NCBI GenBank assembly: GCA_038734945.1
Contig: JAVYOA010000009.1
Location: 1 to 64,000, forward strand
From: Fervidicoccaceae archaeon
Lineage (GTDB): Archaea > Thermoproteota > Thermoprotei_A > Sulfolobales > Fervidicoccaceae
DNA length: 64,000 nucleotides
Reading direction: 5' to 3'
The stretch's first letter is position 1. The number at the start of each line of letters is the position of its first letter. The translations under genes and the position numbers were made by a program. The notes beneath the pieces are model-generated. The model searched no databases, was not told the origin of the DNA, and saw only the letters and a list, made by a program, of their open reading frames with translations. Of the stretch, positions 1 to 64,000 are shown one piece after another.

Positions 1-120
1 TGCAGATTCCATCCAAGATGCCCAAGAGCTATGGATATATGCTCCAGGAAAGAGCCAGAGCTTGTTGAGGTGGAGAGAAATCACTTCGTTGCATGTCATC
101 TGTATGGAGGTAGTGCATGA
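1..120 (+). CDS. Peptide ABC transporter ATP-binding protein, C-terminal end (partial)
   Basis: The window opens inside a gene whose last 39 codons are read in frame 1 and stop at TGA 118-120. The peptide has the Cys-rich C-terminal extension (CRFHPRCP, then C residues near ICSRKEP and VACHL) typical of oligopeptide/dipeptide transporter ATPases of the OppD/OppF family. These 39 residues are identical to the C-terminus of the next gene, so this is most likely the OppD/DppD partner whose end has been homogenised with its neighbour, or the end of a duplicated oppF. Its stop overlaps the next ATG as ATGA, indicating translational coupling. The catalytic part lies outside the window. Confidence 0.8.
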   Translation, partial: CRFHPRCPRAMDICSRKEPELVEVERNHFVACHLYGGSA

Positions 121-127
121 TGTCCCC
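1..127 (+). repeat. Direct repeat, copy 1 (at least 127 bp, identical)
   Basis: Positions 1-127 are base-for-base identical to 969-1095; the match ends at 128 (A versus C). The left limit is the window edge, so the repeat may be longer. It covers the last 39 codons of the upstream gene, a GGAGGT ribosome binding site, the ATGATG start and the first codons of the following gene. Gene conversion or a recent tandem duplication would both explain it. Confidence 0.95.
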
Positions 128-1088
128 AATTCTCTCAACTGAAGGACTAAGAGTTTACTTCAAGGGAGCTGGACTATTCAGGAGCTCTCCTTCAGTTAGG
201 GCGGTAGATGGTGTGAGTATAAACGTCGGGGAAGGAGAGGTGTTGGGAATTGTTGGGGAAAGCGGCTCTGGAAAAACAACATTGGGAAAAGCGGTAATAA
301 GGCTCATAGAGCCAACTGGAGGAAAGCTAATTTTCATGGGAATGGAAATAACCCATACCAAGGAGAAGGAGCTGAGGAGACTAAGAAAGAGCATGCAGAT
401 CGTCCACCAAGATCCCTATTCCAGCCTGAATCCGAGAATGAGAATAATAGATATTGTTGGCAGACCTCTTGAAGTGCATGAATTAGTCAAGAGCGAGAAG
501 GAGAAAAGAGAAGCAGTTGCAGAGCTTCTCAGGAAGGTGGGTCTAAGCGAGTCTCTGCTCTATAGATACCCCCACGAGCTATCTGGAGGGCAGAGGCAGA
601 GAGTCTCTGTTGCAAGAGCAATAGCTCCCGCGCCAAAGCTCATAGTTCTCGATGAGCCAACTAGTGCTCTGGACGTAAGCGTCCAGGCCCAACTTCTGAA
701 TCTTCTCAGGAATCTTAGGAGAGAAATGGGGGTATCCTATCTCTTCATAAGCCACGACCTCTCCGTTGTTTACTATATGAGCGATAGAATAGCTGTAATG
801 TATGCAGGCAAGATTGTAGAGAGCGGCTCAGCAGATGATGTCTTCTTCAACCCACTTCACCCATATACAAGCCTATTGCTCAAGAGCATACCACAGCCAG
901 ATCCCAGGAAAAAAATAGAGATATTAGCAGAGGGGGAGCCGCCAAATCCAGCTTCTCCTCCTCCAGGATGCAGATTCCATCCAAGATGCCCAAGAGCTAT
1001 GGATATATGCTCCAGGAAAGAGCCAGAGCTTGTTGAGGTGGAGAGAAATCACTTCGTTGCATGTCATCTGTATGGAGGTAGTGCATGA
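117..1088 (+). CDS. Oligopeptide/dipeptide ABC transporter ATP-binding protein (OppF type)
   Basis: Cytoplasmic ATPase that powers uptake of short peptides. The Walker A loop GESGSGKTT lies near residues 47-55, followed by the Q-loop, the signature LSGGQRQR, Walker B LIVLDEPTSALD and the H-loop ISHDLS. The C-terminus carries the Cys-containing oligopeptide-transporter extension. At 323 residues it has normal family length. A GGAGGT motif about 6 bases before ATG 117 supports this start; a second in-frame ATG follows immediately. It overlaps the upstream gene and the downstream isoaspartyl dipeptidase by ATGA junctions, so peptide import and peptide hydrolysis are probably co-translated. The exact peptide specificity cannot be read from the sequence. 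Confidence 0.93.
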   Translation: MMSPILSTEGLRVYFKGAGLFRSSPSVRAVDGVSINVGEGEVLGIVGESGSGKTTLGKAVIRLIEPTGGKLIFMGMEITHTKEKELRRLRKSMQIVHQDPYSSLNPRMRIIDIVGRPLEVHELVKSEKEKREAVAELLRKVGLSESLLYRYPHELSGGQRQRVSVARAIAPAPKLIVLDEPTSALDVSVQAQLLNLLRNLRREMGVSYLFISHDLSVVYYMSDRIAVMYAGKIVESGSADDVFFNPLHPYTSLLLKSIPQPDPRKKIEILAEGEPPNPASPPPGCRFHPRCPRAMDICSRKEPELVEVERNHFVACHLYGGSA

Positions 1089-1095
1089 TGTCCCC
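969..1095 (+). repeat. Direct repeat, copy 2 (identical to 1-127)
   Basis: Second copy of the repeat at the start of the window, spanning the last 39 codons of the OppF-type gene, a GGAGGT ribosome binding site and the ATGATG start of the dipeptidase gene. Both downstream genes therefore begin with the same translation signal and the residues MMSP. Confidence 0.95.
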
Positions 1096-2260
1096 CGAGC
1101 CGCTTCCAATCCTAATAAGAGGAGGGAAAGTGTATTCTCCGGAACCAAGAGGAACGCAGGATCTGCTTATCTGGGGAGGGAAAATAGCTTTAATGAGAGA
1201 GCAAATCGATGAAAGGGATTTAGAGAGGGCCCTGGGAAGGATCGAGGTAATAGATGCAGAGGAAAAACTGATCGTTCCTGGGCTAATAGACCAGCATGTT
1301 CATATAAATGGAGCCGGCGGCGAGGGTGGGCCTCTCTATAGAACTCCCCCTGTTAGAGCCCAAGATCTCCTCAGCTCTGGAATAACCACAGTTGTTGGAC
1401 TGCTAGGCACAGATGGAATAACGAGATCTCTCAGAGATCTCCTCATGAAGGCCAGGCAGCTAACACTGGAAGGAGTGACAGCTTACATCTATACAGGTTC
1501 CTATCAGGTACCTTCCCCCACATTAACAGGCTCCATATCATCGGATATAATACTGATAGAAGAGGTTCTGGGAGTGAAAATAGCTCTCTCGGACCACAGA
1601 TCAAGCCATCCAAACAAGGAGGAGGTTCTCAGGATAGCAAGCGAGGCAAGAGTTGGGGGAATTCTAAGCGGGAAGGCAGGGGTGGTCCATGTGCACATGG
1701 GGGAAGAGAGAACCAGGTTCAGTATCTTGATAGAGATAGCAGATGAAACTGACATCCCAATTACCCAGTTTGCTCCAACACATGTTAACAGAAGCAGAGA
1801 AGTCCTAGAGAGCTCGCTGGAGTTCGGAAGGAGAGGAGGATTTTTGGATGTTACAACAGGAGTTTCCAAGAAGAGCGGGTTCAGCAGATCTGTCAAGCCT
1901 TCCGAAGCGATACAGTTCCTATTGAAGAACGGAATATCTCCATATAGGATAACAATGAGCAGTGATGGAAACGGGAGCATGCCGGAATTTGACGAGAGCG
2001 GAAGACTCCTTCGCGTTTTGGTCTCTCCTGTGGATTCCCTTCTAAATGAGCTGAGGGATCTGGTATTAGTTGAGGGAATTAAGCTGGAGGATGCATTGAG
2101 GTTTTCTACAGCTAATGTGGCAGAGCACTTGATGCTGAAGGGAAAAGGAAAAGTTGAGAGAGGCTATGATGCCGATCTGCTTATTCTTGATGAGAATTCC
2201 TTGAAACCAATGGCAGTTATATCCCAAGGGGAGCTGAGATTTTCCACGCTGAAAAAATGA
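1085..2260 (+). CDS. iadA: Isoaspartyl dipeptidase (beta-aspartyl peptidase)
   Basis: Metal-dependent amidohydrolase-fold enzyme that cleaves isoaspartyl dipeptides produced from damaged proteins or imported peptides. The metal-binding HxH lies in DQHVHINGAGGEGG (about residues 70-83), followed by family motifs GSYQVPSPT, the DHRSSHP segment, HVHMG and the late SSDGNGS motif with a metal-ligand Asp. The 391-residue length fits the family. The ATG start overlaps the TGA of the preceding ATPase gene and is preceded by GGAGGT. Location directly behind a peptide importer suggests it processes imported or recycled peptides. The gene converges on nadM with only 8 bases between the two stops. Confidence 0.92.
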   Translation: MMSPEPLPILIRGGKVYSPEPRGTQDLLIWGGKIALMREQIDERDLERALGRIEVIDAEEKLIVPGLIDQHVHINGAGGEGGPLYRTPPVRAQDLLSSGITTVVGLLGTDGITRSLRDLLMKARQLTLEGVTAYIYTGSYQVPSPTLTGSISSDIILIEEVLGVKIALSDHRSSHPNKEEVLRIASEARVGGILSGKAGVVHVHMGEERTRFSILIEIADETDIPITQFAPTHVNRSREVLESSLEFGRRGGFLDVTTGVSKKSGFSRSVKPSEAIQFLLKNGISPYRITMSSDGNGSMPEFDESGRLLRVLVSPVDSLLNELRDLVLVEGIKLEDALRFSTANVAEHLMLKGKGKVERGYDADLLILDENSLKPMAVISQGELRFSTLKK

Positions 2261-2268
2261 AAGCATGC

Positions 2269-2817
2269 TCATCCTTCAACTTCATCGGTGAGAGAAACAT
2301 TGACAAGCCTCTGAACCCCACCTATTTTCTCTATTATCCTGACAACTGCCGATGGAACTAGATTCCTCCACTCCACTCCATTGAGCATTTTTTCTCTTAT
2401 CCTTTTTCCACTGTATTCGCCTCTCATGAACATCGGCGGAACTAGAACTTGGTACCCCCTCTCCTTGAAAAGCCTAACAACGAGAGGATTTCTCGATGCT
2501 GCTCCATCGAAGGGTGGCAGAAGTGACTCTAGGTAAGTTACCCACACACTATTGTATGATATATCTGGAACTGGAACAACCATTACCCTCCTTCTATCAA
2601 TCTTCTCCTCATCAAGTGACTCAATGAACATGAGCATCCTCTCTCCTGCAGTGAAAGGATTCTCGAGGGTGTGGCTCTTCTGCGCGCTCCCTATTGCTAC
2701 TATCACCTCATCTGCCCTCTCGAGAAGCCATTTGATGACTTCAATATGACCTCTATGCACCGGCTGGAACCTTCCAGGAAACACTATTCTTCTCAATCTC
2801 TCAGCTACTTCAGACAA
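2269..2817 (-). CDS. nadM: Nicotinamide-nucleotide adenylyltransferase, archaeal type
   Basis: Catalyses NMN + ATP to NAD plus diphosphate, the last step of NAD synthesis or salvage. The nucleotidyltransferase motif GRFQPVHRGH lies near residues 15-24, followed by the GSAQKSHTLENPFTAGER segment and a late substrate-binding MRGEYSGKRIR region typical of the archaeal NadM family. The 182-residue length is normal. The start overlaps the end of the upstream SAM hydrolase gene by 13 bases, so the two are probably one transcript. A role in NAD supply beside a SAM/adenosine enzyme is metabolically plausible but is only neighbourhood evidence. Confidence 0.93.
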   Translation of the reverse strand: MSEVAERLRRIVFPGRFQPVHRGHIEVIKWLLERADEVIVAIGSAQKSHTLENPFTAGERMLMFIESLDEEKIDRRRVMVVPVPDISYNSVWVTYLESLLPPFDGAASRNPLVVRLFKERGYQVLVPPMFMRGEYSGKRIREKMLNGVEWRNLVPSAVVRIIEKIGGVQRLVNVSLTDEVEG

Positions 2818-3596
2818 ATCAGATCACCTACCTTTATGCCAAACCTCTCTGCGAAGTTACCCTTGTTAATTGAGAGTTCCAAAAAACCAAAGCTATTGAT
2901 ATACGCCGCCATCTCCCCCTCAGGTACTAGGCTGAAGGTTCTGCTCACTGTGGCCTTTCCCACCTCTTGATTGCTGATCTTCACGTCCAATTTACCCAAA
3001 GAAAGCACATGTTCCGCTTCTTCCTCAGCTGCAGACAAGACTGTGTCTCCAAACGAATCAATGTATATAACTTTGAAGCACCTCCACTCTCCAGACATCT
3101 CTGACCACCTTAGGGAAAGCCTCTTGAGGCTTTTCACATCAATTTTTTCCGCAAACTTTTCAACCTCCTCCTCGAGCGACAGCCTGGCTGAAGCAGGAGC
3201 AAAAACATCTCTTCCATGGAAAGTTGATGAGACCTGCCAGAAAGAAACTCTGTGCTCATCTATAGCATAGGCCTCAATCTCCTCAGCTCCCTCAGCAATG
3301 GGCCACAAGAGGCCGTTGTCTGGACCAACAAAATATCTATCTCCCACTCTCAGGATAATACCCCTCCTTTCGCCTCCAACACCAGGATCCACAACTGAGA
3401 CATATATCGAGTTCTCGGGATACCAGAGATAGGATGTATAGAGCACATATGCTCCACAAACGATGCAGAAGTGCTGAATGCCATGGGTGAGATCTTCTAT
3501 TATAGCGCTTGGATTTATCCTTTTTATGGCAGCTTTCATGAGGGAAGCATAGGGATCCCTGGTGCCAAAGTCTGAGAGAAGCACTATGGTCCTCAT
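2805..3596 (-). CDS. SAM hydrolase / SAM hydroxide adenosyltransferase (DUF62 family)
   Basis: Member of the DUF62 family, which converts S-adenosylmethionine and water to adenosine and methionine. Recognised from the N-terminal LLSDFGTRDPY motif, the VVDPGVGGERR segment, the FVGPDNGLL motif and the FHGRDVFAP motif, which together line the active site. At 263 residues it has normal length. The gene is the first of a two-gene unit with nadM. Some relatives are halogenases; the presence of FHGRD and the archaeal setting favour the hydrolase, without proof of the reaction. Confidence 0.9.
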   Translation of the reverse strand: MRTIVLLSDFGTRDPYASLMKAAIKRINPSAIIEDLTHGIQHFCIVCGAYVLYTSYLWYPENSIYVSVVDPGVGGERRGIILRVGDRYFVGPDNGLLWPIAEGAEEIEAYAIDEHRVSFWQVSSTFHGRDVFAPASARLSLEEEVEKFAEKIDVKSLKRLSLRWSEMSGEWRCFKVIYIDSFGDTVLSAAEEEAEHVLSLGKLDVKISNQEVGKATVSRTFSLVPEGEMAAYINSFGFLELSINKGNFAERFGIKVGDLICLK

Positions 3597-3648
3597 ATCA
3601 TTTCACAATGAAAAATTGGAAGCCTTGAGTTAAAAGGTTGACTAGAAA

Positions 3649-4419
3649 TCATTCTATTATCCTATGCAGCAGCTTGAGAGCAACCAGTATGGAAACAACA
3701 TCGAAGATAACAATATTCAGCATATCCCACCCTATGGAATATGATCCATCAACAAGAAGGGATCTAAGGGCATTAACTGTATAGGTGAGCGGATTCACCT
3801 CAGCGAGCAGTTGAATTGCTTTGGGCATGACGTTTATTGGATAGAGAGCGTTGCTTGCGAAGAAGAGAGGCATTGTTATGGCACCGATTATCCCCATGAA
3901 TCTCTCCCTCGTCTTGAGACCTGAAGCAATCAGAATTGAGAGAGCAGTGAAGCCCATGCTGGCTATTATTAGAACGATATATCCCAAGATAAGCTTCAGA
4001 GGATCCGATGTTATCTTCGCTCCAACTGCCACTGCAGCCAGGAGAACGATGATATATTGCGTAGATGCTCTGAGCCCTCCGGCTAGCGATCTTCCAATTA
4101 CTATGAAGCTCCTCGGAATTGGAGAGGAAAGAAGTCTCTTGAGCACTCCAGACTCTCTCTCAAATACAAGCATGATTCCATAGGATAGTGAAATGAACGT
4201 CGAGGACTGCAGAATGACTCCTGGAGAGATGAATGTGATGTAGTCTCCAGTAGATGGAAAGGCCCTCACCCTCGCCATTACGCTTCCGAAAATCGCTATC
4301 CAAAATATGGGCTGCACAGCTCTCGTAAAAAGCTCAATGGGATCATGAGAAATTCTCCTTAGCTCCAGCTCTGCCATAGCAATTATTGTTTCAAGCCTCT
4401 TCATCTCCAGCTTCATCAT
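3649..4419 (-). CDS. ABC-2 type transporter permease
   Basis: Integral membrane protein of about six hydrophobic segments with the ABC-2 membrane domain layout (DrrB/NodJ-like), including the late PINVMPKAIQLLAEVNPLTY region that marks the family's conserved NP motif. It overlaps the preceding ATPase gene by ATGA, so the two form an exporter of unknown substrate. The 256-residue length is normal. Two ATGs stand together at the start; either could be used. Confidence 0.9.
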   Translation of the reverse strand: MMKLEMKRLETIIAMAELELRRISHDPIELFTRAVQPIFWIAIFGSVMARVRAFPSTGDYITFISPGVILQSSTFISLSYGIMLVFERESGVLKRLLSSPIPRSFIVIGRSLAGGLRASTQYIIVLLAAVAVGAKITSDPLKLILGYIVLIIASMGFTALSILIASGLKTRERFMGIIGAITMPLFFASNALYPINVMPKAIQLLAEVNPLTYTVNALRSLLVDGSYSIGWDMLNIVIFDVVSILVALKLLHRIIE

Positions 4420-5456
4420 CCTCCCCTCCTTATCATCTTCCTCTCGCTTACAAGCTCCTTTATGTTTCCACTCTCCTCGGTTATCCTCTTTCCAGTTAGA
4501 GCAATGAAGGCCTCATCCAAGGTAGCTTCCTGAACTTTTATTTCCCTTATTTTTATTCCTCTACTCTGCATGAAGGAGATTATAGAGGGGAGAATACTGA
4601 AAGCTCCTCTAGCAACGATCTCTATTTCATCTCCCTGAATTTTCTCGACCCTAATGTTGTCTATCTTCAGCAGAAGATCACTTGTTCCATCTATCTGCCT
4701 ATCCAACCTCATGGAAATTCTGTCCCCTCCTGCAGATGCCTTAAGCTCTTCAGGTGTTCCTGTCTGGATTATTTTACCTGAGACAATTAGACTGACAAAA
4801 TTGGCGTATTTGTCTGCCTCATCCATGTAGTGCGTTGCAAAGAATATGGTAGTGCCAAATTCCTTCTTATATTCAAGAATTTTCTCCCAAACAATTCTCC
4901 TGGCATTGGGGTCCAGGCCAATAGTGGGCTCATCGAGAATCATGAGCCTTGGCTTCACCATGAGAGCACACGCTATTTCTAGCCGCCTGAACATTCCTCC
5001 AGAGTAGGTCTTCACCAGCCTGTGAGAGGCCTCCTCCAAGTCCATGATATTGAGGACCTCATCTATTGCTTGTTTCCTCTGCTCCGAAGGAATTCCATAG
5101 ATCTTCGAATATATGAGCAAATTCTCATATCCCGTTAGATCTGTCCAGAGAGAAACCTCCTGGGGAACATATCCAATGAAATTCCTCACATCTGCTGCCC
5201 TTTTGACAACATCCAATCCAAATACCTTAGCACTTCCACTAGTAGGCAATAGCTGGGTTGTCAATATTCTAATTAGAGTTGTTTTTCCAGCTCCATTTGG
5301 ACCTAGGATCGCATGTATGCTTCCCTCTTCTACCGAGAGATCTAGTCCATCTAGAGCCCTTACTCCTCCGCTATAAATTTTAACTAAGTTCTTCACTTCT
5401 ATTGCATTCGTAAAAAAACGCCTCCAGAGAACTCTACGAATTCTCTGTATCCACAC
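4416..5456 (-). CDS. ABC exporter ATP-binding protein (DrrA-like)
   Basis: ATPase partner of the adjacent ABC-2 permease. Walker A GPNGAGKTT lies near residues 53-61, the signature is YSGGMFRRLE, Walker B is LMILDEPTIGLDP, and the H-loop is FFATHYMDEAD; a C-terminal domain of about 100 residues follows as in DrrA/YadG relatives. The annotated start is GTG 5456 and adds about 17 basic residues before the conserved IEVKNLVKIY strand; this tail includes a run of seven T and may not be real. An ATG at 5458 is out of frame and stops quickly. Efflux substrate unknown. Confidence 0.9.
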   Translation of the reverse strand: MWIQRIRRVLWRRFFTNAIEVKNLVKIYSGGVRALDGLDLSVEEGSIHAILGPNGAGKTTLIRILTTQLLPTSGSAKVFGLDVVKRAADVRNFIGYVPQEVSLWTDLTGYENLLIYSKIYGIPSEQRKQAIDEVLNIMDLEEASHRLVKTYSGGMFRRLEIACALMVKPRLMILDEPTIGLDPNARRIVWEKILEYKKEFGTTIFFATHYMDEADKYANFVSLIVSGKIIQTGTPEELKASAGGDRISMRLDRQIDGTSDLLLKIDNIRVEKIQGDEIEIVARGAFSILPSIISFMQSRGIKIREIKVQEATLDEAFIALTGKRITEESGNIKELVSERKMIRRGG

Positions 5457-5559
5457 ATGCCCTTTTATTCTTTAACCGAATAAAGTTAGTGGAAACAGTA
5501 TTATTCTTCTTTGCTTCATCTTCATCTTAGGCTTATCCAGAAAGGTGGGGTAGATTGGC

Positions 5560-6612
5560 ATGGAAAGCGCAGTGCTGATAGATGGAAGCTATGGAGAGGG
5601 AGGAGGGCAAATAGTCAGAACATCCATCGCCCTCTCCGCAGTCAGCGGTAGACCAGTCAAGATCTTCAACATAAGAGCTAGGAGGAAGAATCCCGGACTT
5701 CAGCATCAGCATTTATCTGCTATCCGCGCCATAGCAATGATCTCTGAGGGAAGGATCTCTGGAGCAACCCTTGGAAGCACAGAAGTTTTCTTTGTGCCAG
5801 GTAAGCTAAGATCTGGGAACTTCAGAATAGATGTTGGTACTGCTGGAAGCGTAACCCTAATTGCCCAAGCTCTTTTACCGATCCTTCCATTTCTTCCCGG
5901 AAGAACGAAGATCGAAATAATTGGGGGAACAGATGTTCCCTGGAGTCCCACATCTGATTATTTCTCAACTGTCGTTGTTGGGATATCTGAGGCGATAGGG
6001 CTGAAGTTCTCCTTCGAAATTGTGAAGCGAGGGTACTATCCAAAGGGAGGAGGCAGAGTTATCATAGAAATCGACGAGCCCCCAGGAGAGATCAGACCCT
6101 TCAAACTTATTGAGAGGGGAGAACTAAAGGAGATAATCATCTTGAGCACTGCACACAATCTTCCCAGACATGTTGCAGAGAGGCAGGCAAATTCAGCAGC
6201 TGAGATGCTGCAAAGTGCTATGAGAGAAGTGAAGCTAAGGAGAGTCATTGAGGACGACTCGAAAGGAGAGAGGCCTCTGGATCCGGGATCTTCTATAGCG
6301 ATAGTAGCACGCACTGAAAAATCCTTTCTCGGCTCTGACTCCCTGGGAGAGAGAGGAAAGAGGGCGGAAGTCGTTGGAAAGGAAGCTACAGAGAAGCTCA
6401 TAGAGGATCTCTCAACAGGAAAGGCCCTAGACAGGCACATGTCCGATATGCTCATTCCTATTGCTGCCCTCGCTGGCAGAGGAAGCGAGCTGGGTGGAGC
6501 TAAGCTAACAGAGCACGCTGCAACTAATGTCGAGATAGTCAAGCAGCTTCTGGGGGTAAGGGTTGAAGTAAGTGGAAGAAAGGGGGAGCCATTTACTCTG
6601 AAGATCCTTTAG
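5560..6612 (+). CDS. rtcA: RNA 3'-terminal phosphate cyclase
   Basis: ATP-dependent enzyme that converts an RNA 3'-phosphate to a 2',3'-cyclic phosphate. The signature GSYGEGGGQI lies near residues 9-18, followed by RKNPGLQHQH, the AGSVTL segment, GTDVPWSPT and RGYYPKGGG. The catalytic His is in LDRHMSDML near residue 293. At 350 residues it is full length. The gene stands alone on the plus strand between divergent and convergent neighbours; its last 20 bases overlap the end of the opposite-strand nucleotidyltransferase gene. Confidence 0.95.
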   Translation: MESAVLIDGSYGEGGGQIVRTSIALSAVSGRPVKIFNIRARRKNPGLQHQHLSAIRAIAMISEGRISGATLGSTEVFFVPGKLRSGNFRIDVGTAGSVTLIAQALLPILPFLPGRTKIEIIGGTDVPWSPTSDYFSTVVVGISEAIGLKFSFEIVKRGYYPKGGGRVIIEIDEPPGEIRPFKLIERGELKEIIILSTAHNLPRHVAERQANSAAEMLQSAMREVKLRRVIEDDSKGERPLDPGSSIAIVARTEKSFLGSDSLGERGKRAEVVGKEATEKLIEDLSTGKALDRHMSDMLIPIAALAGRGSELGGAKLTEHAATNVEIVKQLLGVRVEVSGRKGEPFTLKIL

Positions 6613-7345
6613 CATGTTCTGCTGTTTCACACTCTTCACCCTTCTCCCTCTCTGGTAGACAAAATCTCCTCACAATCTCCAGTATTATAGAAGTAGTGCT
6701 GTTTGGAAAAACATTTGTATTTCTTTTCTCCAGCCTTCTCACATCAATTCCCCTAACCCCCCTTCTCTCCAGCTCTTCCTTAAGCTTTATCTCATCGACC
6801 TTCTGGTCTGGCCCGAGAATAAGTATATCAGGAGAAAGCTCAACAACTCTCTTCAGAAAATCCTCCTCATCTCCCAGAACAGCATCTTTAACCCATCTTA
6901 TGGATTTCACCATTTCGAGCCTAGATTTCTCCGGAAAAATAGTCTCTCTCCCCTTGATCTTTTTCACATTTACATCTCTGGAAACAATCACGTATAGTTC
7001 TCCGAACTGAGCAGCTTGCTTCATGAAGTACACGTGTCCAGGATGCAGTATATCGAAGGTTCCAGCTATTACAACCTTTTTGGCTTTCTCTCTCTTCCAC
7101 TCTATCTTCAGCTTCCCCCTCAATGCCAGAGAATCCAGGAGACCCTCTGCATATGAGATGGCGGCGATCGCGGTTGTGCAGTCCTCCCTTGAAAGGTAGT
7201 AGTCAGCATCCTTGACATAGAGCTCTGAGAGCTCCACAAGCTTGAGATCTTCGGGGGGTAGCTGCTCCATACTCCTTTTCGCCTGAGCCAATGCGTCCTT
7301 GACCATTGATATATAGAGTGATGCCCTGCTACATGCATCGCTCAC
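6593..7345 (-). CDS. DUF357 domain fused to FAD-synthase-like cytidylyltransferase
   Basis: Two domains are visible. Residues 1-85 are helical and match the archaeal DUF357 type. Residues 88-235 form a cytidylyltransferase-fold nucleotidyltransferase with VIAGTFDILHPGHVYF (nucleotide-binding HxGH-type motif), VSRDVNVKKIKGR and the C-terminal ISTSII-like loop, here NSTTSII. The second domain resembles archaeal FAD synthase (RibL), which adenylylates FMN, but the donor and acceptor are not decided by sequence alone. The start overlaps the dphB stop by ATGA. The 3' end overlaps rtcA convergently by 20 bases. Confidence 0.8.
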   Translation of the reverse strand: MSDACSRASLYISMVKDALAQAKRSMEQLPPEDLKLVELSELYVKDADYYLSREDCTTAIAAISYAEGLLDSLALRGKLKIEWKREKAKKVVIAGTFDILHPGHVYFMKQAAQFGELYVIVSRDVNVKKIKGRETIFPEKSRLEMVKSIRWVKDAVLGDEEDFLKRVVELSPDILILGPDQKVDEIKLKEELERRGVRGIDVRRLEKRNTNVFPNSTTSIILEIVRRFCLPEREKGEECETAEHAKGSSE

Positions 7346-8136
7346 TTCCTGTACACCTCAAGCGCCTCTTTTTCCATGAAGTGCAGCTTTCCCGGAACAA
7401 TGAGCGAGTCTGGAGGATTGAAATGCATTTCCATCAATTCTCCGGCTCTTCCTGCGATAATTCTCTCATCGGGCCAGGAGGCTCTCTCCACAACAACCAC
7501 CTCAATATCCTCCGAGAACGCTTTCCTCTTCTCAATCCCTTCTGCCTGCATTAGAAGCTTTATTGCCTCTGCAGCGCTGAGGGGTCCAAGCTTCTCATCA
7601 ATATCAAGGAAGAAAAAAGTATGCAGTCCTCTTCTCCTGTTTTCCTCTAGCACCAAATAAGGATAGATTGAGATAATTCCATCCTTTGGGTAAACTATTG
7701 TTGCACTCTCTCCAAACTTGTATTGAAACAGGCCAGTTGCTGAAACGGAATAGGAAAATATGTTGACCGAGGGTATATATTCCACTTGACATCCTCGTTG
7801 CATGAAGTGCAGCTTGAGAGCTAAATGAGTTGTTGCAATGTAGGGATCCCCTATAACAGCTAGAGCTACGGCTTTCCCAACCAATGCTTCCTTGAGAATT
7901 TTTTCCCCAGAGCTCTCTTCCAGATCCTTCCTTGACAGCCTGAATATTTTCTCCCTTCTCACACCAATTTTCTCCAGGGCAAGGATTGGTTCGGGATAGT
8001 AGAAGCTAGTGTACTCTTCCAAGTAGACCAGATCAGCCTCCCTTAGAGCTTCAGCAGCTCTAAGCGTTATGTGTCCTTCTTGGAGGCCGAGTCCAATGAA
8101 CGCAATTCTACCAATGCATCTGCTCAAGACAATCAT
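7342..8136 (-). CDS. dphB: Diphthine synthase
   Basis: SAM-dependent methyltransferase of the tetrapyrrole-methylase-like fold that methylates the aminocarboxypropyl-histidine intermediate on elongation factor 2 in diphthamide synthesis. The N-terminal motif IAFIGLGLQEGHITLRA, the LEEYTSFY segment, the VIGDPYIATTH motif and the LFQYKFGESATIV stretch are characteristic. The 264-residue length is normal. Translationally coupled by ATGA to the downstream DUF357/nucleotidyltransferase gene. An in-frame Met near codon 1 is preceded by a leader that may not be translated; either start leaves the domain intact. Confidence 0.94.
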   Translation of the reverse strand: MIVLSRCIGRIAFIGLGLQEGHITLRAAEALREADLVYLEEYTSFYYPEPILALEKIGVRREKIFRLSRKDLEESSGEKILKEALVGKAVALAVIGDPYIATTHLALKLHFMQRGCQVEYIPSVNIFSYSVSATGLFQYKFGESATIVYPKDGIISIYPYLVLEENRRRGLHTFFFLDIDEKLGPLSAAEAIKLLMQAEGIEKRKAFSEDIEVVVVERASWPDERIIAGRAGELMEMHFNPPDSLIVPGKLHFMEKEALEVYRK

Positions 8137-8198
8137 TCCCCGGAGCGAGTGAAATATTAGTTCGATAGCTCTATTTATTCATTCACAGATGATGAAGT

Positions 8199-9443
8199 AT
8201 GGGAATTGCATACATTAACGGAATATTGAGCATTGGAGGCATCTCTGCTGAGGAAATTGCCAAGGAGTTTGGAACCCCCATATATGTATATGATGAGGAG
8301 ACAATTCGCAAGAGCTATGAGAGAATAAGGGAAGCATTTTCCTACGAGAACCTTGAAATAATGTATGCAGCTAAGGCAAATTCCAACATCCACATTCTCA
8401 AGATAATGAGAGAACTGGGTGCTGGGCTTGATGCTGTTTCTCCCTATGAAGTCTTGTTGGGAAGGATGGCAGGATTTGCTCCGGAGTCAATTTTATTCAC
8501 TGGAAGCAGTGTGAGCAATGAGGACATGAGAATGGCAATAGAGGCAGGAGCTCTGATTAATATTGACTCGATATCGCAGCTCAGAAGATATGCATCTCTC
8601 TTCCCGGGAGGAGAGGTCTCGATCAGGATAAACCTTGGCTATGGAAGCGGCTATCATTCATATTTGGTGACTGGAGGAAGAACAAAGTTTGGAATAGATG
8701 CAATAGATCTGGATCTCGCTATCGATATAGCTATGAGAAATGGAATCAAAATCATTGGTCTGCATACTCATATGGGTTCTGGAATAGTTGACTGGAAACT
8801 CTATGTGAGGGCTCTAAAGGATCTTCTCACATTGGCCAGAAAGCTTGATGGCCTGGAATTTGTTGATGTTGGCGGTGGATTTGGCATCGCATATAGAAAG
8901 GAGGATCCATCAATTGAAATTGAAAAAGTAGGAGCCGAGCTTTCCCGAATGATGCATTCCTTCAACATGGAAATTGGCAGAAGCGTGAAGCTCAGAATCG
9001 AACCAGGAAGGTTCCTAGTTGCAAGGGCAGGAGCACTCATAGCTAGAGTGGTTGATGTGAAGGAGATCCGGCATGGAGAGGAGAGAGAGGCATTCATTGG
9101 GATAGATAGCGGAATGGGTCATCTCATAAGGCCAGCCCTTTATGAAGCATATCACGAAGTGGTTCCAGTGAGAGAGAAAGTGGGAGAGAGAATCAGGGCT
9201 CATGTAGTAGGTAATTACTGTGAGAGCGGGGATATAATAGCTCTAGATAGAATTCTTCCATATATGAGAGAGGGAGATCTGCTTGCTGTTCTGGATGCAG
9301 GAGCCTATGGGTACTCAATGAGCTCCAACTATAATATGAGGCCCCGGCCTGCCGAGGTCATGGTTAGAATTGGAGGAAAGGTAGAGCTAATTAGAAGGAG
9401 AGAAACCTTCGAAGACATGGTAAGAGGAATGATAATCAAATGA
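8199..9443 (+). CDS. lysA: Diaminopimelate decarboxylase
   Basis: PLP-dependent fold-III decarboxylase converting meso-diaminopimelate to lysine. The PLP-binding Lys is in MYAAKANSN (near residue 59), with GLHTHMGSGI, VDVGGGFG, the EPGRFLV loop, the catalytic Cys in GNYCESGD and the late AYGYSMSSNYN Tyr loop all present, so it looks fully active and specific. At 414 residues it has normal length. It stands alone. Many crenarchaea make lysine by the LysW/alpha-aminoadipate route, so an intact LysA hints at a diaminopimelate pathway or an acquired function here. Confidence 0.92.
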   Translation: MGIAYINGILSIGGISAEEIAKEFGTPIYVYDEETIRKSYERIREAFSYENLEIMYAAKANSNIHILKIMRELGAGLDAVSPYEVLLGRMAGFAPESILFTGSSVSNEDMRMAIEAGALINIDSISQLRRYASLFPGGEVSIRINLGYGSGYHSYLVTGGRTKFGIDAIDLDLAIDIAMRNGIKIIGLHTHMGSGIVDWKLYVRALKDLLTLARKLDGLEFVDVGGGFGIAYRKEDPSIEIEKVGAELSRMMHSFNMEIGRSVKLRIEPGRFLVARAGALIARVVDVKEIRHGEEREAFIGIDSGMGHLIRPALYEAYHEVVPVREKVGERIRAHVVGNYCESGDIIALDRILPYMREGDLLAVLDAGAYGYSMSSNYNMRPRPAEVMVRIGGKVELIRRRETFEDMVRGMIIK

Positions 9444-9558
9444 ATCTCAATAGGAAGCTGGGCTTGGATTCAGCACGAACCTATAATAGAAATCATCGAA
9501 TCATTTCAGTATTGCTGAAAAACGCATTTTCATGACAGATCCTGGGAAAAAGAAAAAG

Positions 9559-10710
9559 CTAGGGATAGATCTGTCCTGGCTCGATAATGGAGCCTGGCCT
9601 CAGGGCAGTACCTCCATTAACTATAGCACCTTCTCCAACTATAGCCCCCCTCTTTCTATAAGCTTCTCCCTTCTTTCTGGCCTCATGTACATCAAAGTTG
9701 AGCGTCACAACGAGAGGTCTGAGAGTAGCTCTTTCTCCGATGACACTGTCGGTCACGTTTGAATGAGATCCTATAGTTGCCCTCATTCCTATGTAGCTCC
9801 TCTTTACTTCAGCTCCCGAGCCAATGATAGCATAGGGCTCAACAGAAACACCTGCTCTAAGCAACGTATGTGCTCCCACAAATGCCCCCCTAGATATGTA
9901 GGCTGGTCCCTTTATTATTGAGTAATGGTCAATGACGGCATCATCCTCAATTATGACGGGACCTTCCAATATGGCAGTAGGGCTTACCTTTGCGCTCGAG
10001 CTTATATGCATGCCGACAGTCTCCGTGAGAAGCGATTTCACTATCTCGAGAAGCTGCCATGGAGATGAAATCGGGCTGTACTTTCCAGAATATATATAGA
10101 AGGATGGGTTCTCCTCATTGAGCATCTTCAATAGAACCTCATTCAAATTCCTGGAATTTTCCAACCTACTGACTATGCTGTCCCGCTCAGCAAACATAAC
10201 TCCTGTGAATAAATATGGAGATCCTATATCTCCCATCAGAGCAGCCCGCTTCACATATTTTCCTATGAACTCAACCTCAACACCTATCTTTCCTGCTAGC
10301 TCTTCATGTGGAATTTGGCTTGGGACAAGAACAGCTAGGCTCTTCCCTCCAGCTTCATTCCACGCTGCTAGAGCGCTTTGTAGAAAGTCCGAAGAGAACA
10401 TGTGGCTTCCGGCTATAAATGCTATATCGTTTTCCTTCGCCCTCGAAATAGCCTGCTGGGCGCATAGGATCTCGCTTCCTTCCTCACATTCAATCAGCGT
10501 TGTTCTTTCCCCTACTGCAGCCCTTACCTCCTGTGAAATATATGGATAAGCAACTATGAAGTCAGTGAAACCAGAATCCAGAACGCTCTGCGTCATCCAT
10601 ACAGCAACTGGCTTGCCAAGGATCGATATGTTTGAGACAGATCTATCTCTTTTTGTCAGAGGATATAGGTTCTCAAAACTCGTATGGCTTACATACACTA
10701 CTGAGACCAT
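9559..10710 (-). CDS. GlmU-like protein: degenerate nucleotidyltransferase plus left-handed beta-helix acetyltransferase domain
   Basis: Directly follows glmS with a 6-base gap, pointing to UDP-N-acetylglucosamine synthesis. The C-terminal part (about residues 235-380) is a hexapeptide-repeat left-handed beta helix such as catalyses acetyl transfer to glucosamine-1-phosphate. The N-terminal domain aligns with sugar nucleotidyltransferases around LYPLTKRDRS and GKPVAVWMTQSV, but the usual glycine-rich loop (GGxGTRL) is replaced by SHTSFENL, so nucleotidyl transfer may be lost or altered. A normal GlmU-like ST0452-type protein has about 400 residues; this one has 383. Acetyltransferase function is inferred. 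Confidence 0.75.
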   Translation of the reverse strand: MVSVVYVSHTSFENLYPLTKRDRSVSNISILGKPVAVWMTQSVLDSGFTDFIVAYPYISQEVRAAVGERTTLIECEEGSEILCAQQAISRAKENDIAFIAGSHMFSSDFLQSALAAWNEAGGKSLAVLVPSQIPHEELAGKIGVEVEFIGKYVKRAALMGDIGSPYLFTGVMFAERDSIVSRLENSRNLNEVLLKMLNEENPSFYIYSGKYSPISSPWQLLEIVKSLLTETVGMHISSSAKVSPTAILEGPVIIEDDAVIDHYSIIKGPAYISRGAFVGAHTLLRAGVSVEPYAIIGSGAEVKRSYIGMRATIGSHSNVTDSVIGERATLRPLVVTLNFDVHEARKKGEAYRKRGAIVGEGAIVNGGTALRPGSIIEPGQIYP

Positions 10711-10716
10711 CTCACA

Positions 10717-12558
10717 TCACTCCACTGTGACTGTTTTTGCTAGATTTCTTGGTCTGTCTGGATCATGCCCTCTCCTTACAGCGGTATAGTATGCGAGGAG
10801 CTGAAATGGGGGAGTGAGGGCATAGGGCTCGAGCAGGTATTCTGCCTCCGGAACAGCTAAAACCATCTTTGCGCCCAGCCTCTCGCTTATCCTTCTGAAG
10901 GAAATAGCTACTGTAAACGCCCCTCTCGCATTCATTTCTGCTATGTTGCTCGCGATATCCTCATGTGAGTCAGAGGTAACAATGAAGAAGACAGGAAAAC
11001 CAGCTTCAACCAGGGCTATTGGACCATGCTTGGACTCACCGGCAGGATATGCTTCAGCGTGAATATAGGATATTTCTTTCAGCTTGAGTGCAGCCTCGTA
11101 TGCCAGGGGAACTCCAAGCCCTCTGCCAAGAAAATAGAGACTCTGAACTGATGCTATTCTTTCAGCCATCATCTTGGCTGGACCCTCCGTTAAGCTTATT
11201 GCATCACCTGCCACTTTTCCAGCAGAGCCCATGAGTTTCAAAAGATCTTCCTCCTCTTTGGTAGTGATTTTTCCTACCTTTGCTGCCAGCTTTATTGAGA
11301 GGAGGGATGCAACTAGAGCCTGGGTAAGAAAGGTCTTCGTGGCAGCCACTCCTATTTCAGGGCCAGCTCTCATAGGTATTGTGAAGTCAGACTCTCTTCC
11401 AATAGTGCTTCCCATAACGTTAGTTATTGACACTGCTATAGCTCCTCTCTCCTTGAAGGTCCTCATCGCCTTCATCGTATCTATGGTTTCTCCGCTCTGG
11501 CTGACAGCTATTATTATGTCCCCCTTTCTAGCCAAGCTTCCCACGGTTTTATATTCAGATGCTATGAACGGATATACTATTTTTCCAGTCAGCATTTCAA
11601 CATAAAGCTTAAGAAGGAGGGAAGCATGGAAGCTCGTACCGGCAGCAGTAACGAATATCCTCTCTCCCTTGGCCAGTACATCAGCCGCTCTATCGAGTAT
11701 GTCATCGCTCATGAGCCCATCGTATGTGCTTTTTAGAACCTGAGGCTGCTCATGTATCTCTTTTATCATGAAGTGAGGATATCCCCCCTTTCTAACCATC
11801 TCCGACTTCCACTCAACGAGGAGCAATCTCCTACTAACATCTACCTTTTCTCCATTCAGGCTCTCAATGTGAACTTCTTCGGGAGATATCCAACCTAGTT
11901 CTCCGTCAGAGAGGGGAATGAATGCATTAGTGTACTCCAGCATGGCTGGTATGTCACTTGCCAGGAAATTCATTTCCTTGGCAACACCAACAATCAATGG
12001 GCTCTCCTTTCTTGCAAAGAATATTTTTTTTGGCTCTTTCCTATAAATAACAGCAATCGCATAGCTTCCTTCCAGCATGGATACCGCTTTTCTGAAAGCT
12101 TTGAAGAAATCATCATTATTCTTAGAGAGCTCCTCGATGAGATGGGCAACTACCTCTGTGTCGGTCTCGCTTCTGAAGATGTGCCCCCTTGCATGGAGCA
12201 TCTTTTTCAGCTCGAGAAAGTTCTTTATAATGCCATTGTGCACTATAGCAATTTCCTCCCTGCAGTCAACCTGTGGGTGGGCATTAATTTGTGTTGGAGA
12301 GCCATGGGTTGCCCACCTGGTGTGGCCTATTCCAACAAATCCTGGCGTATCAGTAAAGTTGTATCTCCTAGCAACCTGGTCAAGCATGCCATCGCTCTTC
12401 TTGACAATTATTTTGTCCCTGTTGCTATCTATCATTGCAATCCCAACACTATCGTATCCTCTGTACTCGAGGGACTTTAGACTTCTCGTGATCATTTCAG
12501 CAACCTTAACCCTGTCTCCTAATAGTGAACTAGCGGCAACTCCTATTATTCCACACAA
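10717..12558 (-). CDS. glmS: Glutamine--fructose-6-phosphate aminotransferase (isomerizing)
   Basis: Makes glucosamine-6-phosphate from fructose-6-phosphate and glutamine. The N-terminal nucleophile Cys2 is in MCGIIG, with the class-II amidotransferase motifs HTRWATHG and HNGIIKN; two SIS sugar-isomerase domains follow (AAGTSFHA and SQSGETIDT near residues 310-365, then AESKHGPIAL). The C-terminus NLAKTVTVE is the canonical family end. At 613 residues it is full length. Co-directional with the GlmU-like gene, forming an amino-sugar operon feeding cell-surface glycan or glycoprotein synthesis. Confidence 0.95.
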   Translation of the reverse strand: MCGIIGVAASSLLGDRVKVAEMITRSLKSLEYRGYDSVGIAMIDSNRDKIIVKKSDGMLDQVARRYNFTDTPGFVGIGHTRWATHGSPTQINAHPQVDCREEIAIVHNGIIKNFLELKKMLHARGHIFRSETDTEVVAHLIEELSKNNDDFFKAFRKAVSMLEGSYAIAVIYRKEPKKIFFARKESPLIVGVAKEMNFLASDIPAMLEYTNAFIPLSDGELGWISPEEVHIESLNGEKVDVSRRLLLVEWKSEMVRKGGYPHFMIKEIHEQPQVLKSTYDGLMSDDILDRAADVLAKGERIFVTAAGTSFHASLLLKLYVEMLTGKIVYPFIASEYKTVGSLARKGDIIIAVSQSGETIDTMKAMRTFKERGAIAVSITNVMGSTIGRESDFTIPMRAGPEIGVAATKTFLTQALVASLLSIKLAAKVGKITTKEEEDLLKLMGSAGKVAGDAISLTEGPAKMMAERIASVQSLYFLGRGLGVPLAYEAALKLKEISYIHAEAYPAGESKHGPIALVEAGFPVFFIVTSDSHEDIASNIAEMNARGAFTVAISFRRISERLGAKMVLAVPEAEYLLEPYALTPPFQLLAYYTAVRRGHDPDRPRNLAKTVTVE

Positions 12559-12615
12559 GCTGGGATACCTCTACTTACTCATGATACTGGTGCATTGAAC
12601 TGATGCTTTATATCC

Positions 12616-13302
12616 TTAGCGAATAAATTTGAGCGGAAATGGAAAGCTTTCATCTCTATATGCTTCATCCCAAAATAGATATTCATAAATGGAGCTAAGT
12701 CTAAATGCTTCCTCAATCTCTCTCCACTTTTTCTGATCAACATTTTCCAGCACTTCATCAGCTATCCTGAGGATCCTGTTCACAATTTTCTCATAAGTTC
12801 CTGTGGAGTAAGTTTCTATCCATTTCCTGTACATCTCTTTTGGGGAACCTCTTGCCTCCAGCTGCCTTCCCACCTCCAAGTATATCCAGTAGCACGGAAG
12901 CACGGCACTGAGGCCTACAGGAAAGTCCCTCGAGAGTACTGAAGAAAGGAGATGATTGACGTAAGCTACATTGACTGGATTCGGAGAAGCTCTCTCTATT
13001 TCCTCCCTCGATATCCCCCAGACAGCAAAGAAGCTCTCATGCAGGCTCTTTTCAACTTCATATACTCCCAGAGCATCCTCTATGAGGATCCTCTGCCATT
13101 CCTCCGCCGGAGCTCTAAGAGCAAGGGCCGAAAGAGCCTTTGCGAACCCCCTCAAGTAAATCGTATCCTGAACCACATATACTTTGAAAAGCCTCTCATT
13201 GAGCGAGCCATCAGTGAGCCCTTTCAAGAATGGATGAGCAATTATTGCCTCAAATACATCAGCTATACTTTTCCAGAGCCTCTGCGTTGGCCTCTCGGCC
13301 AA
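12616..13302 (-). CDS. tenA: TenA family protein (aminopyrimidine aminohydrolase / thiaminase II type)
   Basis: All-helical TenA/THI-4 fold. In this family the enzyme hydrolyses aminopyrimidine breakdown products of thiamine so that the pyrimidine can be salvaged. Family marks seen here are HPFLKGLTDGSL near residue 22, QDTIYLRGFA, the candidate catalytic Cys in LPCYWIYLEVG, and the C-terminal FWDEAYRDES segment. The 228-residue length is normal. Upstream on the opposite strand lies a metabolite permease (DMT), sharing the intergenic region. Thiamine salvage is further suggested by ThiN elsewhere in the window. Confidence 0.85.
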   Translation of the reverse strand: MAERPTQRLWKSIADVFEAIIAHPFLKGLTDGSLNERLFKVYVVQDTIYLRGFAKALSALALRAPAEEWQRILIEDALGVYEVEKSLHESFFAVWGISREEIERASPNPVNVAYVNHLLSSVLSRDFPVGLSAVLPCYWIYLEVGRQLEARGSPKEMYRKWIETYSTGTYEKIVNRILRIADEVLENVDQKKWREIEEAFRLSSIYEYLFWDEAYRDESFPFPLKFIR

Positions 13303-13402
13303 ACTTGAACACCATGGTTTTTTTGTTTTTAAAAAATATAAGGTTACTTTTCACGTTTCTTCTTGAAATTCAAAGAGAGTTTCAGGAAAAAGGGAATTTG
13401 GC

Positions 13403-14266
13403 TTGAGGGGATCTCAGAAGTATCTAGTCATCTACGTTGCAGTGAGCATACCGCTCAACTTCATCGCCAAAGATCTTCTGTTACTGTTTAATCCCTTCTT
13501 TCTCACGGCAATCCGCTCGCTTGTTATGATGCTTGTTCTAATATTTCTCAGAATGAGCTTCCCCAGAATCGAAAGATATCATGTTCTCATGGCAGCACTC
13601 ATCTATATCAGCACCATACTTTGGCTCGAGAGTCTCATTATCTTAACACCAGGGGACTCCATAGTTCTAGGTTACTCTATGCCCGTAATAGCAGTATTTC
13701 TCGGCTGGGTGCTACTTGGTGAGAGGGAAAAGCTTTGGCCAGCTATTATATCATTTCTTGGCTTCATCATATATGCTTATCCTATTTCCACTCGAGGAAG
13801 CATTGAGGGGGCAGTCATCTCTCTCTCAAATGCCTTTTTCTGGGCACTTTACAGTGTTCTCTACAGAAAGAGCAGGAACGATGATCCCCTGGAGACAAAT
13901 GCAGCAATATTCACTGTTCTCACACTGATGTCCATTCCTACAGCCCTTCTTGAGAGAGTTCCCCTTGAAGCCCTTCTGAGCCCTCGTTATATCATCGATC
14001 TTTTCTGGCTCTCCATAGCAGGAGGTGCGTTTCAATTCATTTCCTGGAACAAGCTTCTGCTTATAGATGGGGTTGAGAAAGCAACAGTTGAGAGCTATCT
14101 CGTTCCGATAGGAGTTCTCCTGACTCAATTCCTCATTTTCAAAATTTCTCCATATATTATCCAAATTGCTGGCCTCGGACTGGCCCTTTTTGGAATAATC
14201 ATATCAGCAAAAGTGAAGAACAATAGTCAGACTTCCACAAGGAAAGCTCTTCAAGTTGAAGTTTGA
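13403..14266 (+). CDS. EamA/DMT-superfamily permease
   Basis: Integral membrane protein with about ten hydrophobic segments in two similar halves, the EamA architecture of drug/metabolite transporters. The loop LLGEREKLWPAI after the fourth segment is typical of the family. Start is TTG 13403, preceded by a T/A-rich leader; no better ATG lies upstream in frame. 287 residues is normal. Divergent from tenA, but a shared substrate is only speculation. Confidence 0.85.
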   Translation: MRGSQKYLVIYVAVSIPLNFIAKDLLLLFNPFFLTAIRSLVMMLVLIFLRMSFPRIERYHVLMAALIYISTILWLESLIILTPGDSIVLGYSMPVIAVFLGWVLLGEREKLWPAIISFLGFIIYAYPISTRGSIEGAVISLSNAFFWALYSVLYRKSRNDDPLETNAAIFTVLTLMSIPTALLERVPLEALLSPRYIIDLFWLSIAGGAFQFISWNKLLLIDGVEKATVESYLVPIGVLLTQFLIFKISPYIIQIAGLGLALFGIIISAKVKNNSQTSTRKALQVEV

Positions 14267-14314
14267 TCAAAGAGGAAGCATCAGGGGAGGTTCACTCGAT
14301 CATCCGATCTCCAT

Positions 14315-15535
14315 TTACGCTCTCATCATCTGCTCCTCGCTCAGCAATCTAGCTATGTGCTCAGCTATTTCTTCCTTCCTGAGAGGCAGCTGCACCCCCG
14401 TCCTCCTTATTCTTAGAACAGCTGAGCTGGTATCTTCTTCCTTCTTTCCAATCACAATAATGAGAGGAGTCCACAGCATCCCCCACTCTCTCAGCTTTTC
14501 TCCCAGCCTCTTCTGCGAGAGATCAATGAAAACTCTAGCGAGACCTGCTTTTCTCAGCTCCTGTGCTATTTCTCTAGCGTAGTTCTCGGAAGCATCGCCT
14601 ATTCTCAGCACAGTTGCCTGATACGGGGAAAACTCAATAGGTAGGGATGGAGGATCCTCCAATCCTTCTTCCAGAGCTATCAGTCTGTCGGCTATAAGGG
14701 AAACTATAAAACTATTCAATAGCATGTATTTTTCTTGTTCGGTTTGGATTCCAACCGGAATGGATATTTCCTCTCCATATTCTGCGATTATAATCCCTCC
14801 ACTCTCCTCAAGCTTGAGCTTTCTGAAGTCTCTCCTACAGGGGCTTCCATGAGAGTGTAGGAAAAAATCAACTAAGGACTCTCCTCCGGGCAATATTGAC
14901 AGTTTTATGTTCCCTCCCCCCTCGCAATGCTTGGCTGCCTCATCTAATGAGGAGGCCGTGCACATGAAATGAGAGGGAGTGACCCTCTCCATGATAATCT
15001 GAGACCAAGGCTCTCTGAACTTTGCGAACTCCCTGGAAATATCGAGGCCGAATCTCCGGAAATAATCATTTACAAGCTTCTCGTGGATCTTCCTAGAAAG
15101 CCTGAGGGCCTCTTTTCCTCTCTTTCTTTCAAAGCTCCTTGAAAGCTCAGCCAGAGGATGACCGTAAGCTTCTATGAGGAACTCCTTGTACCATCCGAAG
15201 GGAGCTCTCATAACCGAGCTGGCACATCTTTGAGTACGCTCAAACAGCTCCTTCAGCAATTGGATAGATCTATTTGGAGACTCCAAATTGCTTGATAAAT
15301 GTGCATAGGGATAAATGACTATTGTTGAGGCTTTTACTCTAGAGGCATGACTGCAGATCTCTCTCGCGACTTCTTCTACTTCCGCTTCTCCATCTCCTCT
15401 CTCTATTGTTGTGAAAACAACTAGAGCGTTCTCAGCTGAGGCCCCTTCTCCAAACCCTTCATCCTCAGCATTGTCCAACGCCTTCTCTCTTATCTTGTAG
15501 CTGAACCTCTTAGCATGAATCTGGAGAGTTCTCAT
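14315..15535 (-). CDS. Free-standing threonyl-tRNA editing protein (ThrRS-ed; no aminoacylation domain)
   Basis: Resembles the archaeal threonyl-tRNA synthetase but is only 406 residues. Residues 1-140 carry the archaeal ThrRS editing domain (starts MRTLQIHAKRFSYKIREKA), which deacylates Ser-tRNA(Thr) in trans. Residues 300-400 match the anticodon-binding domain (IPIEFSPYQATVLRIGD, RVFIDLSQKRLGEKLREW). The middle looks like a shrunken remnant: the class-II catalytic motifs are not recognisable. Crenarchaea are known to split ThrRS into ThrRS-cat and ThrRS-ed; the catalytic partner is not in this window. Encoded downstream of two small unknown genes in the same direction. Confidence 0.88.
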   Translation of the reverse strand: MRTLQIHAKRFSYKIREKALDNAEDEGFGEGASAENALVVFTTIERGDGEAEVEEVAREICSHASRVKASTIVIYPYAHLSSNLESPNRSIQLLKELFERTQRCASSVMRAPFGWYKEFLIEAYGHPLAELSRSFERKRGKEALRLSRKIHEKLVNDYFRRFGLDISREFAKFREPWSQIIMERVTPSHFMCTASSLDEAAKHCEGGGNIKLSILPGGESLVDFFLHSHGSPCRRDFRKLKLEESGGIIIAEYGEEISIPVGIQTEQEKYMLLNSFIVSLIADRLIALEEGLEDPPSLPIEFSPYQATVLRIGDASENYAREIAQELRKAGLARVFIDLSQKRLGEKLREWGMLWTPLIIVIGKKEEDTSSAVLRIRRTGVQLPLRKEEIAEHIARLLSEEQMMRA

Positions 15536-15548
15536 TTGGAGATCACTG

Positions 15549-15971
15549 CTATATAGATAGGAAGCTTCTCTTTTCTCCAGTCTGCTGAGGCTGAAGTGTG
15601 GGAAGAGGAGGAGGTACTTGAAGCTCTCTCGATATCAATATGAGTGATGACATAATGTGAGGGAATATGAGAGAAGATACAACAGCTATTCTCTCCTCCT
15701 GCTTCCTCTTTTCGAAAAACTCAACCCTCTCCTCCTGATTCTGTGTCTGGATTCTAGCCTTTCCTCCTAGGTTAATTGTTATTGCCATAGGATCCGAATT
15801 CAGGCTAACCTTGAACTCATATAGTCCAGTGCCCGAGGAGGGATCTTCGCTTATTCTCGTAACGCTCATCTGGGTATTGTATCTGAAAATTTGCGGAAGA
15901 GCCTCCGATATCTTTTCTCCACTAATTCTTTCAACTATAATCTGTATCATTGGCAACACTACCACCTTCAT
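15549..15971 (-). CDS. Small conserved-looking protein of unknown function
   Basis: 140 residues, not recognised. It has an alternating strand pattern in residues 8-70 (IQIIVERI, LYEFKVSL, MAITINLGG), a charged helix (EERVEFFEKRKQEER) and a hydrophobic segment near residues 95-115, then a Pro-rich tail. It overlaps the preceding small gene by 41 bases, or by 20 if Met8 at 15950 is the start, and precedes the ThrRS-ed gene by 13 bases. The tight spacing argues for a three-gene transcript and against a spurious ORF. Confidence 0.6.
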   Translation of the reverse strand: MKVVVLPMIQIIVERISGEKISEALPQIFRYNTQMSVTRISEDPSSGTGLYEFKVSLNSDPMAITINLGGKARIQTQNQEERVEFFEKRKQEERIAVVSSLIFPHIMSSLILISRELQVPPPLPTLQPQQTGEKRSFLSI

Positions 15972-16158
15972 TTCCTATTACGAGGGAAGCAACTTGTGAA
16001 GCTCTTTCCCTTGCATCTTCAACATCTTTTCCAGATACATTAATTATTATCCCTGTTCTCAATTCTCTGAACTTGAATCTTCTGGATCCATTTATTTCAT
16101 ACTCCTCAATCAATGTTAGCTCAAATGTTCCTGGGCTCATAATCAACGCCCTCATCAT
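15931..16158 (-). CDS. Small protein of unknown function
   Basis: 75 residues, not recognised. The core FELTLIEEYEINGSRRFKFR followed by an amphipathic helix (EDARERASQVASLVIG) suggests a small alpha/beta domain. Start codons ATG 16158, 16155 and 16140 are all possible; the third leaves GAGGGCG upstream as a weak ribosome binding site. Its 3' end overlaps the next small gene, so both probably belong with the ThrRS-ed gene. Confidence 0.5.
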   Translation of the reverse strand: MMRALIMSPGTFELTLIEEYEINGSRRFKFRELRTGIIINVSGKDVEDARERASQVASLVIGNEGGSVANDTDYS

Positions 16159-16214
16159 AATATTCAGCGATCGAAGACAAAATCATCGCCAAGTTTTATT
16201 TGATATACTGGTAA

Positions 16215-16724
16215 TTAAGGAGTTTTGACCTTATCGAATGCTTCTTTTAATTTTTTGTATGAGGATTCCAGAGAATCCGATATAACTCTCGTCTCGCCAA
16301 TGACGCTCAAGAAATTCGTATCTCCGATCCATCTTGGAACTACATGTATGTGAAGGTGTCCCTCAACCCCAGCTCCAGCTGCCCTTCCAAGATTTATCCC
16401 CATGTTTATTCCATCTGGCCTATATGAGCTTTTCAGTACTTTGGTAGATAAGGCAACAAGGTCCATTAGCTCCTTTCTCTCCTCTTCATCTAGCTCCTCT
16501 GGAGTTGATACATGTCGATATGGCACTATCATGAAGTGCCCTGAGGTGTAGGGGAATCTATTTAGAACAACAAAAACCCTTTTTCCTCTATAGACTATCA
16601 GGTTTTCGCTATCGCTCTTTCCATTTCTGAGCATCTCACAAAACACACATTCTTTCCTCTCCTCTTGAGGAGAGGAAAAGGAAGCTACGTATCTAGATCT
16701 CCAGGGAGCCCAGAGTATTTTCAA
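16215..16724 (-). CDS. HIT family hydrolase
   Basis: Histidine-triad nucleotide hydrolase/transferase. The HIT motif HLHIHVVPRW lies near residues 123-132, after the IVPYRHVSTPEEL segment and an N-terminal CVFCEM zinc-type motif, a layout shared with archaeal Ap4A-hydrolase-like HIT proteins. 169 residues fits that subfamily. It starts 15 bases downstream of the radA stop in the same direction, so read-through from radA is likely. The natural nucleotide substrate cannot be told from sequence. Confidence 0.9.
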   Translation of the reverse strand: MKILWAPWRSRYVASFSSPQEERKECVFCEMLRNGKSDSENLIVYRGKRVFVVLNRFPYTSGHFMIVPYRHVSTPEELDEEERKELMDLVALSTKVLKSSYRPDGINMGINLGRAAGAGVEGHLHIHVVPRWIGDTNFLSVIGETRVISDSLESSYKKLKEAFDKVKTP

Positions 16725-16739
16725 GCCTCTATCTGCCCC

Positions 16740-18263
16740 CTACTCCTCAGCATCCTTTATTCCGTTCTCGGTTATAGCAAATACTGCTTCTCCCTCTGGA
16801 AGGTGAGGGGCATCGACAACCCTCGCAATTCTCTTGTTCCCTCTGCTCTTTCTAAGCTGAACTCTCACCCCTGGTGCATGGTATAAGACATGACCTCCGA
16901 CTGCCTGGGTAGGATCTCCATAGAATACATCCGGCCTGGCCATCACTTGATTTGTTATAACAACAGCTATGTTATAGACTTCGGCCATTCTCATGAGCTG
17001 ATGAAGATGCCTGTTCAGCTTCTGCTGTCTGGAGGCTAGGTTCTCCCTTCCAGGATATTCAGCTCTGAAGTGACCTGTAACTGAATCCACAACCACGAGC
17101 TTCACGCCTCTCTCTGGGATTATTTCAGAAACCTCCTCTACAACTGCCATTTGATGATCGCTGTTAACAGCCCTTACATAAAGTATATTCTCCATAACTT
17201 CATCTGGATTAAGACCCAAATTCCTTGCCATGGCCTCTATTCTCTCCCACCTAAAAGTGCCCTCGCTGTCTATGTAAACAGCTTTTCCGTTCAGTCCACC
17301 CCTTTCTTGCGGAAGCTGAACGTTGACTGATAGCTGGTGACTTATCTGAGTATTGTGCAGGATTAAACCAGTTGAAGATATGAAATAGTGAAGCCTGGGC
17401 ACAACAACATCATATACATAGCCATTGTACTTTTCTATTTTGGAGTTCTTAACTTCAAGAGTTTCTGTGCTAGCTTTTCTTGAATCCATTCTCCTAATTG
17501 CTATTGTTCTATCACCTGGTCTGATTTCTGAGCTCCTCCTCCATTCCAGCCCATTTCTTCCCAGCAGAAGGAATGGATGATTCAGGGTCGTTCCGAGCTC
17601 GGTGCCATCGGATAGCTTTATCCTGACTATCTTGCCAACCCTCTGTCTGTAGATAAAGGGAACCGGCATTTTCACCAGTTCTCTGAAGAAAATGCTTGGT
17701 ACTTCAGCTCTGTTTAGTTCCACGGAGGTTCCTCCGTCTATTTTTTTCTCCTTTCCCTCACTCAGAGCCATATCGTATATCTCTGAAACAGAAATCGCTG
17801 GAATGAATTTTTTATTTATGTAGATTGCTATCTCTGTATCTGGAGTGAAGCACTTCCCTGTGCCAAACTCTCCAAAGAACTCGGTAACCGTCCTTGTCTC
17901 AACTCCTCCTCCCAGAAGATCGTCGAGAGCTCTGCTTCCGGTCGTGATTTTTCCTACCGTCTGCCTCTCCTTCTTCAGCTCTAGAGCAGTTTTGAACTTT
18001 ATGTCTAGAGCCTCCCTAGCTGCTTTTATGGCCTTCTGTGCCGTCACCAGAGGAATGCCGACTGCAGCACTTATCTCCTGGGGAGTTGCAACAGCAATTG
18101 CTTCAAGGGAAGCATAGCCAGCCTCAACGAGTTTCGCTGCTGTTGCAGGGCCAACTCCTGGAAGATCAGTTAGGCTCTTTATTTTTCTCTCTTCAGCTGT
18201 GGTGCCATTTTCTAAATCCTCCCCTCTTTCCTCCTTCTGAGCTTTAGGAGTCAATTTTCCCAA
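16740..18263 (-). CDS. radA: DNA repair and recombination protein RadA, interrupted by a mini-intein
   Basis: Archaeal RecA/Rad51-family recombinase that forms filaments on single-stranded DNA. The N-extein (residues 1-137) has a helix-hairpin-helix region ([17 protein letters not shown]) and ends in the Walker A half GEFGTGK; residues 138-304 are an in-frame intein; the C-extein (305-507) restores Walker A as GTGK-TQ and carries [12 protein letters not shown] (Walker B) and the L1/L2 loops before [10 protein letters not shown]. The spliced protein would have 340 residues, normal for RadA. Start is TTG 18263 with an upstream A/G-rich stretch. Without splicing the ATP site is broken, so activity depends on splicing. 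Confidence 0.96.
17352..17852 (-). other. RadA mini-intein (167 residues, no homing endonuclease)
   Basis: Begins with the nucleophile Cys of [10 protein letters not shown] (block A) right after the Walker A Lys and ends with LILHN (block G His-Asn), followed by Thr as the +1 residue. Block B is seen as [10 protein letters not shown] and block F as [15 protein letters not shown]. There is no room for a LAGLIDADG endonuclease, so it is a minimal splicing element. Known archaeal RadA inteins, for example in Pyrococcus horikoshii (172 residues), sit at the same Walker A position. Confidence 0.94.
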
Positions 18264-18304
18264 CCTTTTCCCTCTTCCCTCTTTTTAATACCTATACTTC
18301 ATTG

Positions 18305-18318
18305 TTTAAATAAGTAGT
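18305..18318 (-). promoter_or_regulatory. Putative TATA box upstream of radA
   Basis: Read on the minus strand the stretch is CTTATTTAAACAAT, an archaeal TATA-like element 42-55 bases before the TTG start. The spacing suits a short leader carrying the purine-rich GAAGAGGGAAAAGG before the start. Confidence 0.45.
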
Positions 18319-18378
18319 TATCCGAAAATATTGTTTTCCTTGGACATGCAAGAATAGAAAAGGAGAAACACACTGCAT

Positions 18379-19572
18379 CTAAAAAGCCAGAGAGACTTGC
18401 GGCATCTCCAAGGCCGTCTCCTTTTTCCTGTTCTTTATCTTCTCCACTGCTCTTATGAAGTCAGACATAGTGACTACATCTCTTCCATCTCTAATGGCAT
18501 AATATCCAGCTTCAACACATGTAGCCTTTATCTCAGCACCAACGAAACCCTCAGAAATTTCAGCCAGCCTTTCGAGATCTACGTCCTTCCCTATATTCAT
18601 TTTCCTCGTGTGAACCGAGAATATTTCTAGTCTTCCTCTCTTATCTGGAAGCGGCACTTCAATTATCCTGTCGAACCTTCCAGGTCTCAGAATGGCTGGA
18701 TCCAATATATCTATCCTGTTAGTTGCCGCAATTATCTTGACGTTTCCGAGCGGGTCAAAACCATCCATCTCAGCAAGCAGCTGCATCATCGTTCTCTGAA
18801 CCTCTCTTTCTCCACTCGTTCCCATATCTATTCTCTTAGCTGCTATGGCGTCCAGCTCATCTATGAATATTATAGAAGGAGCCTTTCTCTTTGCAAGCTC
18901 AAATACCTCCCTAACTATTCTCGCCCCTTCGCCAATGAATTTTTGAACGAACTCGCTCCCAACAACCCTAATAAATGTTGCCTTTGTCTCATGGGCAACC
19001 GCCTTTGCTAGCAGTGTCTTTCCAGTGCCTGGTGGACCGTAGAGCAGCACTCCTTTTGGAGGCTCTATTCCTACCTTTCTGAATAGATCTGGCTTTAGGA
19101 GAGGGAGCTCAATTGTTTCCTTGATCTCCTCAATTTGCTTCGACAGACCTCCTATGTCTGAGTACGAAACTTCCGGCCTTTCCAGAACTTCCATCGCTTT
19201 AACATACGGATCTTCTCTATTGGGAAGAACCTCAACAATGCTGGATCCTCTTTGATTTATGGCTACTATGACTCCAGGATATAGCCTATCCTTCTGTATG
19301 TTTCCCCCAATGGTTACAATTAAATTTGGTCCCGAGGAGCTCTTAACAACAGCCCTCCCATCTGGCAGGATATCTAATACTACCCCCTCGATTAGTGGAG
19401 GAGCGAGTAGCTTCTCCATCTCCTCCTTATAGTATTTTACCTCTCGCTTTAAAACAAGCTTTTCTTCCTCGAGCTCCTTTATCTTTTTCTCCAGATACTT
19501 AACATATTCTGTTAAGCTGTCACTTTCTATTCCCGTGAAATCACCATCGCTCTCCATATTAACCCCTTTCAT
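18379..19572 (-). CDS. pan: Proteasome-activating nucleotidase
   Basis: Hexameric AAA+ unfoldase that feeds proteins to the 20S proteasome. Order of domains: coiled coil (about residues 20-55), OB domain (60-110), AAA+ with Walker A GPPGTGKT at 179-186, Walker [11 protein letters not shown], sensor region IIAATNR and arginine finger RPGRFDR. At 397 residues it is full length. The C-terminus reads QVSLAF, so the hydrophobic-Tyr-X (HbYX) tail that opens the proteasome gate in other PANs is not visible. Either Met1 or Met6 may be the start. The beta subunit is encoded about 7 kb away. Confidence 0.94.
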
Positions 19573-19642
19573 AATATTTTATAACAACTACACTAATTTA
19601 TTCTATTGTATCAGTTTAAATGGAATAGGGTGCTTTATTAGT

Positions 19643-20155
19643 ATGCCAGAAGTGCTTTATTGCGAGCTTTGCGGCTCTCCCATAGTTGGGAAGTCATATA
19701 AAGTGAGTGTAGAGGGAGTTAGCCTCACAGTATGTGAGAAGTGCTACAGAAAGCAGAGCGCTAAAGCTAAGGAGAAGGCAATGCCTGTTGAGAATAGGGC
19801 TCAGCATGCTTTGAAGGAAACCAGCTCAAGAAATGTCAAACAAAAGGCAAAGAAGGAGATAGAGCTTGAGGTGGTCGATGACTATTCTACAAGGATAAAG
19901 GAGGCAAGAGAAAGAATGGGTCTCTCTCTGCTTGTTCTCTCCCAAAAAGTGATGGAGAAGGAAACAGTTCTCAAGAGAGTAGAGCAAGGTAGGTTGAGGC
20001 CATCCATAGATTTAGCAAGAAGGCTGGAGAAGGCTCTGGGAATTAAGCTTTTAGAGCCGGTAGTCGATGAAGGCAGCAGCAAGATGTCTGCCGAGATAGA
20101 AGATGAAACTGAGGTAACCTTGGGAGACATTGTGAATATTCGTAAGAAGGGGTGA
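19643..20155 (+). CDS. Multiprotein bridging factor 1 homologue (MBF1)
   Basis: Archaeal MBF1 with an N-terminal zinc ribbon (CELCG ... CEKCY, residues 6-37), a charged linker and a C-terminal Cro/XRE helix-turn-helix (residues 85-145, ARERMGLSLLVLSQKV and RVEQGRLRPS). It is thought to bridge transcription or translation factors; its precise role in archaea is unsettled. The frame is open for 36 more codons upstream, but these read as low-complexity and overlap the divergent pan gene; ATG 19643 gives the standard MBF1 start. First gene of a six-gene plus-strand operon; its stop overlaps the hflX GTG. Confidence 0.92.
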   Translation: MPEVLYCELCGSPIVGKSYKVSVEGVSLTVCEKCYRKQSAKAKEKAMPVENRAQHALKETSSRNVKQKAKKEIELEVVDDYSTRIKEARERMGLSLLVLSQKVMEKETVLKRVEQGRLRPSIDLARRLEKALGIKLLEPVVDEGSSKMSAEIEDETEVTLGDIVNIRKKG

Positions 20156-21258
20156 TTGGAGCGACCAGAAACTCGGTCCTCCTCTACGATAGAAGAGCTC
20201 CTCAGTATATACTGAAAGAGCTGTCAGCTCTAGCTTCAGTGGTTGGGATAGCTATAGTGGAAAGTGTTTCTATAAGAAATGGGAGCTCAAGAACGAGAAT
20301 AAGCGACTTCAAGTTAAATGAGCTCAAGAAAAAGCTGATTGAGAGCAACTCAGATATTGTGCTTCTCGAGCCAGAGCTATTTCCCAGCCAAAAAATTGCA
20401 ATAATGAAAAAAACAGGTGCTGAGGTCATCGACAGAACTATGCTTCTTCTTGAGGTCTTCGAGAGAAATGCTGGGTCCAGAGAGGCGAAGCTTCAAATAG
20501 AGGTAGCGAAGCATAAGCATGAGCTACCCCTGCTCAGAGAATTGATCAACAGGAGTAAAAGAGGGGAGCTTCCTGGCTTTATGTCAGGCGGAACATATGC
20601 TATAGACAGACACTATAGGCAAATTAGAAAGGAGATAGCGAAGTCGAGGGAGGAACTTGATAAGATAAGGAAGAGAAGGGCTTTCTTGAGGGAAAGAAGA
20701 AAGGAAATAGGCCTTCCATCAATTGCCATAGTTGGCTATGCTAATGCAGGAAAGACTTCTCTATTCAATTTCATGACAGGAAGCAATAGAACAGTTGGTC
20801 CGATTCCCTTCACAACAATTTCCCCAAAGGTTTCCAGGCACAGATCTCTTCCCATAGCTTTAGTGGATACTGTTGGCTTTGTTCTAAATGTGCCTCCAGA
20901 GATTGTTGAAGCATTCTATGGGACACTTGAGGAGATAGGTGAGGCTGGAGGAATGATATTTGTGATAGACATAAGCGAAGAGGAGGAAGTTATAAGAGAG
21001 CAGATGATCCAGGCAGCGAGCATACTTTCAAACCTAGATTCTATATACAAACCAATATCAATTGCTGCCAACAAAATCGATGTCGCTAAAGGCCTTGAAA
21101 AAGAGAAGAAGATGAGAGAGATGGAAAGACTGGAGAGGGATCTTTTTCCAAATAAGCTTGGGATATTCCCCATTAGCGCCCTCAGAGGAGAAGGTGTAGA
21201 TAAGCTGGAGGGGTCAATTTGGCGCGCCTTGAACCAGAAACAGGAGTACTTAGGATAG
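20152..21258 (+). CDS. hflX: GTPase HflX
   Basis: Ribosome-associated GTPase. The N-terminal HflX domain and Arg/Lys-rich coiled region (residues 1-185) lead to the G domain: G1 GYANAGKTS, G2 PIPFTTISPKV, G3 DTVGF, G4 NKID and a late SALRGEG motif. At 368 residues it is typical. GTG 20152 overlaps the MBF1 TGA as GTGA. The end overlaps the next gene by 40 bases, showing strong coupling within the information-processing operon. Confidence 0.93.
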   Translation: MIGATRNSVLLYDRRAPQYILKELSALASVVGIAIVESVSIRNGSSRTRISDFKLNELKKKLIESNSDIVLLEPELFPSQKIAIMKKTGAEVIDRTMLLLEVFERNAGSREAKLQIEVAKHKHELPLLRELINRSKRGELPGFMSGGTYAIDRHYRQIRKEIAKSREELDKIRKRRAFLRERRKEIGLPSIAIVGYANAGKTSLFNFMTGSNRTVGPIPFTTISPKVSRHRSLPIALVDTVGFVLNVPPEIVEAFYGTLEEIGEAGGMIFVIDISEEEEVIREQMIQAASILSNLDSIYKPISIAANKIDVAKGLEKEKKMREMERLERDLFPNKLGIFPISALRGEGVDKLEGSIWRALNQKQEYLG

Positions 21259-21791
21259 GGCATAGACCGGAGAGAGACAAGAGAGTTACAACACACGTGG
21301 CGCTTGTTGCCAGAGCTTTCGGCGCCTCATACTTTTTTCTTTCCGATGTATGCGATCTTAGCGTTATGAGGAGCCTCTTCTCCGTCGAAGATAGATGGGG
21401 GAGAGGGATAAAGCACGCTTCATGTGGTCTGGATTACATGGAGTATATAGCTAATTGGAAATCGGTTGGAGGAAAGGTAGTGCACCTTACGATGTATGGA
21501 GAACTTCTAAATAGAGCCATCGAGGAAGCTCAGAGCTACAGAAAGCCCATTTTGATAGTTGTTGGAGCAGAAAAAGTTCCCAGGGAAGTCTATGAAGTAG
21601 CAGACCTCAACGTCTCTGTGGGCAATCAACCACATAGTGAAGTAGCAGCGCTGGCGATTTTCTTAGATAGATTATATAATGGGGAGGAGCTATATATTGA
21701 ATATGAAGGGGCAAAGGCCGTAATAGAGCCCACAAGGACAGGAAAGAAGGTTAGGCTCGTGGAGGAAAGCGAGAATGAGCTCCAAGTTTGA
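21219..21791 (+). CDS. tRNA (cytidine-56-2'-O)-methyltransferase aTrm56
   Basis: SPOUT-class methyltransferase that 2'-O-methylates C56 in the T-loop of archaeal tRNAs. The family signature VLRIGHRPERDKRVTTHVAL is near the N-terminus, with the LTMYG segment, ILIVVGAEKVP and the knotted VGNQPHSEVAALAIFLDRL region. 190 residues is the usual length. Start is TTG 21219 inside the hflX 3' end; no other start precedes the signature. The 3' end overlaps tfe. Confidence 0.92.
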   Translation: MARLEPETGVLRIGHRPERDKRVTTHVALVARAFGASYFFLSDVCDLSVMRSLFSVEDRWGRGIKHASCGLDYMEYIANWKSVGGKVVHLTMYGELLNRAIEEAQSYRKPILIVVGAEKVPREVYEVADLNVSVGNQPHSEVAALAIFLDRLYNGEELYIEYEGAKAVIEPTRTGKKVRLVEESENELQV

Positions 21792-22338
21792 GAAGCTAAT
21801 AAAGGAGGAGGATCCCCAAGATTCCCTCGAAGAATATATTTACAAGCTAGCTCCCAAGGGATCTCTAACCCTTTTCCGCATGCTGAGAGACGAAGGAAAG
21901 GAGCTAACAGAGGACGAAATAGCTGAAATATTGGGAGCAAGCAAAAACATTGTCAGGAAAATTCTGTATAAACTCCACGACCTCAATGTATTAGTATATA
22001 GAACAGTTAAGGAGGAAAGCACGAACTGGAACACATACTACTGGAAGATAAATTGGGAGGGGCTGGCAATCTCTCTGTTGTATAGAAAAAAGGAGGTTCT
22101 CCAGAAGCTGAAGCAGAGACTAGCATATGAATCAACGAACAGAATAGTCTATCTATGCAGAAAGTGCGGAAGAGAATATAGATTCGAGGAAGCTCTTTCC
22201 AATGATTTTTCCTGTCCAATCTGCCACACTCCCTTGGACTACGTTGATAGATCTAAGCAGATATCAATATTGGAGGACTATGTGAGGAGGATTGAAAAGG
22301 AGCTTGCAGAGGAATCGAGAAGGCTTCAAAGTAGCTGA
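21775..22338 (+). CDS. tfe: Transcription initiation factor TFE (alpha subunit)
   Basis: Helps RNA polymerase open promoters together with TBP and TFB. Residues 15-90 form the winged helix (LTEDEIAEILGASKNIVRKILYKL), and residues 125-155 a zinc ribbon with CRKCG and CPICH, ended by a helix of the ZR-flanking type. The 187-residue length is normal. ATG 21775 overlaps aTrm56 and the 3' end overlaps the methyltransferase gene, placing transcription initiation in the same operon as tRNA modification and HflX. Confidence 0.94.
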   Translation: MSSKFEKLIKEEDPQDSLEEYIYKLAPKGSLTLFRMLRDEGKELTEDEIAEILGASKNIVRKILYKLHDLNVLVYRTVKEESTNWNTYYWKINWEGLAISLLYRKKEVLQKLKQRLAYESTNRIVYLCRKCGREYRFEEALSNDFSCPICHTPLDYVDRSKQISILEDYVRRIEKELAEESRRLQSS

Positions 22339-23284
22339 CCTTTTCTGTGGTGGAGGGGGCTTCGCGAGAGGGTTCAAGGAAAAAGGGTTCAGCATCCTAT
22401 TTGGCATTGATAACCTGAAGTCTGCTGCCAAAACCTATAAGGCAAATTTTCCCAAAGCTGTGGTCCTTGCCGAGGATATCAAGGAAATAACTGGCGAAAC
22501 AATAAAGAGCCTCGTTGGAGATGTGGATGTGCTGATAGGAAGCCCTCCCTGCGAGCCATTCACTGCTGCAAACAAACAGAGAAAAAGAGATCCTCTTGAT
22601 AGGCTCTACTCCGATCCGCAGGGCATCCTAACGCTGAATTTCTTCAGGATATTGAGCGAAGTTAAGCCAAAAGTCTGGGTGATGGAAAACGTTCCAGCCA
22701 TAATGGAAAACGGACTAAAGGACTCTCTGGCAAGAGAAGCAAGAAGAGCTGGATACAGCAGAATCTATTTCAACGTTCTAAGAGCGGAAGACTACTGCAC
22801 TCCGAGCAGGAGAACTAGGCTCTTTCTCTCAAACATCCCAATTTCTCCCGAGAGATGCAACAAGAGGGTAACTGTCTGGGAAGCAATAGGCGACCTTCCC
22901 CCTCCCAACCCCAGCTTTCCCCCAAATCATGAGCCCCCATCAATTAGTCCAAGAAAGCAGAAAAAGATCGGAAGACTTCAGCGGGGGAAGGCCATGATAT
23001 ACTACGAAGGTTTTGGAGGAAAACCCCTGCCCAATCTCATCAGATTAGATCCAGATGATATAGCTCCAACAGTTCTGGGAAGCAGCAGATTCATTCATCC
23101 CTACGAAGATAGGTTCCTCACTGTAAGGGAGCAGGCAAGGCTAATGGGTTACCCTGACAATCATGTTTTCATAGGAGGAAGAGATGAACAATATAACATG
23201 GTAGGAGAGAGCGTTCCAGTAACTTTATCATCCGCTATAGCTAATGAAGTTCTGAACTATCTTAGGAAGGAGGATGGGCTTTGA
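22292..23284 (+). CDS. C5-cytosine methyltransferase (Dcm/Dnmt family)
   Basis: SAM-dependent cytosine-C5 methyltransferase. Motif I is VADLFCGGGGFARGF, motif IV GSPPCEPFTAAN with the catalytic Cys, motif VI WVMENVPA, motif VIII near SRRTRLFL, and late motifs RFLTVREQARLMGYP and VGESVPVTLSSAIANEV. At 330 residues the target-recognition region is short. Motif IV has PCEPF where most DNA enzymes have PCQ. No restriction endonuclease is adjacent; it sits in an operon of RNA and transcription genes, so an RNA or an orphan DNA role is possible. Start is TTG 22292 or 22304, inside tfe. Confidence 0.88.
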   Translation: MKRSLQRNREGFKVADLFCGGGGFARGFKEKGFSILFGIDNLKSAAKTYKANFPKAVVLAEDIKEITGETIKSLVGDVDVLIGSPPCEPFTAANKQRKRDPLDRLYSDPQGILTLNFFRILSEVKPKVWVMENVPAIMENGLKDSLAREARRAGYSRIYFNVLRAEDYCTPSRRTRLFLSNIPISPERCNKRVTVWEAIGDLPPPNPSFPPNHEPPSISPRKQKKIGRLQRGKAMIYYEGFGGKPLPNLIRLDPDDIAPTVLGSSRFIHPYEDRFLTVREQARLMGYPDNHVFIGGRDEQYNMVGESVPVTLSSAIANEVLNYLRKEDGL

Positions 23285-23739
23285 GAATAGCAGTTGCTCT
23301 TCACGATGTGAGCAGCACAACAAGATTAACGGACTTCGTAAGAACTCTTCTCTCCTTCAATTTAGAAGTTGAGCTTGTTATTTTTTCAAGGATAACGGGA
23401 GCAGCAGCTCAATACGGACTTCCTGAGGCCAGCAAGACACTTTTCAAGAGAGGAGTAAGGTTTCTTGTTCTGCAGGACATAGAAGATTATAGGGATATTT
23501 TCAAGGATTATAAAATAATGCAGTACTCAGCATCTAAGGGAAAACCTATCTCAAGGAAAGAGGAGCTTGGTATCGATTTTGCAAAAGACAAAGTATTGAT
23601 TATCTTTTCGGGAAACGATGCAGGATTCACAGCCCAGGAAATTCTCGAAGAAGCACTCGCGTTCAGATCCTTAGCAGCCCCAAAGGAAATTCCACCAGAA
23701 TCGGCTCTCAGTCTGACGCTTCACATGATTCTCTGTTGA
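23281..23739 (+). CDS. Predicted SPOUT-fold RNA methylase-like protein (COG4080 type)
   Basis: 152 residues, resembling from memory the archaeal COG4080 group, once labelled RecB-family nuclease and later assigned to the SPOUT methylase fold. Seen in the sequence: N-terminal VALHDVSSTTRLTDFVR, a FSRITGAAAQYGLPE stretch, the LIIFSGNDAGFTAQEILE segment compatible with a knotted SAM site, and a hydrophobic end. Start is TTG overlapping the methyltransferase stop. Last gene of the operon; tRNA or rRNA methylation would suit its neighbours, but activity is unproven. Confidence 0.6.
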   Translation: MRIAVALHDVSSTTRLTDFVRTLLSFNLEVELVIFSRITGAAAQYGLPEASKTLFKRGVRFLVLQDIEDYRDIFKDYKIMQYSASKGKPISRKEELGIDFAKDKVLIIFSGNDAGFTAQEILEEALAFRSLAAPKEIPPESALSLTLHMILC

Positions 23740-23800
23740 AGAAAGAGAAATAATTCTTAAAAAAATAGCTAAAATATTTTTAATACTAGTGTTTCTCAGC

Positions 23801-25222
23801 TTATGCTTCCTTGAACGCTTTTGCTAGCGGTATATACAGAATGAAGTTCAGCACTACTCCTATGTACCAGCTCAGATTCGTCGGCCACGGTATTGGTCCT
23901 GTCCAGGATATTTGTCCAATTGCCCAGCTGAATAGATAGGTTATCAGTATCGTTAGAACGTATGAGACTATTGCAGCATATGAATATCCTCCGTGGTACC
24001 AGTATCCCTCAGGTCCCTTTGTATATAGCTTCTGCAGGTCATAGCTTCTCTTCTTCAACAAGTAGTAATCAGCTATCATTATTCCTCCGATTGGTCCCAG
24101 TATTATGCCGTAGTTAGATGAGAAGGCAGTGACATAGTTCACTATTCCTGGTCCGCTATCAACTGCCCACCATGGCGCTAGGAAGAATCCTATGATTCCA
24201 GAGCCTATAGCAGCCCACTTTATAGGAAGCCTCAGCGTTGAAGTCAGTATGTTTATTGCTGCGGGTATGTTGGCTGTTATGTCTGTGCTGAACGGTGCCG
24301 CAAATGCGAAGATCTCCCCTAGGAGCATCGCCAAAGCACCTGGTGAACCATACAGAATGATCTCTTGTGGAGTTACCCTGCCTGTATATACTGAGAGGTA
24401 ATATCCAAGGAGAGATCCCACAATCTGCCCAACAACTATTCCCAATAAAGGTCCTATTATTAGAGCGTTGACTCCTCTTTTGTCAGCATATAGACCTCTT
24501 GACAAATCGCTTATATTGAGAGCTACTGTTGCCCACCAATTTGTTTGAACAGCTAAGTATATTGCGAACGGCATTGAGAAATATGAAACTCCTGCCGGCA
24601 CCTGTTCTACCGGAGTCCTACCGCTCAGGTAGTAAAGAAGCCATATGAAATAAAGGACGATGAGAGGTCCAGCAACGTCCACGAATCTAGCTATTGCTCT
24701 CAGTCCTTTCCACATAACGAAGGTAGCTAGGGCAACGTAGGGAAGTACGATTATTCCAACATATCTGAATGATGCTGCCGATATGAGCTCAGGATTTCTC
24801 CCTCCATATCCTAATGCATAGAGCAATATCATTATTATCGCAAGGCTTCCGTTATAGGCTTCAATCCCATACCATCCGAAGCCGACAATTCCTCTCAGAA
24901 CCACTGCGATCTCAGCTCCTCTGAATCCCCATGATGGCCTTAGCTGCACTGGATATGGTATTCCGTACTTCACTCCCACGATTCCGTTAAGCCAGAGAAC
25001 TACAACTGCAGCAAAGTTACCAACAGCAGCTCCTACAGCTACCTGCACTGGCGTTAAACCGAGGTTCAGACCTATTACTCCAAGGAAGAACATAGGTATA
25101 CAGACGTTCAGACCGAACATCATCCATGAGAATGATCTGACGCCATACAGCCTTTTATCAGACGGCATTGGCAAAAGTACTGGGTTCTCCTTATATCCCT
25201 TTGGTTCAACATTCCCACTCAT
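23801..25222 (-). CDS. NCS1-family nucleobase/allantoin/hydantoin-type permease
   Basis: Twelve-helix transporter of the nucleobase-cation-symport-1 family (cytosine, allantoin, hydantoin, uracil carriers). Typical features: the N-terminal PMPSDKRLYGVRSFSWMMFG, the QLRPSWGFRGAEIAVVLRG helix, WYGIEAYNGS, a QTNWWATVALNISDLSRG helix and the late MIADYYLLKKRSYDLQKLY loop. ATG 25222 follows GGTGG at a suitable distance; an in-frame ATG at 25273 adds 17 residues but lies just below the TATA-like box. The substrate is not decided by sequence; a ureide is attractive given the fdrA-type operon 13 kb away. Confidence 0.88.
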   Translation of the reverse strand: MSGNVEPKGYKENPVLLPMPSDKRLYGVRSFSWMMFGLNVCIPMFFLGVIGLNLGLTPVQVAVGAAVGNFAAVVVLWLNGIVGVKYGIPYPVQLRPSWGFRGAEIAVVLRGIVGFGWYGIEAYNGSLAIIMILLYALGYGGRNPELISAASFRYVGIIVLPYVALATFVMWKGLRAIARFVDVAGPLIVLYFIWLLYYLSGRTPVEQVPAGVSYFSMPFAIYLAVQTNWWATVALNISDLSRGLYADKRGVNALIIGPLLGIVVGQIVGSLLGYYLSVYTGRVTPQEIILYGSPGALAMLLGEIFAFAAPFSTDITANIPAAINILTSTLRLPIKWAAIGSGIIGFFLAPWWAVDSGPGIVNYVTAFSSNYGIILGPIGGIMIADYYLLKKRSYDLQKLYTKGPEGYWYHGGYSYAAIVSYVLTILITYLFSWAIGQISWTGPIPWPTNLSWYIGVVLNFILYIPLAKAFKEA

Positions 25223-25277
25223 ACTCAGATTACCACCACAGTTTGTGAATTCTAATAATGATAGATCTACCATTAAT

Positions 25278-25291
25278 ATTTAAATATTGTG
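25278..25291 (-). promoter_or_regulatory. Putative TATA box for the NCS1 permease gene
   Basis: AATATTTAAATATT, a near-perfect palindromic TATA-like element. Transcription beginning about 25 bases downstream would leave a short leader before ATG 25222, which favours that start over ATG 25273. Confidence 0.5.
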
Positions 25292-25467
25292 TTAAAAAAA
25301 TATTGAAAATAGTCAAACAGCAATTGCTCATTGACAATTTTATCTTTTATGCACTTGCTATCTTTTTTTATAGATAATTTTTATAGATAAAGATGATAGA
25401 GATAATGAAGCAGAAAAATGTTGGTTCTATCTCTTAAAATCTCAATTAAACAACAGAACTATTTCTG

Positions 25468-26658
25468 GTGTTTGAGGGTTTGTGGTTTTACTTCGGAGTC
25501 ACATTCATGGCAATGCTCTCCCTCCTGGACATGGCAATCTTCACTTACATAGGCTATACGTTCAAGGTTTCGCCAATATACTACAGCATTGTAGCAGCAA
25601 TGTGGAGCATTGTCTACATATTTACAAACAAGGCTCTATCAGCTCTCGGAGATAGAGGAAAGAACAAAGAGCTGATGGTCTCCGGATTTCTCTCAATAAC
25701 CATAGCTCTTCTGCTCTTCTCCAGAAATACTCTAGGATCAGTTACACTTGCTTATATGTTCCACGCTGTAGCTGTCTCAAGCGCAAACCTCTCCATGAGC
25801 ACAAGCGTATACGAGCTATTTGATAGCTCAAGCTGGTGGAGATATTCAACACTGCAGAGGATTCTGCAGAATCTCCTAAGGGGATTTACTCTAATTTTAA
25901 TTTCCTCTGGGATACTAAGTATAACCCTACAGCACATACTCGTCTTCTCTTCTGCTGTAGGAATGCTGAATGTCCTCCTCCTCCCCTCGGTTGGCTTAGG
26001 TCTGGAGAGAAAGCTGCATATGATAGGCAAGGAAGTTAATGAGCTCGTTGGATTTGCTAGCAGCAGAGGTATTCTGGCATCTGCATTGGAAGGAGCATCA
26101 TCTATCAGAAATGGGATTGTTGGGATGCTCGGTATTTCAGGGTCCTCCAGCTCTCTCAGCAGAGGAAGAGTGCTTGTTTCGGTCCTGCTTGCAATCGCCA
26201 CAGGAGACTTCGTCTTCACTGCAATGCCATTGCTGATAAAATCATCAATATCTCTTTCGAACTACTGGATGGCTCAAGGAATAACTGGGATTGCGGTTGG
26301 GCTCTCAGCAGCGCTCATCAGCAGAGCTCTCCGTGGAGAGAGAAAAATTGCCATAGCCATAGTTGCTCTTAGAGGCCTGTGGCTCTCTTTTGCTATGCCA
26401 CTCATGTATAGAGAGGAGACTCTCATTTTCTATCTAATAGGCATGTATCTTCTTGGTCTGGCTATGGATGCCTCTCTCTTCAATCTCTACTCTGAAATAA
26501 ACAGCGGATACGGAGCCCATTCCTATTTCATATCTAGAGAGCTTGGCACTTTAACAGGGTCCCTGCTAGCAGGTGTAGCACTAGCAATAGGAATCCCTGC
26601 AGCAGTCATCATAGTTCCCCTCATCTTCACCATCGTAGCTGTAATGCAGCTTCTGTGA
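25468..26658 (+). CDS. MFS-like multi-spanning membrane protein
   Basis: 396 residues with about eleven to twelve hydrophobic segments and a central loop near residues 190-245, the two-bundle layout of major facilitator transporters. A loop after segment 2 (NKALSALGDRGKNKELM) resembles the MFS motif A, GxxxDRxGRR, in a weakened form. Start is GTG 25468; no ATG lies nearby. Stands alone between the NCS1 permease promoter and the proteasome gene. Substrate unknown. Confidence 0.75.
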   Translation: MFEGLWFYFGVTFMAMLSLLDMAIFTYIGYTFKVSPIYYSIVAAMWSIVYIFTNKALSALGDRGKNKELMVSGFLSITIALLLFSRNTLGSVTLAYMFHAVAVSSANLSMSTSVYELFDSSSWWRYSTLQRILQNLLRGFTLILISSGILSITLQHILVFSSAVGMLNVLLLPSVGLGLERKLHMIGKEVNELVGFASSRGILASALEGASSIRNGIVGMLGISGSSSSLSRGRVLVSVLLAIATGDFVFTAMPLLIKSSISLSNYWMAQGITGIAVGLSAALISRALRGERKIAIAIVALRGLWLSFAMPLMYREETLIFYLIGMYLLGLAMDASLFNLYSEINSGYGAHSYFISRELGTLTGSLLAGVALAIGIPAAVIIVPLIFTIVAVMQLL

Positions 26659-26724
26659 GAACATAATAATCTGGTGTATTTTCTTGATCAGTTAACTAAA
26701 TTAGAAAATTGATCGTGGAAATCC

Positions 26725-27342
26725 CTACGGGAGGACAGGATCCGAGAATTCTTTTATTCCATCTTTTCCTATAATTACGCTGTCAACTCCGTCTCCAGTA
26801 GCTGAATCCCTTCTGAGGGCCATCTGAACAGCCCTGACAGCTAATTTTCTAGCTTCTTCTGGCTCCATCTCATCCTTATAACCCTCTTCCAGCACCCCTA
26901 TTGCTATGGGAGATCCGCTGCCAGTTGCAGCATACTTCTCCTCGAGCACGCTTCCAAACAAATCTAGAGAGAATAGCTTTGGAGAGCTATCATATCCCCC
27001 CAGAATGAGTTGTACGTAGAAAGGAAAATACTTGTACCTATAGAGAATGAGGGAGAGAAGATGCGCTGCTTCTCTGACAGTTACGGCCTGCCTTCTAGTA
27101 ATTGAAAGATATCTTATCTGCGCGTTGAGCCAATCTGCAAGAACTTGAGCATCAGCAACGAGGCCCGCCGTGGTTAGAGCCATTCTATCTCCCACCCTCA
27201 GTATCTTCTTTGTTCTCTTATGAGCAATGAAAGTCCCAGCAGTCGCTCTTCTGTCTGCCGCAAGTATTACTGCATCCTTTGCCAGCAGACCTACAGTTGT
27301 AGTCCCATGGAGACCTCTTTCCTCCAATTTTTCAGGCATCAT
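26725..27342 (-). CDS. psmB: Proteasome beta subunit, catalytic
   Basis: 20S proteasome peptidase subunit. A 13-residue propeptide ends in HG before Thr14, the nucleophile after processing (TTTVGL). Mature Asp17 (residue 30 in AADRRAT) and Lys33 (residue 46 in KRTKK) are present, as are GSGSP and the late DSATGDGVDSV loop, so the subunit is catalytically competent. Crenarchaea often carry a second, inactive or regulatory beta; this one is the active kind. 205 residues is normal. Works with PAN, encoded in this window. Confidence 0.95.
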   Translation of the reverse strand: MMPEKLEERGLHGTTTVGLLAKDAVILAADRRATAGTFIAHKRTKKILRVGDRMALTTAGLVADAQVLADWLNAQIRYLSITRRQAVTVREAAHLLSLILYRYKYFPFYVQLILGGYDSSPKLFSLDLFGSVLEEKYAATGSGSPIAIGVLEEGYKDEMEPEEARKLAVRAVQMALRRDSATGDGVDSVIIGKDGIKEFSDPVLP

Positions 27343-27445
27343 TATACCACACCGCTTTTGAAAGCCTCATTATCTCAGAGTGCTTCCAGATAAATATAAT
27401 TAACGGATTAATATCATTAGAGCATTGATTCTGAGAGGATTTTTC

Positions 27446-28510
27446 ATGAGCTCAACAAAACATGTTATAGATCTCATGGAGAGAGTTGTAATAGGAAAGC
27501 AGCTCATTGAGAACCTGCGGGATTTCCTTCCAGAGAGGTTGAGAGGTCGCGTATTCAAGGCCCTAGTAGTCACTGGACCTAATGTTTGGAGGGCATATGG
27601 AGACAGGCTCTCTCGTGGTCTGGAATCAGGGGAAATAAATTACGAAGTGCACATATCAGAGAATCCTCATATAGATGAAGCGAAAAGAATAGCAGATGAA
27701 GCGGCCAGAATTAATGCAGATATCCTCATAGGATTTGGAGGAGGAAAGAGCATAGATCTTGCGAAATTTGCTTCGAATGAGAATAAAAGAGGCTTCGTTA
27801 GCATTCCAACAGCTGCTAGCCACGACGGCATAGCGAGCCCATTCGCCAGCCTGAAAGGTGGAGGATGGAGCACCTCAGTTAAGGCACAGCAGCCAACCCT
27901 AGTCCTAGCAGATCTCGACATAATATCATCATCTCCGCGGAGACTTCTTATAGCAGGGGCAGGAGATGCAATAGCAAAGCTAACAGCAGTCTCCGACTGG
28001 AGGCTAGCTCATTTGCTGAGAAACGAATATTATGGCTCCTTTGCTGCTGGCCTTGCGCTCCTTTCAGCAAAGCATATAATGAGGAATCGGAGAATCATTG
28101 CGAAGAGTTCAACAGAAGGAACAAGGATAGTGCTGGAAGCTTTGATTAACAGCAGTGTTGCAATGGGCATAGCGGGATCCACAAGGCCTGCTAGCGGGAG
28201 CGAGCATCTCTTCAGTCACGCGCTCGACAAGATTGCACCAAGGCCCGCCCTTCACGGCGAACAGACAGGAGTTGGGACAATAATGATGGCAAAGCTGCAT
28301 AGGATGAACTGGAAAAAAATCAGAAGAGTTTTGAAGATGATTGGAGCACCAACAAACGCGAAGGAGCTCGGGATTCCAGAGGACAAAATAATTGAGGCCC
28401 TCACTATCGCTCACAAGATCAGGCCAGAGAGATACACTATTCTTGGAGATAGAGGTCTAAGCTGGGAAGCTGCGGAGAGACTAGCAGCTGAAACGGGAGT
28501 TATATCTTAG
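27446..28510 (+). CDS. egsA: sn-Glycerol-1-phosphate dehydrogenase
   Basis: NAD(P)H- and zinc-dependent reduction of dihydroxyacetone phosphate to sn-glycerol-1-phosphate, the committing step for archaeal lipid backbones. The dinucleotide loop GFGGGKSIDLAKF lies near residues 92-104, with PTAASHDGIASPFAS, AGAGDAIAK, the metal-ligand region SGSEHLFSHALD and LHGEQTGVG. Upstream in-frame TTG 27425 is possible, but GAGAGGA about seven bases before ATG 27446 decides for that start, giving 354 residues. Stands as a single gene. Confidence 0.94.
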   Translation: MSSTKHVIDLMERVVIGKQLIENLRDFLPERLRGRVFKALVVTGPNVWRAYGDRLSRGLESGEINYEVHISENPHIDEAKRIADEAARINADILIGFGGGKSIDLAKFASNENKRGFVSIPTAASHDGIASPFASLKGGGWSTSVKAQQPTLVLADLDIISSSPRRLLIAGAGDAIAKLTAVSDWRLAHLLRNEYYGSFAAGLALLSAKHIMRNRRIIAKSSTEGTRIVLEALINSSVAMGIAGSTRPASGSEHLFSHALDKIAPRPALHGEQTGVGTIMMAKLHRMNWKKIRRVLKMIGAPTNAKELGIPEDKIIEALTIAHKIRPERYTILGDRGLSWEAAERLAAETGVIS

Positions 28511-28569
28511 CACACGGTATTATTCTAGTGAAAAACACCTTGAAAAAGTTGAGATGGACATAAAAAAGG

Positions 28570-29124
28570 CTAGAAGGACTTGAAAGCATCCTTCTCAGCG
28601 CCGCATACTGGGCACTTCTCTGGAGGCTCATCTCCCACATGAGTATATCCACACACTGGACATATCCAGACTTTACCCTTCAGTTCCATATCTTTTCCAG
28701 AATCTACACTTTCCTTTGCCTCTCTGTAGAGCTTTGCGTGTATCTGCTCAGCCTGATATGCGTAATTGAAGCTCCGAACAGCTTCATTCTCTTTTTGGAA
28801 CTTAGCAATTTCAATATAAACAGGATACATCTCTCTGACCTCGAACTCCTCCCCTCTTATGGCTAGCTCCAAATTCTTGCTTGTATTTCCAGGTCCAATT
28901 GGAACACCTCCACATCCTTTGGCGTCCTCGTTGTACTCTCTGAGAGCTCTATAGTGATTTGAAGCATGAACTTGTTCAGCATATGCGATAGCTCTAAACA
29001 GTCTCGCAACATTCTTGTAGCCCTCCTTTTCAGCCACATCAGCGAAAATCAGATATCTCATGTGTGCCATTGATTCTCCGCTGAACGCTGACAGAAGAGC
29101 TTCCTTTGTCATATCCTTGACCAA
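28570..29124 (-). CDS. Rubrerythrin
   Basis: Peroxide-scavenging di-iron protein. Residues 1-140 form the ferritin-like bundle with the diiron ligand pattern [41 protein letters not shown]. The C-terminal rubredoxin-like domain has [21 protein letters not shown]. The 184-residue length fits. TTG 29124 is preceded by GGTGAT, a good match to archaeal ribosome binding; ATG 29112 is an alternative. Suits an anaerobe that must remove peroxide. Confidence 0.93.
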
Positions 29125-29322
29125 ACAGGATCACCTTTAGAAAATTGGAAGAACTTTTTTATAAATTTTTATAGAAATGCGTGCTGGTTCGAAGGAGAAG
29201 AATATGGCCTACAAAATAATCAAGGATCCTCCTTTGAGAATTCTCTTTTAATTAACATGAAACTGATTGAAAGCTAATTTGTTAAAAATAATTCTTCTCT
29301 ACTTTTTTTCCATTTTTGCAGG

Positions 29323-30096
29323 TTAGGCTGGCTGTTTATTTTCTGCTTCAACTTCAGTTTTTTTCTCCTCAGGCTGTGCAGATTTCTCCTCCTTCTGCTT
29401 TGCTATTTCCTCTACATACACAACTTTACTTATTCCATCTATATAGTTGAATATCTCTCTTGCTAGAGCTCTCTTTGCTAGCTGAATCTCCTGGTTCAGC
29501 ATATCCTGCTCCGGTATCCTTATTTCAACCAACCCTTCCTCCTTGGATATCCTTATACCATACTTTTCCGGCTCCCTAGCTCTGAATCTCCTCTTCAAAA
29601 GAGCTCTGATCTTCTCATCATCCGTCCTGAGCTGCTTGACTACCTTTACCTTGTATACTAGAACCTTTCCGGCAAGCGGGTGATTGAAATCAACCAGAAC
29701 TCTTCCTCCACTTACGTCCCTTATCACTGCCGGAACGCCGTTTATCTCAACTATTCTGCCCGGTATCGGTTCGATGTCACCCTTTCTGAACTCTCTGATA
29801 GGGATCCTTCTGAGCTTTGATGGATCCCTCTCTCCATAGGCTTTTTCAGGAGGAATCTCAACGACCTTCTCTTCCCCTTCTCCCATTTCCTTCAGAGCAT
29901 CCTCTAGCCCTTTCACAACTCTTCCTTCTCCTATCACAACTAGAATAGGCTCGTATATCTTCTCCTCATCAAATATGTTGTTCTGTTTTGCAGTCTCTCC
30001 ATCTGTTGTATCAACAACGCTTCCTGTTTCCTTGACAGTTGCAGTGTAGTCCACAATTATGAAGTCTTTCTCATTGAAGGTCATATATGCTGGCAC
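29323..30096 (-). CDS. FKBP-type peptidyl-prolyl cis-trans isomerase, long archaeal (SlyD-like) form
   Basis: Residues 9-90 and 130-150 form the FKBP core (FIIVDYTATVKETG, GEGRVVKGLEDALKEMGEGEEKVVEIPPEKAYGERD), interrupted by an insert-in-flap domain near residues 100-135. A C-terminal domain (150-230) and a charged Glu/Lys-rich tail follow, as in archaeal 26-30 kDa FKBPs with chaperone activity. At 257 residues it is typical. Single gene in a 200-base-spaced setting. Confidence 0.92.
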   Translation of the reverse strand: MPAYMTFNEKDFIIVDYTATVKETGSVVDTTDGETAKQNNIFDEEKIYEPILVVIGEGRVVKGLEDALKEMGEGEEKVVEIPPEKAYGERDPSKLRRIPIREFRKGDIEPIPGRIVEINGVPAVIRDVSGGRVLVDFNHPLAGKVLVYKVKVVKQLRTDDEKIRALLKRRFRAREPEKYGIRISKEEGLVEIRIPEQDMLNQEIQLAKRALAREIFNYIDGISKVVYVEEIAKQKEEKSAQPEEKKTEVEAENKQPA

Positions 30097-30166
30097 CTCT
30101 TTCTTATCGCTTTTAACTAAGAAAGAGCTTTTGGAAAAGGAAGGTTATTAAGATTTGTTATGTAGC

Positions 30167-30655
30167 TCAGTCTCTGAATCTAATGTAAGAGCCAACATCA
30201 ATAATAGGGGTCAGGGAGCTTCCAGAGAACCTTGCCCATCCGAGAAATTCATTCCTCTCATTGAAAACTGCCACTATTTCCGGGGAAAACCTAGTTTTTC
30301 CATCAAGCCTTATCGTTCTTCCGAACGTGAACTCCCTCTCCAATTCACTGCTCAAGACAACAATTGAATTGTGGGGGATGGCCCCTATCTCAGCAAGTTT
30401 CCAGCCAAGCTCAAGAGATGGAATAAAGACATTATTTCTTATATGTCCAAGGAGCATTCCCACATGATATATATTTTCTCCTACTTTATACAAGCTAAGA
30501 GCGAGCTCAAACACGGGATCCTCTGCACAGAAAATCCTTGTCCTATCTGAGCTGCTGAGGCAAACAAGATTCCTGCATTCGAATGAGCGGATCCCCAGCT
30601 CTCTTAAGAAAGCAAAGAGCTTTTCCCTCTCCTCTGCACAGCTATCTAGCTTCAT
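30167..30655 (-). CDS. Pre-PUA/PUA domain protein, partner of the NSUN methyltransferase
   Basis: About 162 residues. Residues 55-95 (HVGMLLGHIRNNVFIPSLEL) look like a Nip7/NSUN-type pre-PUA segment and residues 105-160 like a PUA RNA-binding domain (EIVAVFNERNEFLGWARF, then IDVGSYIRFRD). The reading frame is open further upstream, but AGGAGG six bases before ATG 30655, which forms an ATGA overlap with the methyltransferase stop, decides the start. Probably supplies RNA binding to the adjacent m5C methyltransferase, whose own sequence lacks a PUA. Confidence 0.7.
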   Translation of the reverse strand: MKLDSCAEEREKLFAFLRELGIRSFECRNLVCLSSSDRTRIFCAEDPVFELALSLYKVGENIYHVGMLLGHIRNNVFIPSLELGWKLAEIGAIPHNSIVVLSSELEREFTFGRTIRLDGKTRFSPEIVAVFNERNEFLGWARFSGSSLTPIIDVGSYIRFRD

Positions 30656-31647
30656 TCTTTCCTCCTTAGCAGGCATATGAAGAACCCCTCGGTTCCATCG
30701 GTGTGAGGATACAGCCTCAAGCACAACCTCACTTCACTTCTCAGAGGAACACCGTTGAATTCCTCAACTCCAGGAATATTGCTTGCTCCTTCCAATCTCG
30801 TCTCAAGAATCTCAATTTTTTCCTCTCTTTCCAGAGCCCTAGAGAGAACCAGCTCGTTCTCTTCAGGAGCTATGCTACATGTAACATATGCCATTATCCC
30901 TCCTGGTCTGAGAAGCTTATATGCTTTCAAAAGGAGCTCAACCTGATAGCTGCTCATCCTCCTCAGGTCTTCCATGGTTCTCGTAAGAAGCCTTTCCTTC
31001 TTGTATACTATGAGCCCCTCTCCAGTGCATGGAGCATCCAACATTACTCTGTCAAAGCTTCCCTCTCCAAACTTAATTTTAAGAATATCTCCAAGAACAA
31101 CTACAGTATTCCTCACATGCATTCTCTCTATGTTTGAGATGAGCTTGGATATCCTTTTCGCATCTACATCAACGCTCATTATTCTGCCTTCATTTCTCAT
31201 CAGCTGTGCCATATGTGTAGTTTTACCTCCCGGAGCGGAAGCCAAATCGGCAACGGATTCACCTGGCTTTGGGGAAAGGGCAACAACCGAAGCCATGCTT
31301 CCTACTCCCTGTATGAAGAAATGCCCCTGTAGGTGCTCTGGAGAAGAACCAAGGGAGAAGGGCTCATGTTCAACATAATAACCATATGGGACAATTCTCG
31401 ATCTCCTTAGAGAGAACCCTCTTTCCTCCATTCTTCTCACTAGCTCGCCACAGTCCCTCATGGTGAGCGTATTGCAACGAATGCTCCTGGGAATGCCCTT
31501 TATTGCTGCTTCCAGAAATGACTCTGCTCCCTCAGCTCCGAATAAAAGAATATATCTCTGGGCCATATAGGGAAGAACGCCGAATTTCCTCGAGAGCTTA
31601 ATAGCTTCAGCCCCTATTTTAACATCGAATATTCTGTCATATTCCAT
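30652..31647 (-). CDS. NSUN/RsmB-family RNA cytosine-C5 methyltransferase
   Basis: SAM-dependent RNA m5C methyltransferase. The SAM-binding motif is DLASAPGGKTTHMAQLM (near residue 135), the general Cys of motif IV is in DAPCTGEG, and the nucleophile Cys of motif VI is in YVTCSIAPEENE. At 331 residues it is the short archaeal form without a PUA domain. The target (tRNA or rRNA) is unknown. Co-transcribed with the PUA gene behind it through an ATGA overlap. Confidence 0.9.
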   Translation of the reverse strand: MEYDRIFDVKIGAEAIKLSRKFGVLPYMAQRYILLFGAEGAESFLEAAIKGIPRSIRCNTLTMRDCGELVRRMEERGFSLRRSRIVPYGYYVEHEPFSLGSSPEHLQGHFFIQGVGSMASVVALSPKPGESVADLASAPGGKTTHMAQLMRNEGRIMSVDVDAKRISKLISNIERMHVRNTVVVLGDILKIKFGEGSFDRVMLDAPCTGEGLIVYKKERLLTRTMEDLRRMSSYQVELLLKAYKLLRPGGIMAYVTCSIAPEENELVLSRALEREEKIEILETRLEGASNIPGVEEFNGVPLRSEVRLCLRLYPHTDGTEGFFICLLRRKE

Positions 31648-31679
31648 GAAGCTCGAAACACCATACTAAACATAATTAA

Positions 31680-33089
31680 ATGGTCGAGCTAATATCGTTG
31701 TTGAGGGTGGATATCTTGGGCCTGGATTTCTTCTTCCGGCCGAGGAGCATAGCTGTTGTTGGAGCTTCAGGAGATCCGAGCAAGCTAGGTCACGATATAT
31801 TCAAGAATCTCATTTCTTATGGAGGAAAGGTATACCCTGTGAATTTGAAAGAGGCAGAGGTCCTAGGAAGAAAGGCGTACAGAAGTGTAGGAGAAATTGA
31901 TGATGAAATTGACCTAGTAGTAATTGCTGTTCCAAGACAGCATGTTAGGGATGTGGTTAGGGAGAGCGGAATAAAGGGAGTTAAGGGGGCCATAGTTATA
32001 ACTGCTGGCTTCGGAGAGACAGGCGAGGAAGCCTGGAAAAAGGAGGAGAGGGAAATAGTTAATGAAGCGAGAAAGTGGGGAATTAGAATTATTGGACCTA
32101 ACTGTGTTGGAATCATGAACACCTCTGTCGGGCTCAACGCAACATTCATAATGTCGGCAAGACAGGGAAAAACAGATTTCATATCACAGAGCGGAGCTCT
32201 TGGAGCAGGTATTATCTACAAATTCGTGAAGGAGAAAGTTGGGATTTCAAGGTTTGTCAGCCTTGGAAACATGGCAGATATCGAGTTTTCAGATCTCCTT
32301 ATTGACTTTTCTGAAGACAGCGAAAGCAATGCTATTGTTCTATATCTCGAGGGAGTGAGAGATGGGAGAAGGCTGATTGAATCGATAAGGAAGGCTACAG
32401 AGAAAAAACCAGTCATCGTGATTAAGGGAGGAAAAGGGGCCTCATCCTCAGAAGCTGTATCCTCGCATACAGGAAGCATAGCGGGCTCCTGGGAAATATA
32501 CAGAGCAGCCCTTCGTCACTCCGGTGCAATAGTCGCGAAGACAATCGATGAAGCCTTCTCAATGGCAAGAGCCTTCTCGCAGCCATTGCCCAAAGGAAAG
32601 AGAGTTGGAATAATTACTAATGCCGGGGGAGGGGGCGTTCTTGTCTCCGATGAGCTCGAGGAGAGAGGTCTCCAAGTTCCCAGGCTCTCTGAGGGGACTG
32701 TAAGAGAGCTGAAGACATTTCTCCCACCTTTTGCTTCGTTCAGAAATCCAGTAGATATGATAGCTAGTGCCAGAGGGGAGGACTACAGAAGAGCAATGGA
32801 TTTAATGTTCCAGGAAGATTCTGTCGACATCATTGTAGCTATTTCAGTTGTTCCTACGTTCGGCGGAATTAGCAGGGATGAGCACGCAAAGGGGGTCATC
32901 GATTCCGTCAGAAAGTGGGGAAAAAAGAAGCCAGTCATCGCATTGTTCATGGCAGGAGACATAAGTTCTCCATCCAAGGAGATTCTTGAAGCAGAGGGGA
33001 TACCAGTCTATGAGAGGCCGGAGGATGCAGCAGCAGCAGTCTGGGCCCTTCATGAATTCTCCCGAATGAAGAGAGGCGAAGGAGCTTGA
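31680..33089 (+). CDS. Acyl-CoA synthetase (ADP-forming), alpha subunit
   Basis: Makes ATP from ADP and phosphate while releasing a carboxylic acid from its CoA thioester, an energy-conserving step of archaeal amino acid fermentation. CoA-binding Rossmann region FFRPRSIAVVGASGDPSKLG, GPNCVGIMN, SQSGALG, and the phosphoryl-acceptor His in SHTGSIAGS are present. 469 residues matches the separate alpha subunit; the beta (ATP-grasp) subunit is not in the window. The gene overlaps iorA, so the usual partner reaction is aryl-acetyl-CoA formed from aromatic amino acids. Confidence 0.93.
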   Translation: MVELISLLRVDILGLDFFFRPRSIAVVGASGDPSKLGHDIFKNLISYGGKVYPVNLKEAEVLGRKAYRSVGEIDDEIDLVVIAVPRQHVRDVVRESGIKGVKGAIVITAGFGETGEEAWKKEEREIVNEARKWGIRIIGPNCVGIMNTSVGLNATFIMSARQGKTDFISQSGALGAGIIYKFVKEKVGISRFVSLGNMADIEFSDLLIDFSEDSESNAIVLYLEGVRDGRRLIESIRKATEKKPVIVIKGGKGASSSEAVSSHTGSIAGSWEIYRAALRHSGAIVAKTIDEAFSMARAFSQPLPKGKRVGIITNAGGGGVLVSDELEERGLQVPRLSEGTVRELKTFLPPFASFRNPVDMIASARGEDYRRAMDLMFQEDSVDIIVAISVVPTFGGISRDEHAKGVIDSVRKWGKKKPVIALFMAGDISSPSKEILEAEGIPVYERPEDAAAAVWALHEFSRMKRGEGA

Positions 33090-34969
33090 GTGAAAGAATC
33101 CTCATAGATCCTAATCCTCAGAAGCTCCTCTTATTGGGAAACGAGGCCATAGTCAGGGGAGCTCTGGAGGCAGGCCTTGACTTCTTCGCTGCCTATCCAG
33201 GTACTCCCAGCAGTGAAATCTTAGATGCGATGTTGAGCTTGGCAGATTCTGTTGGAATCTATGCAGAAGTCTCCGTGAACGAGAAGATCGCCTTTGAGTC
33301 CTGTCTGGGAGCATCGTGGAGCGGTCTGAGGGCTATGACCAGCATGAAGCACGTTGGATTAAACGTAGCAGCAGATTCTCTCATGAGCTCTGCTGCCATG
33401 GGCACAAGAGGAGGGTTCGTCTCAGTCGTGGCTGATGATCCAAATATGTGGAGCAGCCAGAATGAACAGGATACCAGGCTCTTTGCCAAATTTGCAAATG
33501 TTCCCCTAATAGAGCCTTCTTCTCCTCAGGAAGCTCTCGATCTCACTAAGAGGGCTTTTGAGCTCAGCGAAAAATATGGAACACTCATCATATTGAGAAC
33601 TACAACTAGGCTCTCCCACACAAGAGGGGACGTGAGGACCGGTTTCCTTCCCCAGAAAATTATTGAGGGAAAAAGAAGAGTAGGAGAGTTCAAAAAGGAT
33701 CCTTCTAGATTTGTTAGCCTTCCCCAGAACTCCAGAAGGCTGAAGGTAGAACACGCTTCTGTTGTTAAAAGACTAGAAAAGGAGGAAGGTGCGAGCTTCA
33801 TAGAACTTGAGGGAGATGAGGAGGCCAAGGTAGGCATTATAGCTAGTGGAACAGCATATGGGTATGTAAAGGAAGCATTGGAATGGATGGGATTAAGCAA
33901 AGTAAGAATCGCAAAGGTCCTCATGCCCTATCCATTGCCCAGAAATCCGCTCAAGGAAATTTTCTCTAATGTTGACAGGATCTTGATAGTAGAGGAGCTT
34001 GAACCTGTTATAGAGGAACAGGCAAAACTGCTTGCGTTTGAGGAAGGAATGAGAGTGGAGATTCATGGAAAGGACTTTGTACCAAGAGACTTTGAGCTCT
34101 CTCCAGAAAAAGTAGCTAAAGCAATCGCATCTTTCATGAAAAAGGATCTCCCAATAGACTTTGAGGAGCTGGAAAGCAAAGGGAAGGAAGCCTCCTCATT
34201 AGCTCCTCCAGTTCCACCAACACTATGTCCAGCATGCCCTCATAGAAATACCTTCTATGCTATAAGGAAAGCGGCGTCTCCTCGCTCGATTTTTCCAAGC
34301 GACATTGGATGCTACACGCTTGCCTTTTTCCCTCCTCTAAAGACCGTTGACACAACCGTTGATATGGGGGCCTCAATATCAATTGCCCATGGGATCTCGA
34401 GATCTTCCAAGGAAGAGAAGGGAAAAGCAGTAGTTGCAACTATAGGAGACTCAACGTTCTTTCATACAGGGATCCCTGCTCTGGCAAACGCAATAGCAAA
34501 TGGCTCGGATTTCATATTGGTTGTTCTGGACAATGGCACGACAGCTATGACTGGACACCAGCCAAATCCAGGAAGCACAGAGGGGACAAAGAGGAGACTA
34601 TCCATTGAGGATATAGCTAGAGCAATGGGAGCTGACTACGTTGAAGTTGTCGATCCTTATGACATTAAGTCAGTTGAGGCAGCTGTAAGGAAGGCAATGG
34701 ATGTTAGAGGAGTAAGGGTAATAGTAGCTAGGAGAGATTGCGCATTGAAGGTCATCTCCGACAAGAGGAGGAGGGGAGAAAGCTGGAATGTCTACAGAGT
34801 TAACGAAGATCTCTGCACGGGATGCAAAGTATGCATAAATGCCTATGGCTGTCCAGCCATCAAGTGGAACAGAGATAAGAGAAAAGCCTATATAGATCCC
34901 GAACTTTGCTGGGGCTGTGGGGGCTGTGCCCAGGTTTGTCCTTACAATGCTATAGAGGTGATGAAGTAA
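33086..34969 (+). CDS. iorA: Indolepyruvate ferredoxin oxidoreductase, alpha subunit
   Basis: Thiamine-diphosphate enzyme that oxidatively decarboxylates arylpyruvates to aryl-acetyl-CoA, reducing ferredoxin. The N-terminal pyrimidine-binding domain (AAYPGTPSSEILD), the thiamine-diphosphate motif near residues 445-475 (IGDSTFFHTGIPAL with the downstream DN), and two C-terminal 4Fe-4S motifs (CTGCKVC and CWGCGGCAQVC) are seen. At 627 residues it is full length. TTG 33086 overlaps the synthetase stop, and the TAA overlaps iorB's ATG. Confidence 0.94.
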   Translation: MSERILIDPNPQKLLLLGNEAIVRGALEAGLDFFAAYPGTPSSEILDAMLSLADSVGIYAEVSVNEKIAFESCLGASWSGLRAMTSMKHVGLNVAADSLMSSAAMGTRGGFVSVVADDPNMWSSQNEQDTRLFAKFANVPLIEPSSPQEALDLTKRAFELSEKYGTLIILRTTTRLSHTRGDVRTGFLPQKIIEGKRRVGEFKKDPSRFVSLPQNSRRLKVEHASVVKRLEKEEGASFIELEGDEEAKVGIIASGTAYGYVKEALEWMGLSKVRIAKVLMPYPLPRNPLKEIFSNVDRILIVEELEPVIEEQAKLLAFEEGMRVEIHGKDFVPRDFELSPEKVAKAIASFMKKDLPIDFEELESKGKEASSLAPPVPPTLCPACPHRNTFYAIRKAASPRSIFPSDIGCYTLAFFPPLKTVDTTVDMGASISIAHGISRSSKEEKGKAVVATIGDSTFFHTGIPALANAIANGSDFILVVLDNGTTAMTGHQPNPGSTEGTKRRLSIEDIARAMGADYVEVVDPYDIKSVEAAVRKAMDVRGVRVIVARRDCALKVISDKRRRGESWNVYRVNEDLCTGCKVCINAYGCPAIKWNRDKRKAYIDPELCWGCGGCAQVCPYNAIEVMK

Positions 34970-35580
34970 TGGAATACAATATAGTGATCGCGGGAATAGG
35001 AGGACAGGGAGTTCTAACGATTGCAAGGATCATAGGAGAAGCTGCTCTGCTGGAAGGCCTAAAAGTAAGAGTTGGAGAGATTCACGGTCTCAGCCAGAGA
35101 TTTGGAAGCCTGTTTGCTCATGTCAGAATGGGCAATAGTATTTACAGCGGCTTAATCCCGCTTGGGAAGGGAGACATGCTGCTATCCCTTGAGCCAGCAG
35201 AGGCACTGAGGCATTTGCAATACATGAAAAAAGGAGCAATCCTCATTTTGAATAGAAGACCCATCGAGCCTCCCCAAGTCTCCATGGAGCTCTTCAAATA
35301 TCCTTCTCTCGAGCAGATTAGGGCAATATCCTCAGAGAAGTTTGGCTTAAAAGTCCTTGAGCTCGATGCCAGAGAGATTGCCGAGAAGGCCGGAAACGCA
35401 ATTGCGCAGAACTCAGTTATGCTTGGTGCTGCCCTCTCTGCTCCAGGCATACCTATTTCAACGAAATCAGCAATCTCAGCATTGGAGAGAACTATCTCAA
35501 GGCGATTTGTAGATCTAAATATAAGAGCTTTGGAGCTTGGGATGCAGGAGGGAAGGAAGCTGCTGGAAAAAGTTTTTTGA
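34969..35580 (+). CDS. iorB: Indolepyruvate ferredoxin oxidoreductase, beta subunit
   Basis: The gamma-domain-like beta subunit, beginning YNIVIAGIGGQGVLTIARIIGEAAL, the family signature. 203 residues from ATG 34969, which overlaps the iorA stop as TAATG; an open frame upstream (from 34906) is within iorA and is not used. Together the three genes convert aromatic 2-oxoacids to acids plus ATP and reduced ferredoxin. Not obviously followed by other genes of the module. Confidence 0.94.
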   Translation: MEYNIVIAGIGGQGVLTIARIIGEAALLEGLKVRVGEIHGLSQRFGSLFAHVRMGNSIYSGLIPLGKGDMLLSLEPAEALRHLQYMKKGAILILNRRPIEPPQVSMELFKYPSLEQIRAISSEKFGLKVLELDAREIAEKAGNAIAQNSVMLGAALSAPGIPISTKSAISALERTISRRFVDLNIRALELGMQEGRKLLEKVF

Positions 35581-35590
35581 ATTTTATTAG

Positions 35591-35607
35591 CTTTAAAAAA
35601 TTTATTA
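35591..35607 (+). promoter_or_regulatory. Putative TATA box for the acetyltransferase-like gene
   Basis: CTTTAAAAAATTTATTA, 37-53 bases before ATG 35644 and immediately behind iorB, so the next gene probably has its own promoter. Confidence 0.45.
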
Positions 35608-35643
35608 ACTTCCTCTTTCCAGATAACTTGAGTGTGATCTATA

Positions 35644-36378
35644 ATGGTCAAACCACCCGTTCCGATATCAGTCAATGAAATACCCTTCAAGGTAGAACTA
35701 ATAGAAGCATACCTCCATTCTTCTGAGGACCTTGTTGCTGGCAAGGAATATGTGCCAAAGTTATATACAACAAAGCAGGGAGACAAGATAGTTTTCAGGC
35801 TTGCCAAGAAGGAAGAAGCCCCAATAATTCTCAACACACTAAAGAAGCTGATGGATCCTCAATACGATAAGGATCTCTATCATCTGGTTGCTACTAGGGT
35901 CTACGGTGAAGTTCTCGCATGGGTGCAGTCAAGATATAAAGATGAATATGTCCTGATTGGAGTTCATGATGGAGAGCTGATAGGAGTCTGGAACGCGAGG
36001 ATGTGGAACAAGGACATAGCAATAAGCCTCCACAGCATCACGTTCAAGAGGCTGGGTGGCATTGGCACAGCAGGATATGCTGCTAAGGCGGAATATGCAT
36101 TTGAGGTCCTTGGAGCAAAGGAGTGGTGGGCAACTTTTGAAAGTCCGTTCGGATTCAGACTCGGAATGTACTTCAGGCATTACATGAAGCCCTATCCAGA
36201 GGTACAGCACGAGCTAGGAGGATCTCCCGTCTTCTACATGACAGCTGACGATTGGTTCAACTTCCACAAGAAGAGAGAGGAGCTGAAGCCATTCTTCGGA
36301 ACAAGGCCAGTTCCAGAGGATCTGCTGAAGAAGAGCTATGAGCTAAGGCCACCGCAAAAGATAGAAATAGAGATCTGA
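35644..36378 (+). CDS. GNAT-like protein, possible N-acetyltransferase
   Basis: 244 residues. A GNAT-style core is suggested by KEEAPIILNTLKKLMDP (helix after the first strand), EYVLIGVHDGELIGVWNARMW (beta4-like), IGTAGYAAKAEYAFEVLGAK (motif A-like region) and WWATFESPFGFRLGMYF. The classical Q/RxxGxG/A acetyl-CoA loop is not clear, so family membership is tentative. Long Pro-rich flanks are unlike small GNATs. It converges on the fdrA-type operon and could act in the same pathway, without evidence. Confidence 0.5.
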   Translation: MVKPPVPISVNEIPFKVELIEAYLHSSEDLVAGKEYVPKLYTTKQGDKIVFRLAKKEEAPIILNTLKKLMDPQYDKDLYHLVATRVYGEVLAWVQSRYKDEYVLIGVHDGELIGVWNARMWNKDIAISLHSITFKRLGGIGTAGYAAKAEYAFEVLGAKEWWATFESPFGFRLGMYFRHYMKPYPEVQHELGGSPVFYMTADDWFNFHKKREELKPFFGTRPVPEDLLKKSYELRPPQKIEIEI

Positions 36379-36467
36379 GCTTAAGACTACAAAGCATAAG
36401 TTTTTTTAAATTTTCAGCCGGGCATTTCCTAAGCCAGAACAGATGATATGCTAAAAGAAACAACAAC

Positions 36468-37091
36468 CTAAAAGAGCTCTTTCAGCGCATTTTCGAGGTC
36501 TTCAGGTGTATCTATATCTCTCAACGTTCCAGGATCTCCCGTTTCCACACATAAGATCCTATCTCTGTATTTTTCCACAACGCTCTTCAGCCCTCTTCCA
36601 GCTTCGCTTATTCCTTTTATCTCGTTCTGAAGCTCAGGCTTGAATATAATAGGATGAGCATGTCTTCCATTAAAACATGCTACAGTAATTGGCATGCTGC
36701 TTAGTAGGTGAGACTGTATCGTCTTTTTGATTGATGCAGGACGTATGAAAGGAACGTCACCTGGGTGTATTAAAACGCTCTCTCCTTGATTGACAATTCT
36801 CATGCCGACCTTTATTGAGCTGCTCATACCTCCGCTAGCATAGCTTGAGTTAAATGCAAAGTATACACGAGAGAGATCATCTTGATGAACTCCATTTACT
36901 ATAGCACTGAAGACCCTTTCATGGTCTCTTCCGAGGACCACGATTATTTTCTCCAATCCAGAAGCTATGAATTTTTCAACCGTATGCAGTATGATGGGTC
37001 TTCTATTTACTTCATATAGCAACTTGTTTCCTGGAAACCTCGTTGAGAGACCTCCTGCTAGTATAATTGCTGCAATGCTACTTTCTCCCAC
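36468..37091 (-). CDS. MocA/MobA-like nucleotidyltransferase (molybdenum cofactor cytidylyltransferase type)
   Basis: NTP-transferase with the loop ILAGGLSTRFPGNKLL near residues 10-25, VVLGRDHERV, IHPGDVPFIRP (metal Asp) and RDIDTPEDLENAL. 207 residues, as in MocA enzymes that attach CMP to molybdopterin for xanthine-dehydrogenase-type hydroxylases. Overlaps the XdhC-like gene by 14 bases. No molybdoenzyme is encoded in the window, so the target is elsewhere, or the protein acts on another substrate. Last gene of the operon. Confidence 0.8.
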   Translation of the reverse strand: MGESSIAAIILAGGLSTRFPGNKLLYEVNRRPIILHTVEKFIASGLEKIIVVLGRDHERVFSAIVNGVHQDDLSRVYFAFNSSYASGGMSSSIKVGMRIVNQGESVLIHPGDVPFIRPASIKKTIQSHLLSSMPITVACFNGRHAHPIIFKPELQNEIKGISEAGRGLKSVVEKYRDRILCVETGDPGTLRDIDTPEDLENALKELF

Positions 37092-37974
37092 TTTTCTCCT
37101 CTCCCCCCTTCATGATCTGCTCAATCAATGAGGGAACAGCATTCTCCTGAACCCCTTGAGCACCCCTATCGATCTTCATAATTTCGGCCATAACAGCTAT
37201 CGCTATTTCCTCAGGCGTCTCGCTTCCAACGGCTAGACCAATTGGCGAGACGAGCTTTTCCTTGATTATTCCCGGATCTATTCCACTGCTGATAAGAGAC
37301 TTCAATATATAACCGAGCTTCCCCCTTCCAGCGAGGAGTCCCAGATATCTGGGTATTATGCCTTCCTTGAAGATTTTCTTGAGCACTTCTGCTTCTAGGT
37401 TCCCATCACCGTGAACAATAACTACAAAATCATTCTTGTTTATCTTTATCCTGTCGAGCTCGGTTAAAATATTCGAGGACGCATAGATTTCATCCGCATC
37501 TGGTATTTTTTCCTTATTGGCATATTGTGGAAAGTTGTCAACGACAATTACCCTGTAGTTGAGCATTTTTCCCAGCTTAGCCAGAGGCCTAGCCACATGG
37601 CCTGCACCTATAATAACCAGCCTCTGCACGGGCTTCAAAACATCAATGAACACATTAACAACACCACCGCATAGCTGTTCAGTTGCTATGACCTCCTCAT
37701 AAAGACTTTCTCTGAAAAGAGCCACCCTTCTCTCTCCGGGCTTTCTGGTCTCTAGCACCCTCTTGGCTTCCTCTATTACCTTTCTCTCGAAGTCCCCTCC
37801 TCCTATGGTTCCAATGACGTTCCCATCCTCGTCAATGAACATCTTTGTCCCCGGTCCCCGAGGTGCCGACCCTGCTTTCTTTGTTATCTCTATCATGGCA
37901 ACAAGCTTTCCTTGCTCGAGCCTCTCTAGCACCCATCTAAAGAATACAGGGTCACTTGGATACTCACCCATCAA
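37078..37974 (-). CDS. XdhC/CoxF-family protein (molybdoenzyme accessory factor)
   Basis: XdhC-type chaperone that sulfurates or inserts the molybdenum cofactor in xanthine-dehydrogenase-like enzymes. N-terminal XdhC domain (GSAPRGPGTKMFI, GTIGGGDFERKV, a CGG in EQLCGGVVNVF) and a Rossmann domain (VIIGAGHVARPLAKLG near residue 133). 298 residues. Its 5' end overlaps the DUF2877 gene by 11 bases and its 3' end the MocA-like gene, so these genes are one transcript. Confidence 0.85.
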   Translation of the reverse strand: MMGEYPSDPVFFRWVLERLEQGKLVAMIEITKKAGSAPRGPGTKMFIDEDGNVIGTIGGGDFERKVIEEAKRVLETRKPGERRVALFRESLYEEVIATEQLCGGVVNVFIDVLKPVQRLVIIGAGHVARPLAKLGKMLNYRVIVVDNFPQYANKEKIPDADEIYASSNILTELDRIKINKNDFVVIVHGDGNLEAEVLKKIFKEGIIPRYLGLLAGRGKLGYILKSLISSGIDPGIIKEKLVSPIGLAVGSETPEEIAIAVMAEIMKIDRGAQGVQENAVPSLIEQIMKGGEEKSGRK

Positions 37975-38824
37975 CCGGCATCACCTTGCACACATGCTCC
38001 AAGAACAAGACTCTTCGATATTTATATATGCTGTAGGCAGTTATAAGTCCTAGCCATATATATAAACCACTATCGTGCCCCCTTCTTAGTAACTGCAGAA
38101 AAAGATCATATGCATCCTGCTCATCTCCCCGCAGCAGGGATACGGCACTATCTAGGACTAGCTCATCCAATAAACCCATTGAGGCATATTTGATATATTG
38201 AGAACTGGCCCACGAGGTTCTTCTCAAAAGCTCTTTATCTATCTTTGGGAAATAACTCTCATCAAATGAAGCGCACTTTCTTGCAATGCTGAAAAGAGAG
38301 AGCATTCCAGCGAGAAAGTCGTCGCCAGAAGGAGTGAATCCACCTCCGGCTCCAATTATCTCTTTCAGAGCACTCCCCGAAGTTAAAAAGTCCCTGTTCT
38401 TGCATATCCTTCTCATTGTCTCGGAGCCGAAGAAATTGTTCCACGCAGTTGAGAGAACTACAAATGCTCCTTTGAGAAATTTGAAATCCTCCTCCTCAAT
38501 TCCTCTGCACTCCTCAATCTCTGGTTCTTTCTGTCTATACAGCTCAGCTTCCGTTAGAAGTATCTTAGTGCTATTGCCTCTTATGGCCTCAGAGGTAACC
38601 TCGAGAATTTCGCCAGGCAGGAAAAACGTATCGAGAGGAGATAAGGGGACATTTATGGTAAACGGAGATCTCCATCTGTGGGCAGAGATTAAAACAAGGC
38701 CATCGTCTTTTATGTTTCTCAAGTAAACAGTTGTTCTAAAAACATGTTCAATTTTGAAAAGGGAGGTTTGGAAAAAAAATATATGGGAACCATAGCTCGT
38801 TGCTTTGATCTCTCTCCAGTACAT
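37964..38824 (-). CDS. DUF2877 family protein (YlbF/AllH-like)
   Basis: 286 residues with the family motif GAGGGFTPSGDDFLAGML near residues 165-182, also seen in E. coli YlbF (AllH). E. coli FdrA, YlbE and YlbF (AllFGH) are reported to constitute an oxamate carbamoyltransferase in allantoin degradation; this knowledge is from the family, not from this sequence. The gene lies directly behind DUF1116 with an 8-base gap. It overlaps the XdhC-like gene. Subunit role is inferred. Confidence 0.8.
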   Translation of the reverse strand: MYWREIKATSYGSHIFFFQTSLFKIEHVFRTTVYLRNIKDDGLVLISAHRWRSPFTINVPLSPLDTFFLPGEILEVTSEAIRGNSTKILLTEAELYRQKEPEIEECRGIEEEDFKFLKGAFVVLSTAWNNFFGSETMRRICKNRDFLTSGSALKEIIGAGGGFTPSGDDFLAGMLSLFSIARKCASFDESYFPKIDKELLRRTSWASSQYIKYASMGLLDELVLDSAVSLLRGDEQDAYDLFLQLLRRGHDSGLYIWLGLITAYSIYKYRRVLFLEHVCKVMPVDG

Positions 38825-38832
38825 TACCCTTT

Positions 38833-40098
38833 TTACGCTCCGTACTTCTCAACATATGCCTTGAATGCGTCCTTGAATAGCTCAAACGGAAACTTGACTA
38901 TCCCTGCTCCAACTTGCCCTATACCAGCCTTCTTGTGAGCTATCCCTGTATTGATTGTTGGAGTTATTCCTGTCTTCAGCACGTATCTGATATCTATTCC
39001 AGTTGGCGTTCCCTGGAACCCCAAGTAGGGTATTGTGAAGTATTTGTGCTTGCTATAAGTTATATTATACATGTTCTTCGTGTTCTCAACAGCGAACTCC
39101 ACCGAGCCGCCAACCCAGCTTACCACTGCAGGAGCTGCTGCCATCGCAAATCCACCAAATCCAGCCGTCTCGGTTATCGCGCTATCTCCTAGATCTGGAT
39201 TGGCATCATCCTGTGTAAATCCAGGGAAGAACACTCCCTTCGGAACAGGAGCTGGTGCTGTGAACCATCTATTTCCCAGTCCGCTAACCCATATTCCTGC
39301 ATCTGTACCATTTCTGGTTAGGACAGTGACTATAGTGCTATATTCTATGTTGTGAGCAGCCAACGTCATTGCTTTCGCTGAAGCCATTCCTATATTCAAT
39401 GTGAAGAAATTGTTATTCTTCATGAACTCCCATACTCTTGAGAACACATCCTTGGGCACATCTGCCCTCACGAGATATGTTGCTATTTCGTTCATGAACT
39501 TGCTAGTTGCAGCAACATATCTATTGTGGCACTCGTCTCCCATATGGAGAGCCTGCTGGATTATCGACTTGAAGTTTATGCCACCCTTATCCTTTCTGGC
39601 CTCATCCAGTGCTGCCTTCAGTGCAGGATAAAGTTCATTCCTCATCCAATTCAGCCTAGATATGACCTCGCTGTCATAAGCTCCATACCTGAGTACTTTT
39701 CCTATACCCTCATTATAATTGCTAAATGCTCTGTTGCCGAATTTTTTATCTTCAATAATATAGACTGGCATGTTGAAGGAAATAACACCAGCCATCGGAC
39801 CAACAGCATTGAACTCATGATTTGGTCTAAGTATTACTTCTCCTCTCTCTACAAGCTTTATTGCTTCCTCCTCACTTGATGCCTTCCCCTCATATATCAA
39901 AGCACCAATTATTGCCCCCTTCATCGGACCAGAAGCTCTTTCCCAGGTTATTGGGGGACCTGCATGGATTAGCATATCCTCTTTCAGACCAGGGATAGCA
40001 TCCTTTGCTAATTTTGTATCCACTAAATATGGCTCTGCTTCCATCATTCTTTCTACTGCCTTTTTGTTTGCCTCCTCAATTTTTTCCTTAAGAGACAT
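38833..40098 (-). CDS. DUF1116 family protein (YlbE/AllG-like)
   Basis: About 421 residues with DUF1116 features: the N-terminal HAGPPITWERASGPMKGAI, ALHMGDECHNR with conserved Cys-His, WVSGLGNRWFTAPAPVPKG, ITETAGFGGFAMAAAP and the late GIDIRYVLKTGITPTINTGIAHK. The frame opens at TTG 40116, but GGGGCGTGAG just before ATG 40098 makes that start likelier. Same family as E. coli YlbE/AllG. Third protein in a likely carbamoyltransferase complex with FdrA and DUF2877. Confidence 0.85.
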   Translation of the reverse strand: MSLKEKIEEANKKAVERMMEAEPYLVDTKLAKDAIPGLKEDMLIHAGPPITWERASGPMKGAIIGALIYEGKASSEEEAIKLVERGEVILRPNHEFNAVGPMAGVISFNMPVYIIEDKKFGNRAFSNYNEGIGKVLRYGAYDSEVISRLNWMRNELYPALKAALDEARKDKGGINFKSIIQQALHMGDECHNRYVAATSKFMNEIATYLVRADVPKDVFSRVWEFMKNNNFFTLNIGMASAKAMTLAAHNIEYSTIVTVLTRNGTDAGIWVSGLGNRWFTAPAPVPKGVFFPGFTQDDANPDLGDSAITETAGFGGFAMAAAPAVVSWVGGSVEFAVENTKNMYNITYSKHKYFTIPYLGFQGTPTGIDIRYVLKTGITPTINTGIAHKKAGIGQVGAGIVKFPFELFKDAFKAYVEKYGA

Positions 40099-40135
40099 TT
40101 TTCTCACGCCCCTCAAATTATGAACTTTTAAAAAA

Positions 40136-40306
40136 CTAGAGTAGATCTGAGAGCTTCTCCGCCAGCTCTTTTTCGAGCTTTGGCGGAGGCTGGTAGTTCA
40201 CCTGGACAGCCTTCACGCCCTGCCTCTTGAGATCCTCATAGAATATTCTTAGCCCTACATTTATTACTTTCAAATCTTCATCGAATAGTTTTCTTGCTTG
40301 AGACAT
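40136..40306 (-). CDS. Small protein between fdrA and DUF1116 genes (56 residues)
   Basis: A complete short ORF, ATG 40306 to TAG 40136-40138, beginning MSQARKLFDEDLKVINVGLR. It starts 5 bases after the fdrA stop with the fdrA GGAAGGTGAT stretch as a plausible ribosome binding site, and ends 37 bases before the DUF1116 start. Its core (VINVGL ... FYEDLKRQGVKAVQVNYQPPP) resembles, from memory, a short segment found at the ends of bacterial FdrA or DUF1116 proteins; here it is a separate gene. Likely a small subunit; function unknown. Confidence 0.7.
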   Translation of the reverse strand: MSQARKLFDEDLKVINVGLRIFYEDLKRQGVKAVQVNYQPPPKLEKELAEKLSDLL

Positions 40307-40311
40307 GCATA

Positions 40312-41955
40312 TCACCTTCCCTGCTTCATATATGCCTTGAGATATTCTTCATAGAGAACATCGAGCTTCTTGCTATCCAAATTTCCTCTCAGGGCAGCAG
40401 TTGCTGCCGCCAAGGCCGATATCGCGTTTGTTGGATAGACAAGCACACCCTCCGACTCCAGCTTTCTCACCTGCTCCTCAAATCCCTGGGGGTCTTCCTT
40501 AACTCCCAACACATAGCCTATGATAATGAGATGCCTACCATCTCTCTCAGCTATTCTCTTTGCTTCCCTTATAGCATCCAGATGAGCTCCTGCAGGATCT
40601 GGGTGACTTCCATATCCGAGCACGAAGTCCATTAGTATAACAGCAACTTCGGGATCCTTAGCTTCATCTATAAGTCTTATCCTTCTGATGGTTGGATCTA
40701 TCATTGGATGCGCTCTGCCAGCAGTAAATTCTTCCTCTCCTAGATCCACTACCGTATTGCCAACGCTCTTGAAAGGATCTTCGAGCTTTCTCTGTCCCTT
40801 TAGTGGGGCATTGCTGTATATCTCTATTCCAAGGAGATCGAATATCATTAGAGCCTCGCTGGTAAGCGTGCCTCCTGTATATAGTGCCCTAATGTACTTC
40901 TGCGAGCTTTTCAGCTTTTCATAATGCGGCTTAAGAGAATCTCTCAATTTCCCAAAAGGTATTGTGTATTTTTCCCATATCTGTTCATATGTTGATTGTG
41001 AAACCAATCTAACAGCTTCAAGTGCCGTTGCGTGCAGAGTTCTAGCGACACTTACCCTTTCTCCCATTCCTTCAGGTATCCTCATATCAACCTTTCCCAT
41101 GAAGCCAAGAACGATGGGCTTTTTTGTGTTCTCGGCTGCAAAATTAAGTATAGAGTCCAGCGTTTCCTGCTGCGGCGGCTTTGATACTATTGTGATTATC
41201 TTTGTGGAAGGATCCCTCTCCAGATAGAGGAGAGAAAGCTTAGTCATTAGCCCCCCCACATAGTTCTTAACATCTCCTCCCCCAACTCCTAGCCCATGAG
41301 AGATTCCAAGACCCATGTTATGAATTAGTGAACTCACTTCCTGAAGACCTGTTCCTGCTGCTGCTATTATTCCAATTGGTCCTCTCCTCACGGCGTTTGC
41401 GAATGCTATGGCTTTTCCATTGATTATTGATGTTCCTGCTCCAGGTCCAAGAACGAGAAGACCTCTCTCATAAGCGTATTTTTTCAGCTCAACTTCATGC
41501 TCCTCAGGAACATGGTCGCTGAACAAATGGACATGGATTCCTCTTTCGAGAAGCTTCATAGTAACGTCCCTAGCATATTCCCCTGGAACCGAGACTATAG
41601 CCAAGTTAGCGTCAGGCAATGCGCTAATTGCTGATTCCAGGTCGAGGTACTCCATTTCTCCACCAGATACCGGGGCGCTCAGAAGCTCCCTTGCTTTTGC
41701 TAATGCATTATCCAGCGAAGCATTGTCCTTCGCAGCAATAGCAATAAAGAGATCAGAATCACCGGCCTTTTCAACTTCAGGAAGGAGAAGTCCGAGCTGC
41801 TTGGCTATTTCCTTGTTGGTTTCAGTTCCCATTGCCACGATAGCTTCGAGAACCCCGCTGAGCTTTTTCAGCTCCTCGCTTATTTTCATGAGCTGAAGAC
41901 TATCTCTCATAAGGTTCTTTTCAACTATAACCCCACTTACTCTATCCTGCGACAC
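40312..41955 (-). CDS. fdrA: FdrA family protein (AllF-like, acyl-CoA-synthetase-related)
   Basis: 547 residues, built like succinyl-CoA synthetase alpha/beta but without ATP-grasp. Features: DLESAISALPDANLAIVSVPGEYARD, LVLGPGAGTSIINGKAIAFAN, the GIIAAAGTGLQEVSSLIHNMGLGISHGLGVGG loop that holds the family's phosphate-binding region, and ALYTGGTLTSEALMIF. In E. coli FdrA (AllF) is reported as a subunit of oxamate carbamoyltransferase. Second gene of the minus-strand operon, 50 bases behind the cyclase gene. No carbamate kinase lies within the window. Confidence 0.85.
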   Translation of the reverse strand: MSQDRVSGVIVEKNLMRDSLQLMKISEELKKLSGVLEAIVAMGTETNKEIAKQLGLLLPEVEKAGDSDLFIAIAAKDNASLDNALAKARELLSAPVSGGEMEYLDLESAISALPDANLAIVSVPGEYARDVTMKLLERGIHVHLFSDHVPEEHEVELKKYAYERGLLVLGPGAGTSIINGKAIAFANAVRRGPIGIIAAAGTGLQEVSSLIHNMGLGISHGLGVGGGDVKNYVGGLMTKLSLLYLERDPSTKIITIVSKPPQQETLDSILNFAAENTKKPIVLGFMGKVDMRIPEGMGERVSVARTLHATALEAVRLVSQSTYEQIWEKYTIPFGKLRDSLKPHYEKLKSSQKYIRALYTGGTLTSEALMIFDLLGIEIYSNAPLKGQRKLEDPFKSVGNTVVDLGEEEFTAGRAHPMIDPTIRRIRLIDEAKDPEVAVILMDFVLGYGSHPDPAGAHLDAIREAKRIAERDGRHLIIIGYVLGVKEDPQGFEEQVRKLESEGVLVYPTNAISALAAATAALRGNLDSKKLDVLYEEYLKAYMKQGR

Positions 41956-42004
41956 TATTTCTCACCTATGAATAGCGAAAAAGAGGAAAAAATTTTTAAA
42001 AAAA

Positions 42005-42889
42005 TTACTCAGGACCATTACATATCGCGAATATTCTTGCGAAGGCCGATTCTGCTCCTTCCACCTTAATTGGTGCTCCAGATATGAGGCAGCGCTTGTT
42101 TAGAACTTTTGATATCTCCCCTCCGAGGTTCTCAGCATGCAGCACTCCTCTTGGGAAAGTGTATGTGTGAAGCACCTGGTAGTTCTTTGGCCACGGCATC
42201 ACTTCGTCAACAGACTTTCCAAACTTCTCCTTGAAGAGATCTGCAATATCTGGTCTAACTCTCCTAATAACTGTATCGAGCGGGTGGTCCTGGCTTATGG
42301 CATCTACACCAGTCCACTTGAGCTGCTTCTTAACACACCACTCAGCAAACTCAGCAGTAGGTCCGGGATGCATTAGCTGATACCTCACAGTATCAGCGGT
42401 TGGCTGATCCCATTGATACTTGTGATATCCCGTGTGAATAATCAAAATATCTCCTGGCTTCAATTCGAGGTTGTGCTCCTTCAGCTTCCTCTCAATCATT
42501 TCCGATGTGTATATACTCAGATCCTCCACTTCATCACTTATATCAACGATCACTCCTTCTCCAACAAAATGGTCAAGAGGAATCATGTCTATTGATGGGG
42601 CTCCAGGGTCAAAATGAATTGGACCATCCATGTGTGTTCCGATGTGCCACGCAGTTTCAATAGCCTGCGCTTGGACTTTGTTCTCAGGAAGAGTCTTTAT
42701 CCAGTACATCTTGAATGGTGGATATGTTGGAAAGGGCGGCGCATATATACCGAGGGGCTGACTCAAGTCGTAAATTCTTGCCTCGTCCCAATTAATGAGC
42801 TTGCTCCACTTGTATTTTGGTTTTGGTATGTATGCCTTTATGTATGGTTTTTCCAACCTAGAAGAATAGTTTATGCTCAATTCCATCAC
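42005..42889 (-). CDS. Cyclase-family metal hydrolase (kynurenine formamidase/isatin hydrolase type)
   Basis: 294 residues of the Pfam Cyclase family: the metal-binding signature ETAWHIGTHMDGPIHF (HxxTHxDxPxHF) near residues 84-99, VVDIS-type strand, PGDILIIHTGYHKYQ and GVDAISQDHPLDT. Relatives hydrolyse amide bonds of cyclic or N-acyl compounds. As first gene ahead of fdrA it may open the ring or release the substrate of the carbamoyl-transfer pathway. Two ATGs at the start. Confidence 0.85.
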   Translation of the reverse strand: MMELSINYSSRLEKPYIKAYIPKPKYKWSKLINWDEARIYDLSQPLGIYAPPFPTYPPFKMYWIKTLPENKVQAQAIETAWHIGTHMDGPIHFDPGAPSIDMIPLDHFVGEGVIVDISDEVEDLSIYTSEMIERKLKEHNLELKPGDILIIHTGYHKYQWDQPTADTVRYQLMHPGPTAEFAEWCVKKQLKWTGVDAISQDHPLDTVIRRVRPDIADLFKEKFGKSVDEVMPWPKNYQVLHTYTFPRGVLHAENLGGEISKVLNKRCLISGAPIKVEGAESAFARIFAICNGPE

Positions 42890-42925
42890 TTCACTTTTTT
42901 ATTACAATTATTAATAACTAAACTT

Positions 42926-42939
42926 AACAATTATAAAAG
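42926..42939 (-). promoter_or_regulatory. Putative TATA box for the cyclase-fdrA operon
   Basis: On the minus strand the stretch reads CTTTTATAATTGTT, 37-50 bases before ATG 42889. The strongest TATA-like match ahead of the seven-gene operon; no similar box is obvious before fdrA. Confidence 0.45.
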
Positions 42940-43077
42940 TTTTCCTCTAATATTACCTGAATTCAGGCAGAAAATCCATCATCATAAATTTGGCTCCATT
43001 TTAACCTCCAATCCTAGCCTCTTGCCTGCAAAGTTTTAAATTCCCTTACGGAATCTTTTTATTGTTGAAATGATTGC

Positions 43078-43151
43078 GGGCCCGTGGCTCAGCCAGGTAG
43101 AGCAGCGGGCTTTTAACCCGTTGGTCCCGGGTTCAAATCCCGGCGGGCCCG
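43078..43151 (+). tRNA. tRNA-Lys (anticodon TTT)
   Basis: Full cloverleaf: acceptor GGGCCCG/CGGGCCC, D-stem GCTC/GAGC, anticodon arm GCGGG-CTTTTAA-CCCGT, variable TGGTC, T-arm CCGGG-TTCAAAT-CCCGG. The discriminator is G and CCA is not encoded (GCA follows). No intron. A TATA-like GTTTTAAATT at 43033-43042 lies about 40 bases upstream. Confidence 0.96.
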
Positions 43152-43239
43152 CATCTCATATCTCACTTGCTTGAGCTTGATGCTCTCTGCTCCTTAAAAT
43201 ACAAAGAAATCGATCACAAATCTAAAATAATGGATGGTC

Positions 43240-43249
43240 AAGTTATAAA
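43240..43249 (+). promoter_or_regulatory. Putative TATA box for pcna
   Basis: AGTTATAAAG about 33 bases before the TTG start of the sliding-clamp gene, followed by GGTGA as ribosome binding site. Confidence 0.4.
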
Positions 43250-43281
43250 GAAGTGAGTGCTTGTCTACATGGTGATTCAAT

Positions 43282-44028
43282 TTGTCAAAAGTGCTCGTAG
43301 AATATCCTGAAGCTGCAGTCTTCAAGAATCTATTCGAAGCAATATCAAAGCTACTTGAGGAGGTAAGAATATCCTTTTCAGAGGAAGGAATGAAGATAAA
43401 AGCCATGGATCCTAGCAACGTTGCCCTCATCGACGTATCATTCACCCAGGATTCATTCTCAGAGTACCAGGTAGAGAATCCAATGAGCGTTGGGCTAAGC
43501 TTGAGCACAGTGCTGAAGGTGATGAAGAGGGCGAGGAGAGGAGACAGGCTAGAAATAGAGGCAGACGAGGAAAACGTGCTCATGAGGCTGATATCCTCGT
43601 CTAGAAGAGAATACAGGCTGAGAAACATAGAGGTAGCATCACAGGAAATCCCAGAGCTGAACTTGAGCTTCACTGTGAAGGTTAGGTTGCTATCAGATCC
43701 CTTAAAGGTTATTTTGAAGGATGCTGAGCTGGCTGGGAGCAGTGCTGTGTTTGAGGCAACTGAAGATGGAAAGCTGCTTATTTACAGCGAGGAAAGAGGA
43801 AAATACAGAACTGAAATAACCAAAGACTCCAGCTCTGTTCTTGAGCTAACGGTAAAAGAGAGAGCAAAGAGCTCCTATGATATTCTCTATCTTTCTAACA
43901 TTCTCTCTCTGACTAAAGTGAGCGACTCCCTCTCCTTGGAGTTTTCATCGCAGGCACCATTGAAAATGGAGTTCGAGGTAATGGGGAAGGGGAAAATAGT
44001 TTATTTCCTCGCCCCAACTCAAGTCTGA
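43282..44028 (+). CDS. pcn: DNA polymerase sliding clamp (PCNA)
   Basis: Ring clamp for DNA polymerase and repair enzymes. 248 residues with PCNA landmarks: VRISFSEEGMKIKAMDPSNVALIDV, LSTVLKVMKRARRGDRLEIE near residues 73-94, the interdomain loop region near 115-130 and the C-terminal PLKMEFEVMGKGKIVYFLAPTQ. Start is TTG 43282, chosen from GGTGA seven bases upstream. Crenarchaea often have three PCNA paralogues forming a heterotrimer; whether this is one of them cannot be seen. Followed by the interrupted tRNA. Confidence 0.94.
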   Translation: MSKVLVEYPEAAVFKNLFEAISKLLEEVRISFSEEGMKIKAMDPSNVALIDVSFTQDSFSEYQVENPMSVGLSLSTVLKVMKRARRGDRLEIEADEENVLMRLISSSRREYRLRNIEVASQEIPELNLSFTVKVRLLSDPLKVILKDAELAGSSAVFEATEDGKLLIYSEERGKYRTEITKDSSSVLELTVKERAKSSYDILYLSNILSLTKVSDSLSLEFSSQAPLKMEFEVMGKGKIVYFLAPTQV

Positions 44029-44115
44029 GTTTCAGATGGAGTTATTCTTCCCTTTTTTTAAATGAGGAAAAATATAAAATTGCTCTCATTTAAAAAATAA
44101 ATGATGCTCAGTAGA

Positions 44116-44317
44116 GGGCCCGTAGCTCAGCCAGGCAGAGCAGCGGTCTTCGGGCATTCCCGTCCGGAGGCTGAAGCTCCAGTCAGCTATCGCTGGCCTG
44201 GCCCGTCATGCTATAACTTGACGGGTCTGTTGACCCATTGGGGATGAAATGTGACTGGAATAGGATAGCTTGAGAGAGACCCGAAGGTCGGGGGTTCAAA
44301 TCCCCCCGGGCCCACCA
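44116..44317 (+). tRNA. Interrupted tRNA, probably tRNA-Arg (TCG?), with about 125 extra bases
   Basis: Acceptor GGGCCCG (44116-44122) pairs with CGGGCCC (44307-44313); D-stem GCTC/GAGC (44125-44128, 44138-44141), T-arm GGGGG-TTCAAAT-CCCCC (44290-44306), discriminator A and encoded CCA 44315-44317. Between D-stem and T-arm there are 148 bases where 23 are expected. GCGGT followed by CTTCGG suggests an anticodon arm with TCG. Two introns would restore a good arm: stem GCGGT with ATCGC (44189-44193), then TGG plus TC as variable region. A single 37/38 intron leaves mispairs. Intron sites are not resolved. Confidence 0.7.
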
Positions 44318-44425
44318 CATATAAGGGAAAAAGGGCTCCTGGCATCTCGGTCCTCCACTTTTCCCTCTCAAATAAAGTAGATTAATTTAGAGATAGATAT
44401 TATTCTCAATTGAGGGATTGTCCAA

Positions 44426-45649
44426 ATGGTAGAGCCGTGGATAGGAAAAGCAGCAACTTTTAATTACTTCAGCGGAGCATCTCAGGATGGAGCATTTCTA
44501 GACTCACTTGTTTTCTCCATTCACAACATTGAAGCGATAATAATCGATCCCATGCTCTCCAAAACATTGGGGAGGGAAAATGCTATCCTAAAGCAAACAA
44601 AAGCAGTTAAGCTAGCTCTTTTTGCCAGAGACTTTCCAGCTGAAGCTTTGAGGTTCATATCAGAGCTCGACACACCTATCATACATTACGCGAGGGATAA
44701 AGATGCAATATTCTCTGTAGCAGATCTTGGCATAAGACCATCGGTGATCTTGGCTGACGAGAGCATCCCAACTGGCTTAGGATGCATGGGTGATTCTACA
44801 GAGAAGGCAAAATGCGTTTCCTCGTCCTCAGGATCATCCCATGTTCTACTCTTGGACAGAGACGAAGACATCTTCTTTTCGAAAGGAAGAACTAAGCTCT
44901 TCACAAAGAGAGGGGAAGAACCTGGGTGGAGGGCCGAGATTCTCTCAGCTCATATAACAGCTCTTATCGCTTCTGGTTTTGACGCAGAGAGTGCAGTCGA
45001 TCGTGCAGAGAGCGAGCTGGAAGACCTGCTCAAATTATCAGGATCCCACTCGAACCCAATCCTTCCCCTTATAAGAGAGAAGGAGAGGATGAGGGCAATT
45101 AGATCCGTGAAAACAGCAGTAGATATGATAATAAAGAGGTCCGAGCTTCTGAGCAAAATCTCTCCTGAGGTTGGTATTAACGTTGCAGAGAGCGTCCCAT
45201 GCTGGCTGATAACTGGAAGGGAAGATGTCGCTGCCGTAGAAGGAAGAATTGTCAGGGTCAAAGATACTCTAAGGCAGGTTGGATGTGTGGAGCTAGGTGC
45301 TTCGAGTCATCTTGCTAGAGCGCTGATTGAGAGCTGCCGGCACTCATCTTCCATCAGAGGAGTCGTAAACATAGCATACAGCCCAGAACTGGTGGAGGCA
45401 TCAAGGAGAATTGGGCTGAAGATAGTATTTGTGGACAGAAGAAAGGAGCCTCCAGAAATCAGGGAAAAGGAAGGAGCTACCATGGGATGGGTAATATCAG
45501 AGGCCTATAGAATGCTTGGGGGAGAGGCTCCAGATGCAATTTATGATGTGGGAGATGTAGGAAAAGAGGCAATGATTCGCTTTTTTGGGAGAACAGCACC
45601 GGAAGCAGTTGAAAAGCTGATAAAAACAGCAGAGGAAGCTCTCAAGTGA
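44426..45649 (+). CDS. thiN: Thiamine-phosphate synthase ThiN with degenerate ThiD-like domain
   Basis: 407 residues. Residues 240-407 are a well-conserved ThiN domain (ESVPCWLITGREDVAAVEGRIVRV, GASSHLARALIES, AIYDVGDVGKEAMIRFFGR), which joins HMP-diphosphate and thiazole phosphate into thiamine phosphate. Residues 1-225 align in length and shape with ThiD (HMP-P kinase), including IIIDPMLSK and an ILSAHITALIASG helix, but the glycine loop and the GTGC anion-hole motif of ThiD are absent, so the kinase is probably dead and structural. ATG 44426 follows a TATA-rich leader. TenA in this window would complement it by salvage. Confidence 0.85.
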   Translation: MVEPWIGKAATFNYFSGASQDGAFLDSLVFSIHNIEAIIIDPMLSKTLGRENAILKQTKAVKLALFARDFPAEALRFISELDTPIIHYARDKDAIFSVADLGIRPSVILADESIPTGLGCMGDSTEKAKCVSSSSGSSHVLLLDRDEDIFFSKGRTKLFTKRGEEPGWRAEILSAHITALIASGFDAESAVDRAESELEDLLKLSGSHSNPILPLIREKERMRAIRSVKTAVDMIIKRSELLSKISPEVGINVAESVPCWLITGREDVAAVEGRIVRVKDTLRQVGCVELGASSHLARALIESCRHSSSIRGVVNIAYSPELVEASRRIGLKIVFVDRRKEPPEIREKEGATMGWVISEAYRMLGGEAPDAIYDVGDVGKEAMIRFFGRTAPEAVEKLIKTAEEALK

Positions 45650-45650
45650 T

Positions 45651-45660
45651 TTTATATATA
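45651..45660 (+). promoter_or_regulatory. Putative TATA box for the encapsulin gene
   Basis: TTTATATATA directly after the thiN stop and 24-33 bases before ATG 45684, consistent with an independent, nearly leaderless transcript for the nanocompartment gene. Confidence 0.5.
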
Positions 45661-45683
45661 ACGATGAGAAAGATATTTGGGGA

Positions 45684-46766
45684 ATGTACATGCTCTCAAA
45701 ACATCCTCTGGAGCTTCCTCCCAAGAGACAGCTCTCAAGGGAGGAAATAATGGAGGCCCTGAGGCTCAACATAATTGCTGAGCTTGATGCAGTGAACCTG
45801 TACGAACAATTAGCAAACTACACTTCAGACGATAATGTTAGAAAGGTTCTGCTCGATATAGCAAAGGAGGAGAAAACTCACGCTGGTGAGTTCCTTGCTC
45901 TGCTGAAGAGCCTAGATCCAGAGCAAGTAGCAGAGCTTGCAGCTGGGGCTGAAGAGGTGAAGAAACTCACAGGAATATCAGCAGAGGATCCCCCCATTTC
46001 CCAAGCAGAATTGGGCTCTAGGAACGGAACTTTTTTGGAAGGAATCAGCAAAAAGGTTCTAGATGCAGCTGAGGGAGCCAGATTCCTCAGAAACATCCTT
46101 CCTGTCCTCAAGCTAGGAAGAGGGACGGAATTCGTTCAAGTTGTATCATCAAACGGTGAACTAAAATTCTCCCAACTGCATGAAATAAGCCTCTCATTCT
46201 CAATAAAGCAGAGAGAACTTGATTTTTGGAAGAAAACAGGACAAATACCCGAGCTGGTCCAGGCACAAAATGCTGGAATAAAGCTGGCTATGCTCGAGGA
46301 CGACTTCATACTTAGAGGTTCAGAGAAGGAAAAATATCCAGGACTGCTCACTTGTGAATCTGTGCAGAGATTACAAATAAGTGACTGGAGTCAGCCCAAC
46401 AACAGCGTGGCCGATGCTGCGCTTGCTATTGGAGCCCTATTTTCCAAGGGCGCTCCCAGACCATATGCGCTGCTTCTAAGCCCAAGAGATTATGCAAATC
46501 TGCTCAGACATACAGAGAGAACTGGAGTTTCCGATCTCCAGAGAATTAAGGAGATATTTGACAGAGTAGTGATGATTCCAAGCCTTGAAGAGGGAAAGGC
46601 CGTAGCCCTCTCTCTGAACAGCGTAGTTGCTGATATTGTTCTGGGCGGAGATACTGAGGTAGATGAGGTTGGGCCGAGGGAAGATGAAGTAGAATATAGA
46701 GTTTGGGAAACAATACTGCTCAGAATAAAGTATCCAGCGGGAATAGTTGTTCTGGAAAAGAAGTAA
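45684..46766 (+). CDS. Encapsulin shell protein with fused N-terminal ferritin-like cargo domain
   Basis: Residues 17-80 are a ferritin-like helical pair with iron-ligand pattern (EIMEALRLNIIAELDAVNLYE, then EEKTHAGEFLALL). Residues 110-360 are an HK97-fold encapsulin (family 1): RNGTFLEGISKKVLDAAEGARFLRNILPV, the E-loop region and P-domain, and the late DRVVMIPSLEEGKAVALS and WETILLRIKYPAGIVVL that fit the family C-terminus. The one-piece design is known from Pyrococcus furiosus particles. It would self-assemble into a protein shell that stores iron and oxidises it, protecting against peroxide together with rubrerythrin. No other cargo gene lies beside it. Confidence 0.88.
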   Translation: MYMLSKHPLELPPKRQLSREEIMEALRLNIIAELDAVNLYEQLANYTSDDNVRKVLLDIAKEEKTHAGEFLALLKSLDPEQVAELAAGAEEVKKLTGISAEDPPISQAELGSRNGTFLEGISKKVLDAAEGARFLRNILPVLKLGRGTEFVQVVSSNGELKFSQLHEISLSFSIKQRELDFWKKTGQIPELVQAQNAGIKLAMLEDDFILRGSEKEKYPGLLTCESVQRLQISDWSQPNNSVADAALAIGALFSKGAPRPYALLLSPRDYANLLRHTERTGVSDLQRIKEIFDRVVMIPSLEEGKAVALSLNSVVADIVLGGDTEVDEVGPREDEVEYRVWETILLRIKYPAGIVVLEKK

Positions 46767-46775
46767 TTTTTTTAC
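46764..46775 (+). terminator. T-rich terminator-like stretch after the encapsulin gene
   Basis: TAATTTTTTTAC at the encapsulin stop, a T-run of the kind that ends archaeal transcripts; it also abuts the end of the convergent MFS gene. Confidence 0.4.
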
Positions 46776-48097
46776 ACTTTTTCAGTTTCTTCCAAGGATC
46801 TGCCAGCAGTTTCCTTGCCTTTGCTCATCCAATATACCGAAGCAATAACCCCAAGAAACCAGATGAACGAGTTCAAAACTAGCATGGTCTTCGCTTCCAA
46901 TAGAATCATTGAACCTACAAAAGCAGAATTGAGAAGCCACGCTACTCCTGTTATGAACCCCGCTGCGGATGCTCTCATGCCCGTGGGAAAGAGCTCTCCT
47001 TCCAGCACGGCTATCGAGCCATATGCCCACTCAGCGAATATCATGTTTATGAATAGCGATATAGCAAAGGGAACAAAAGAAGTGCTTTCCAACAGAGCAA
47101 TTAACGAAATAGACGAGAAGAAGCCAAAAGCAAAGGAGAAGAGCAATGCATGCTTTCTGCTTCTGTCTATCAGCCATATGAATGGCAAGGCTCCGAGCGA
47201 AGCTCCAAGATTAGATATAGCAACCACAAGCGGCGCTGATTGTTCTCCGAAAGTGAAGCCTGGAGCATATGGAACGTAATAGGCTGCCAGGTTATAAGTC
47301 AGAAGCTGCGATGTAACCACAATGATAAGAACAGTAAATCTTCCAACATAGCGACTCAGGGCCTGTGAGAGGGAAATTGCCTTGCTCTCGCTAGCAATGG
47401 AAACAATGTCTCTTCTTCCAGTAAATCTCTCAACTATCATTTCTGCCTGTTCCCTCCTACCTCTCAGAAGGAGCCATCTGGGAGATTCAGGAATATGGAG
47501 TCTGGCAATAAACACTAAAATGGAAAGAGAGATGGCAGTCAGAAGTGTGTATATCATGACTGTTTGCAGGTCAGTTGTGAGCTTTGTATAGAATAGAGAG
47601 AGAGACGCAATGATTGCAGCCCCAACATTCCAGAAATTGAGAGAGAGCATGAGCATCTTTCCTCTATGCCTAGCTGGCATGAGCTCGGAGAGAGCTGCAT
47701 AAGATGGTCCGACTTCTGCCCCAACTCCATAGTTTATCAGGCTAGTTAGCAGTATTGCCTCAATGAAGCTGAGCACTCCAGAGTATGTCAGAATTGCAAA
47801 TAGGGAAGCAGAAATAGTGTATATCGATAGAGAAAGAATGAGTCCAATTCTCCTTCCAACCCTGTCTGAGAGAACTCCAAAGGTGAGAGAGCCAAGCATA
47901 AAGGAAAGGGAGTTCACCATTAAAATTGTTGAGGCTCTTGATGAAAGCTCAGGAAGCAAGTACAGTGTAGTTGGAACCAGAGAGAAGAGGACGCCGTCGA
48001 GAAAAAGGCTCATTGAAATTATAGTGAAGAGCTTCCAGTGCTCCCATCCAAGTGGAGCCTTGTCCAAGGGATTATCAGCTGTCAATATCAACACCAA
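46772..48097 (-). CDS. Major facilitator superfamily transporter (sugar/organic-acid type)
   Basis: 441 residues with twelve hydrophobic segments. Motif A is GVLSDRVGRRIGLILS near residues 74-89, with PESPRWLLLRGRREQAE after helix 6 as in the sugar-porter/SV2-like branch, and ELFPTGMRASAAG after helix 10. Substrate unknown; relatives move sugars, aromatic acids and metabolites. Divergent from the phosphoesterase gene, sharing its 157-base promoter region. Ends 5 bases from the encapsulin stop. Confidence 0.88.
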   Translation of the reverse strand: MVLILTADNPLDKAPLGWEHWKLFTIISMSLFLDGVLFSLVPTTLYLLPELSSRASTILMVNSLSFMLGSLTFGVLSDRVGRRIGLILSLSIYTISASLFAILTYSGVLSFIEAILLTSLINYGVGAEVGPSYAALSELMPARHRGKMLMLSLNFWNVGAAIIASLSLFYTKLTTDLQTVMIYTLLTAISLSILVFIARLHIPESPRWLLLRGRREQAEMIVERFTGRRDIVSIASESKAISLSQALSRYVGRFTVLIIVVTSQLLTYNLAAYYVPYAPGFTFGEQSAPLVVAISNLGASLGALPFIWLIDRSRKHALLFSFAFGFFSSISLIALLESTSFVPFAISLFINMIFAEWAYGSIAVLEGELFPTGMRASAAGFITGVAWLLNSAFVGSMILLEAKTMLVLNSFIWFLGVIASVYWMSKGKETAGRSLEETEKV

Positions 48098-48203
48098 AAT
48101 ATCTATGTGTTATAAACAGGTTATAAATGCACCTATAAAATATTTATTGAATGTTCAATCAACAATTCAGCAATCTTCACATTTGTATTTTCCAAACCAA
48201 AAT

Positions 48204-48216
48204 TTATTATATATAT
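48204..48216 (+). promoter_or_regulatory. Putative TATA box for the surface phosphoesterase gene
   Basis: TTATTATATATAT, about 39-51 bases before ATG 48255; a GGTGATAAAAGG ribosome-binding-like stretch follows in the leader. Confidence 0.45.
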
Positions 48217-48254
48217 TCCTACCTTTCATTATTAACAATAATGGTGATAAAAGG

Positions 48255-50327
48255 ATGAACAAAAACAAAACGATAAAGGGTTTTCTAGCAATTGCTGTTC
48301 TCGTTGCGGTTGTCAGTCTTCTATCACCAATTGTCACGCATGCTGCTACTGCTCCATCGATTTCTTTCCCGCTTTTCAGCGAGCCAGAAGCTGTGGTTCC
48401 AGGAAGCATTTTGAACGTTACTGTTTCTGGAATAACCGACCCTTCTGGACTCAGCCTGATGCTCTCTTCTGGGAACCTCACATACAATTTGAACTACACT
48501 TATGAGGTCACTGGAACAGGGCTGGTGCTGCACTCCAACATAGGGAGCATTCAGCCAGGGCTCTATGATGTTCTCATAGTAGCAGGTAACCAGAGCATTT
48601 ACTCCTACAGATCCGTTGTAGTTTTCCAGGAGTGGCCTTCAAAGCTCAGAGTTGCTCAGTTCACCGATGTTCATATAGGAGTCGTCAACAGCTATCCTAA
48701 GACGGAGGATGCCATAGATTTATATTCTAATGCCCTCTTCCTTGCACAGCTTCTTGGAGCCAATGTAATAATTGAGACTGGAGACATAGCAGATACTGCT
48801 GCGGTTGCGCAACAATATGTTGACTTTGTGAAGATAACACAGTTCTCATCGCTCCCAACGATCATCCTTCCAGGCAATCATGACTATTCAGGTGATTCCT
48901 CGCTAACAAATTGGCGCAAATATATTGGTGCAAACTACTTCTACCTTAGATGGGGGCCCTATCTCATAATAGCTCTTGACTCTGGCGCCACAGGAACAGT
49001 TCCACTTGATCAGCTCACCTGGGCTGAGAAGGTTCTCCAAAACAACACTGATGCTTCAGTTAAAATCATAGCATTTCACCACCCCCTATTTAGAACAGAC
49101 CTCTATGGAAAAATAAATGGCTCATACACAAACATTGCTGCCCTTCAGCAGTACTTCTACAGCTCATGGGCAGATGATTTAACCCTTGCCTCAAAAGTCC
49201 TTGAACTCGTCGAAAAGTATAATGTTTCTCTAGTTCTTTCCGGTCACGTGCACAGCGATGGTGCAGTGCTCTACAACGGAAAAACGTGGTTCATTACCAC
49301 TACAGCTCTAGGAGGGCCCGTTGGACCCATAAGCACAGCACCATATCATGGACATGCTGATTATCACGGCTTCAGGCTCATTGATGTTTATGCTAATGGA
49401 ACTGTCGTTGTTGTTCCAAAAGCGGACAATCCAGATGTATTTTCTGGACCAACTTCGATATCGGTTGAGAACATATATTCAAAATACGTAGCGACGGATT
49501 TTACAGAAGCATGGATACTTCAGACAAACGGAGTCAAGGAGCTTCAGCTTTTTAGTAAGGGAGCACAGCTGAATCTATCCATACATGTTCCCTTAAGCAC
49601 TATTCCGCAGGGAGCTAAGCTGATAACTCTGGGCAACATATCATCCAGCTCTATGAGCTGCGGCCCAACATCTTGCATAATAAACTTGGTTTTGCCACTT
49701 TCATCCGATCAAAATGCGAGAATAATCCTTAGCTCAGTGAACGATACTACACCACCCTCAATAAGCGGGACTCTAGTTTCTCCGAAGAAGCCAATAGCTG
49801 GCAGAGACAGCATCACAATCGATGTCCAGGTCTCAGATCCCGAATGGGGCATTGGAAAAGTAGTTCTCATATTCAAGCTGCCCAACGGTACCCAATCACA
49901 GCTCCTGATGAGGAGTGTGGGACAGGGATATTATGAAGCAAGCATACCACCAATAAGCGTTCCATACCTCCTCTATGATATTGTAGCTGAAAATGCTGGG
50001 GGCTTACAGAGTGAAACTGGCTGGAGCAATCTTTCCCTAACGCTTGCTACAACAACCTCATCACCAACAACAACTTCTGTAGCTACAACAACTCCTTCTC
50101 CAACAACAACCACACAGACTACAACAACACCTACTATGACAACAACCACAACAGCTCCAACGCAAACACAAACCACGCCAGCGCAAACTACAACACCTAC
50201 AACTACAGTCCAGCAAACTACTACTCAAGCGATTGGAGGTGTTGGAACCACTGGAACAATAGCTATAGCAGTAGTAGTAATAGTAATCATAGGAGTTCTG
50301 GCAGCTCTTCTAACTAGAAAGAAGTGA
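48255..50327 (+). CDS. Cell-surface calcineurin-like phosphoesterase with Thr-rich stalk and membrane anchor
   Basis: 690 residues. A signal peptide (hydrophobic 10-30, ending THA) is followed by a beta-rich domain; the metallophosphoesterase domain (about 130-380) has the metal motifs TDVHIG, GDIAD, GNHD and SGHVHSD. Then come a beta domain, a Thr/Pro-rich stalk (residues 600-660) and a C-terminal membrane helix with RKK. The architecture is an outer-surface enzyme anchored through its C-terminus, probably glycosylated on the stalk. Open frame upstream of ATG 48255 overlaps the divergent MFS gene and is rejected. Substrate unknown; it may free phosphate or a ligand for the importer downstream. 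Confidence 0.88.
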   Translation: MNKNKTIKGFLAIAVLVAVVSLLSPIVTHAATAPSISFPLFSEPEAVVPGSILNVTVSGITDPSGLSLMLSSGNLTYNLNYTYEVTGTGLVLHSNIGSIQPGLYDVLIVAGNQSIYSYRSVVVFQEWPSKLRVAQFTDVHIGVVNSYPKTEDAIDLYSNALFLAQLLGANVIIETGDIADTAAVAQQYVDFVKITQFSSLPTIILPGNHDYSGDSSLTNWRKYIGANYFYLRWGPYLIIALDSGATGTVPLDQLTWAEKVLQNNTDASVKIIAFHHPLFRTDLYGKINGSYTNIAALQQYFYSSWADDLTLASKVLELVEKYNVSLVLSGHVHSDGAVLYNGKTWFITTTALGGPVGPISTAPYHGHADYHGFRLIDVYANGTVVVVPKADNPDVFSGPTSISVENIYSKYVATDFTEAWILQTNGVKELQLFSKGAQLNLSIHVPLSTIPQGAKLITLGNISSSSMSCGPTSCIINLVLPLSSDQNARIILSSVNDTTPPSISGTLVSPKKPIAGRDSITIDVQVSDPEWGIGKVVLIFKLPNGTQSQLLMRSVGQGYYEASIPPISVPYLLYDIVAENAGGLQSETGWSNLSLTLATTTSSPTTTSVATTTPSPTTTTQTTTTPTMTTTTTAPTQTQTTPAQTTTPTTTVQQTTTQAIGGVGTTGTIAIAVVVIVIIGVLAALLTRKK
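50085..50207 (+). repeat. Thr-rich stalk repeat, copy 1 (123 bp, identical)
   Basis: Identical over 123 bases to 52063-52185, in the same reading frame, encoding 41 identical residues of a TTTPSPTTTT-type linker in two otherwise unrelated surface proteins. Points to recent copying or gene conversion of the stalk segment. Confidence 0.95.
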
Positions 50328-50471
50328 TATTCCTCAAATAACAATTTTCCTTTTTTGAAAACTGGCTCAATTTTCTCCAGTTTAATTATAATGACCATCA
50401 GAGAAAGTAATAGGTAATGTTTTTATACAATCCCATTAAAACTATATTGCAAAAATTGGGGTGAATTTATT

Positions 50472-51824
50472 ATGTTAAATAAAAAAATAATACCTTTCAT
50501 AACTGTTGCACTGCTGTTGGCATCCATTGCATCTCCAGCAATTGTGGCAAGAGCATCGGAGCCAGGAATCGTTGTCCTCGTGGATCTTGCTCATGGTGAA
50601 TCAGCCGCTGGTCTAGATATAGCTATAAAGGTTCTTCCCGAAGCTGAATTCTACGTTCTGGTCTCAAGCCAAGATCAAGCGAACTCTCTTTCCCCAATAG
50701 TGAAAGAGCTAGCCTACAAGATACTTATCGGAACATTTGATACAATTACAAACGATCTCAAGAACGTCAACGTCATTATAATTCCTCAGCCAACAATGGC
50801 TTTCTCACCAGCAGAGATACAGGCCATAGTTAACTGGTTCAACACTACAGCAACAATGCAGAAAGCCATATGGCTTGCGGGAGATAGCGACTATCCGGCA
50901 CAGGGAGGTAGCCAGGAAATAGCAATGCATCAGATCGACAAGATCGCCGAAGCTATAGGCTCCCACCTAAGGGAGGACTTTGTCTCAGTTGATGACTATG
51001 CAAGCAATGCTGGAGCAACATACAGAGTTGTTGGTCTTGTTCAGCCAGATCCAGGAGCAGAAGTTGTTGGATTTGCTGCGCAGAAGGTTCTATTCCATGG
51101 CCCAGGAATCGTTGCTTATGTAGACGATCAAGGCAATTGGCACAACTTGAACACGTCGACGCTTCCAAACATATACAGAATTGTGTGGACAACTAGTCAG
51201 GGAAAGATTTCGGAGAATCAGCCACAGCAACCTGGTGCTCCTGGTGACCTAGGAAAGACAGCAAGCGCAGGAGATACTGGAAAATACGTTCTCTTGGCTG
51301 CTGAGAAAATGATACTTAATATAGGGGGGACCAACGGAACTAGGTTCGTTGTTGTGAGCGGAGAGACTCCAATCGGAGGCTATCAGCCAGGAATATCCAC
51401 TTCCTACGTTGGTGTGAACCTCGATGGTCCCAGATTCTTCAGAAACCTAATACTCTGGATATCTGGCTATATGGGCGAGCTCAATTTTGTGCAGCAATAT
51501 ATAGCTGACAAGCAGACTTTGAGTACACAGCTCTCAAATTCGCAAAGTGCCCTGCAGGCTGCGCAGCAGACAATTTCGCAGCTTCAGCAGCAGTTGCAGC
51601 AGTCACAGAGTGCTCTGTCTTCGGCCAACAACCAGATCTCTCAGCTAACTAACCAGCTTAATCAGCTCAAAGCTTCTCTGAGCCAGGTCAACTCCACAGC
51701 CAATTCAGCGCTTCAAACAGCTAGCGGAGCTGCAAGCTCAGGTCTAGCATATGGTGGATTAGCCCTTGGACTGATTGCCCTCATAGTAGCAATTGTTGCT
51801 ATAGCAATGAAGCCGAAGAAGTGA
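50472..51824 (+). CDS. Membrane-anchored surface protein with coiled coil, unknown function
   Basis: 450 residues: signal peptide (residues 5-28, ending ARA), a globular alpha/beta domain (30-345) with VVLVDLAHGE, IIIPQPTMAFSPAEIQAIVNW and IWLAGDSDYP reminiscent of a DUF4350/GATase-like fold, a Gln/Ser-rich coiled coil (355-415) and a C-terminal helix with a KPKK tail. GGGGTGA at 50458-50464 is a good ribosome binding site for ATG 50472. It sits between the phosphoesterase and the ABC importer, so it is probably part of the same surface system. Family not recognised with confidence. Confidence 0.8.
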   Translation: MLNKKIIPFITVALLLASIASPAIVARASEPGIVVLVDLAHGESAAGLDIAIKVLPEAEFYVLVSSQDQANSLSPIVKELAYKILIGTFDTITNDLKNVNVIIIPQPTMAFSPAEIQAIVNWFNTTATMQKAIWLAGDSDYPAQGGSQEIAMHQIDKIAEAIGSHLREDFVSVDDYASNAGATYRVVGLVQPDPGAEVVGFAAQKVLFHGPGIVAYVDDQGNWHNLNTSTLPNIYRIVWTTSQGKISENQPQQPGAPGDLGKTASAGDTGKYVLLAAEKMILNIGGTNGTRFVVVSGETPIGGYQPGISTSYVGVNLDGPRFFRNLILWISGYMGELNFVQQYIADKQTLSTQLSNSQSALQAAQQTISQLQQQLQQSQSALSSANNQISQLTNQLNQLKASLSQVNSTANSALQTASGAASSGLAYGGLALGLIALIVAIVAIAMKPKK

Positions 51825-51951
51825 GAGCTTCTCTTCTAGCAATATTCAATTAATTTTTTAAATGCTCTCATACAAGATTCCATTGGAAAAAAGGGAGAAA
51901 ATTTTAATTATAAAAAATATAAAAATTGGGAGATTCAGAAAGGCGATAGAA

Positions 51952-53505
51952 ATGAATAGAGAAAGATCCATCTCTACAACCTTAGTAGTTGGAATCGTTA
52001 TTATCGTTGTTGCTATTGCGATCGTTGGAGCCTATCTCGCCACAAGAGGAGGTGGAGCTCCCACAACAACTCCTTCTCCAACAACAACCACACAGACTAC
52101 AACAACACCTACTATGACAACAACCACAACAGCTCCAACGCAAACACAAACCACGCCAGCGCAAACTACAACACCTACAACTACAACAACACCCCAAGCA
52201 CAAGGAGTTACACTGACAATTCTCACAAGACATTCTACAGATATACTTGACTTGGCAAGGAGAATGTTCCTTAACTCCACAATTGCCAAGCAGTACAATA
52301 TTGTGGATCTTCAATTCATCGTTGTTCCTCCAGGCCTTTGGCCCCAGACGGCCGTAGCAAAGAGTGTTGACCTAGGTTGGGGAGGGGGTCCAACACTCTT
52401 TGATACGATGTACTTGAACAATCTCACAGCTCCTCTAACACTTCCACTAGCCTTGAATGCATCAGCCCAGATTCCAAACCAAATAGCCGGTGTTCCAATG
52501 AAGAGAGTTGGGCCTAATGGAGAAATATATTGGGTTGCTGCAGCAATATCTTCGTTTGGATTCACGGTTAATACAGATTTGGCAAAACAGTATAATCTTC
52601 CAATACCACAAAAATGGGAGGACCTAGGATCACTAGCTTTCGGAAAGGTTTTTGCCAGTACTGGGCAAGCTCCTCTAGCTATAGCAGATCCCACAAGCAG
52701 TACTAGCAACACAAGGATGTATGAGATAATCCTTCAGGCATTTGGATGGGACCAGGGGTGGAGGCTTCTAACCCTTATGGCAGCTAATGCATATATTTCA
52801 TCGAGCAGCGAGGAAGTGAGAGATGTAGTAATAAGGGGAGAGAGGATAGTTGGCATAACAATAGACTTCTATGGCTATACAGCGCATTACCAGAACCCGG
52901 CATGCATATACATAATTCCTGCCAACGAGAGCATCGTTAATGGAGATCCCATAGCTCTCTTCACAACTTCAAAGCATCCCGTCGAAGCGCAAGCATTTAT
53001 TGCATGGGTATTAACTGATGGGCAGAAGGTCTGGCTTGACAAGAACATAAACAGGCTACCAGCTAATCCAAACATATTCAACACAACAGAAGGGAAGGCA
53101 AGACAGGATCTCTATCAAGCATTCCTAGCGGCATCTCAGACACCTTCAATAAACTTTAGCGATAACCTTGCCCTTAGCTATGAGTACATAATGCAGAACT
53201 ATTTCAAGGCGACTCTCACAGACCAGGCTCAGAATCTGCAGAATGCTTGGATAGCTCTGGTAAAGGCATATACAAGCGGAAAAATTAACCAAACAAGGTT
53301 CCAGCAGCTACAGCAAATGCTCACAGACTTCATTGTGTTCACTAATCCCCTCACTGGGAATAAGACAACATTAACACAGGATGTTGCTATTCAACTGAAT
53401 AGCGCAGTTCTGAGCAATCCTTCATTGCTCGATAACTTGATGTCCCAATGGAGAACAGCTGCTGCTCAGAAATATGCGGCGGTCATACAGGCAATAGGAG
53501 GATGA
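51952..53505 (+). CDS. ABC importer substrate-binding protein, membrane-anchored (iron/thiamine-type)
   Basis: 517 residues from ATG 51952. An N-terminal helix (residues 8-28) anchors the protein, a Thr/Pro-rich stalk (38-85) follows, then a type-II periplasmic-binding fold like FbpA/ThiB/AfuA family proteins (for example SSFGFTVNTDLAKQYNLPIPQKWEDL and AFIAWVLTDGQKVWLDKNINRLPANP). The frame is open for 30 codons further upstream, but those are low complexity. Ligand unknown. First gene of a clear importer operon, permease 7 bases downstream. Confidence 0.88.
   Translation: MNRERSISTTLVVGIVIIVVAIAIVGAYLATRGGGAPTTTPSPTTTTQTTTTPTMTTTTTAPTQTQTTPAQTTTPTTTTTPQAQGVTLTILTRHSTDILDLARRMFLNSTIAKQYNIVDLQFIVVPPGLWPQTAVAKSVDLGWGGGPTLFDTMYLNNLTAPLTLPLALNASAQIPNQIAGVPMKRVGPNGEIYWVAAAISSFGFTVNTDLAKQYNLPIPQKWEDLGSLAFGKVFASTGQAPLAIADPTSSTSNTRMYEIILQAFGWDQGWRLLTLMAANAYISSSSEEVRDVVIRGERIVGITIDFYGYTAHYQNPACIYIIPANESIVNGDPIALFTTSKHPVEAQAFIAWVLTDGQKVWLDKNINRLPANPNIFNTTEGKARQDLYQAFLAASQTPSINFSDNLALSYEYIMQNYFKATLTDQAQNLQNAWIALVKAYTSGKINQTRFQQLQQMLTDFIVFTNPLTGNKTTLTQDVAIQLNSAVLSNPSLLDNLMSQWRTAAAQKYAAVIQAIGG
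52063..52185 (+). repeat. Thr-rich stalk repeat, copy 2 (123 bp, identical)
   Basis: Identical to 50085-50207 and in frame; codes the linker between the anchor helix and the substrate-binding domain of the importer's binding protein. Confidence 0.95.
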
Positions 53506-53512
53506 AAGAGGA

Positions 53513-55321
53513 ATGTCCTCTGCCATTTTTAGAAGGCTGAGGTTCGAGCTCGATAGACTTCTCATGTTTCAAATTTTTTTCCCCTTAACCTATCTGGTTA
53601 TCTTCATGATTCTTCCTATTCTCACAATTCTTCTCTCAGCTAGAAACTATAGCCTATCTCTTCTATTTCAGCCCATGTACTTCAATCTGCATCCGATAGG
53701 ATCTCCAATCTCTGTTAATAGGTTTGGAGATACAATTTTCATACAAGTGACTGGCCTTTCATTTGGGGTTATCTTGAACTCCATAATAGTTGCTTCTGTA
53801 GTAACAATTTTCGCTAGCCTACTGGGAATTCTAGTGGCATTTGTACTAGCTAGGTACAAATTCAAGTTTAAGATGGCGCTGAGGATCATGGCAATAATAC
53901 CCCTTCTCATGAGCCCATTTATAAACGCCTACGTCGTAAAGAAGCTGATAGGGCCTGGATTTGGCTACAATACTTTGAGCTGGATAATACATGGATTAAC
54001 AGGACTGGACATAAGGCTATCATTCAGTGGAATAGCCGGAGTTATACTCACACAGATAATCACATATTATCCAATAGTTTACTTGAACGTGTTCTCATCA
54101 ATGATGAATATAGACCCAAGTATGGAGGAACAGGCAGAAAATATGGGAGCAAGGGGCTTTAAGCTTTTTCGCAGCATAACTCTCCCTTTGAGCTTTCCAG
54201 GTCTAATAGCTGGATCTGCTCTCGTCTTCATATTTAGCCTGGAAGATGTTGGAGCTCCAATAATTTTCGGGGTAAGGGACGTTCTCTCATACCAGATCTA
54301 CAACTACTTCCAAGGAGTAAGGGTGAATGTGACCTCGCCTGAGACAGGAGCTCTAGCCCTAACAATGTTGCTAATATCACTAACAATATTCATTCTCATA
54401 AGGAGACAGACGAGCCTGAGGCAATATGCCATGATAAGCAAGGGAGGAAGGTGGATCCCAAGAGAAAGAAGTCTCGGGATTAAAGGGAAGCTAGCAGTAT
54501 ACCTGCTCGTTTTCCCATTGGTAATAATAACCATGCTTCCCCAAATAGGCGTTTTCATGCTGGCATTCTCGGAAAGATGGGGATCGGATCCGCTCCCATC
54601 AGGATTCACAATATCGAACTTTGTACAGCTTGTTGAAATAAAGGGGGTCTTCAGGGGAATACTAAATAGTCTTTTCTATTCAACTGCAGCAGTGGCCATT
54701 ATTGTTCTTCTAGGACTGAGCGCCAGCTATGTTGTAGCGAGAATCAGGCTCAGAGGTATAAGCTTGCTTGACTATTTGTCTACAATGCCTCTCGCAATAC
54801 CAGGATTAATATTTGCTTTTGGTTACTTCTATTTCTTCCATGAATATTTTCCAAATACAATACTGGATCCCCTCTACAACCCTGCACTCCCACTCATACT
54901 AGTCTATTCAGTGAGAAGGCTCCCATTCACCTCGAGAAGCGTGTTCGCAGGGCTTCAGCAAACCCATATTTCCCTGGAGGAATCAAGCCTCAATTTAGGG
55001 GCTTCTAGGCTAAGAACCCTGGGTTATATAGTGATTCCTCTGATTGCCCTAAATATAGCAAGCGGAGCAATGATAACCTTTGTTTACTGCATGGGAGAAA
55101 CCAGTGCAAGCATAACCCTTGGAGGGCTGGGCGGAGACGTATCCAGTCCAAACCATAAGGGACCAATAACCATGGTAATGTTGGATTTAATAACGAGTGG
55201 GAGGTTGGCTGGAGTGAACTTGGCAGCCGCTCTGGGAGTTCTGCTCATGGGGATCCAAATAGCTGTTATTGTTATTATAACAATGATATTCAAGCAGAGC
55301 TATGCCTTCATAGGAGTGTGA
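53513..55321 (+). CDS. ABC importer permease, fused double-domain (FbpB/ThiP type)
   Basis: 602 residues with about twelve membrane segments in two BPD-type halves. Both halves show an EAA loop: QAENMGARGFKLFRSITLPLSFPG and SSLNLGASRLRTLGYIVIPLIAL. Such fused permeases serve iron(III), thiamine or phosphonate-type importers. ATG 53513 lies 7 bases after the binding-protein stop; it ends 6 bases before the ATPase start. Confidence 0.92.
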   Translation: MSSAIFRRLRFELDRLLMFQIFFPLTYLVIFMILPILTILLSARNYSLSLLFQPMYFNLHPIGSPISVNRFGDTIFIQVTGLSFGVILNSIIVASVVTIFASLLGILVAFVLARYKFKFKMALRIMAIIPLLMSPFINAYVVKKLIGPGFGYNTLSWIIHGLTGLDIRLSFSGIAGVILTQIITYYPIVYLNVFSSMMNIDPSMEEQAENMGARGFKLFRSITLPLSFPGLIAGSALVFIFSLEDVGAPIIFGVRDVLSYQIYNYFQGVRVNVTSPETGALALTMLLISLTIFILIRRQTSLRQYAMISKGGRWIPRERSLGIKGKLAVYLLVFPLVIITMLPQIGVFMLAFSERWGSDPLPSGFTISNFVQLVEIKGVFRGILNSLFYSTAAVAIIVLLGLSASYVVARIRLRGISLLDYLSTMPLAIPGLIFAFGYFYFFHEYFPNTILDPLYNPALPLILVYSVRRLPFTSRSVFAGLQQTHISLEESSLNLGASRLRTLGYIVIPLIALNIASGAMITFVYCMGETSASITLGGLGGDVSSPNHKGPITMVMLDLITSGRLAGVNLAAALGVLLMGIQIAVIVIITMIFKQSYAFIGV

Positions 55322-55327
55322 TGAAAT

Positions 55328-56416
55328 TTGGTAAAAGTTGTGCTGGAAAATCTAAGGAAAACATATAGTGGAGGAAGAGTAGTAGCAGTGGATGATGTAT
55401 CCCTATCAATCGATGAGGGGGAATTCTTCACAATCCTCGGTCCAAGTGGTTGTGGGAAGACGACTACACTTAGGCTAATAGCTGGCTTCGAATTCCCGGA
55501 TAGCGGAAAAATATTCTTTGGTAATGAGGAGGTTACTTATAAGAAGCCATATGAGAGAAACACCGCTATGGTGTTCCAGAACTATGCTCTATGGCCTCAC
55601 ATGACTGTCTTTGAAAATATAGCATATGGACTGAAGATAAGGAAAGTCAAGGAAGACGAGATTAAAAGAAGAGTAAAGGAAGTTCTCGAGCTAGTCAAGC
55701 TCTCTGGATTGGAAGATAGGCATCCTTCACAGCTCTCTGGTGGGCAGCAGCAGAGGGTTGCTCTAGCAAGAGCACTCGTTGTTCAGCCAAGAGTTCTTCT
55801 GCTCGATGAGCCCCTTAGCAACCTTGATGCCAAGGTAAGGGTTGAGGTAAGGGGCTTTCTGAAGGAGCTTCAGAGAAAGCTGAAGATAACCACGATTTAT
55901 GTCACGCATGACCAAGAGGAGGCTATGAGCCTTTCTGATAGAATTGCTGTGATGAACTCAGGAAGAATAGCTCAAGTTGGAACACCGGAGGAACTTTACT
56001 TTTCACCGAAAGACTTGTTCGTTGCTACCTTCTTCGGTAAGCCAAATATCCTAGATGGAAAGTATAGCGGAAAGGGGAGAGTTGAGATAGGAGATGGCAT
56101 AGAGATTCAGGCAACTCCAGCCGTCAGTGAAGAGGAAATCAAGGAAGGGGAAAGCGTAAAGGTCGTCATAAGACCAGAGCATATATACGTACAGGGAAGA
56201 GGCAGAAGCAGCTCAGGAGAAACAACAAAGCTTACCGGAAAAGTAGTCATGAGAATGTTCACGGGAGTGAGCCAGGAGATAAAGATAAGCATGAAAGGGG
56301 AGGAAGGTCCCTTCATCTACGCTTCTGCATCATCCGATCTATCTATAGCTGTTGGACAGGATATAGAAATAGAGATACCAGCAATAAGGGCAATTATCTT
56401 CAAAGCTAAAAAATGA
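55328..56416 (+). CDS. ABC importer ATP-binding protein (FbpC/PotA type)
   Basis: 362 residues. Walker A GPSGCGKTTT near residues 37-46, Q-loop MVFQNYALWPHM, signature LSGGQQQRVALARAL, Walker B LLLDEPLSNLDAKVR, H-loop YVTHDQEEAM, and a C-terminal TOBE domain (VKVVIRPEHIYV). Typical of the FbpC/PotA/MalK group. TTG 55328 is the start. Completes the operon binding protein-permease-ATPase. Confidence 0.93.
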   Translation: MVKVVLENLRKTYSGGRVVAVDDVSLSIDEGEFFTILGPSGCGKTTTLRLIAGFEFPDSGKIFFGNEEVTYKKPYERNTAMVFQNYALWPHMTVFENIAYGLKIRKVKEDEIKRRVKEVLELVKLSGLEDRHPSQLSGGQQQRVALARALVVQPRVLLLDEPLSNLDAKVRVEVRGFLKELQRKLKITTIYVTHDQEEAMSLSDRIAVMNSGRIAQVGTPEELYFSPKDLFVATFFGKPNILDGKYSGKGRVEIGDGIEIQATPAVSEEEIKEGESVKVVIRPEHIYVQGRGRSSSGETTKLTGKVVMRMFTGVSQEIKISMKGEEGPFIYASASSDLSIAVGQDIEIEIPAIRAIIFKAKK

Positions 56417-56504
56417 AATAGAAAAGCCTTTTTATTAACAAAGTTTAAAGAAACTTGGTGCACCGAAACTGAAAAAACTCGCACTTCCTCCCAGAATAAA
56501 GATC

Positions 56505-56927
56505 TTGGAGGCACTTTCAGCTGTAGCTGAGGGAAGAATAAAGCAACTGAGCGATAAGGAGGCTACAGTCGTTTCTTCAGACGAGCAGAGAGAATATAAA
56601 GTTTATTTGGATCTGGATAGGGGCATAGCATCATCAACCGACAATGGCACCAAGTTTAGAGGATACATAGGCTACCCCATACTGGCATTGATGATGCTCA
56701 AAGGAGCCCTTCCATATAATGAGGATTTAGCATCAAAACTCATAGGAGTAAAGTGGAGAGCACTCAATGAAAGGTACAAGAGCTATAGAATCGTGGAAAA
56801 AATAGTTATGGATGAGTATAAAAAGAAAGGGGGAGATTTGGATAGACTTGAAAACTTAGTTAAGGAGGTCATGGAGAAGCTGAAGAACATCGAGCTGTTC
56901 ACTCCTGAGGAGGGCGAAGAGATATAG
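56505..56927 (+). CDS. Small conserved-looking protein (DUF4443-like), start uncertain
   Basis: 140 residues from TTG 56505. Residues 5-45 and the FRGYIGYPILALMMLKGALPYNEDLASKLIGV helix pair look conserved, ending in an acidic tail. In frame upstream the codons read KLALPPRIKI directly before LEALSAVAEG, which resembles the start of archaeal DUF4443 proteins, but only CTG, no ATG/GTG/TTG, lies there before a TAA. Thus a CTG start near 56472 is possible. A TATA-like TTTTTATTAAC lies near 56428. Function unknown. Confidence 0.6.
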   Translation: MEALSAVAEGRIKQLSDKEATVVSSDEQREYKVYLDLDRGIASSTDNGTKFRGYIGYPILALMMLKGALPYNEDLASKLIGVKWRALNERYKSYRIVEKIVMDEYKKKGGDLDRLENLVKEVMEKLKNIELFTPEEGEEI

Positions 56928-57125
56928 CGTTATCTCTCAACTTCTTCTGTACCGGGCTTTTGTAAGTATTCCTACGATGGATTGTCGGATTCAGCTTTTC
57001 ACAATTTACAAATGAAAGCTTCACCCTTTAGCGCGGAAAAGACGTCAGACCTCAATCCTACAGATGCATAGCATAATGGGGCGAGCCTACCCGTCATAGA
57101 AAAAAGCGAAACGATGTGCAGAAGA
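56928..57125. other. 198-base gap between convergent genes
   Basis: No ORF of note. It contains no recognisable tRNA, box C/D signature or strong hairpin; probably two terminator regions back to back. Confidence 0.4.
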
Positions 57126-58658
57126 TTAAATAGGATGTACTCTTTTCCCACCAATATAGCTTTCAAGCACTCGAAGTGATGCTAGATCCTCGTTGAAAGG
57201 ATCACCGCTGACAATTACGAAGTCTGCAAAGTTCCCAGGCTCTAGCCTTCCAATGCCTTCTGCTCTCATCAGCTTTGCTGAACCAGCTGTATAAGCATGG
57301 AGAGCCTCCTCGATGCTCAGCCTTTCATCTCTAGTTAGATTGAACAGCTCCACCCCCTCCTTTTCTCCTCTATTAACAGCTGCATCGAGCGTGATCCAAG
57401 GATCAAGAGGCTCAACAGGAGAATCGGTTGAAAAGCCAATATCTATACCCGCTTTCATCATTGTTTTGAATCGATAAGCATATTTAGCTCTCTCCATGCC
57501 AAGCCTTTTCACGAGCCACCAGTCTGATATTATGAAATGAGGCTGTACCGAAGCTCCAATACCAAGTGAAGCCAGTTTTTGTATCTGGTCGTCCATAACA
57601 ATTGAGGCATGCTCCACCCTCCCCAGGTTTCCTCTAATTCCCGACTTCTTAAAAGCCCCAATTACATTGTCTAGGGCAGCATCGCCTATAGCATGAATTG
57701 CACTCTGGAGCCCCAGCTCCTTGGCTCTATTGGACCAATAAGCTAGCTCGTTCTCTCCCATAACAGCTACACCACTTGTCTCTGGGCTATCAGCATATGG
57801 TTGAGACAGAAGGGCCGTTCTCGCACCTAAACTACCATCAGCAAACAGTTTTATGCCATTAATCCTGAGAAGCTCGTGATCAATTGAACCATTTACCTGC
57901 TTGAGAGCATCGATTTCCTTGTAATCGAGATAGACAAAGACTCTGGTTCTAAGCTCATTCCTTTCATTCATCATTTTCAGGATTTCGAGGTCTTTTATCT
58001 TAGCTGACATGAAACCAACAGAGGTGACACCAAGCCTAGCTGCCTCCATTGTTGCTTTCATCATAATTTCGTGTTTATCCATCCACTCTGTCATCCTAGT
58101 GAGAACTATTCCAACTAGATCCTCAAAGATCACTCCAGTAGGTTCACCTTTATCATCCCTCTGGATGTAGTCTTCCATGCCCTCCTCAAGGGCAATTTCT
58201 AGAGCCAGGCTATTGAGGACAGCAGCATGCCCGCATACTCTAACAAGTACAACAGGGATATCGCTGATTACAGCATCTAAATCTGAGGCTCTGGGCCATC
58301 TTCCCTCGGAGAAAAGCTCCTGATCCCATCCCCTTCCTATTATAACTTTCTCTCCCCCCTTTCTGAAGCTGGAAAGCTTCCCTTTGAGCTCACTTATCGA
58401 TTTTGTACCTCTCAAATCCAAAGTCATGAGGCTTATTCCAAGGCTGTTTAAATGCATGTGAGAGTCGATGAAACCAGGGAGGACAATTTTCCCCCTTCTA
58501 TCTATTATTTCTCCTCCGAGCTCTTTTGCCTTTTTTATGGCAGATTCCTCATCTCCCAAAAATACAACCTTTCCATCACTTACAACCATTCCTTTTGCTG
58601 TCTTTATTGGGTTAAACGAAGCGTATATCTTTCCAAGCAAAGCAAAAGCTTCCATCAT
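57126..58658 (-). CDS. Amidohydrolase (YtcJ / amidohydrolase-3 family)
   Basis: 510 residues: metal-binding HMH in LPGFIDSHMHLNSLG near residues 60-74, VIIGRGWDQELFSEGRWP (family signature), HAIGDAALDNVIGAF with the metal His, VEHASIV, and the late FSTDSPVEPLDPW with the catalytic Asp, followed by LEPGNFADFVIV. Relatives hydrolyse N-substituted amides or formamides. Substrate not predictable. Stands alone. Confidence 0.92.
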   Translation of the reverse strand: MMEAFALLGKIYASFNPIKTAKGMVVSDGKVVFLGDEESAIKKAKELGGEIIDRRGKIVLPGFIDSHMHLNSLGISLMTLDLRGTKSISELKGKLSSFRKGGEKVIIGRGWDQELFSEGRWPRASDLDAVISDIPVVLVRVCGHAAVLNSLALEIALEEGMEDYIQRDDKGEPTGVIFEDLVGIVLTRMTEWMDKHEIMMKATMEAARLGVTSVGFMSAKIKDLEILKMMNERNELRTRVFVYLDYKEIDALKQVNGSIDHELLRINGIKLFADGSLGARTALLSQPYADSPETSGVAVMGENELAYWSNRAKELGLQSAIHAIGDAALDNVIGAFKKSGIRGNLGRVEHASIVMDDQIQKLASLGIGASVQPHFIISDWWLVKRLGMERAKYAYRFKTMMKAGIDIGFSTDSPVEPLDPWITLDAAVNRGEKEGVELFNLTRDERLSIEEALHAYTAGSAKLMRAEGIGRLEPGNFADFVIVSGDPFNEDLASLRVLESYIGGKRVHPI

Positions 58659-58714
58659 CTTACCACCGAGGACTCAAAAATTGAATTATGAGAATAAAGC
58701 TACAAGTTAAATAT

Positions 58715-59047
58715 TTAACTTCTTCCCTTGGGCTCTACCTTCCTTTCATATATTGCGTGAATTACCCTGGGAACTTTCTCAGAGCATTCGCCTACAATCT
58801 TCCCAACAAAATCTCCCTTTTGGAACGGTCTCTCCGAAATCTCTCCGCCATTTCCAAGGCACTTTATAACTGTAACAGTTTCATAGTTATCCTGCGTTCT
58901 CTTTGGTTGCATTTGAATCATTATGTAGTATAGAAATGTGAGGGAAATTGCCATTAGAAGAAGAGTTAAGATCCCCTGGACTTCTGGAGAAAGTATTGTG
59001 CTATTGTTCCCAAAGAGCTGAAGTGAAGCCTGAGCAGGATTGAGCAT
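58715..59047 (-). CDS. Small membrane protein of unknown function
   Basis: 110 residues with one hydrophobic helix (about residues 25-45) and a small C-terminal beta region containing TVTVIKCLGNGGEISERPFQKGDFVGKIVGECSEKVPRVIHAIYE. Encoded 9 bases behind the DUF1512 gene in the same direction, so the two probably act together. No family recognised. Confidence 0.65.
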   Translation of the reverse strand: MLNPAQASLQLFGNNSTILSPEVQGILTLLLMAISLTFLYYIMIQMQPKRTQDNYETVTVIKCLGNGGEISERPFQKGDFVGKIVGECSEKVPRVIHAIYERKVEPKGRS

Positions 59048-59056
59048 GCTATCACC

Positions 59057-60160
59057 TCACAAAATTCCTACAGTATTTCCTATTCCTGCAATTATTACGC
59101 TCTGCCCCTCTGGTGCTTTTCTAACTAGTTCCTTCACTCTCTCTACAGCTTTCTCAACAGCATCGCTTATTTCCTTCTTCATGGTCAATATTGCTTCCTC
59201 CATGCTCATTTTCACAATTATGGCATGGAGAGGCACTCCATAAGCAGATGCTGCCCTTTCTATTCTTATCTTCTCTGGACCAACATCACCTATAGCAGCT
59301 CCAGCTCCTTCAGCTACTTCTCCTGTAGGCTCACCCTCCAGCTTAAGTGCCGCATCAACTGTAATTATCATCCCAACTTTTTCATTTCTCTCGCTCAGCT
59401 TTCTAAGAAGCTCCTCTACAGCGAAGCCCGGGTGCCCTACGTTGCTCTCCGGACCGCTTGCCTTGATTAGATATACTTTTCTATTCTCTATTTGGCTTTC
59501 ATAGTACACAGTATCTTTGACAATCTCTGTTGGAGTAGCAGATGGTCCAACAAGCCTTTGAACAAGAAGTGCTCCAGCCCCATCTCCAATCGGCTTTCCT
59601 TCCAAGAATACATCGAGAGCTTTGCTGTATGCCTCTGCCTGTTTTATTATGGTTGGAAGAACCATTTCCAACTGCATTATCAGTATCCAGTTGTTTGTTT
59701 TCTGCCCTGTGATTAATAGATGCCTCACATATTTGTACACAAAGGTGAGCGCTGCGCTTATCTCTAGGGCTGTGGAGGCTATGCTTCTCTCAACCTTTCC
59801 AGCATTTGGGAGGGCTTCCTTAATTATTCCCTCTAGCCTCTCCTCCCTCGTCGAAAAGAGAACATCCATCCTCTTTATTATGTCAGTCGGTTCTATGCTG
59901 ACTGGCTCAATTGTGAAGTAGTTTATTCCTCTCTCTACAACTTGTTCCGGTTTCTCCAGCCCTAAATTCCTCATATAGCTCATTGTCTTGCTCTGTGAGT
60001 CATTCATCATTTTCTCCAAAATTCCAAGCTTCATTTTTATGTTTCTCGATGATATGTATATCTGGAATTTCTGATTGAATCCCAAGAAGAGTAGCATGAA
60101 TATGACTAGAAAGGCTAACTGTGAAATAGCCGATATCCAATCAGTTATTGTTGAGGACAA
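59057..60160 (-). CDS. DUF1512 family archaeal membrane protein
   Basis: 367 residues: an N-terminal membrane helix (residues 8-30), then a cytoplasmic part with NYFTIEPVSIEPTDIIKRMD, YKYVRHLLITGQKTNNWILIMQLEM and IGDGAGALL, and a Rossmann-like C-terminal half (VGMIITVDAALKLEGEPTGEVAEGAGAAIGD, GQSVIIAGIGNTVG). The set matches the archaeal DUF1512 family of unknown function. Start is TTG 60160. Upstream gene of a pair with the 110-residue membrane protein. Confidence 0.85.
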   Translation of the reverse strand: MSSTITDWISAISQLAFLVIFMLLFLGFNQKFQIYISSRNIKMKLGILEKMMNDSQSKTMSYMRNLGLEKPEQVVERGINYFTIEPVSIEPTDIIKRMDVLFSTREERLEGIIKEALPNAGKVERSIASTALEISAALTFVYKYVRHLLITGQKTNNWILIMQLEMVLPTIIKQAEAYSKALDVFLEGKPIGDGAGALLVQRLVGPSATPTEIVKDTVYYESQIENRKVYLIKASGPESNVGHPGFAVEELLRKLSERNEKVGMIITVDAALKLEGEPTGEVAEGAGAAIGDVGPEKIRIERAASAYGVPLHAIIVKMSMEEAILTMKKEISDAVEKAVERVKELVRKAPEGQSVIIAGIGNTVGIL

Positions 60161-60257
60161 TCGTTACACTCTCCTACTCTCAAGTTTTTTTTCAGTACTG
60201 CGCAGATAATTAATTTATTCCAAATATAAATGCTCTCTTGATAAGGAAACCCAAATA

Positions 60258-60340
60258 TGCGGGGGGTGGGATTTGAACCCACGCTGGCCTACGCCAACGG
60301 ATCTTGAGTCCGCCCCCTTAGTCCGCTCGGGCACCCCCGC
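60258..60340 (-). tRNA. tRNA-Leu (anticodon CAA)
   Basis: Acceptor GCGGGGG/CCCCCGC, anticodon arm GCGGA-CTCAAGA-TCCGT, a type-II variable arm TGGC-GTAG-GCCA, T-arm GTGGG-TTCAAAT-CCCAC, discriminator A. CCA is not encoded. No intron. A TATA-like stretch near 60372-60382 on the minus strand may be its promoter. Confidence 0.95.
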
Positions 60341-60421
60341 TCACTAAAAACTTTTCCTCGGGGAATAATTAAGTTTTTAATGTCCCACGAAAAACTTCTT
60401 TCCCACCGTGGAGGGCTCAAG

Positions 60422-61000
60422 TTGCTAGATGCTGTCCTTCAGGGAATTGCTCTGGGAATAAGTCTTGCTGCTCCTCCTGGGCCTGTTAATGCTATAATAG
60501 CCTCAAAGAGCCTGAGGAGCTGGAAAAGAGGAGCATCGGTTGGATTCGGTGCACTTACTGCAGATTTGATATTTATGATAATGAGCGTCTATCTTGGTTA
60601 TCTTATCCCACCTAAATTTATGCCCGCAATCTCTCTTCTCGGATTCGCCTTTCTTGCTTGGCTTGCTTATGGGGTCCTCAAGTCCTCTGCTTCATACACG
60701 GAAAAAGTAAAGGAAAAAAGCGGATCTAGCTATTTTACTGGGCTGGCCATGGGTCTAACAAACCCATTCCAGATAATGTGGTGGGTTACAGTTGGAGTTT
60801 CTCTTGTGAAAAGCCTCGGTCTCCAAATATTTTTGGGCTTCGTTTTTGGTATAGCTTCCTGGGTGATATCTTTCTCTTATCTGATTAACAGGTTTGGCTT
60901 CTCTCGAAAGTTTGCTGTAGCAATAAAATGGTTCAGCTTTATAACACTGTCGGCATTCTCAATATACTTGTTGTATACAGCCGTGACTCTCCTCATTTAG
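60422..61000 (+). CDS. LysE/RhtB-family exporter
   Basis: About 192 residues and six hydrophobic segments, with the family motif SLAAPPGPVNAIIASKSLRSWKRG near the N-terminus. Relatives export amino acids or cations. TTG 60422 is preceded by GGAGGG six bases upstream and is preferred; ATG 60380 adds 14 polar residues in frame but lacks a binding site. The 3' end overlaps the opposite gene by 8 bases. Confidence 0.82.
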   Translation: MLDAVLQGIALGISLAAPPGPVNAIIASKSLRSWKRGASVGFGALTADLIFMIMSVYLGYLIPPKFMPAISLLGFAFLAWLAYGVLKSSASYTEKVKEKSGSSYFTGLAMGLTNPFQIMWWVTVGVSLVKSLGLQIFLGFVFGIASWVISFSYLINRFGFSRKFAVAIKWFSFITLSAFSIYLLYTAVTLLI

Positions 61001-61634
61001 ATTCAAGAGCCAGAATGAGCTCTACTGGTTCTCTCTCTATAACTTCATCTGCTACTTTCATTAGCTGCGACTTTGCCTCAGAAACAACGATCAGCTCAAC
61101 TCCACCGAACACCTTTGATACCCACGGTATCAGAGCCCCTGGAAGGAGCTGATCAGCTTTTCCGAGCACAAGCATGCTATCACTCGACATTGATATCCTA
61201 ACAGCTCTGTCAATTCTCCTCGAGAACCACTCCATCCTGTTGCTGAACATTGGTGTTATTGGAGAACCACAAGCTGGGCAGATCTTAGGAGCTGAGTGTG
61301 ATGGAAAGGATCTTCCACACTTGATGCAGAAATGCTTTCTAGCATCACCTAGGAAATCAACTTTTTCCACATTATCTGGGAAAAAATCTGCTAAAGACGG
61401 GGACAAAAAAACTATTCCTGATAGCTTGAAGAGCGAAGAGAGAATTTGAATCATCTTCTCTTCTTTATCTTTCCTTTTTCTCAGCTCGTTGTAGCATTCT
61501 CGCAATTCAAAGTCTGTTGAAGAAAGAGGATCCATAATGAAGCTTAGGCACGCATCAGGAATTGTCAGAGAAAAAAAGACTATCACAGACTTATCTCTCA
61601 ATAGACTTTTTAGGATGAGGGCATCATCCAACAT
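60993..61634 (-). CDS. Sirtuin-like zinc-ribbon protein, truncated
   Basis: 213 residues. Residues 98-125 hold a CIKCG ... CPACG zinc motif, and residues 140-210 (SMSSDSMLVLGKADQLLPGALIPWVSKVFGG, VVSEAKSQLMKVADEVIE) resemble the C-terminal half of a Sir2 Rossmann fold. The N-terminal GAGxS NAD-binding loop and the catalytic HG are missing, so deacetylase activity is unlikely. Follows the phosphodiesterase gene by 3 bases. Could equally be an independent zinc-ribbon family. Confidence 0.6.
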   Translation of the reverse strand: MLDDALILKSLLRDKSVIVFFSLTIPDACLSFIMDPLSSTDFELRECYNELRKRKDKEEKMIQILSSLFKLSGIVFLSPSLADFFPDNVEKVDFLGDARKHFCIKCGRSFPSHSAPKICPACGSPITPMFSNRMEWFSRRIDRAVRISMSSDSMLVLGKADQLLPGALIPWVSKVFGGVELIVVSEAKSQLMKVADEVIEREPVELILALESK

Positions 61635-61637
61635 TCT

Positions 61638-62243
61638 CTATTTCAGCCTCATAAGCGCTACATTTCTCTTCTCTACATCGATTAATGCATATCTTCCGCT
61701 CTTTAGTGCACCAGGGTTTACTATAAGTGTTTGACCGATTATCTCATATCCAAACGATTCATGTATATGTCCGTGCATATGCAATATAGCTCCAAATTCT
61801 TCATCCAGCTCCCTTAACTCAGGGAGTCCTGCATGCACAGAGCCCATGGCAAGATCCGTGGATGTGGATAGAGGAGGATGATGAGAGAGAATAATTATAT
61901 CTCTTCCTCTATAAAGAGGAAGCATCTCCTTCACTCTTGTGTATGATGAGTAAAAGCTCAACCCACCTATTCCTGCTATCACATAGTTGTCCAATTCAAT
62001 GACCTTCGAATCAATGTTGAAATTTTCCCTCGAGAACTCCTTTGCTATAGAGATATCGTCCATGTTCCCTGGAACGAAAACAATTGAAGAGGAAATCGCC
62101 TTAAGTAGATCAACCACGTCTCCATTGCATTCAACATCTCCATGGACTGCTAACAAATCAAACTGCAGGGATGCGCTTTCCTCCCTCAATCTTTTTAAGT
62201 TTGCTACATTACAGTGAATGTCCCCCAGCTGGAGGATCTTCAA
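61638..62243 (-). CDS. Metallophosphoesterase (YfcE/MJ0936 type)
   Basis: 201 residues: metal motifs LGDIHCN (residues 7-13), VHGDVE, VPGNMD, LSHHPP and HMHGHIHE, then the NPGAL segment. A small cytoplasmic phosphodiesterase in the same superfamily as, but unrelated in length to, the surface enzyme above. TTG 62243 is the start. Upstream of the sirtuin-like gene in a two-gene unit. Confidence 0.9.
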   Translation of the reverse strand: MKILQLGDIHCNVANLKRLREESASLQFDLLAVHGDVECNGDVVDLLKAISSSIVFVPGNMDDISIAKEFSRENFNIDSKVIELDNYVIAGIGGLSFYSSYTRVKEMLPLYRGRDIIILSHHPPLSTSTDLAMGSVHAGLPELRELDEEFGAILHMHGHIHESFGYEIIGQTLIVNPGALKSGRYALIDVEKRNVALMRLK

Positions 62244-62320
62244 TCAACATCAGCCCAAAGCGCTATTGGAAGAAATCGTTAATAAACCAATTTAGCAAAC
62301 TTCAAGTGGGTAGGAGCAAT

Positions 62321-62599
62321 ATGCCAAAGCAAAAGAAAGAGGAGAAAGGACAGACGGGAAGGAGCGCGATTCAGCAGGCAGAAATGAACGTATCCGCACC
62401 AACTGAGCTCATAAGGAGAGCTGAGAGAGAGGTAAAGGGAATGGAGTACATAACCCCATTTTCCCTAGCACAGAAGCTCGGAGTCTCGCTGAGCACTTCA
62501 AAGAAGATTCTAAAGGCTCTCGAGCAAAATAAGCTGATTGAGGCTGTAAACAGAAACAGAAGATCTCCCATATATATTTCAAAAAAGAATGAGCAGTAA
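62321..62599 (+). CDS. rps25e: 30S ribosomal protein S25e
   Basis: 92 residues: a Lys-rich start (MPKQKKEEKGQ), the winged-helix-like core MEYITPFSLAQKLGVSLSTSKKILKALEQN and a basic end with SPIYIS. Matches the archaeal/eukaryotic S25e family of the small ribosomal subunit. AGGAG five bases before ATG 62321 decides the start; an upstream open frame is ignored. Confidence 0.9.
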   Translation: MPKQKKEEKGQTGRSAIQQAEMNVSAPTELIRRAEREVKGMEYITPFSLAQKLGVSLSTSKKILKALEQNKLIEAVNRNRRSPIYISKKNEQ

Positions 62600-62779
62600 A
62601 TTTCTCAATTAATAATTTAAAAAACTGATTTTTGCTCAAAATTTTTTGGAAAAGGTTTATTTAGTAGAAGAAACTTTAATGCGATCTCTGAATGCAAAGC
62701 TCCCTAGAATATGGAGCATAAGCATATAAGAAAGTGATTCGAATATAAAAATGGAATAAAAAATTGGGGTGAAATTAAA

Positions 62780-63139
62780 ATGAAGCTAAAGTCCATCTAC
62801 GAGGATGAGGATGTGGTCGTTGAGGTAGGACCTCATGACGACGAAATCCCGCAACTCATAATGGATCTCTTCAAGAGAAGAAAGAGACCAATGACATGGC
62901 AGCAGCTGAGAGAGCACTTCAGCGCTGTTATCGGGGAAGATAGGCTGAGAAGAGCTCTGAGACAGCTAGTTAAGGAGGAGAAACTTGTTCAGCTAAACAG
63001 AACGACGTATGCAGATCCAGATACGCTGACACCAGAAATGATAGAGGAGCTCGAGGCAAAAAGAAGGATATATTCAGCTAGAGCAAGAAGCTACCTCTAT
63101 GAGTCTATGAGAAGGAGCCTTGAGTCGGAGTCCAACTGA
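62780..63139 (+). CDS. Winged-helix-like conserved protein
   Basis: 119 residues with a wHTH-like stretch (PQLIMDLFKRRKRPMTWQQLREHF, GEDRLRRALRQLVKEEKLVQLNR) and a helical tail. Probably a small DNA- or RNA-binding protein; target unknown. GGGGTGA at 62766-62772, seven bases before ATG, is a strong ribosome binding site. The stop abuts the opposite-strand peptidase stop without spacing. Confidence 0.65.
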   Translation: MKLKSIYEDEDVVVEVGPHDDEIPQLIMDLFKRRKRPMTWQQLREHFSAVIGEDRLRRALRQLVKEEKLVQLNRTTYADPDTLTPEMIEELEAKRRIYSARARSYLYESMRRSLESESN

Positions 63140-64000
63140 TCAAACTTCAATCAACACATCCATTCTGTTCAAAGGCTTCCCCCCATTCTCTGTAACAACT
63201 ACAGTATTTTCCACTCTCATGCCGAGCTTTCTCGGTATATAGAATCCAGGCTCTATGGTCACAACATCTCCCTCCATGAGGACTTCCTCGCTTGCAGGGG
63301 ACAATGTTGGTGGCTCATGGACCTCAACTCCTACACCATGACCCAGTGAGTGTATGAAGTTGATGTCCAGTCTCCTCCATGAAAGAGCACTCCTCGCCTT
63401 TAGGTCCACCTCCTTTGCAGGTATTCCAGCCCTAAGCATATCCAACGATTCGGAATAGGCAGAAATAAGGGACTCAAGCAAGGGCCTATAGGATGATGCT
63501 CCAAAGAGAATAGTTCTTGTCATATCTGAACAATATGAACCCTTTTTCGCACCTAGGTCAAAGACAACAGCATTCCCCCTCCTCAGCTTCCTTTCTCCAG
63601 GGATAGCATGTGGGTTTGAGGCATTTTCTTCTATAGCAACAATCGGATCGAATGCCAAAGCATCAGCACCCTCTCTAAATATAGTGGAAAGAAGCTCTGC
63701 ATAGATCTCCTTTTCGCTTAATCCTGGTCTCAGTATGTTGATTATCCTTTCAAGAGCTCTTTCGGATATTTCCGAAGCTTTTGAAATTAGCTCAATTTCT
63801 TCTGTCATTTTTATTCTTCTGACCATAGTGATTTCCCTGGAGGCATTAACTACTCTCTTTTTCTTCAAAACTTCCTGAAAGGAGTTGAGCAAAATGGGAT
63901 CGGAATCTACTGCAAGGCTTTCAATGCCTTCGGAGATTTTTGAAACAGCGTCAGCCACAGACCCCAATATCACCGGATAGTCTGGGTGGCTGTTGAATGC
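63140..64000 (-). CDS. M24-family peptidase (Xaa-Pro aminopeptidase/dipeptidase), 5' end outside the window
   Basis: C-terminal pita-bread domain with the metal ligands Asp and Asp in VVFDLGAKKGSYCSDMTRTI, His in SLGHGVGVEVHEPP, Glu in IEPGFYIP and Glu in RVENTVVVT. The frame stays open across 64000 (codons read AFNSHPDYP before GTG 63973), so the N-terminal creatinase domain and true start lie beyond the window. GTG 63973 is therefore not a start. Confidence 0.92.
   Translation of the reverse strand, partial: AFNSHPDYPVILGSVADAVSKISEGIESLAVDSDPILLNSFQEVLKKKRVVNASREITMVRRIKMTEEIELISKASEISERALERIINILRPGLSEKEIYAELLSTIFREGADALAFDPIVAIEENASNPHAIPGERKLRRGNAVVFDLGAKKGSYCSDMTRTILFGASSYRPLLESLISAYSESLDMLRAGIPAKEVDLKARSALSWRRLDINFIHSLGHGVGVEVHEPPTLSPASEEVLMEGDVVTIEPGFYIPRKLGMRVENTVVVTENGGKPLNRMDVLIEV

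Follow-up and report, generated by a model that had tools for sequence, protein, structure and literature searches.

The question raised by this locus is which reaction an archaeal set of carbamoyltransferase-like genes carries out when it shares an operon with genes for a cyclase-family hydrolase and for the maturation of molybdenum enzymes. The window, by which we mean the whole stretch of 64,000 nucleotides that was analyzed, belongs to contig C9 of a Fervidicoccus-like genome of 1.34 Mb that is 99.95% complete, and its closest named relatives by AllG identity (91–92%) are one Fervidicoccus MAG and one Thermoprotei MAG. The original prediction described a seven-gene operon on the minus strand, and all seven open reading frames are indeed present between 36468 and 42889, in the order given there and closely packed (Table 1). 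From the cyclase gene to the MocA-like gene, the intergenic gaps are 49, 5, 19, 8, -11, and -14 nt (negative values denote overlaps), and we therefore treat the seven genes as one tight operon. The interval delimited by the original prediction starts at 35644 and thus also takes in a plus-strand gene that was left undescribed, while the 56-aa protein within the operon was left unexplained.

Table 1. Genes of the operon and its convergent neighbor, with positions in the window and the matches on which the assignments are based
Feature	Position	Strand	Evidence
Cyclase-family (PF04199) metal-dependent hydrolase	42005..42889	-	PF04199 128 bits
FdrA/AllF-like large subunit, succinyl-CoA synthetase-like fold	40312..41955	-	NF004760 397.5 bits (curated cut-off 433); Pfam CoA-ligase domains
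56-aa free-standing module	40136..40306	-	blastp; NF004760 positions 505-553
AllG (DUF1116) subunit	38833..40116; likely start ATG 40098	-	PF06545 295 bits (Pfam cut-off 27)
AllH (DUF2877) subunit	37964..38824	-	PF11392 61 bits (Pfam cut-off 25)
XdhC/CoxI-family molybdenum-enzyme maturation factor	37078..37974	-	PF13478 107 bits, PF02625 69 bits
MocA-like molybdopterin nucleotidyltransferase	36468..37091	-	PF12804 (MobA-like NTP_transf_3) 96 bits; TIGR03310 126 bits (cut-off 186)
GNAT-fold protein, convergent to operon	35644..36378	+	AF2/Foldseek; neighbors of AllG loci

The assignment of FdrA, DUF1116, and DUF2877 to the families of Escherichia coli AllF, AllG, and AllH holds, as AllG and AllH score above their Pfam cut-offs and the family-invariant residues are kept. 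In alignments of 71–90 relatives that also contained the E. coli proteins, FdrA retains 64 of the 65 columns conserved at 95%, AllG all 98, and AllH all 13 conserved columns, including the G-x-G-x-G-x-TP-x2-DD motif. FdrA aligns with positions 5–491 of the 555 in the NF004760 profile, scoring just below its curated cut-off, and is without the C-terminal module of ~50 aa that is present in E. coli AllF. FdrA also matches the structure of E. coli FdrA (3dmy) with 233 bits, and AllG that of a relative (3clq) with an E-value of 1e-120; the AF2 model of AllH is confident (pLDDT 93), and a fold search with it against the PDB returned no match at E<0.1 and nothing informative. In E. coli, purified AllFGH makes carbamoyl phosphate and was described in 2024 as the oxamic transcarbamylase, OXTCase (PMC11326118). 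Because AllG and AllH lie far above their cut-offs and share their conserved columns with E. coli AllFGH, the archaeal proteins would be expected to produce carbamoyl phosphate as well.

The C-terminal part of NF004760 that is missing from FdrA (positions 505–553) corresponds to the separate 56-aa open reading frame. By blastp, this small protein resembles both the C-terminal module of E. coli AllF (residues 509–554) and the N-terminal module of E. coli YahG (residues 1–53), the latter being its best match in E. coli. A profile search of AllG loci found the module free in 29 and fused to the N-terminus of AllG in 59, with four more probable fusions: it is free in archaea, attached to AllG in most bacteria, and attached to the C-terminus of AllF in E. 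coli. That the 56-aa frame arose by chance can be rejected, since the module occurs at all AllG loci examined except five, nearly all of which are truncated by contig ends. Given these three fusion states of one module, we argue that the 56-aa protein is probably a fourth subunit, which in E. coli is contained in AllF, and the fusion pattern predicts that this subunit is obligatory.

The original prediction noted that neither the carbamate kinase nor a molybdenum hydroxylase lies in the window, and searches of the whole genome located both outside it: four large subunits of molybdenum hydroxylases and a single carbamate kinase (C1:170798-171733), which is unlinked to the operon and scores 382 bits against a curated cut-off of 358, so that absence of the kinase from the genome is rejected. 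Ornithine transcarbamylase (OTC) is also encoded in this genome; the kinase may therefore have a place in other routes as well, and OTC alone could explain it. Among 300 Thermoproteota genomes, the kinase tracks AllG: it is found above the cut-off in 16 of the 18 genomes with AllG versus 48 of the 282 without (Fisher p 4e-10, a value that, like the other kinase/AllG p-values, ignores descent, the 18 genomes spanning eight family codes), and near-full or split copies occur in 18 of 18 versus 79 of 282. As an aside, the carbamate kinase gene next to AllG at one locus (L026 of genome G147, C4:151148-152049) is split in two, one piece having an in-frame stop, which is a frameshift or an assembly error. 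Homology and genome co-occurrence together make it a well-supported reading that this conserved system would generate carbamoyl phosphate in catabolism.

The other genes of the operon point to what might be broken down. The cyclase keeps 56 of 57 columns conserved among 43 relatives, and its metal motif, H82-G-T-H86-x-D88-x3-H92 (HxGTHxDxxxH), is intact. It can be placed in the broad PF04199 family alone, scoring 47 bits against the kynurenine formamidase model TIGR03035 (cut-off 223), and presumably catalyzes a ring-opening or amide-hydrolyzing step. The XdhC-like protein carries the XdhC_C and XdhC_CoxI domains and reaches 102 bits with TIGR02964, below the cut-off of 161.6; the MocA-like protein likewise stays below the cut-off of its more specific model (Table 1). 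We compared 82 AllG loci, each of at least 9 kb. The cyclase is present at 42 of them, and among these 42 a molybdenum hydroxylase is found at 32, the GNAT gene at 20, and a carbamate kinase at four. XdhC or MocA genes lie inside the cluster at just a few AllG loci. This cluster type with an adjacent molybdenum hydroxylase recurs in archaea, Chloroflexi, and Clostridia. In the AllG tree, the protein from the window falls in a well-supported archaeal clade that is mostly of the cyclase type, and E. coli AllG and YahG are placed elsewhere, on long branches. Tree-based independent pairs for the gene linkages were not significant, there being too few changes, and so the linkages are mainly between-clade patterns together with the recurrence of the cyclase and molybdenum hydroxylase in distant clades.

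Two of the four molybdenum hydroxylases in the genome (C1:18474-20912 and C9:101016-103406) are 55–58% identical to those adjoining AllG genes in relatives. The frequency of the hydroxylase at cyclase loci, together with NCS2 permeases at 29 of the 82 loci, whose nearest models are those for permeases of uracil or xanthine, argues for an oxidized nucleobase as the source of the substrate. The nearest PDB relatives of the orthologous hydroxylase are 4-hydroxybenzoyl-CoA reductase and CODH, which counts against this explanation; with PDB relatives so mixed, reading the substrate from GGGFGGK-A and nearby motifs was not decisive. An NCS1 permease lies near the operon, as had been reported (23801-25273, TIGR00800 131 bits), and it reaches 119 bits with the allantoin-permease model against a cut-off of 620.

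The undescribed plus-strand gene belongs to the AllG system. It has no Pfam or NCBIfam match, a search of a viral collection with its product found nothing, and its family has 29 members that adjoin AllG loci. Strong matches (E below 1e-49) occur in 11 of 18 AllG-positive versus none of 282 AllG-negative Thermoproteota genomes; across the 300 genomes, two marginal matches (E 7e-6 and 6e-4) fall in AllG-negative ones. Its AF2 model (pLDDT 87) matches many GNAT acetyltransferase structures in Foldseek with a probability of 1.00 and a target-normalized TM of up to 0.70, so the predicted fold is GNAT, and an acetyltransferase activity is putative. Directly upstream of this gene, the plus strand of the window (31680-35580) carries an NDP-forming acyl-CoA synthetase alpha-like gene followed apparently by two subunits of a 2-oxoacid (indolepyruvate-type) ferredoxin oxidoreductase; a similar order is seen at the locus L040 of a relative.

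In Chloroflexi and some other bacteria, genes for a thiolase and a DUF35 protein usually come next after the GNAT gene, and thiolase with DUF35 adjoins 16 loci, 11 of these with the GNAT gene. Together with the CoA-ligase domains of FdrA, this suggests CoA chemistry outside the carbamoyl phosphate scheme, and one could go further and suppose that FdrA with AllG and AllH turns an acyl-urea or acyl-phosphate into an acyl-CoA that feeds the thiolase and DUF35 protein, and that the GNAT protein has the CoA ester as its substrate. The rarity of the kinase within clusters of the cyclase type would fit such an acyl-CoA-forming enzyme, and it counts against our own preferred explanation. Nevertheless, we regard an acyl-CoA-forming enzyme as very unlikely, because the residues shared with E. 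coli AllFGH, which transfers carbamoyl groups, are kept, the kinase follows AllG at the level of whole genomes, and the operon of the window has no adjacent thiolase.

If carbamoyl phosphate is the product, the carbamoylated substrate has still to be named, and other cluster types offer a comparison. A second type, seen at 12 loci, contains a gene of the cyanuric acid hydrolase family; all 12 have a carbamate kinase and an NCS2 permease as well, and none has the cyclase or a molybdenum hydroxylase. A third type contains an isochorismatase. Barbiturase activity of the type-B AtzD proteins was considered and rejected, as the copy tested scores 488 bits with the Moorella cyanuric acid hydrolase versus 316 with barbiturase. 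At L064, L067, L071, L073, and other clostridial or bacillar loci, cyanuric acid hydrolase, an AllFGH-like core, carbamate kinase, and PucR occur together, which suggests that such clusters may phosphorolyze carboxybiuret or biuret. The archaeal operon might accordingly encode an ordinary paralog of YahEFG, a carbamoyltransferase for another ureide (e.g., biuret or carboxybiuret); the cyclase would then catalyze some other reaction, for instance hydrolysis of the amide product. FdrA is 41% identical to YahF versus 35% to AllF (blastp), which speaks for this view, as do the affinity of the small module to YahG and the cluster types in which cyanuric acid hydrolase or an isochorismatase accompanies the core. 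However, neither of these two enzymes occurs at any of the 42 cyclase loci, and a molybdenum hydroxylase recurs beside the cyclase type. A simple YahEFG paralog therefore seems unlikely to us. The E. coli yahEFG-yahI-yahJ cluster differs from ours in having an adjacent kinase and no cyclase or molybdenum-enzyme maturation genes.

The original prediction favored a purine or ureide route. Its assignment to the AllFGH family stands, with the carbamate kinase and molybdenum hydroxylases now found, whereas its allantoin/oxalurate part was not established. A true oxamic transcarbamylase would end an allantoin or purine route by converting oxalurate and Pi into oxamate and carbamoyl phosphate. Besides the identity of the protein families and the presence of the kinase, one locus in the genome (C9:191602-202972) is suggestive, where two molybdenum-hydroxylase triplets accompany an AllB/PyrC-like amidohydrolase, an aspartate transcarbamylase (ATCase), whose gene overlaps that of the last molybdenum subunit, and a nucleobase permease. 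The amidohydrolase, the sole allantoinase-like protein, scores 364 bits with TIGR03178 (cut-off 357.85), scores equally with dihydroorotase models, and is encoded a few genes from the ATCase. The ATCase has the motifs HPLP and RLQ of authentic enzymes, unlike ureidoglycine transcarbamylase with HPLA and AIA, AIS, or SIA (PMC4016543), which rejects it as a ureidoglycine transcarbamylase and makes PyrB and PyrC the simple reading of the two proteins. On the other hand, PyrF was not found in the genome, the sole OMPdecase-family match (C9:405911-406534) being a hexulose-6-phosphate synthase and thus rejected as proof of pyrimidine synthesis; the amidohydrolase and ATCase therefore need not be biosynthetic, and a lone ATCase might run backwards to carbamoyl phosphate.

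A relative from Anaerolineae (L099:161-12960) has OTC/YgeW-like, AllB-like, and AllD-like genes next to AllFGH, the cyclase, and an NCS2 permease, possibly a full allantoin-type cluster, and it lends the oxamic transcarbamylase some further support. What weighs against it in the present genome is that no match to the Ldh_2 family, and hence no AllD, was found (genome-level absences rest on family searches), that the cyclase has no place in the E. coli route, that FdrA is nearer to YahF than to AllF, and that the ATCase is authentic. Compared with E. coli AllFGH and AllK, the archaeal system thus shares the three families, their conserved residues, and a kinase in the genome, and it differs in the separate 56-aa module, the cyclase, XdhC, and MocA genes in the operon, the unlinked kinase, and the lack of AllD. 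We consider an oxamic transcarbamylase in the strict sense rather doubtful, if less so than the YahEFG paralog.

We thus suggest, as the probable explanation, that the operon encodes an AllFGH-family transferase producing carbamoyl phosphate in the catabolism of an oxidized nucleobase. FdrA, the small module, AllG, and AllH would form a four-part carbamoyltransferase working in the catabolic direction. A molybdenum hydroxylase with genes outside the operon, for whose maturation XdhC and MocA of the operon would serve, would oxidize a nucleobase, and the ring of the nucleobase would then be opened by the cyclase-family hydrolase to a linear N-carbamoyl amide acid (R-CO-NH-CO-NH2), which the transferase would phosphorolyze to an amide and carbamoyl phosphate; the unlinked carbamate kinase would convert the latter to ATP and ammonia. 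The catalytic direction, the order of the steps, and the substrate are what we infer.

As for the substrate, we tentatively and slightly favor ureidomalonate derived from barbiturate over oxalurate derived from allantoin, to which we give a smaller chance, other ureides accounting for the rest. Carboxybiuret, the product of cyanuric acid hydrolase, is isosteric with ureidomalonate, and the cyclase occupies the place that cyanuric acid hydrolase has in the second cluster type, which argues for ureidomalonate, as does the company of a molybdenum hydroxylase and the uracil- or xanthine-like permeases. Genes for biotin-dependent (methyl)malonyl-CoA decarboxylases occur in the vicinity of 14 loci, and 11 of these loci carry the cyclase (p=0.04); the genome has a complete sodium-pumping set at C1:209713-213200 (biotin carrier, OadB-like membrane subunit, and an MmdA-like carboxyltransferase 70% identical to one near an AllG locus). 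This is a weak link to a malonate-type product, as such decarboxylases are common in amino-acid fermenters. It could be speculated, though as a whole it is hardly the likeliest outcome, that archaea and anaerobic bacteria share a molybdenum-dependent oxidative pyrimidine route from uracil or thymine via barbiturate and ureidomalonate to malonamate and carbamoyl phosphate, with ATP gained through carbamate kinase, malonyl-CoA through later steps, and a dedicated GNAT-fold protein. Barbiturate and ureidomalonate would then be common to this route and the known oxidative (barbiturate) pyrimidine pathway, which uses an AtzD-family barbiturase and ureidomalonase where we propose the cyclase and a phosphorolytic carbamoyltransferase.

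The archaeal occurrence of the AllFGH family is not new, since allFGHK genes of this enzyme family were reported in 2025 from Nitrososphaerales and comammox MAGs without upstream purine genes, linked in several genomes to biuret genes, in a text that mentions no cyclase (PMC12625717). For the cluster type with cyclase and molybdenum hydroxylase, the free fourth module, and the GNAT partner, no description was found in the literature searched, in which subscription journals are sparsely covered.

The genes for OXTCase were identified only in 2024, and the paralogous set spans archaea, Chloroflexi, and Clostridia without a worked-out pathway. If the proposed scheme is true, DUF-type proteins, including the 56-aa subunit and the GNAT-fold partner, would be given functions, and carbamoyl phosphate would be the means by which these anaerobes draw ATP from the breakdown of nucleobases.

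Follow-up and report, generated by a model that had tools for sequence, protein, structure and literature searches.

An intact ferritin-like/encapsulin fusion gene in a Fervidicoccaceae archaeon, probably encoding an iron-storage nanocage

According to Giessen 2021 (PMC8346489), every Flp-fusion encapsulin is archaeal and most are crenarchaeal; the paper also cites structural studies of the S. solfataricus particle. In the Pyrococcus furiosus particle, 180 fused ferritin-like domains correspond to 18 decamers, a number that is mismatched with the shell symmetry (PMC11202242); because 18 decamers do not fit this symmetry, the packing of the domains is unsettled. In Myxococcus xanthus, the cargo is a separate protein that is loaded into the shell by a C-terminal targeting peptide (PMC11202242). 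In the di-iron centre of R. rubrum EncFtn, Glu32, Glu62 and His65 serve as ligands, and Tyr39 is also located there (PMC5012862).

We analyzed a window of 64,000 nucleotides from a heat-loving Fervidicoccaceae archaeon (contig JAVYOA010000009.1), in which one gene adds one orthologue to this already known fusion family. A sequence-only reading of the same DNA had described a P. furiosus-type ferritin-like/encapsulin fusion in a single gene and had considered it notable in a crenarchaeote. The fusion was confirmed by a full-length match to the P. furiosus particle 2e0z and by models of both domains scoring above their cut-offs, and the single-gene arrangement by one uninterrupted frame. The supposed crenarchaeal rarity was ruled out by the published distribution (PMC8346489) together with our class-wide search, which found fused homologues throughout the class. 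The features of the locus are the following:

45684..46766, plus strand: Flp-fusion gene for a Family 1 encapsulin, an uninterrupted frame from ATG to TAA that encodes 360 aa
45690..45974, plus strand: ferritin-like (EncFtn) domain, about aa 3-97, matching PF22277, PF02915 and 5n5e
45975..46022, plus strand: variable linker, about aa 98-113, with low pLDDT and a median identity of 22% for aa 98-118
46023..46763, plus strand: HK97-fold encapsulin shell domain, about aa 112/114-360, matching PF04454 and NF041155, Z 21-30 to solved encapsulins
45651..45658, plus strand: TATA-box-like TTTATATA, an 8-mer that begins 33 bases before ATG 45684
46764..46784, plus strand: stop codon and T-rich stretch, read from sequence only

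The shell half is recognized by both the Linocin_M18 model PF04454 (E=1.7e-30, 106.6 bits against a cut-off of 24.3, aa 160-344) and the NCBIfam encap_f1 equivalog NF041155 (E=2.6e-33, 115.5 bits against a cut-off of 100, aa 159-357), which places it in Family 1 of the encapsulins. Within aa 24-82, the N-terminal part matches Rubrerythrin PF02915 above the curated cut-off (E=3.3e-7) and EncFtn-like PF22277 barely above it (E=1.5e-6, 28.3 versus 27). Scores for NCBIfam EncB_fam (83.4) and TIGR04535 (66.4) fall below the respective cut-offs of 90 and 125, as expected for a fused divergent member. Among solved structures searched with phmmer, the closest is the fused P. furiosus particle 2e0z (aa 3-358, E=1.3e-56), and aa 5-100 align to the P. 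furiosus EncFtn structure 5n5e (E=9e-33). The gene at 45684-46766 is thus an intact Flp-fusion, with an EncFtn-type domain N-terminal to a Family 1 shell in a single 360-aa ORF. Identity to full-length homologues is 62-64% for close relatives and falls to about 40-53% in the wider class; since such homologues occur across the class, the gene is not a chance ORF. Further along the protein, the peptide RFLRNILP (aa 133-140) aligns with RSLLKHLP, the P. furiosus fusion peptide (PMC11202242), and its first Arg is invariant.

The invariant columns in an alignment of 30 fused homologues include E33, D35, Y40, E62, E63 and H66. By motif, E33, E63, H66 and Y40 correspond to R. rubrum Glu32, Glu62, His65 and Tyr39, so that the Glu, Glu and His di-iron ligands and the EExxH motif of EncFtn are all present. 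The segment DIAKEEKTH also fits the archaeal fusion-FLP motif DXXXEEXA(T)H (PMC11202242). Retention of the iron-binding Glu and His, on which the sequence-only reading had staked its proposal, was therefore upheld, and loss of the active site could be ruled out.

An AlphaFold2 monomer model built with the 30-sequence alignment has a mean pLDDT of 86 and a pTM of 0.65. It predicts helices at 19-45, 50-77 and 79-96 in the ferritin-like part, then a low-confidence linker around aa 97-114, then the shell domain; with this pTM and a disordered linker, the relative placement of the two halves is left open. The model was compared with known structures by Foldseek and VIA-align. The predicted shell scores Z 21-30 against nearly all solved encapsulins (29.8 for M. 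xanthus EncA, 23.1 for T. maritima) and at most 19.6 against phage capsids, and its HK97 fold is thus closest to solved encapsulins. Superposition on the P. furiosus particle, the comparison that had been proposed for this protein, gives Z 26.8 over 228 residues at 2.1 A for the predicted shell and 2e0z. Because the shell fills the hit list of the full model, this comparison is uninformative on the ferritin-like half, whose assignment comes from sequence comparison.

The HK97 fold also raises the question of a leftover or active provirus whose capsid captured a ferritin-like domain. Encapsulins and such capsids share ancestry (PMC8346489), and the protein has weak matches to the phage major head protein family phrog_264 (2.5e-10) and to Major_capside PF09950. 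We nevertheless reject a provirus as highly improbable. Encapsulin models score far above phage ones, structural Z-scores are 21-30 for nearly all encapsulins versus 20 or less for phage capsids, and orthologues persist class-wide with intact ferroxidase residues. As the sequence-only reading had stated, there are no phage neighbors: the adjoining genes are cellular and encode PCNA, a ThiN-domain protein, an MFS transporter and a metallophosphoesterase, rather than the portal, terminase, protease or other structural proteins that would be expected around an HK97-type provirus capsid. Among the window proteins sampled for comparison with phage families, the only match besides the encapsulin was the coiled-coil end of 50472-51824, to tape-measure proteins.

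The fusion gene is present in a single copy in the genome. Its start may be ATG 45684 or, because the first residue of most homologues matches Met3, ATG 45690. The TATA box claimed for the gene was recovered as the TATA-like TTTATATA, located after the stop of the ThiN-domain gene. Three copies of this 8-mer occur in the window on both strands, against 2.1 expected by chance, and a promoter alignment of the upstream regions of relatives gave no conserved pattern. By its position, TTTATATA would be a putative promoter element, and its spacing suits a leaderless or nearly leaderless transcript. The T-rich stretch at the stop codon is a possible terminator.

The sequence-only reading had also linked the encapsulin to a rubrerythrin in the window:

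28570-29124, minus strand: rubrerythrin, 16.6 kb from the encapsulin gene

This rubrerythrin is genuine, although at such a distance and on the opposite strand it provides weak context, and a common operon is ruled out. A third rubrerythrin-family match in the genome (L215, G000:C9:188736-189092, plus strand) lies within a 302-aa frame. Elsewhere in the window, an intein splicing domain (PF14890, 4.4e-13) interrupts a RadA/Rad51 recombinase ORF of 507 aa (16740-18263, minus strand) close to its P-loop; this is apparently a mini-intein, since the insert is too short for a homing endonuclease. A minus-strand cluster at 36468-42889 includes AllG, an oxamate carbamoyltransferase subunit, and a CoA-ligase-like FdrA-type protein; it adjoins cyclase-like and XdhC-like genes, read by eye, and is possibly involved in ureide or purine breakdown.

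In the 99.95%-complete genome, no ferritin/Dps gene of the PF00210 family was detected by a search that was positive in 14 of 14 control genomes. Judging from this absence, the encapsulin gene may be the only ferritin-type store of the cell. The best overall explanation, to which we assign a probability of about 85%, is an iron-storage encapsulin nanocage with a built-in ferroxidase. We infer assembly, T number, lumenal placement, ferroxidase activity and iron storage as follows. The C-terminal HK97-fold domain would form an icosahedral shell, for which the P. furiosus particle makes T=3 probable, and each subunit would carry its ferritin-like domain into the lumen on a flexible linker. Paired ferritin-like domains could then form di-iron ferroxidase centers from E33, E63 and H66. 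Fe(II) entering through shell pores would be oxidized at these centers, and the Fe(III) mineral would be kept inside the shell. The particle would probably be the main ferritin-type iron store and so would lower iron-driven oxidative stress.

Across the class of this archaeon, the fused protein is matched whole or in part in 126 of 229 genomes (54 of 87 genera), and the PF04454 shell in 84 genomes (37 genera). In roughly 40 genomes, the ferritin-like domain is encoded by a separate gene of about 100 aa while a shell is not detectable, a count that takes in incomplete assemblies as well as the nearly complete single-contig genomes G078, G097 and G098. Such shell-less loci include L033-L052, L133-L153 and others, and stand-alone relatives also occur outside the class, in other archaea and bacteria; short FLPs lacking targeting peptides have already been called s-FLPs (PMC11202242). 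Nearly all stand-alone genes retain the ligand motif. Rows that fail the pattern mostly have EEMTH or a similar variant, and clear loss of the motif is limited to the divergent row L154. Given the many relatives that retain the ferritin-like domain with no shell detected, shell-enclosed storage is only one of its viable states.

A tree of the domain, built from 160 rows but only 97 columns, has many unresolved forks. It requires 17 changes between the fused and stand-alone states, versus about 54 with shuffled labels; its well-supported branches force only 3-4 changes, and the direction of change between the two states cannot be read from it. In genome G080, an intact ferritin-like gene is followed by fragmentary, stop-ridden shell sequence (L040:1543-2503), which suggests that the shell of a former fusion decayed and that a shell was lost at least there. 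When tblastn was used to find shell remnants beside stand-alone ferritin-like genes, only L040 was recovered, besides the broken or split fusions L180, L196 and L159. Most of the tblastn matches were an artefact of the query L007, which had retained part of the ferritin-like domain. L180 and L196 contain stops and the halves of L159 are split by about 1.1 kb; all three are apparent pseudogenes or assembly errors.

A rubrerythrin-like gene encoding about 160 aa comes directly after 14 distinct intact fused genes and after two shells truncated at contig ends; it lies within about 50 bases downstream, often with an overlap. The C-terminus of this partner is nearly invariant (SPWHGxPGG tail), typically WKDSPWHGTPGG. 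Genes that share an operon with ferritin-like proteins are known more generally (PMC8346489), and no description of the SPWHGxPGG tail was found in literature titles and abstracts. Loci of the partner gene include:

L004:2586-3059: rubrerythrin-like partner gene
L033:6270-6818: rubrerythrin-like partner gene
L041:6374-6853: rubrerythrin-like partner gene
L042:5198-5677: rubrerythrin-like partner gene
about 15 further loci: rubrerythrin-like partner genes

In L033, L041 and L042 the partner adjoins stand-alone ferritin-like genes, and a divergent copy occurs near L143. Given this placement beside stand-alone genes, targeting to a shell that is present does not by itself account for the tail. 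A search run without a positive control gave no match to the partner gene in the genome of the window, making the window gene a single-gene version.

These distributions bear on another function, namely that the protein acts mainly in protection, by ferroxidase activity or by scavenging peroxide, with a shell that organizes and shields the domains and with bulk iron storage as a secondary role. In its favor, fused homologues are much better conserved in the ferritin-like domain than in the shell (median identity to the window protein 71% versus 38%); many genomes retain this domain with no shell detected, and relatives pair it with a rubrerythrin-like gene. However, R. rubrum EncFtn alone oxidizes but cannot mineralize iron, and storage requires the encapsulin (PMC5012862). 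In the genome studied here, both another ferritin and the rubrerythrin-like partner went undetected. We therefore consider a mainly protective role unlikely and retain iron storage as the preferred reading.

At the level of the class, we tentatively suggest a broader scheme, which we regard as possible but rather doubtful. The ferritin-like domain would be the main selected unit, repeatedly losing or gaining a shell and paired with the SPWHGxPGG rubrerythrin-like partner in an uncharacterised iron/peroxide pair able to act both inside a compartment and free of one. In this scheme, the window gene would represent a compartmented form that has dispensed with its partner. The partner gene and the shell-less relatives are leads rather than claims about the window gene; comparison with the latter would test what encapsulation adds to the ferroxidase. 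The window protein itself is a candidate for settling how fused ferritin-like domains are packed in a shell, being probably heat-stable, encoded by a single gene and apparently accompanied by no other ferritin.

Compared with known systems, the protein most resembles the fused encapsulin of P. furiosus (2e0z; 5n5e, PFC_05175), with the same domain order (345 versus 360 aa here), the same ferroxidase motif and a full-length sequence match. However, P. furiosus belongs to another phylum, the linker of the window protein is longer and unconserved, and the P. furiosus ferritin-like domain sits elsewhere in the domain tree, with Archaeoglobales. The crenarchaeal Flp-fusions, including the S. solfataricus particle, share both the fusion design and the broad archaeal group, although the Sulfolobales members are distant from the window protein (29-34% identity) and many relatives outside Sulfolobales have the downstream rubrerythrin-like gene that is apparently missing here. 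M. xanthus EncA is among the best structural matches for the predicted shell (Z 29.8), and the ferritin-like cargo proteins EncB and EncC are homologous to the N-terminal domain of the window protein. In contrast to M. xanthus, the cargo in the window protein is fused to the shell subunit.
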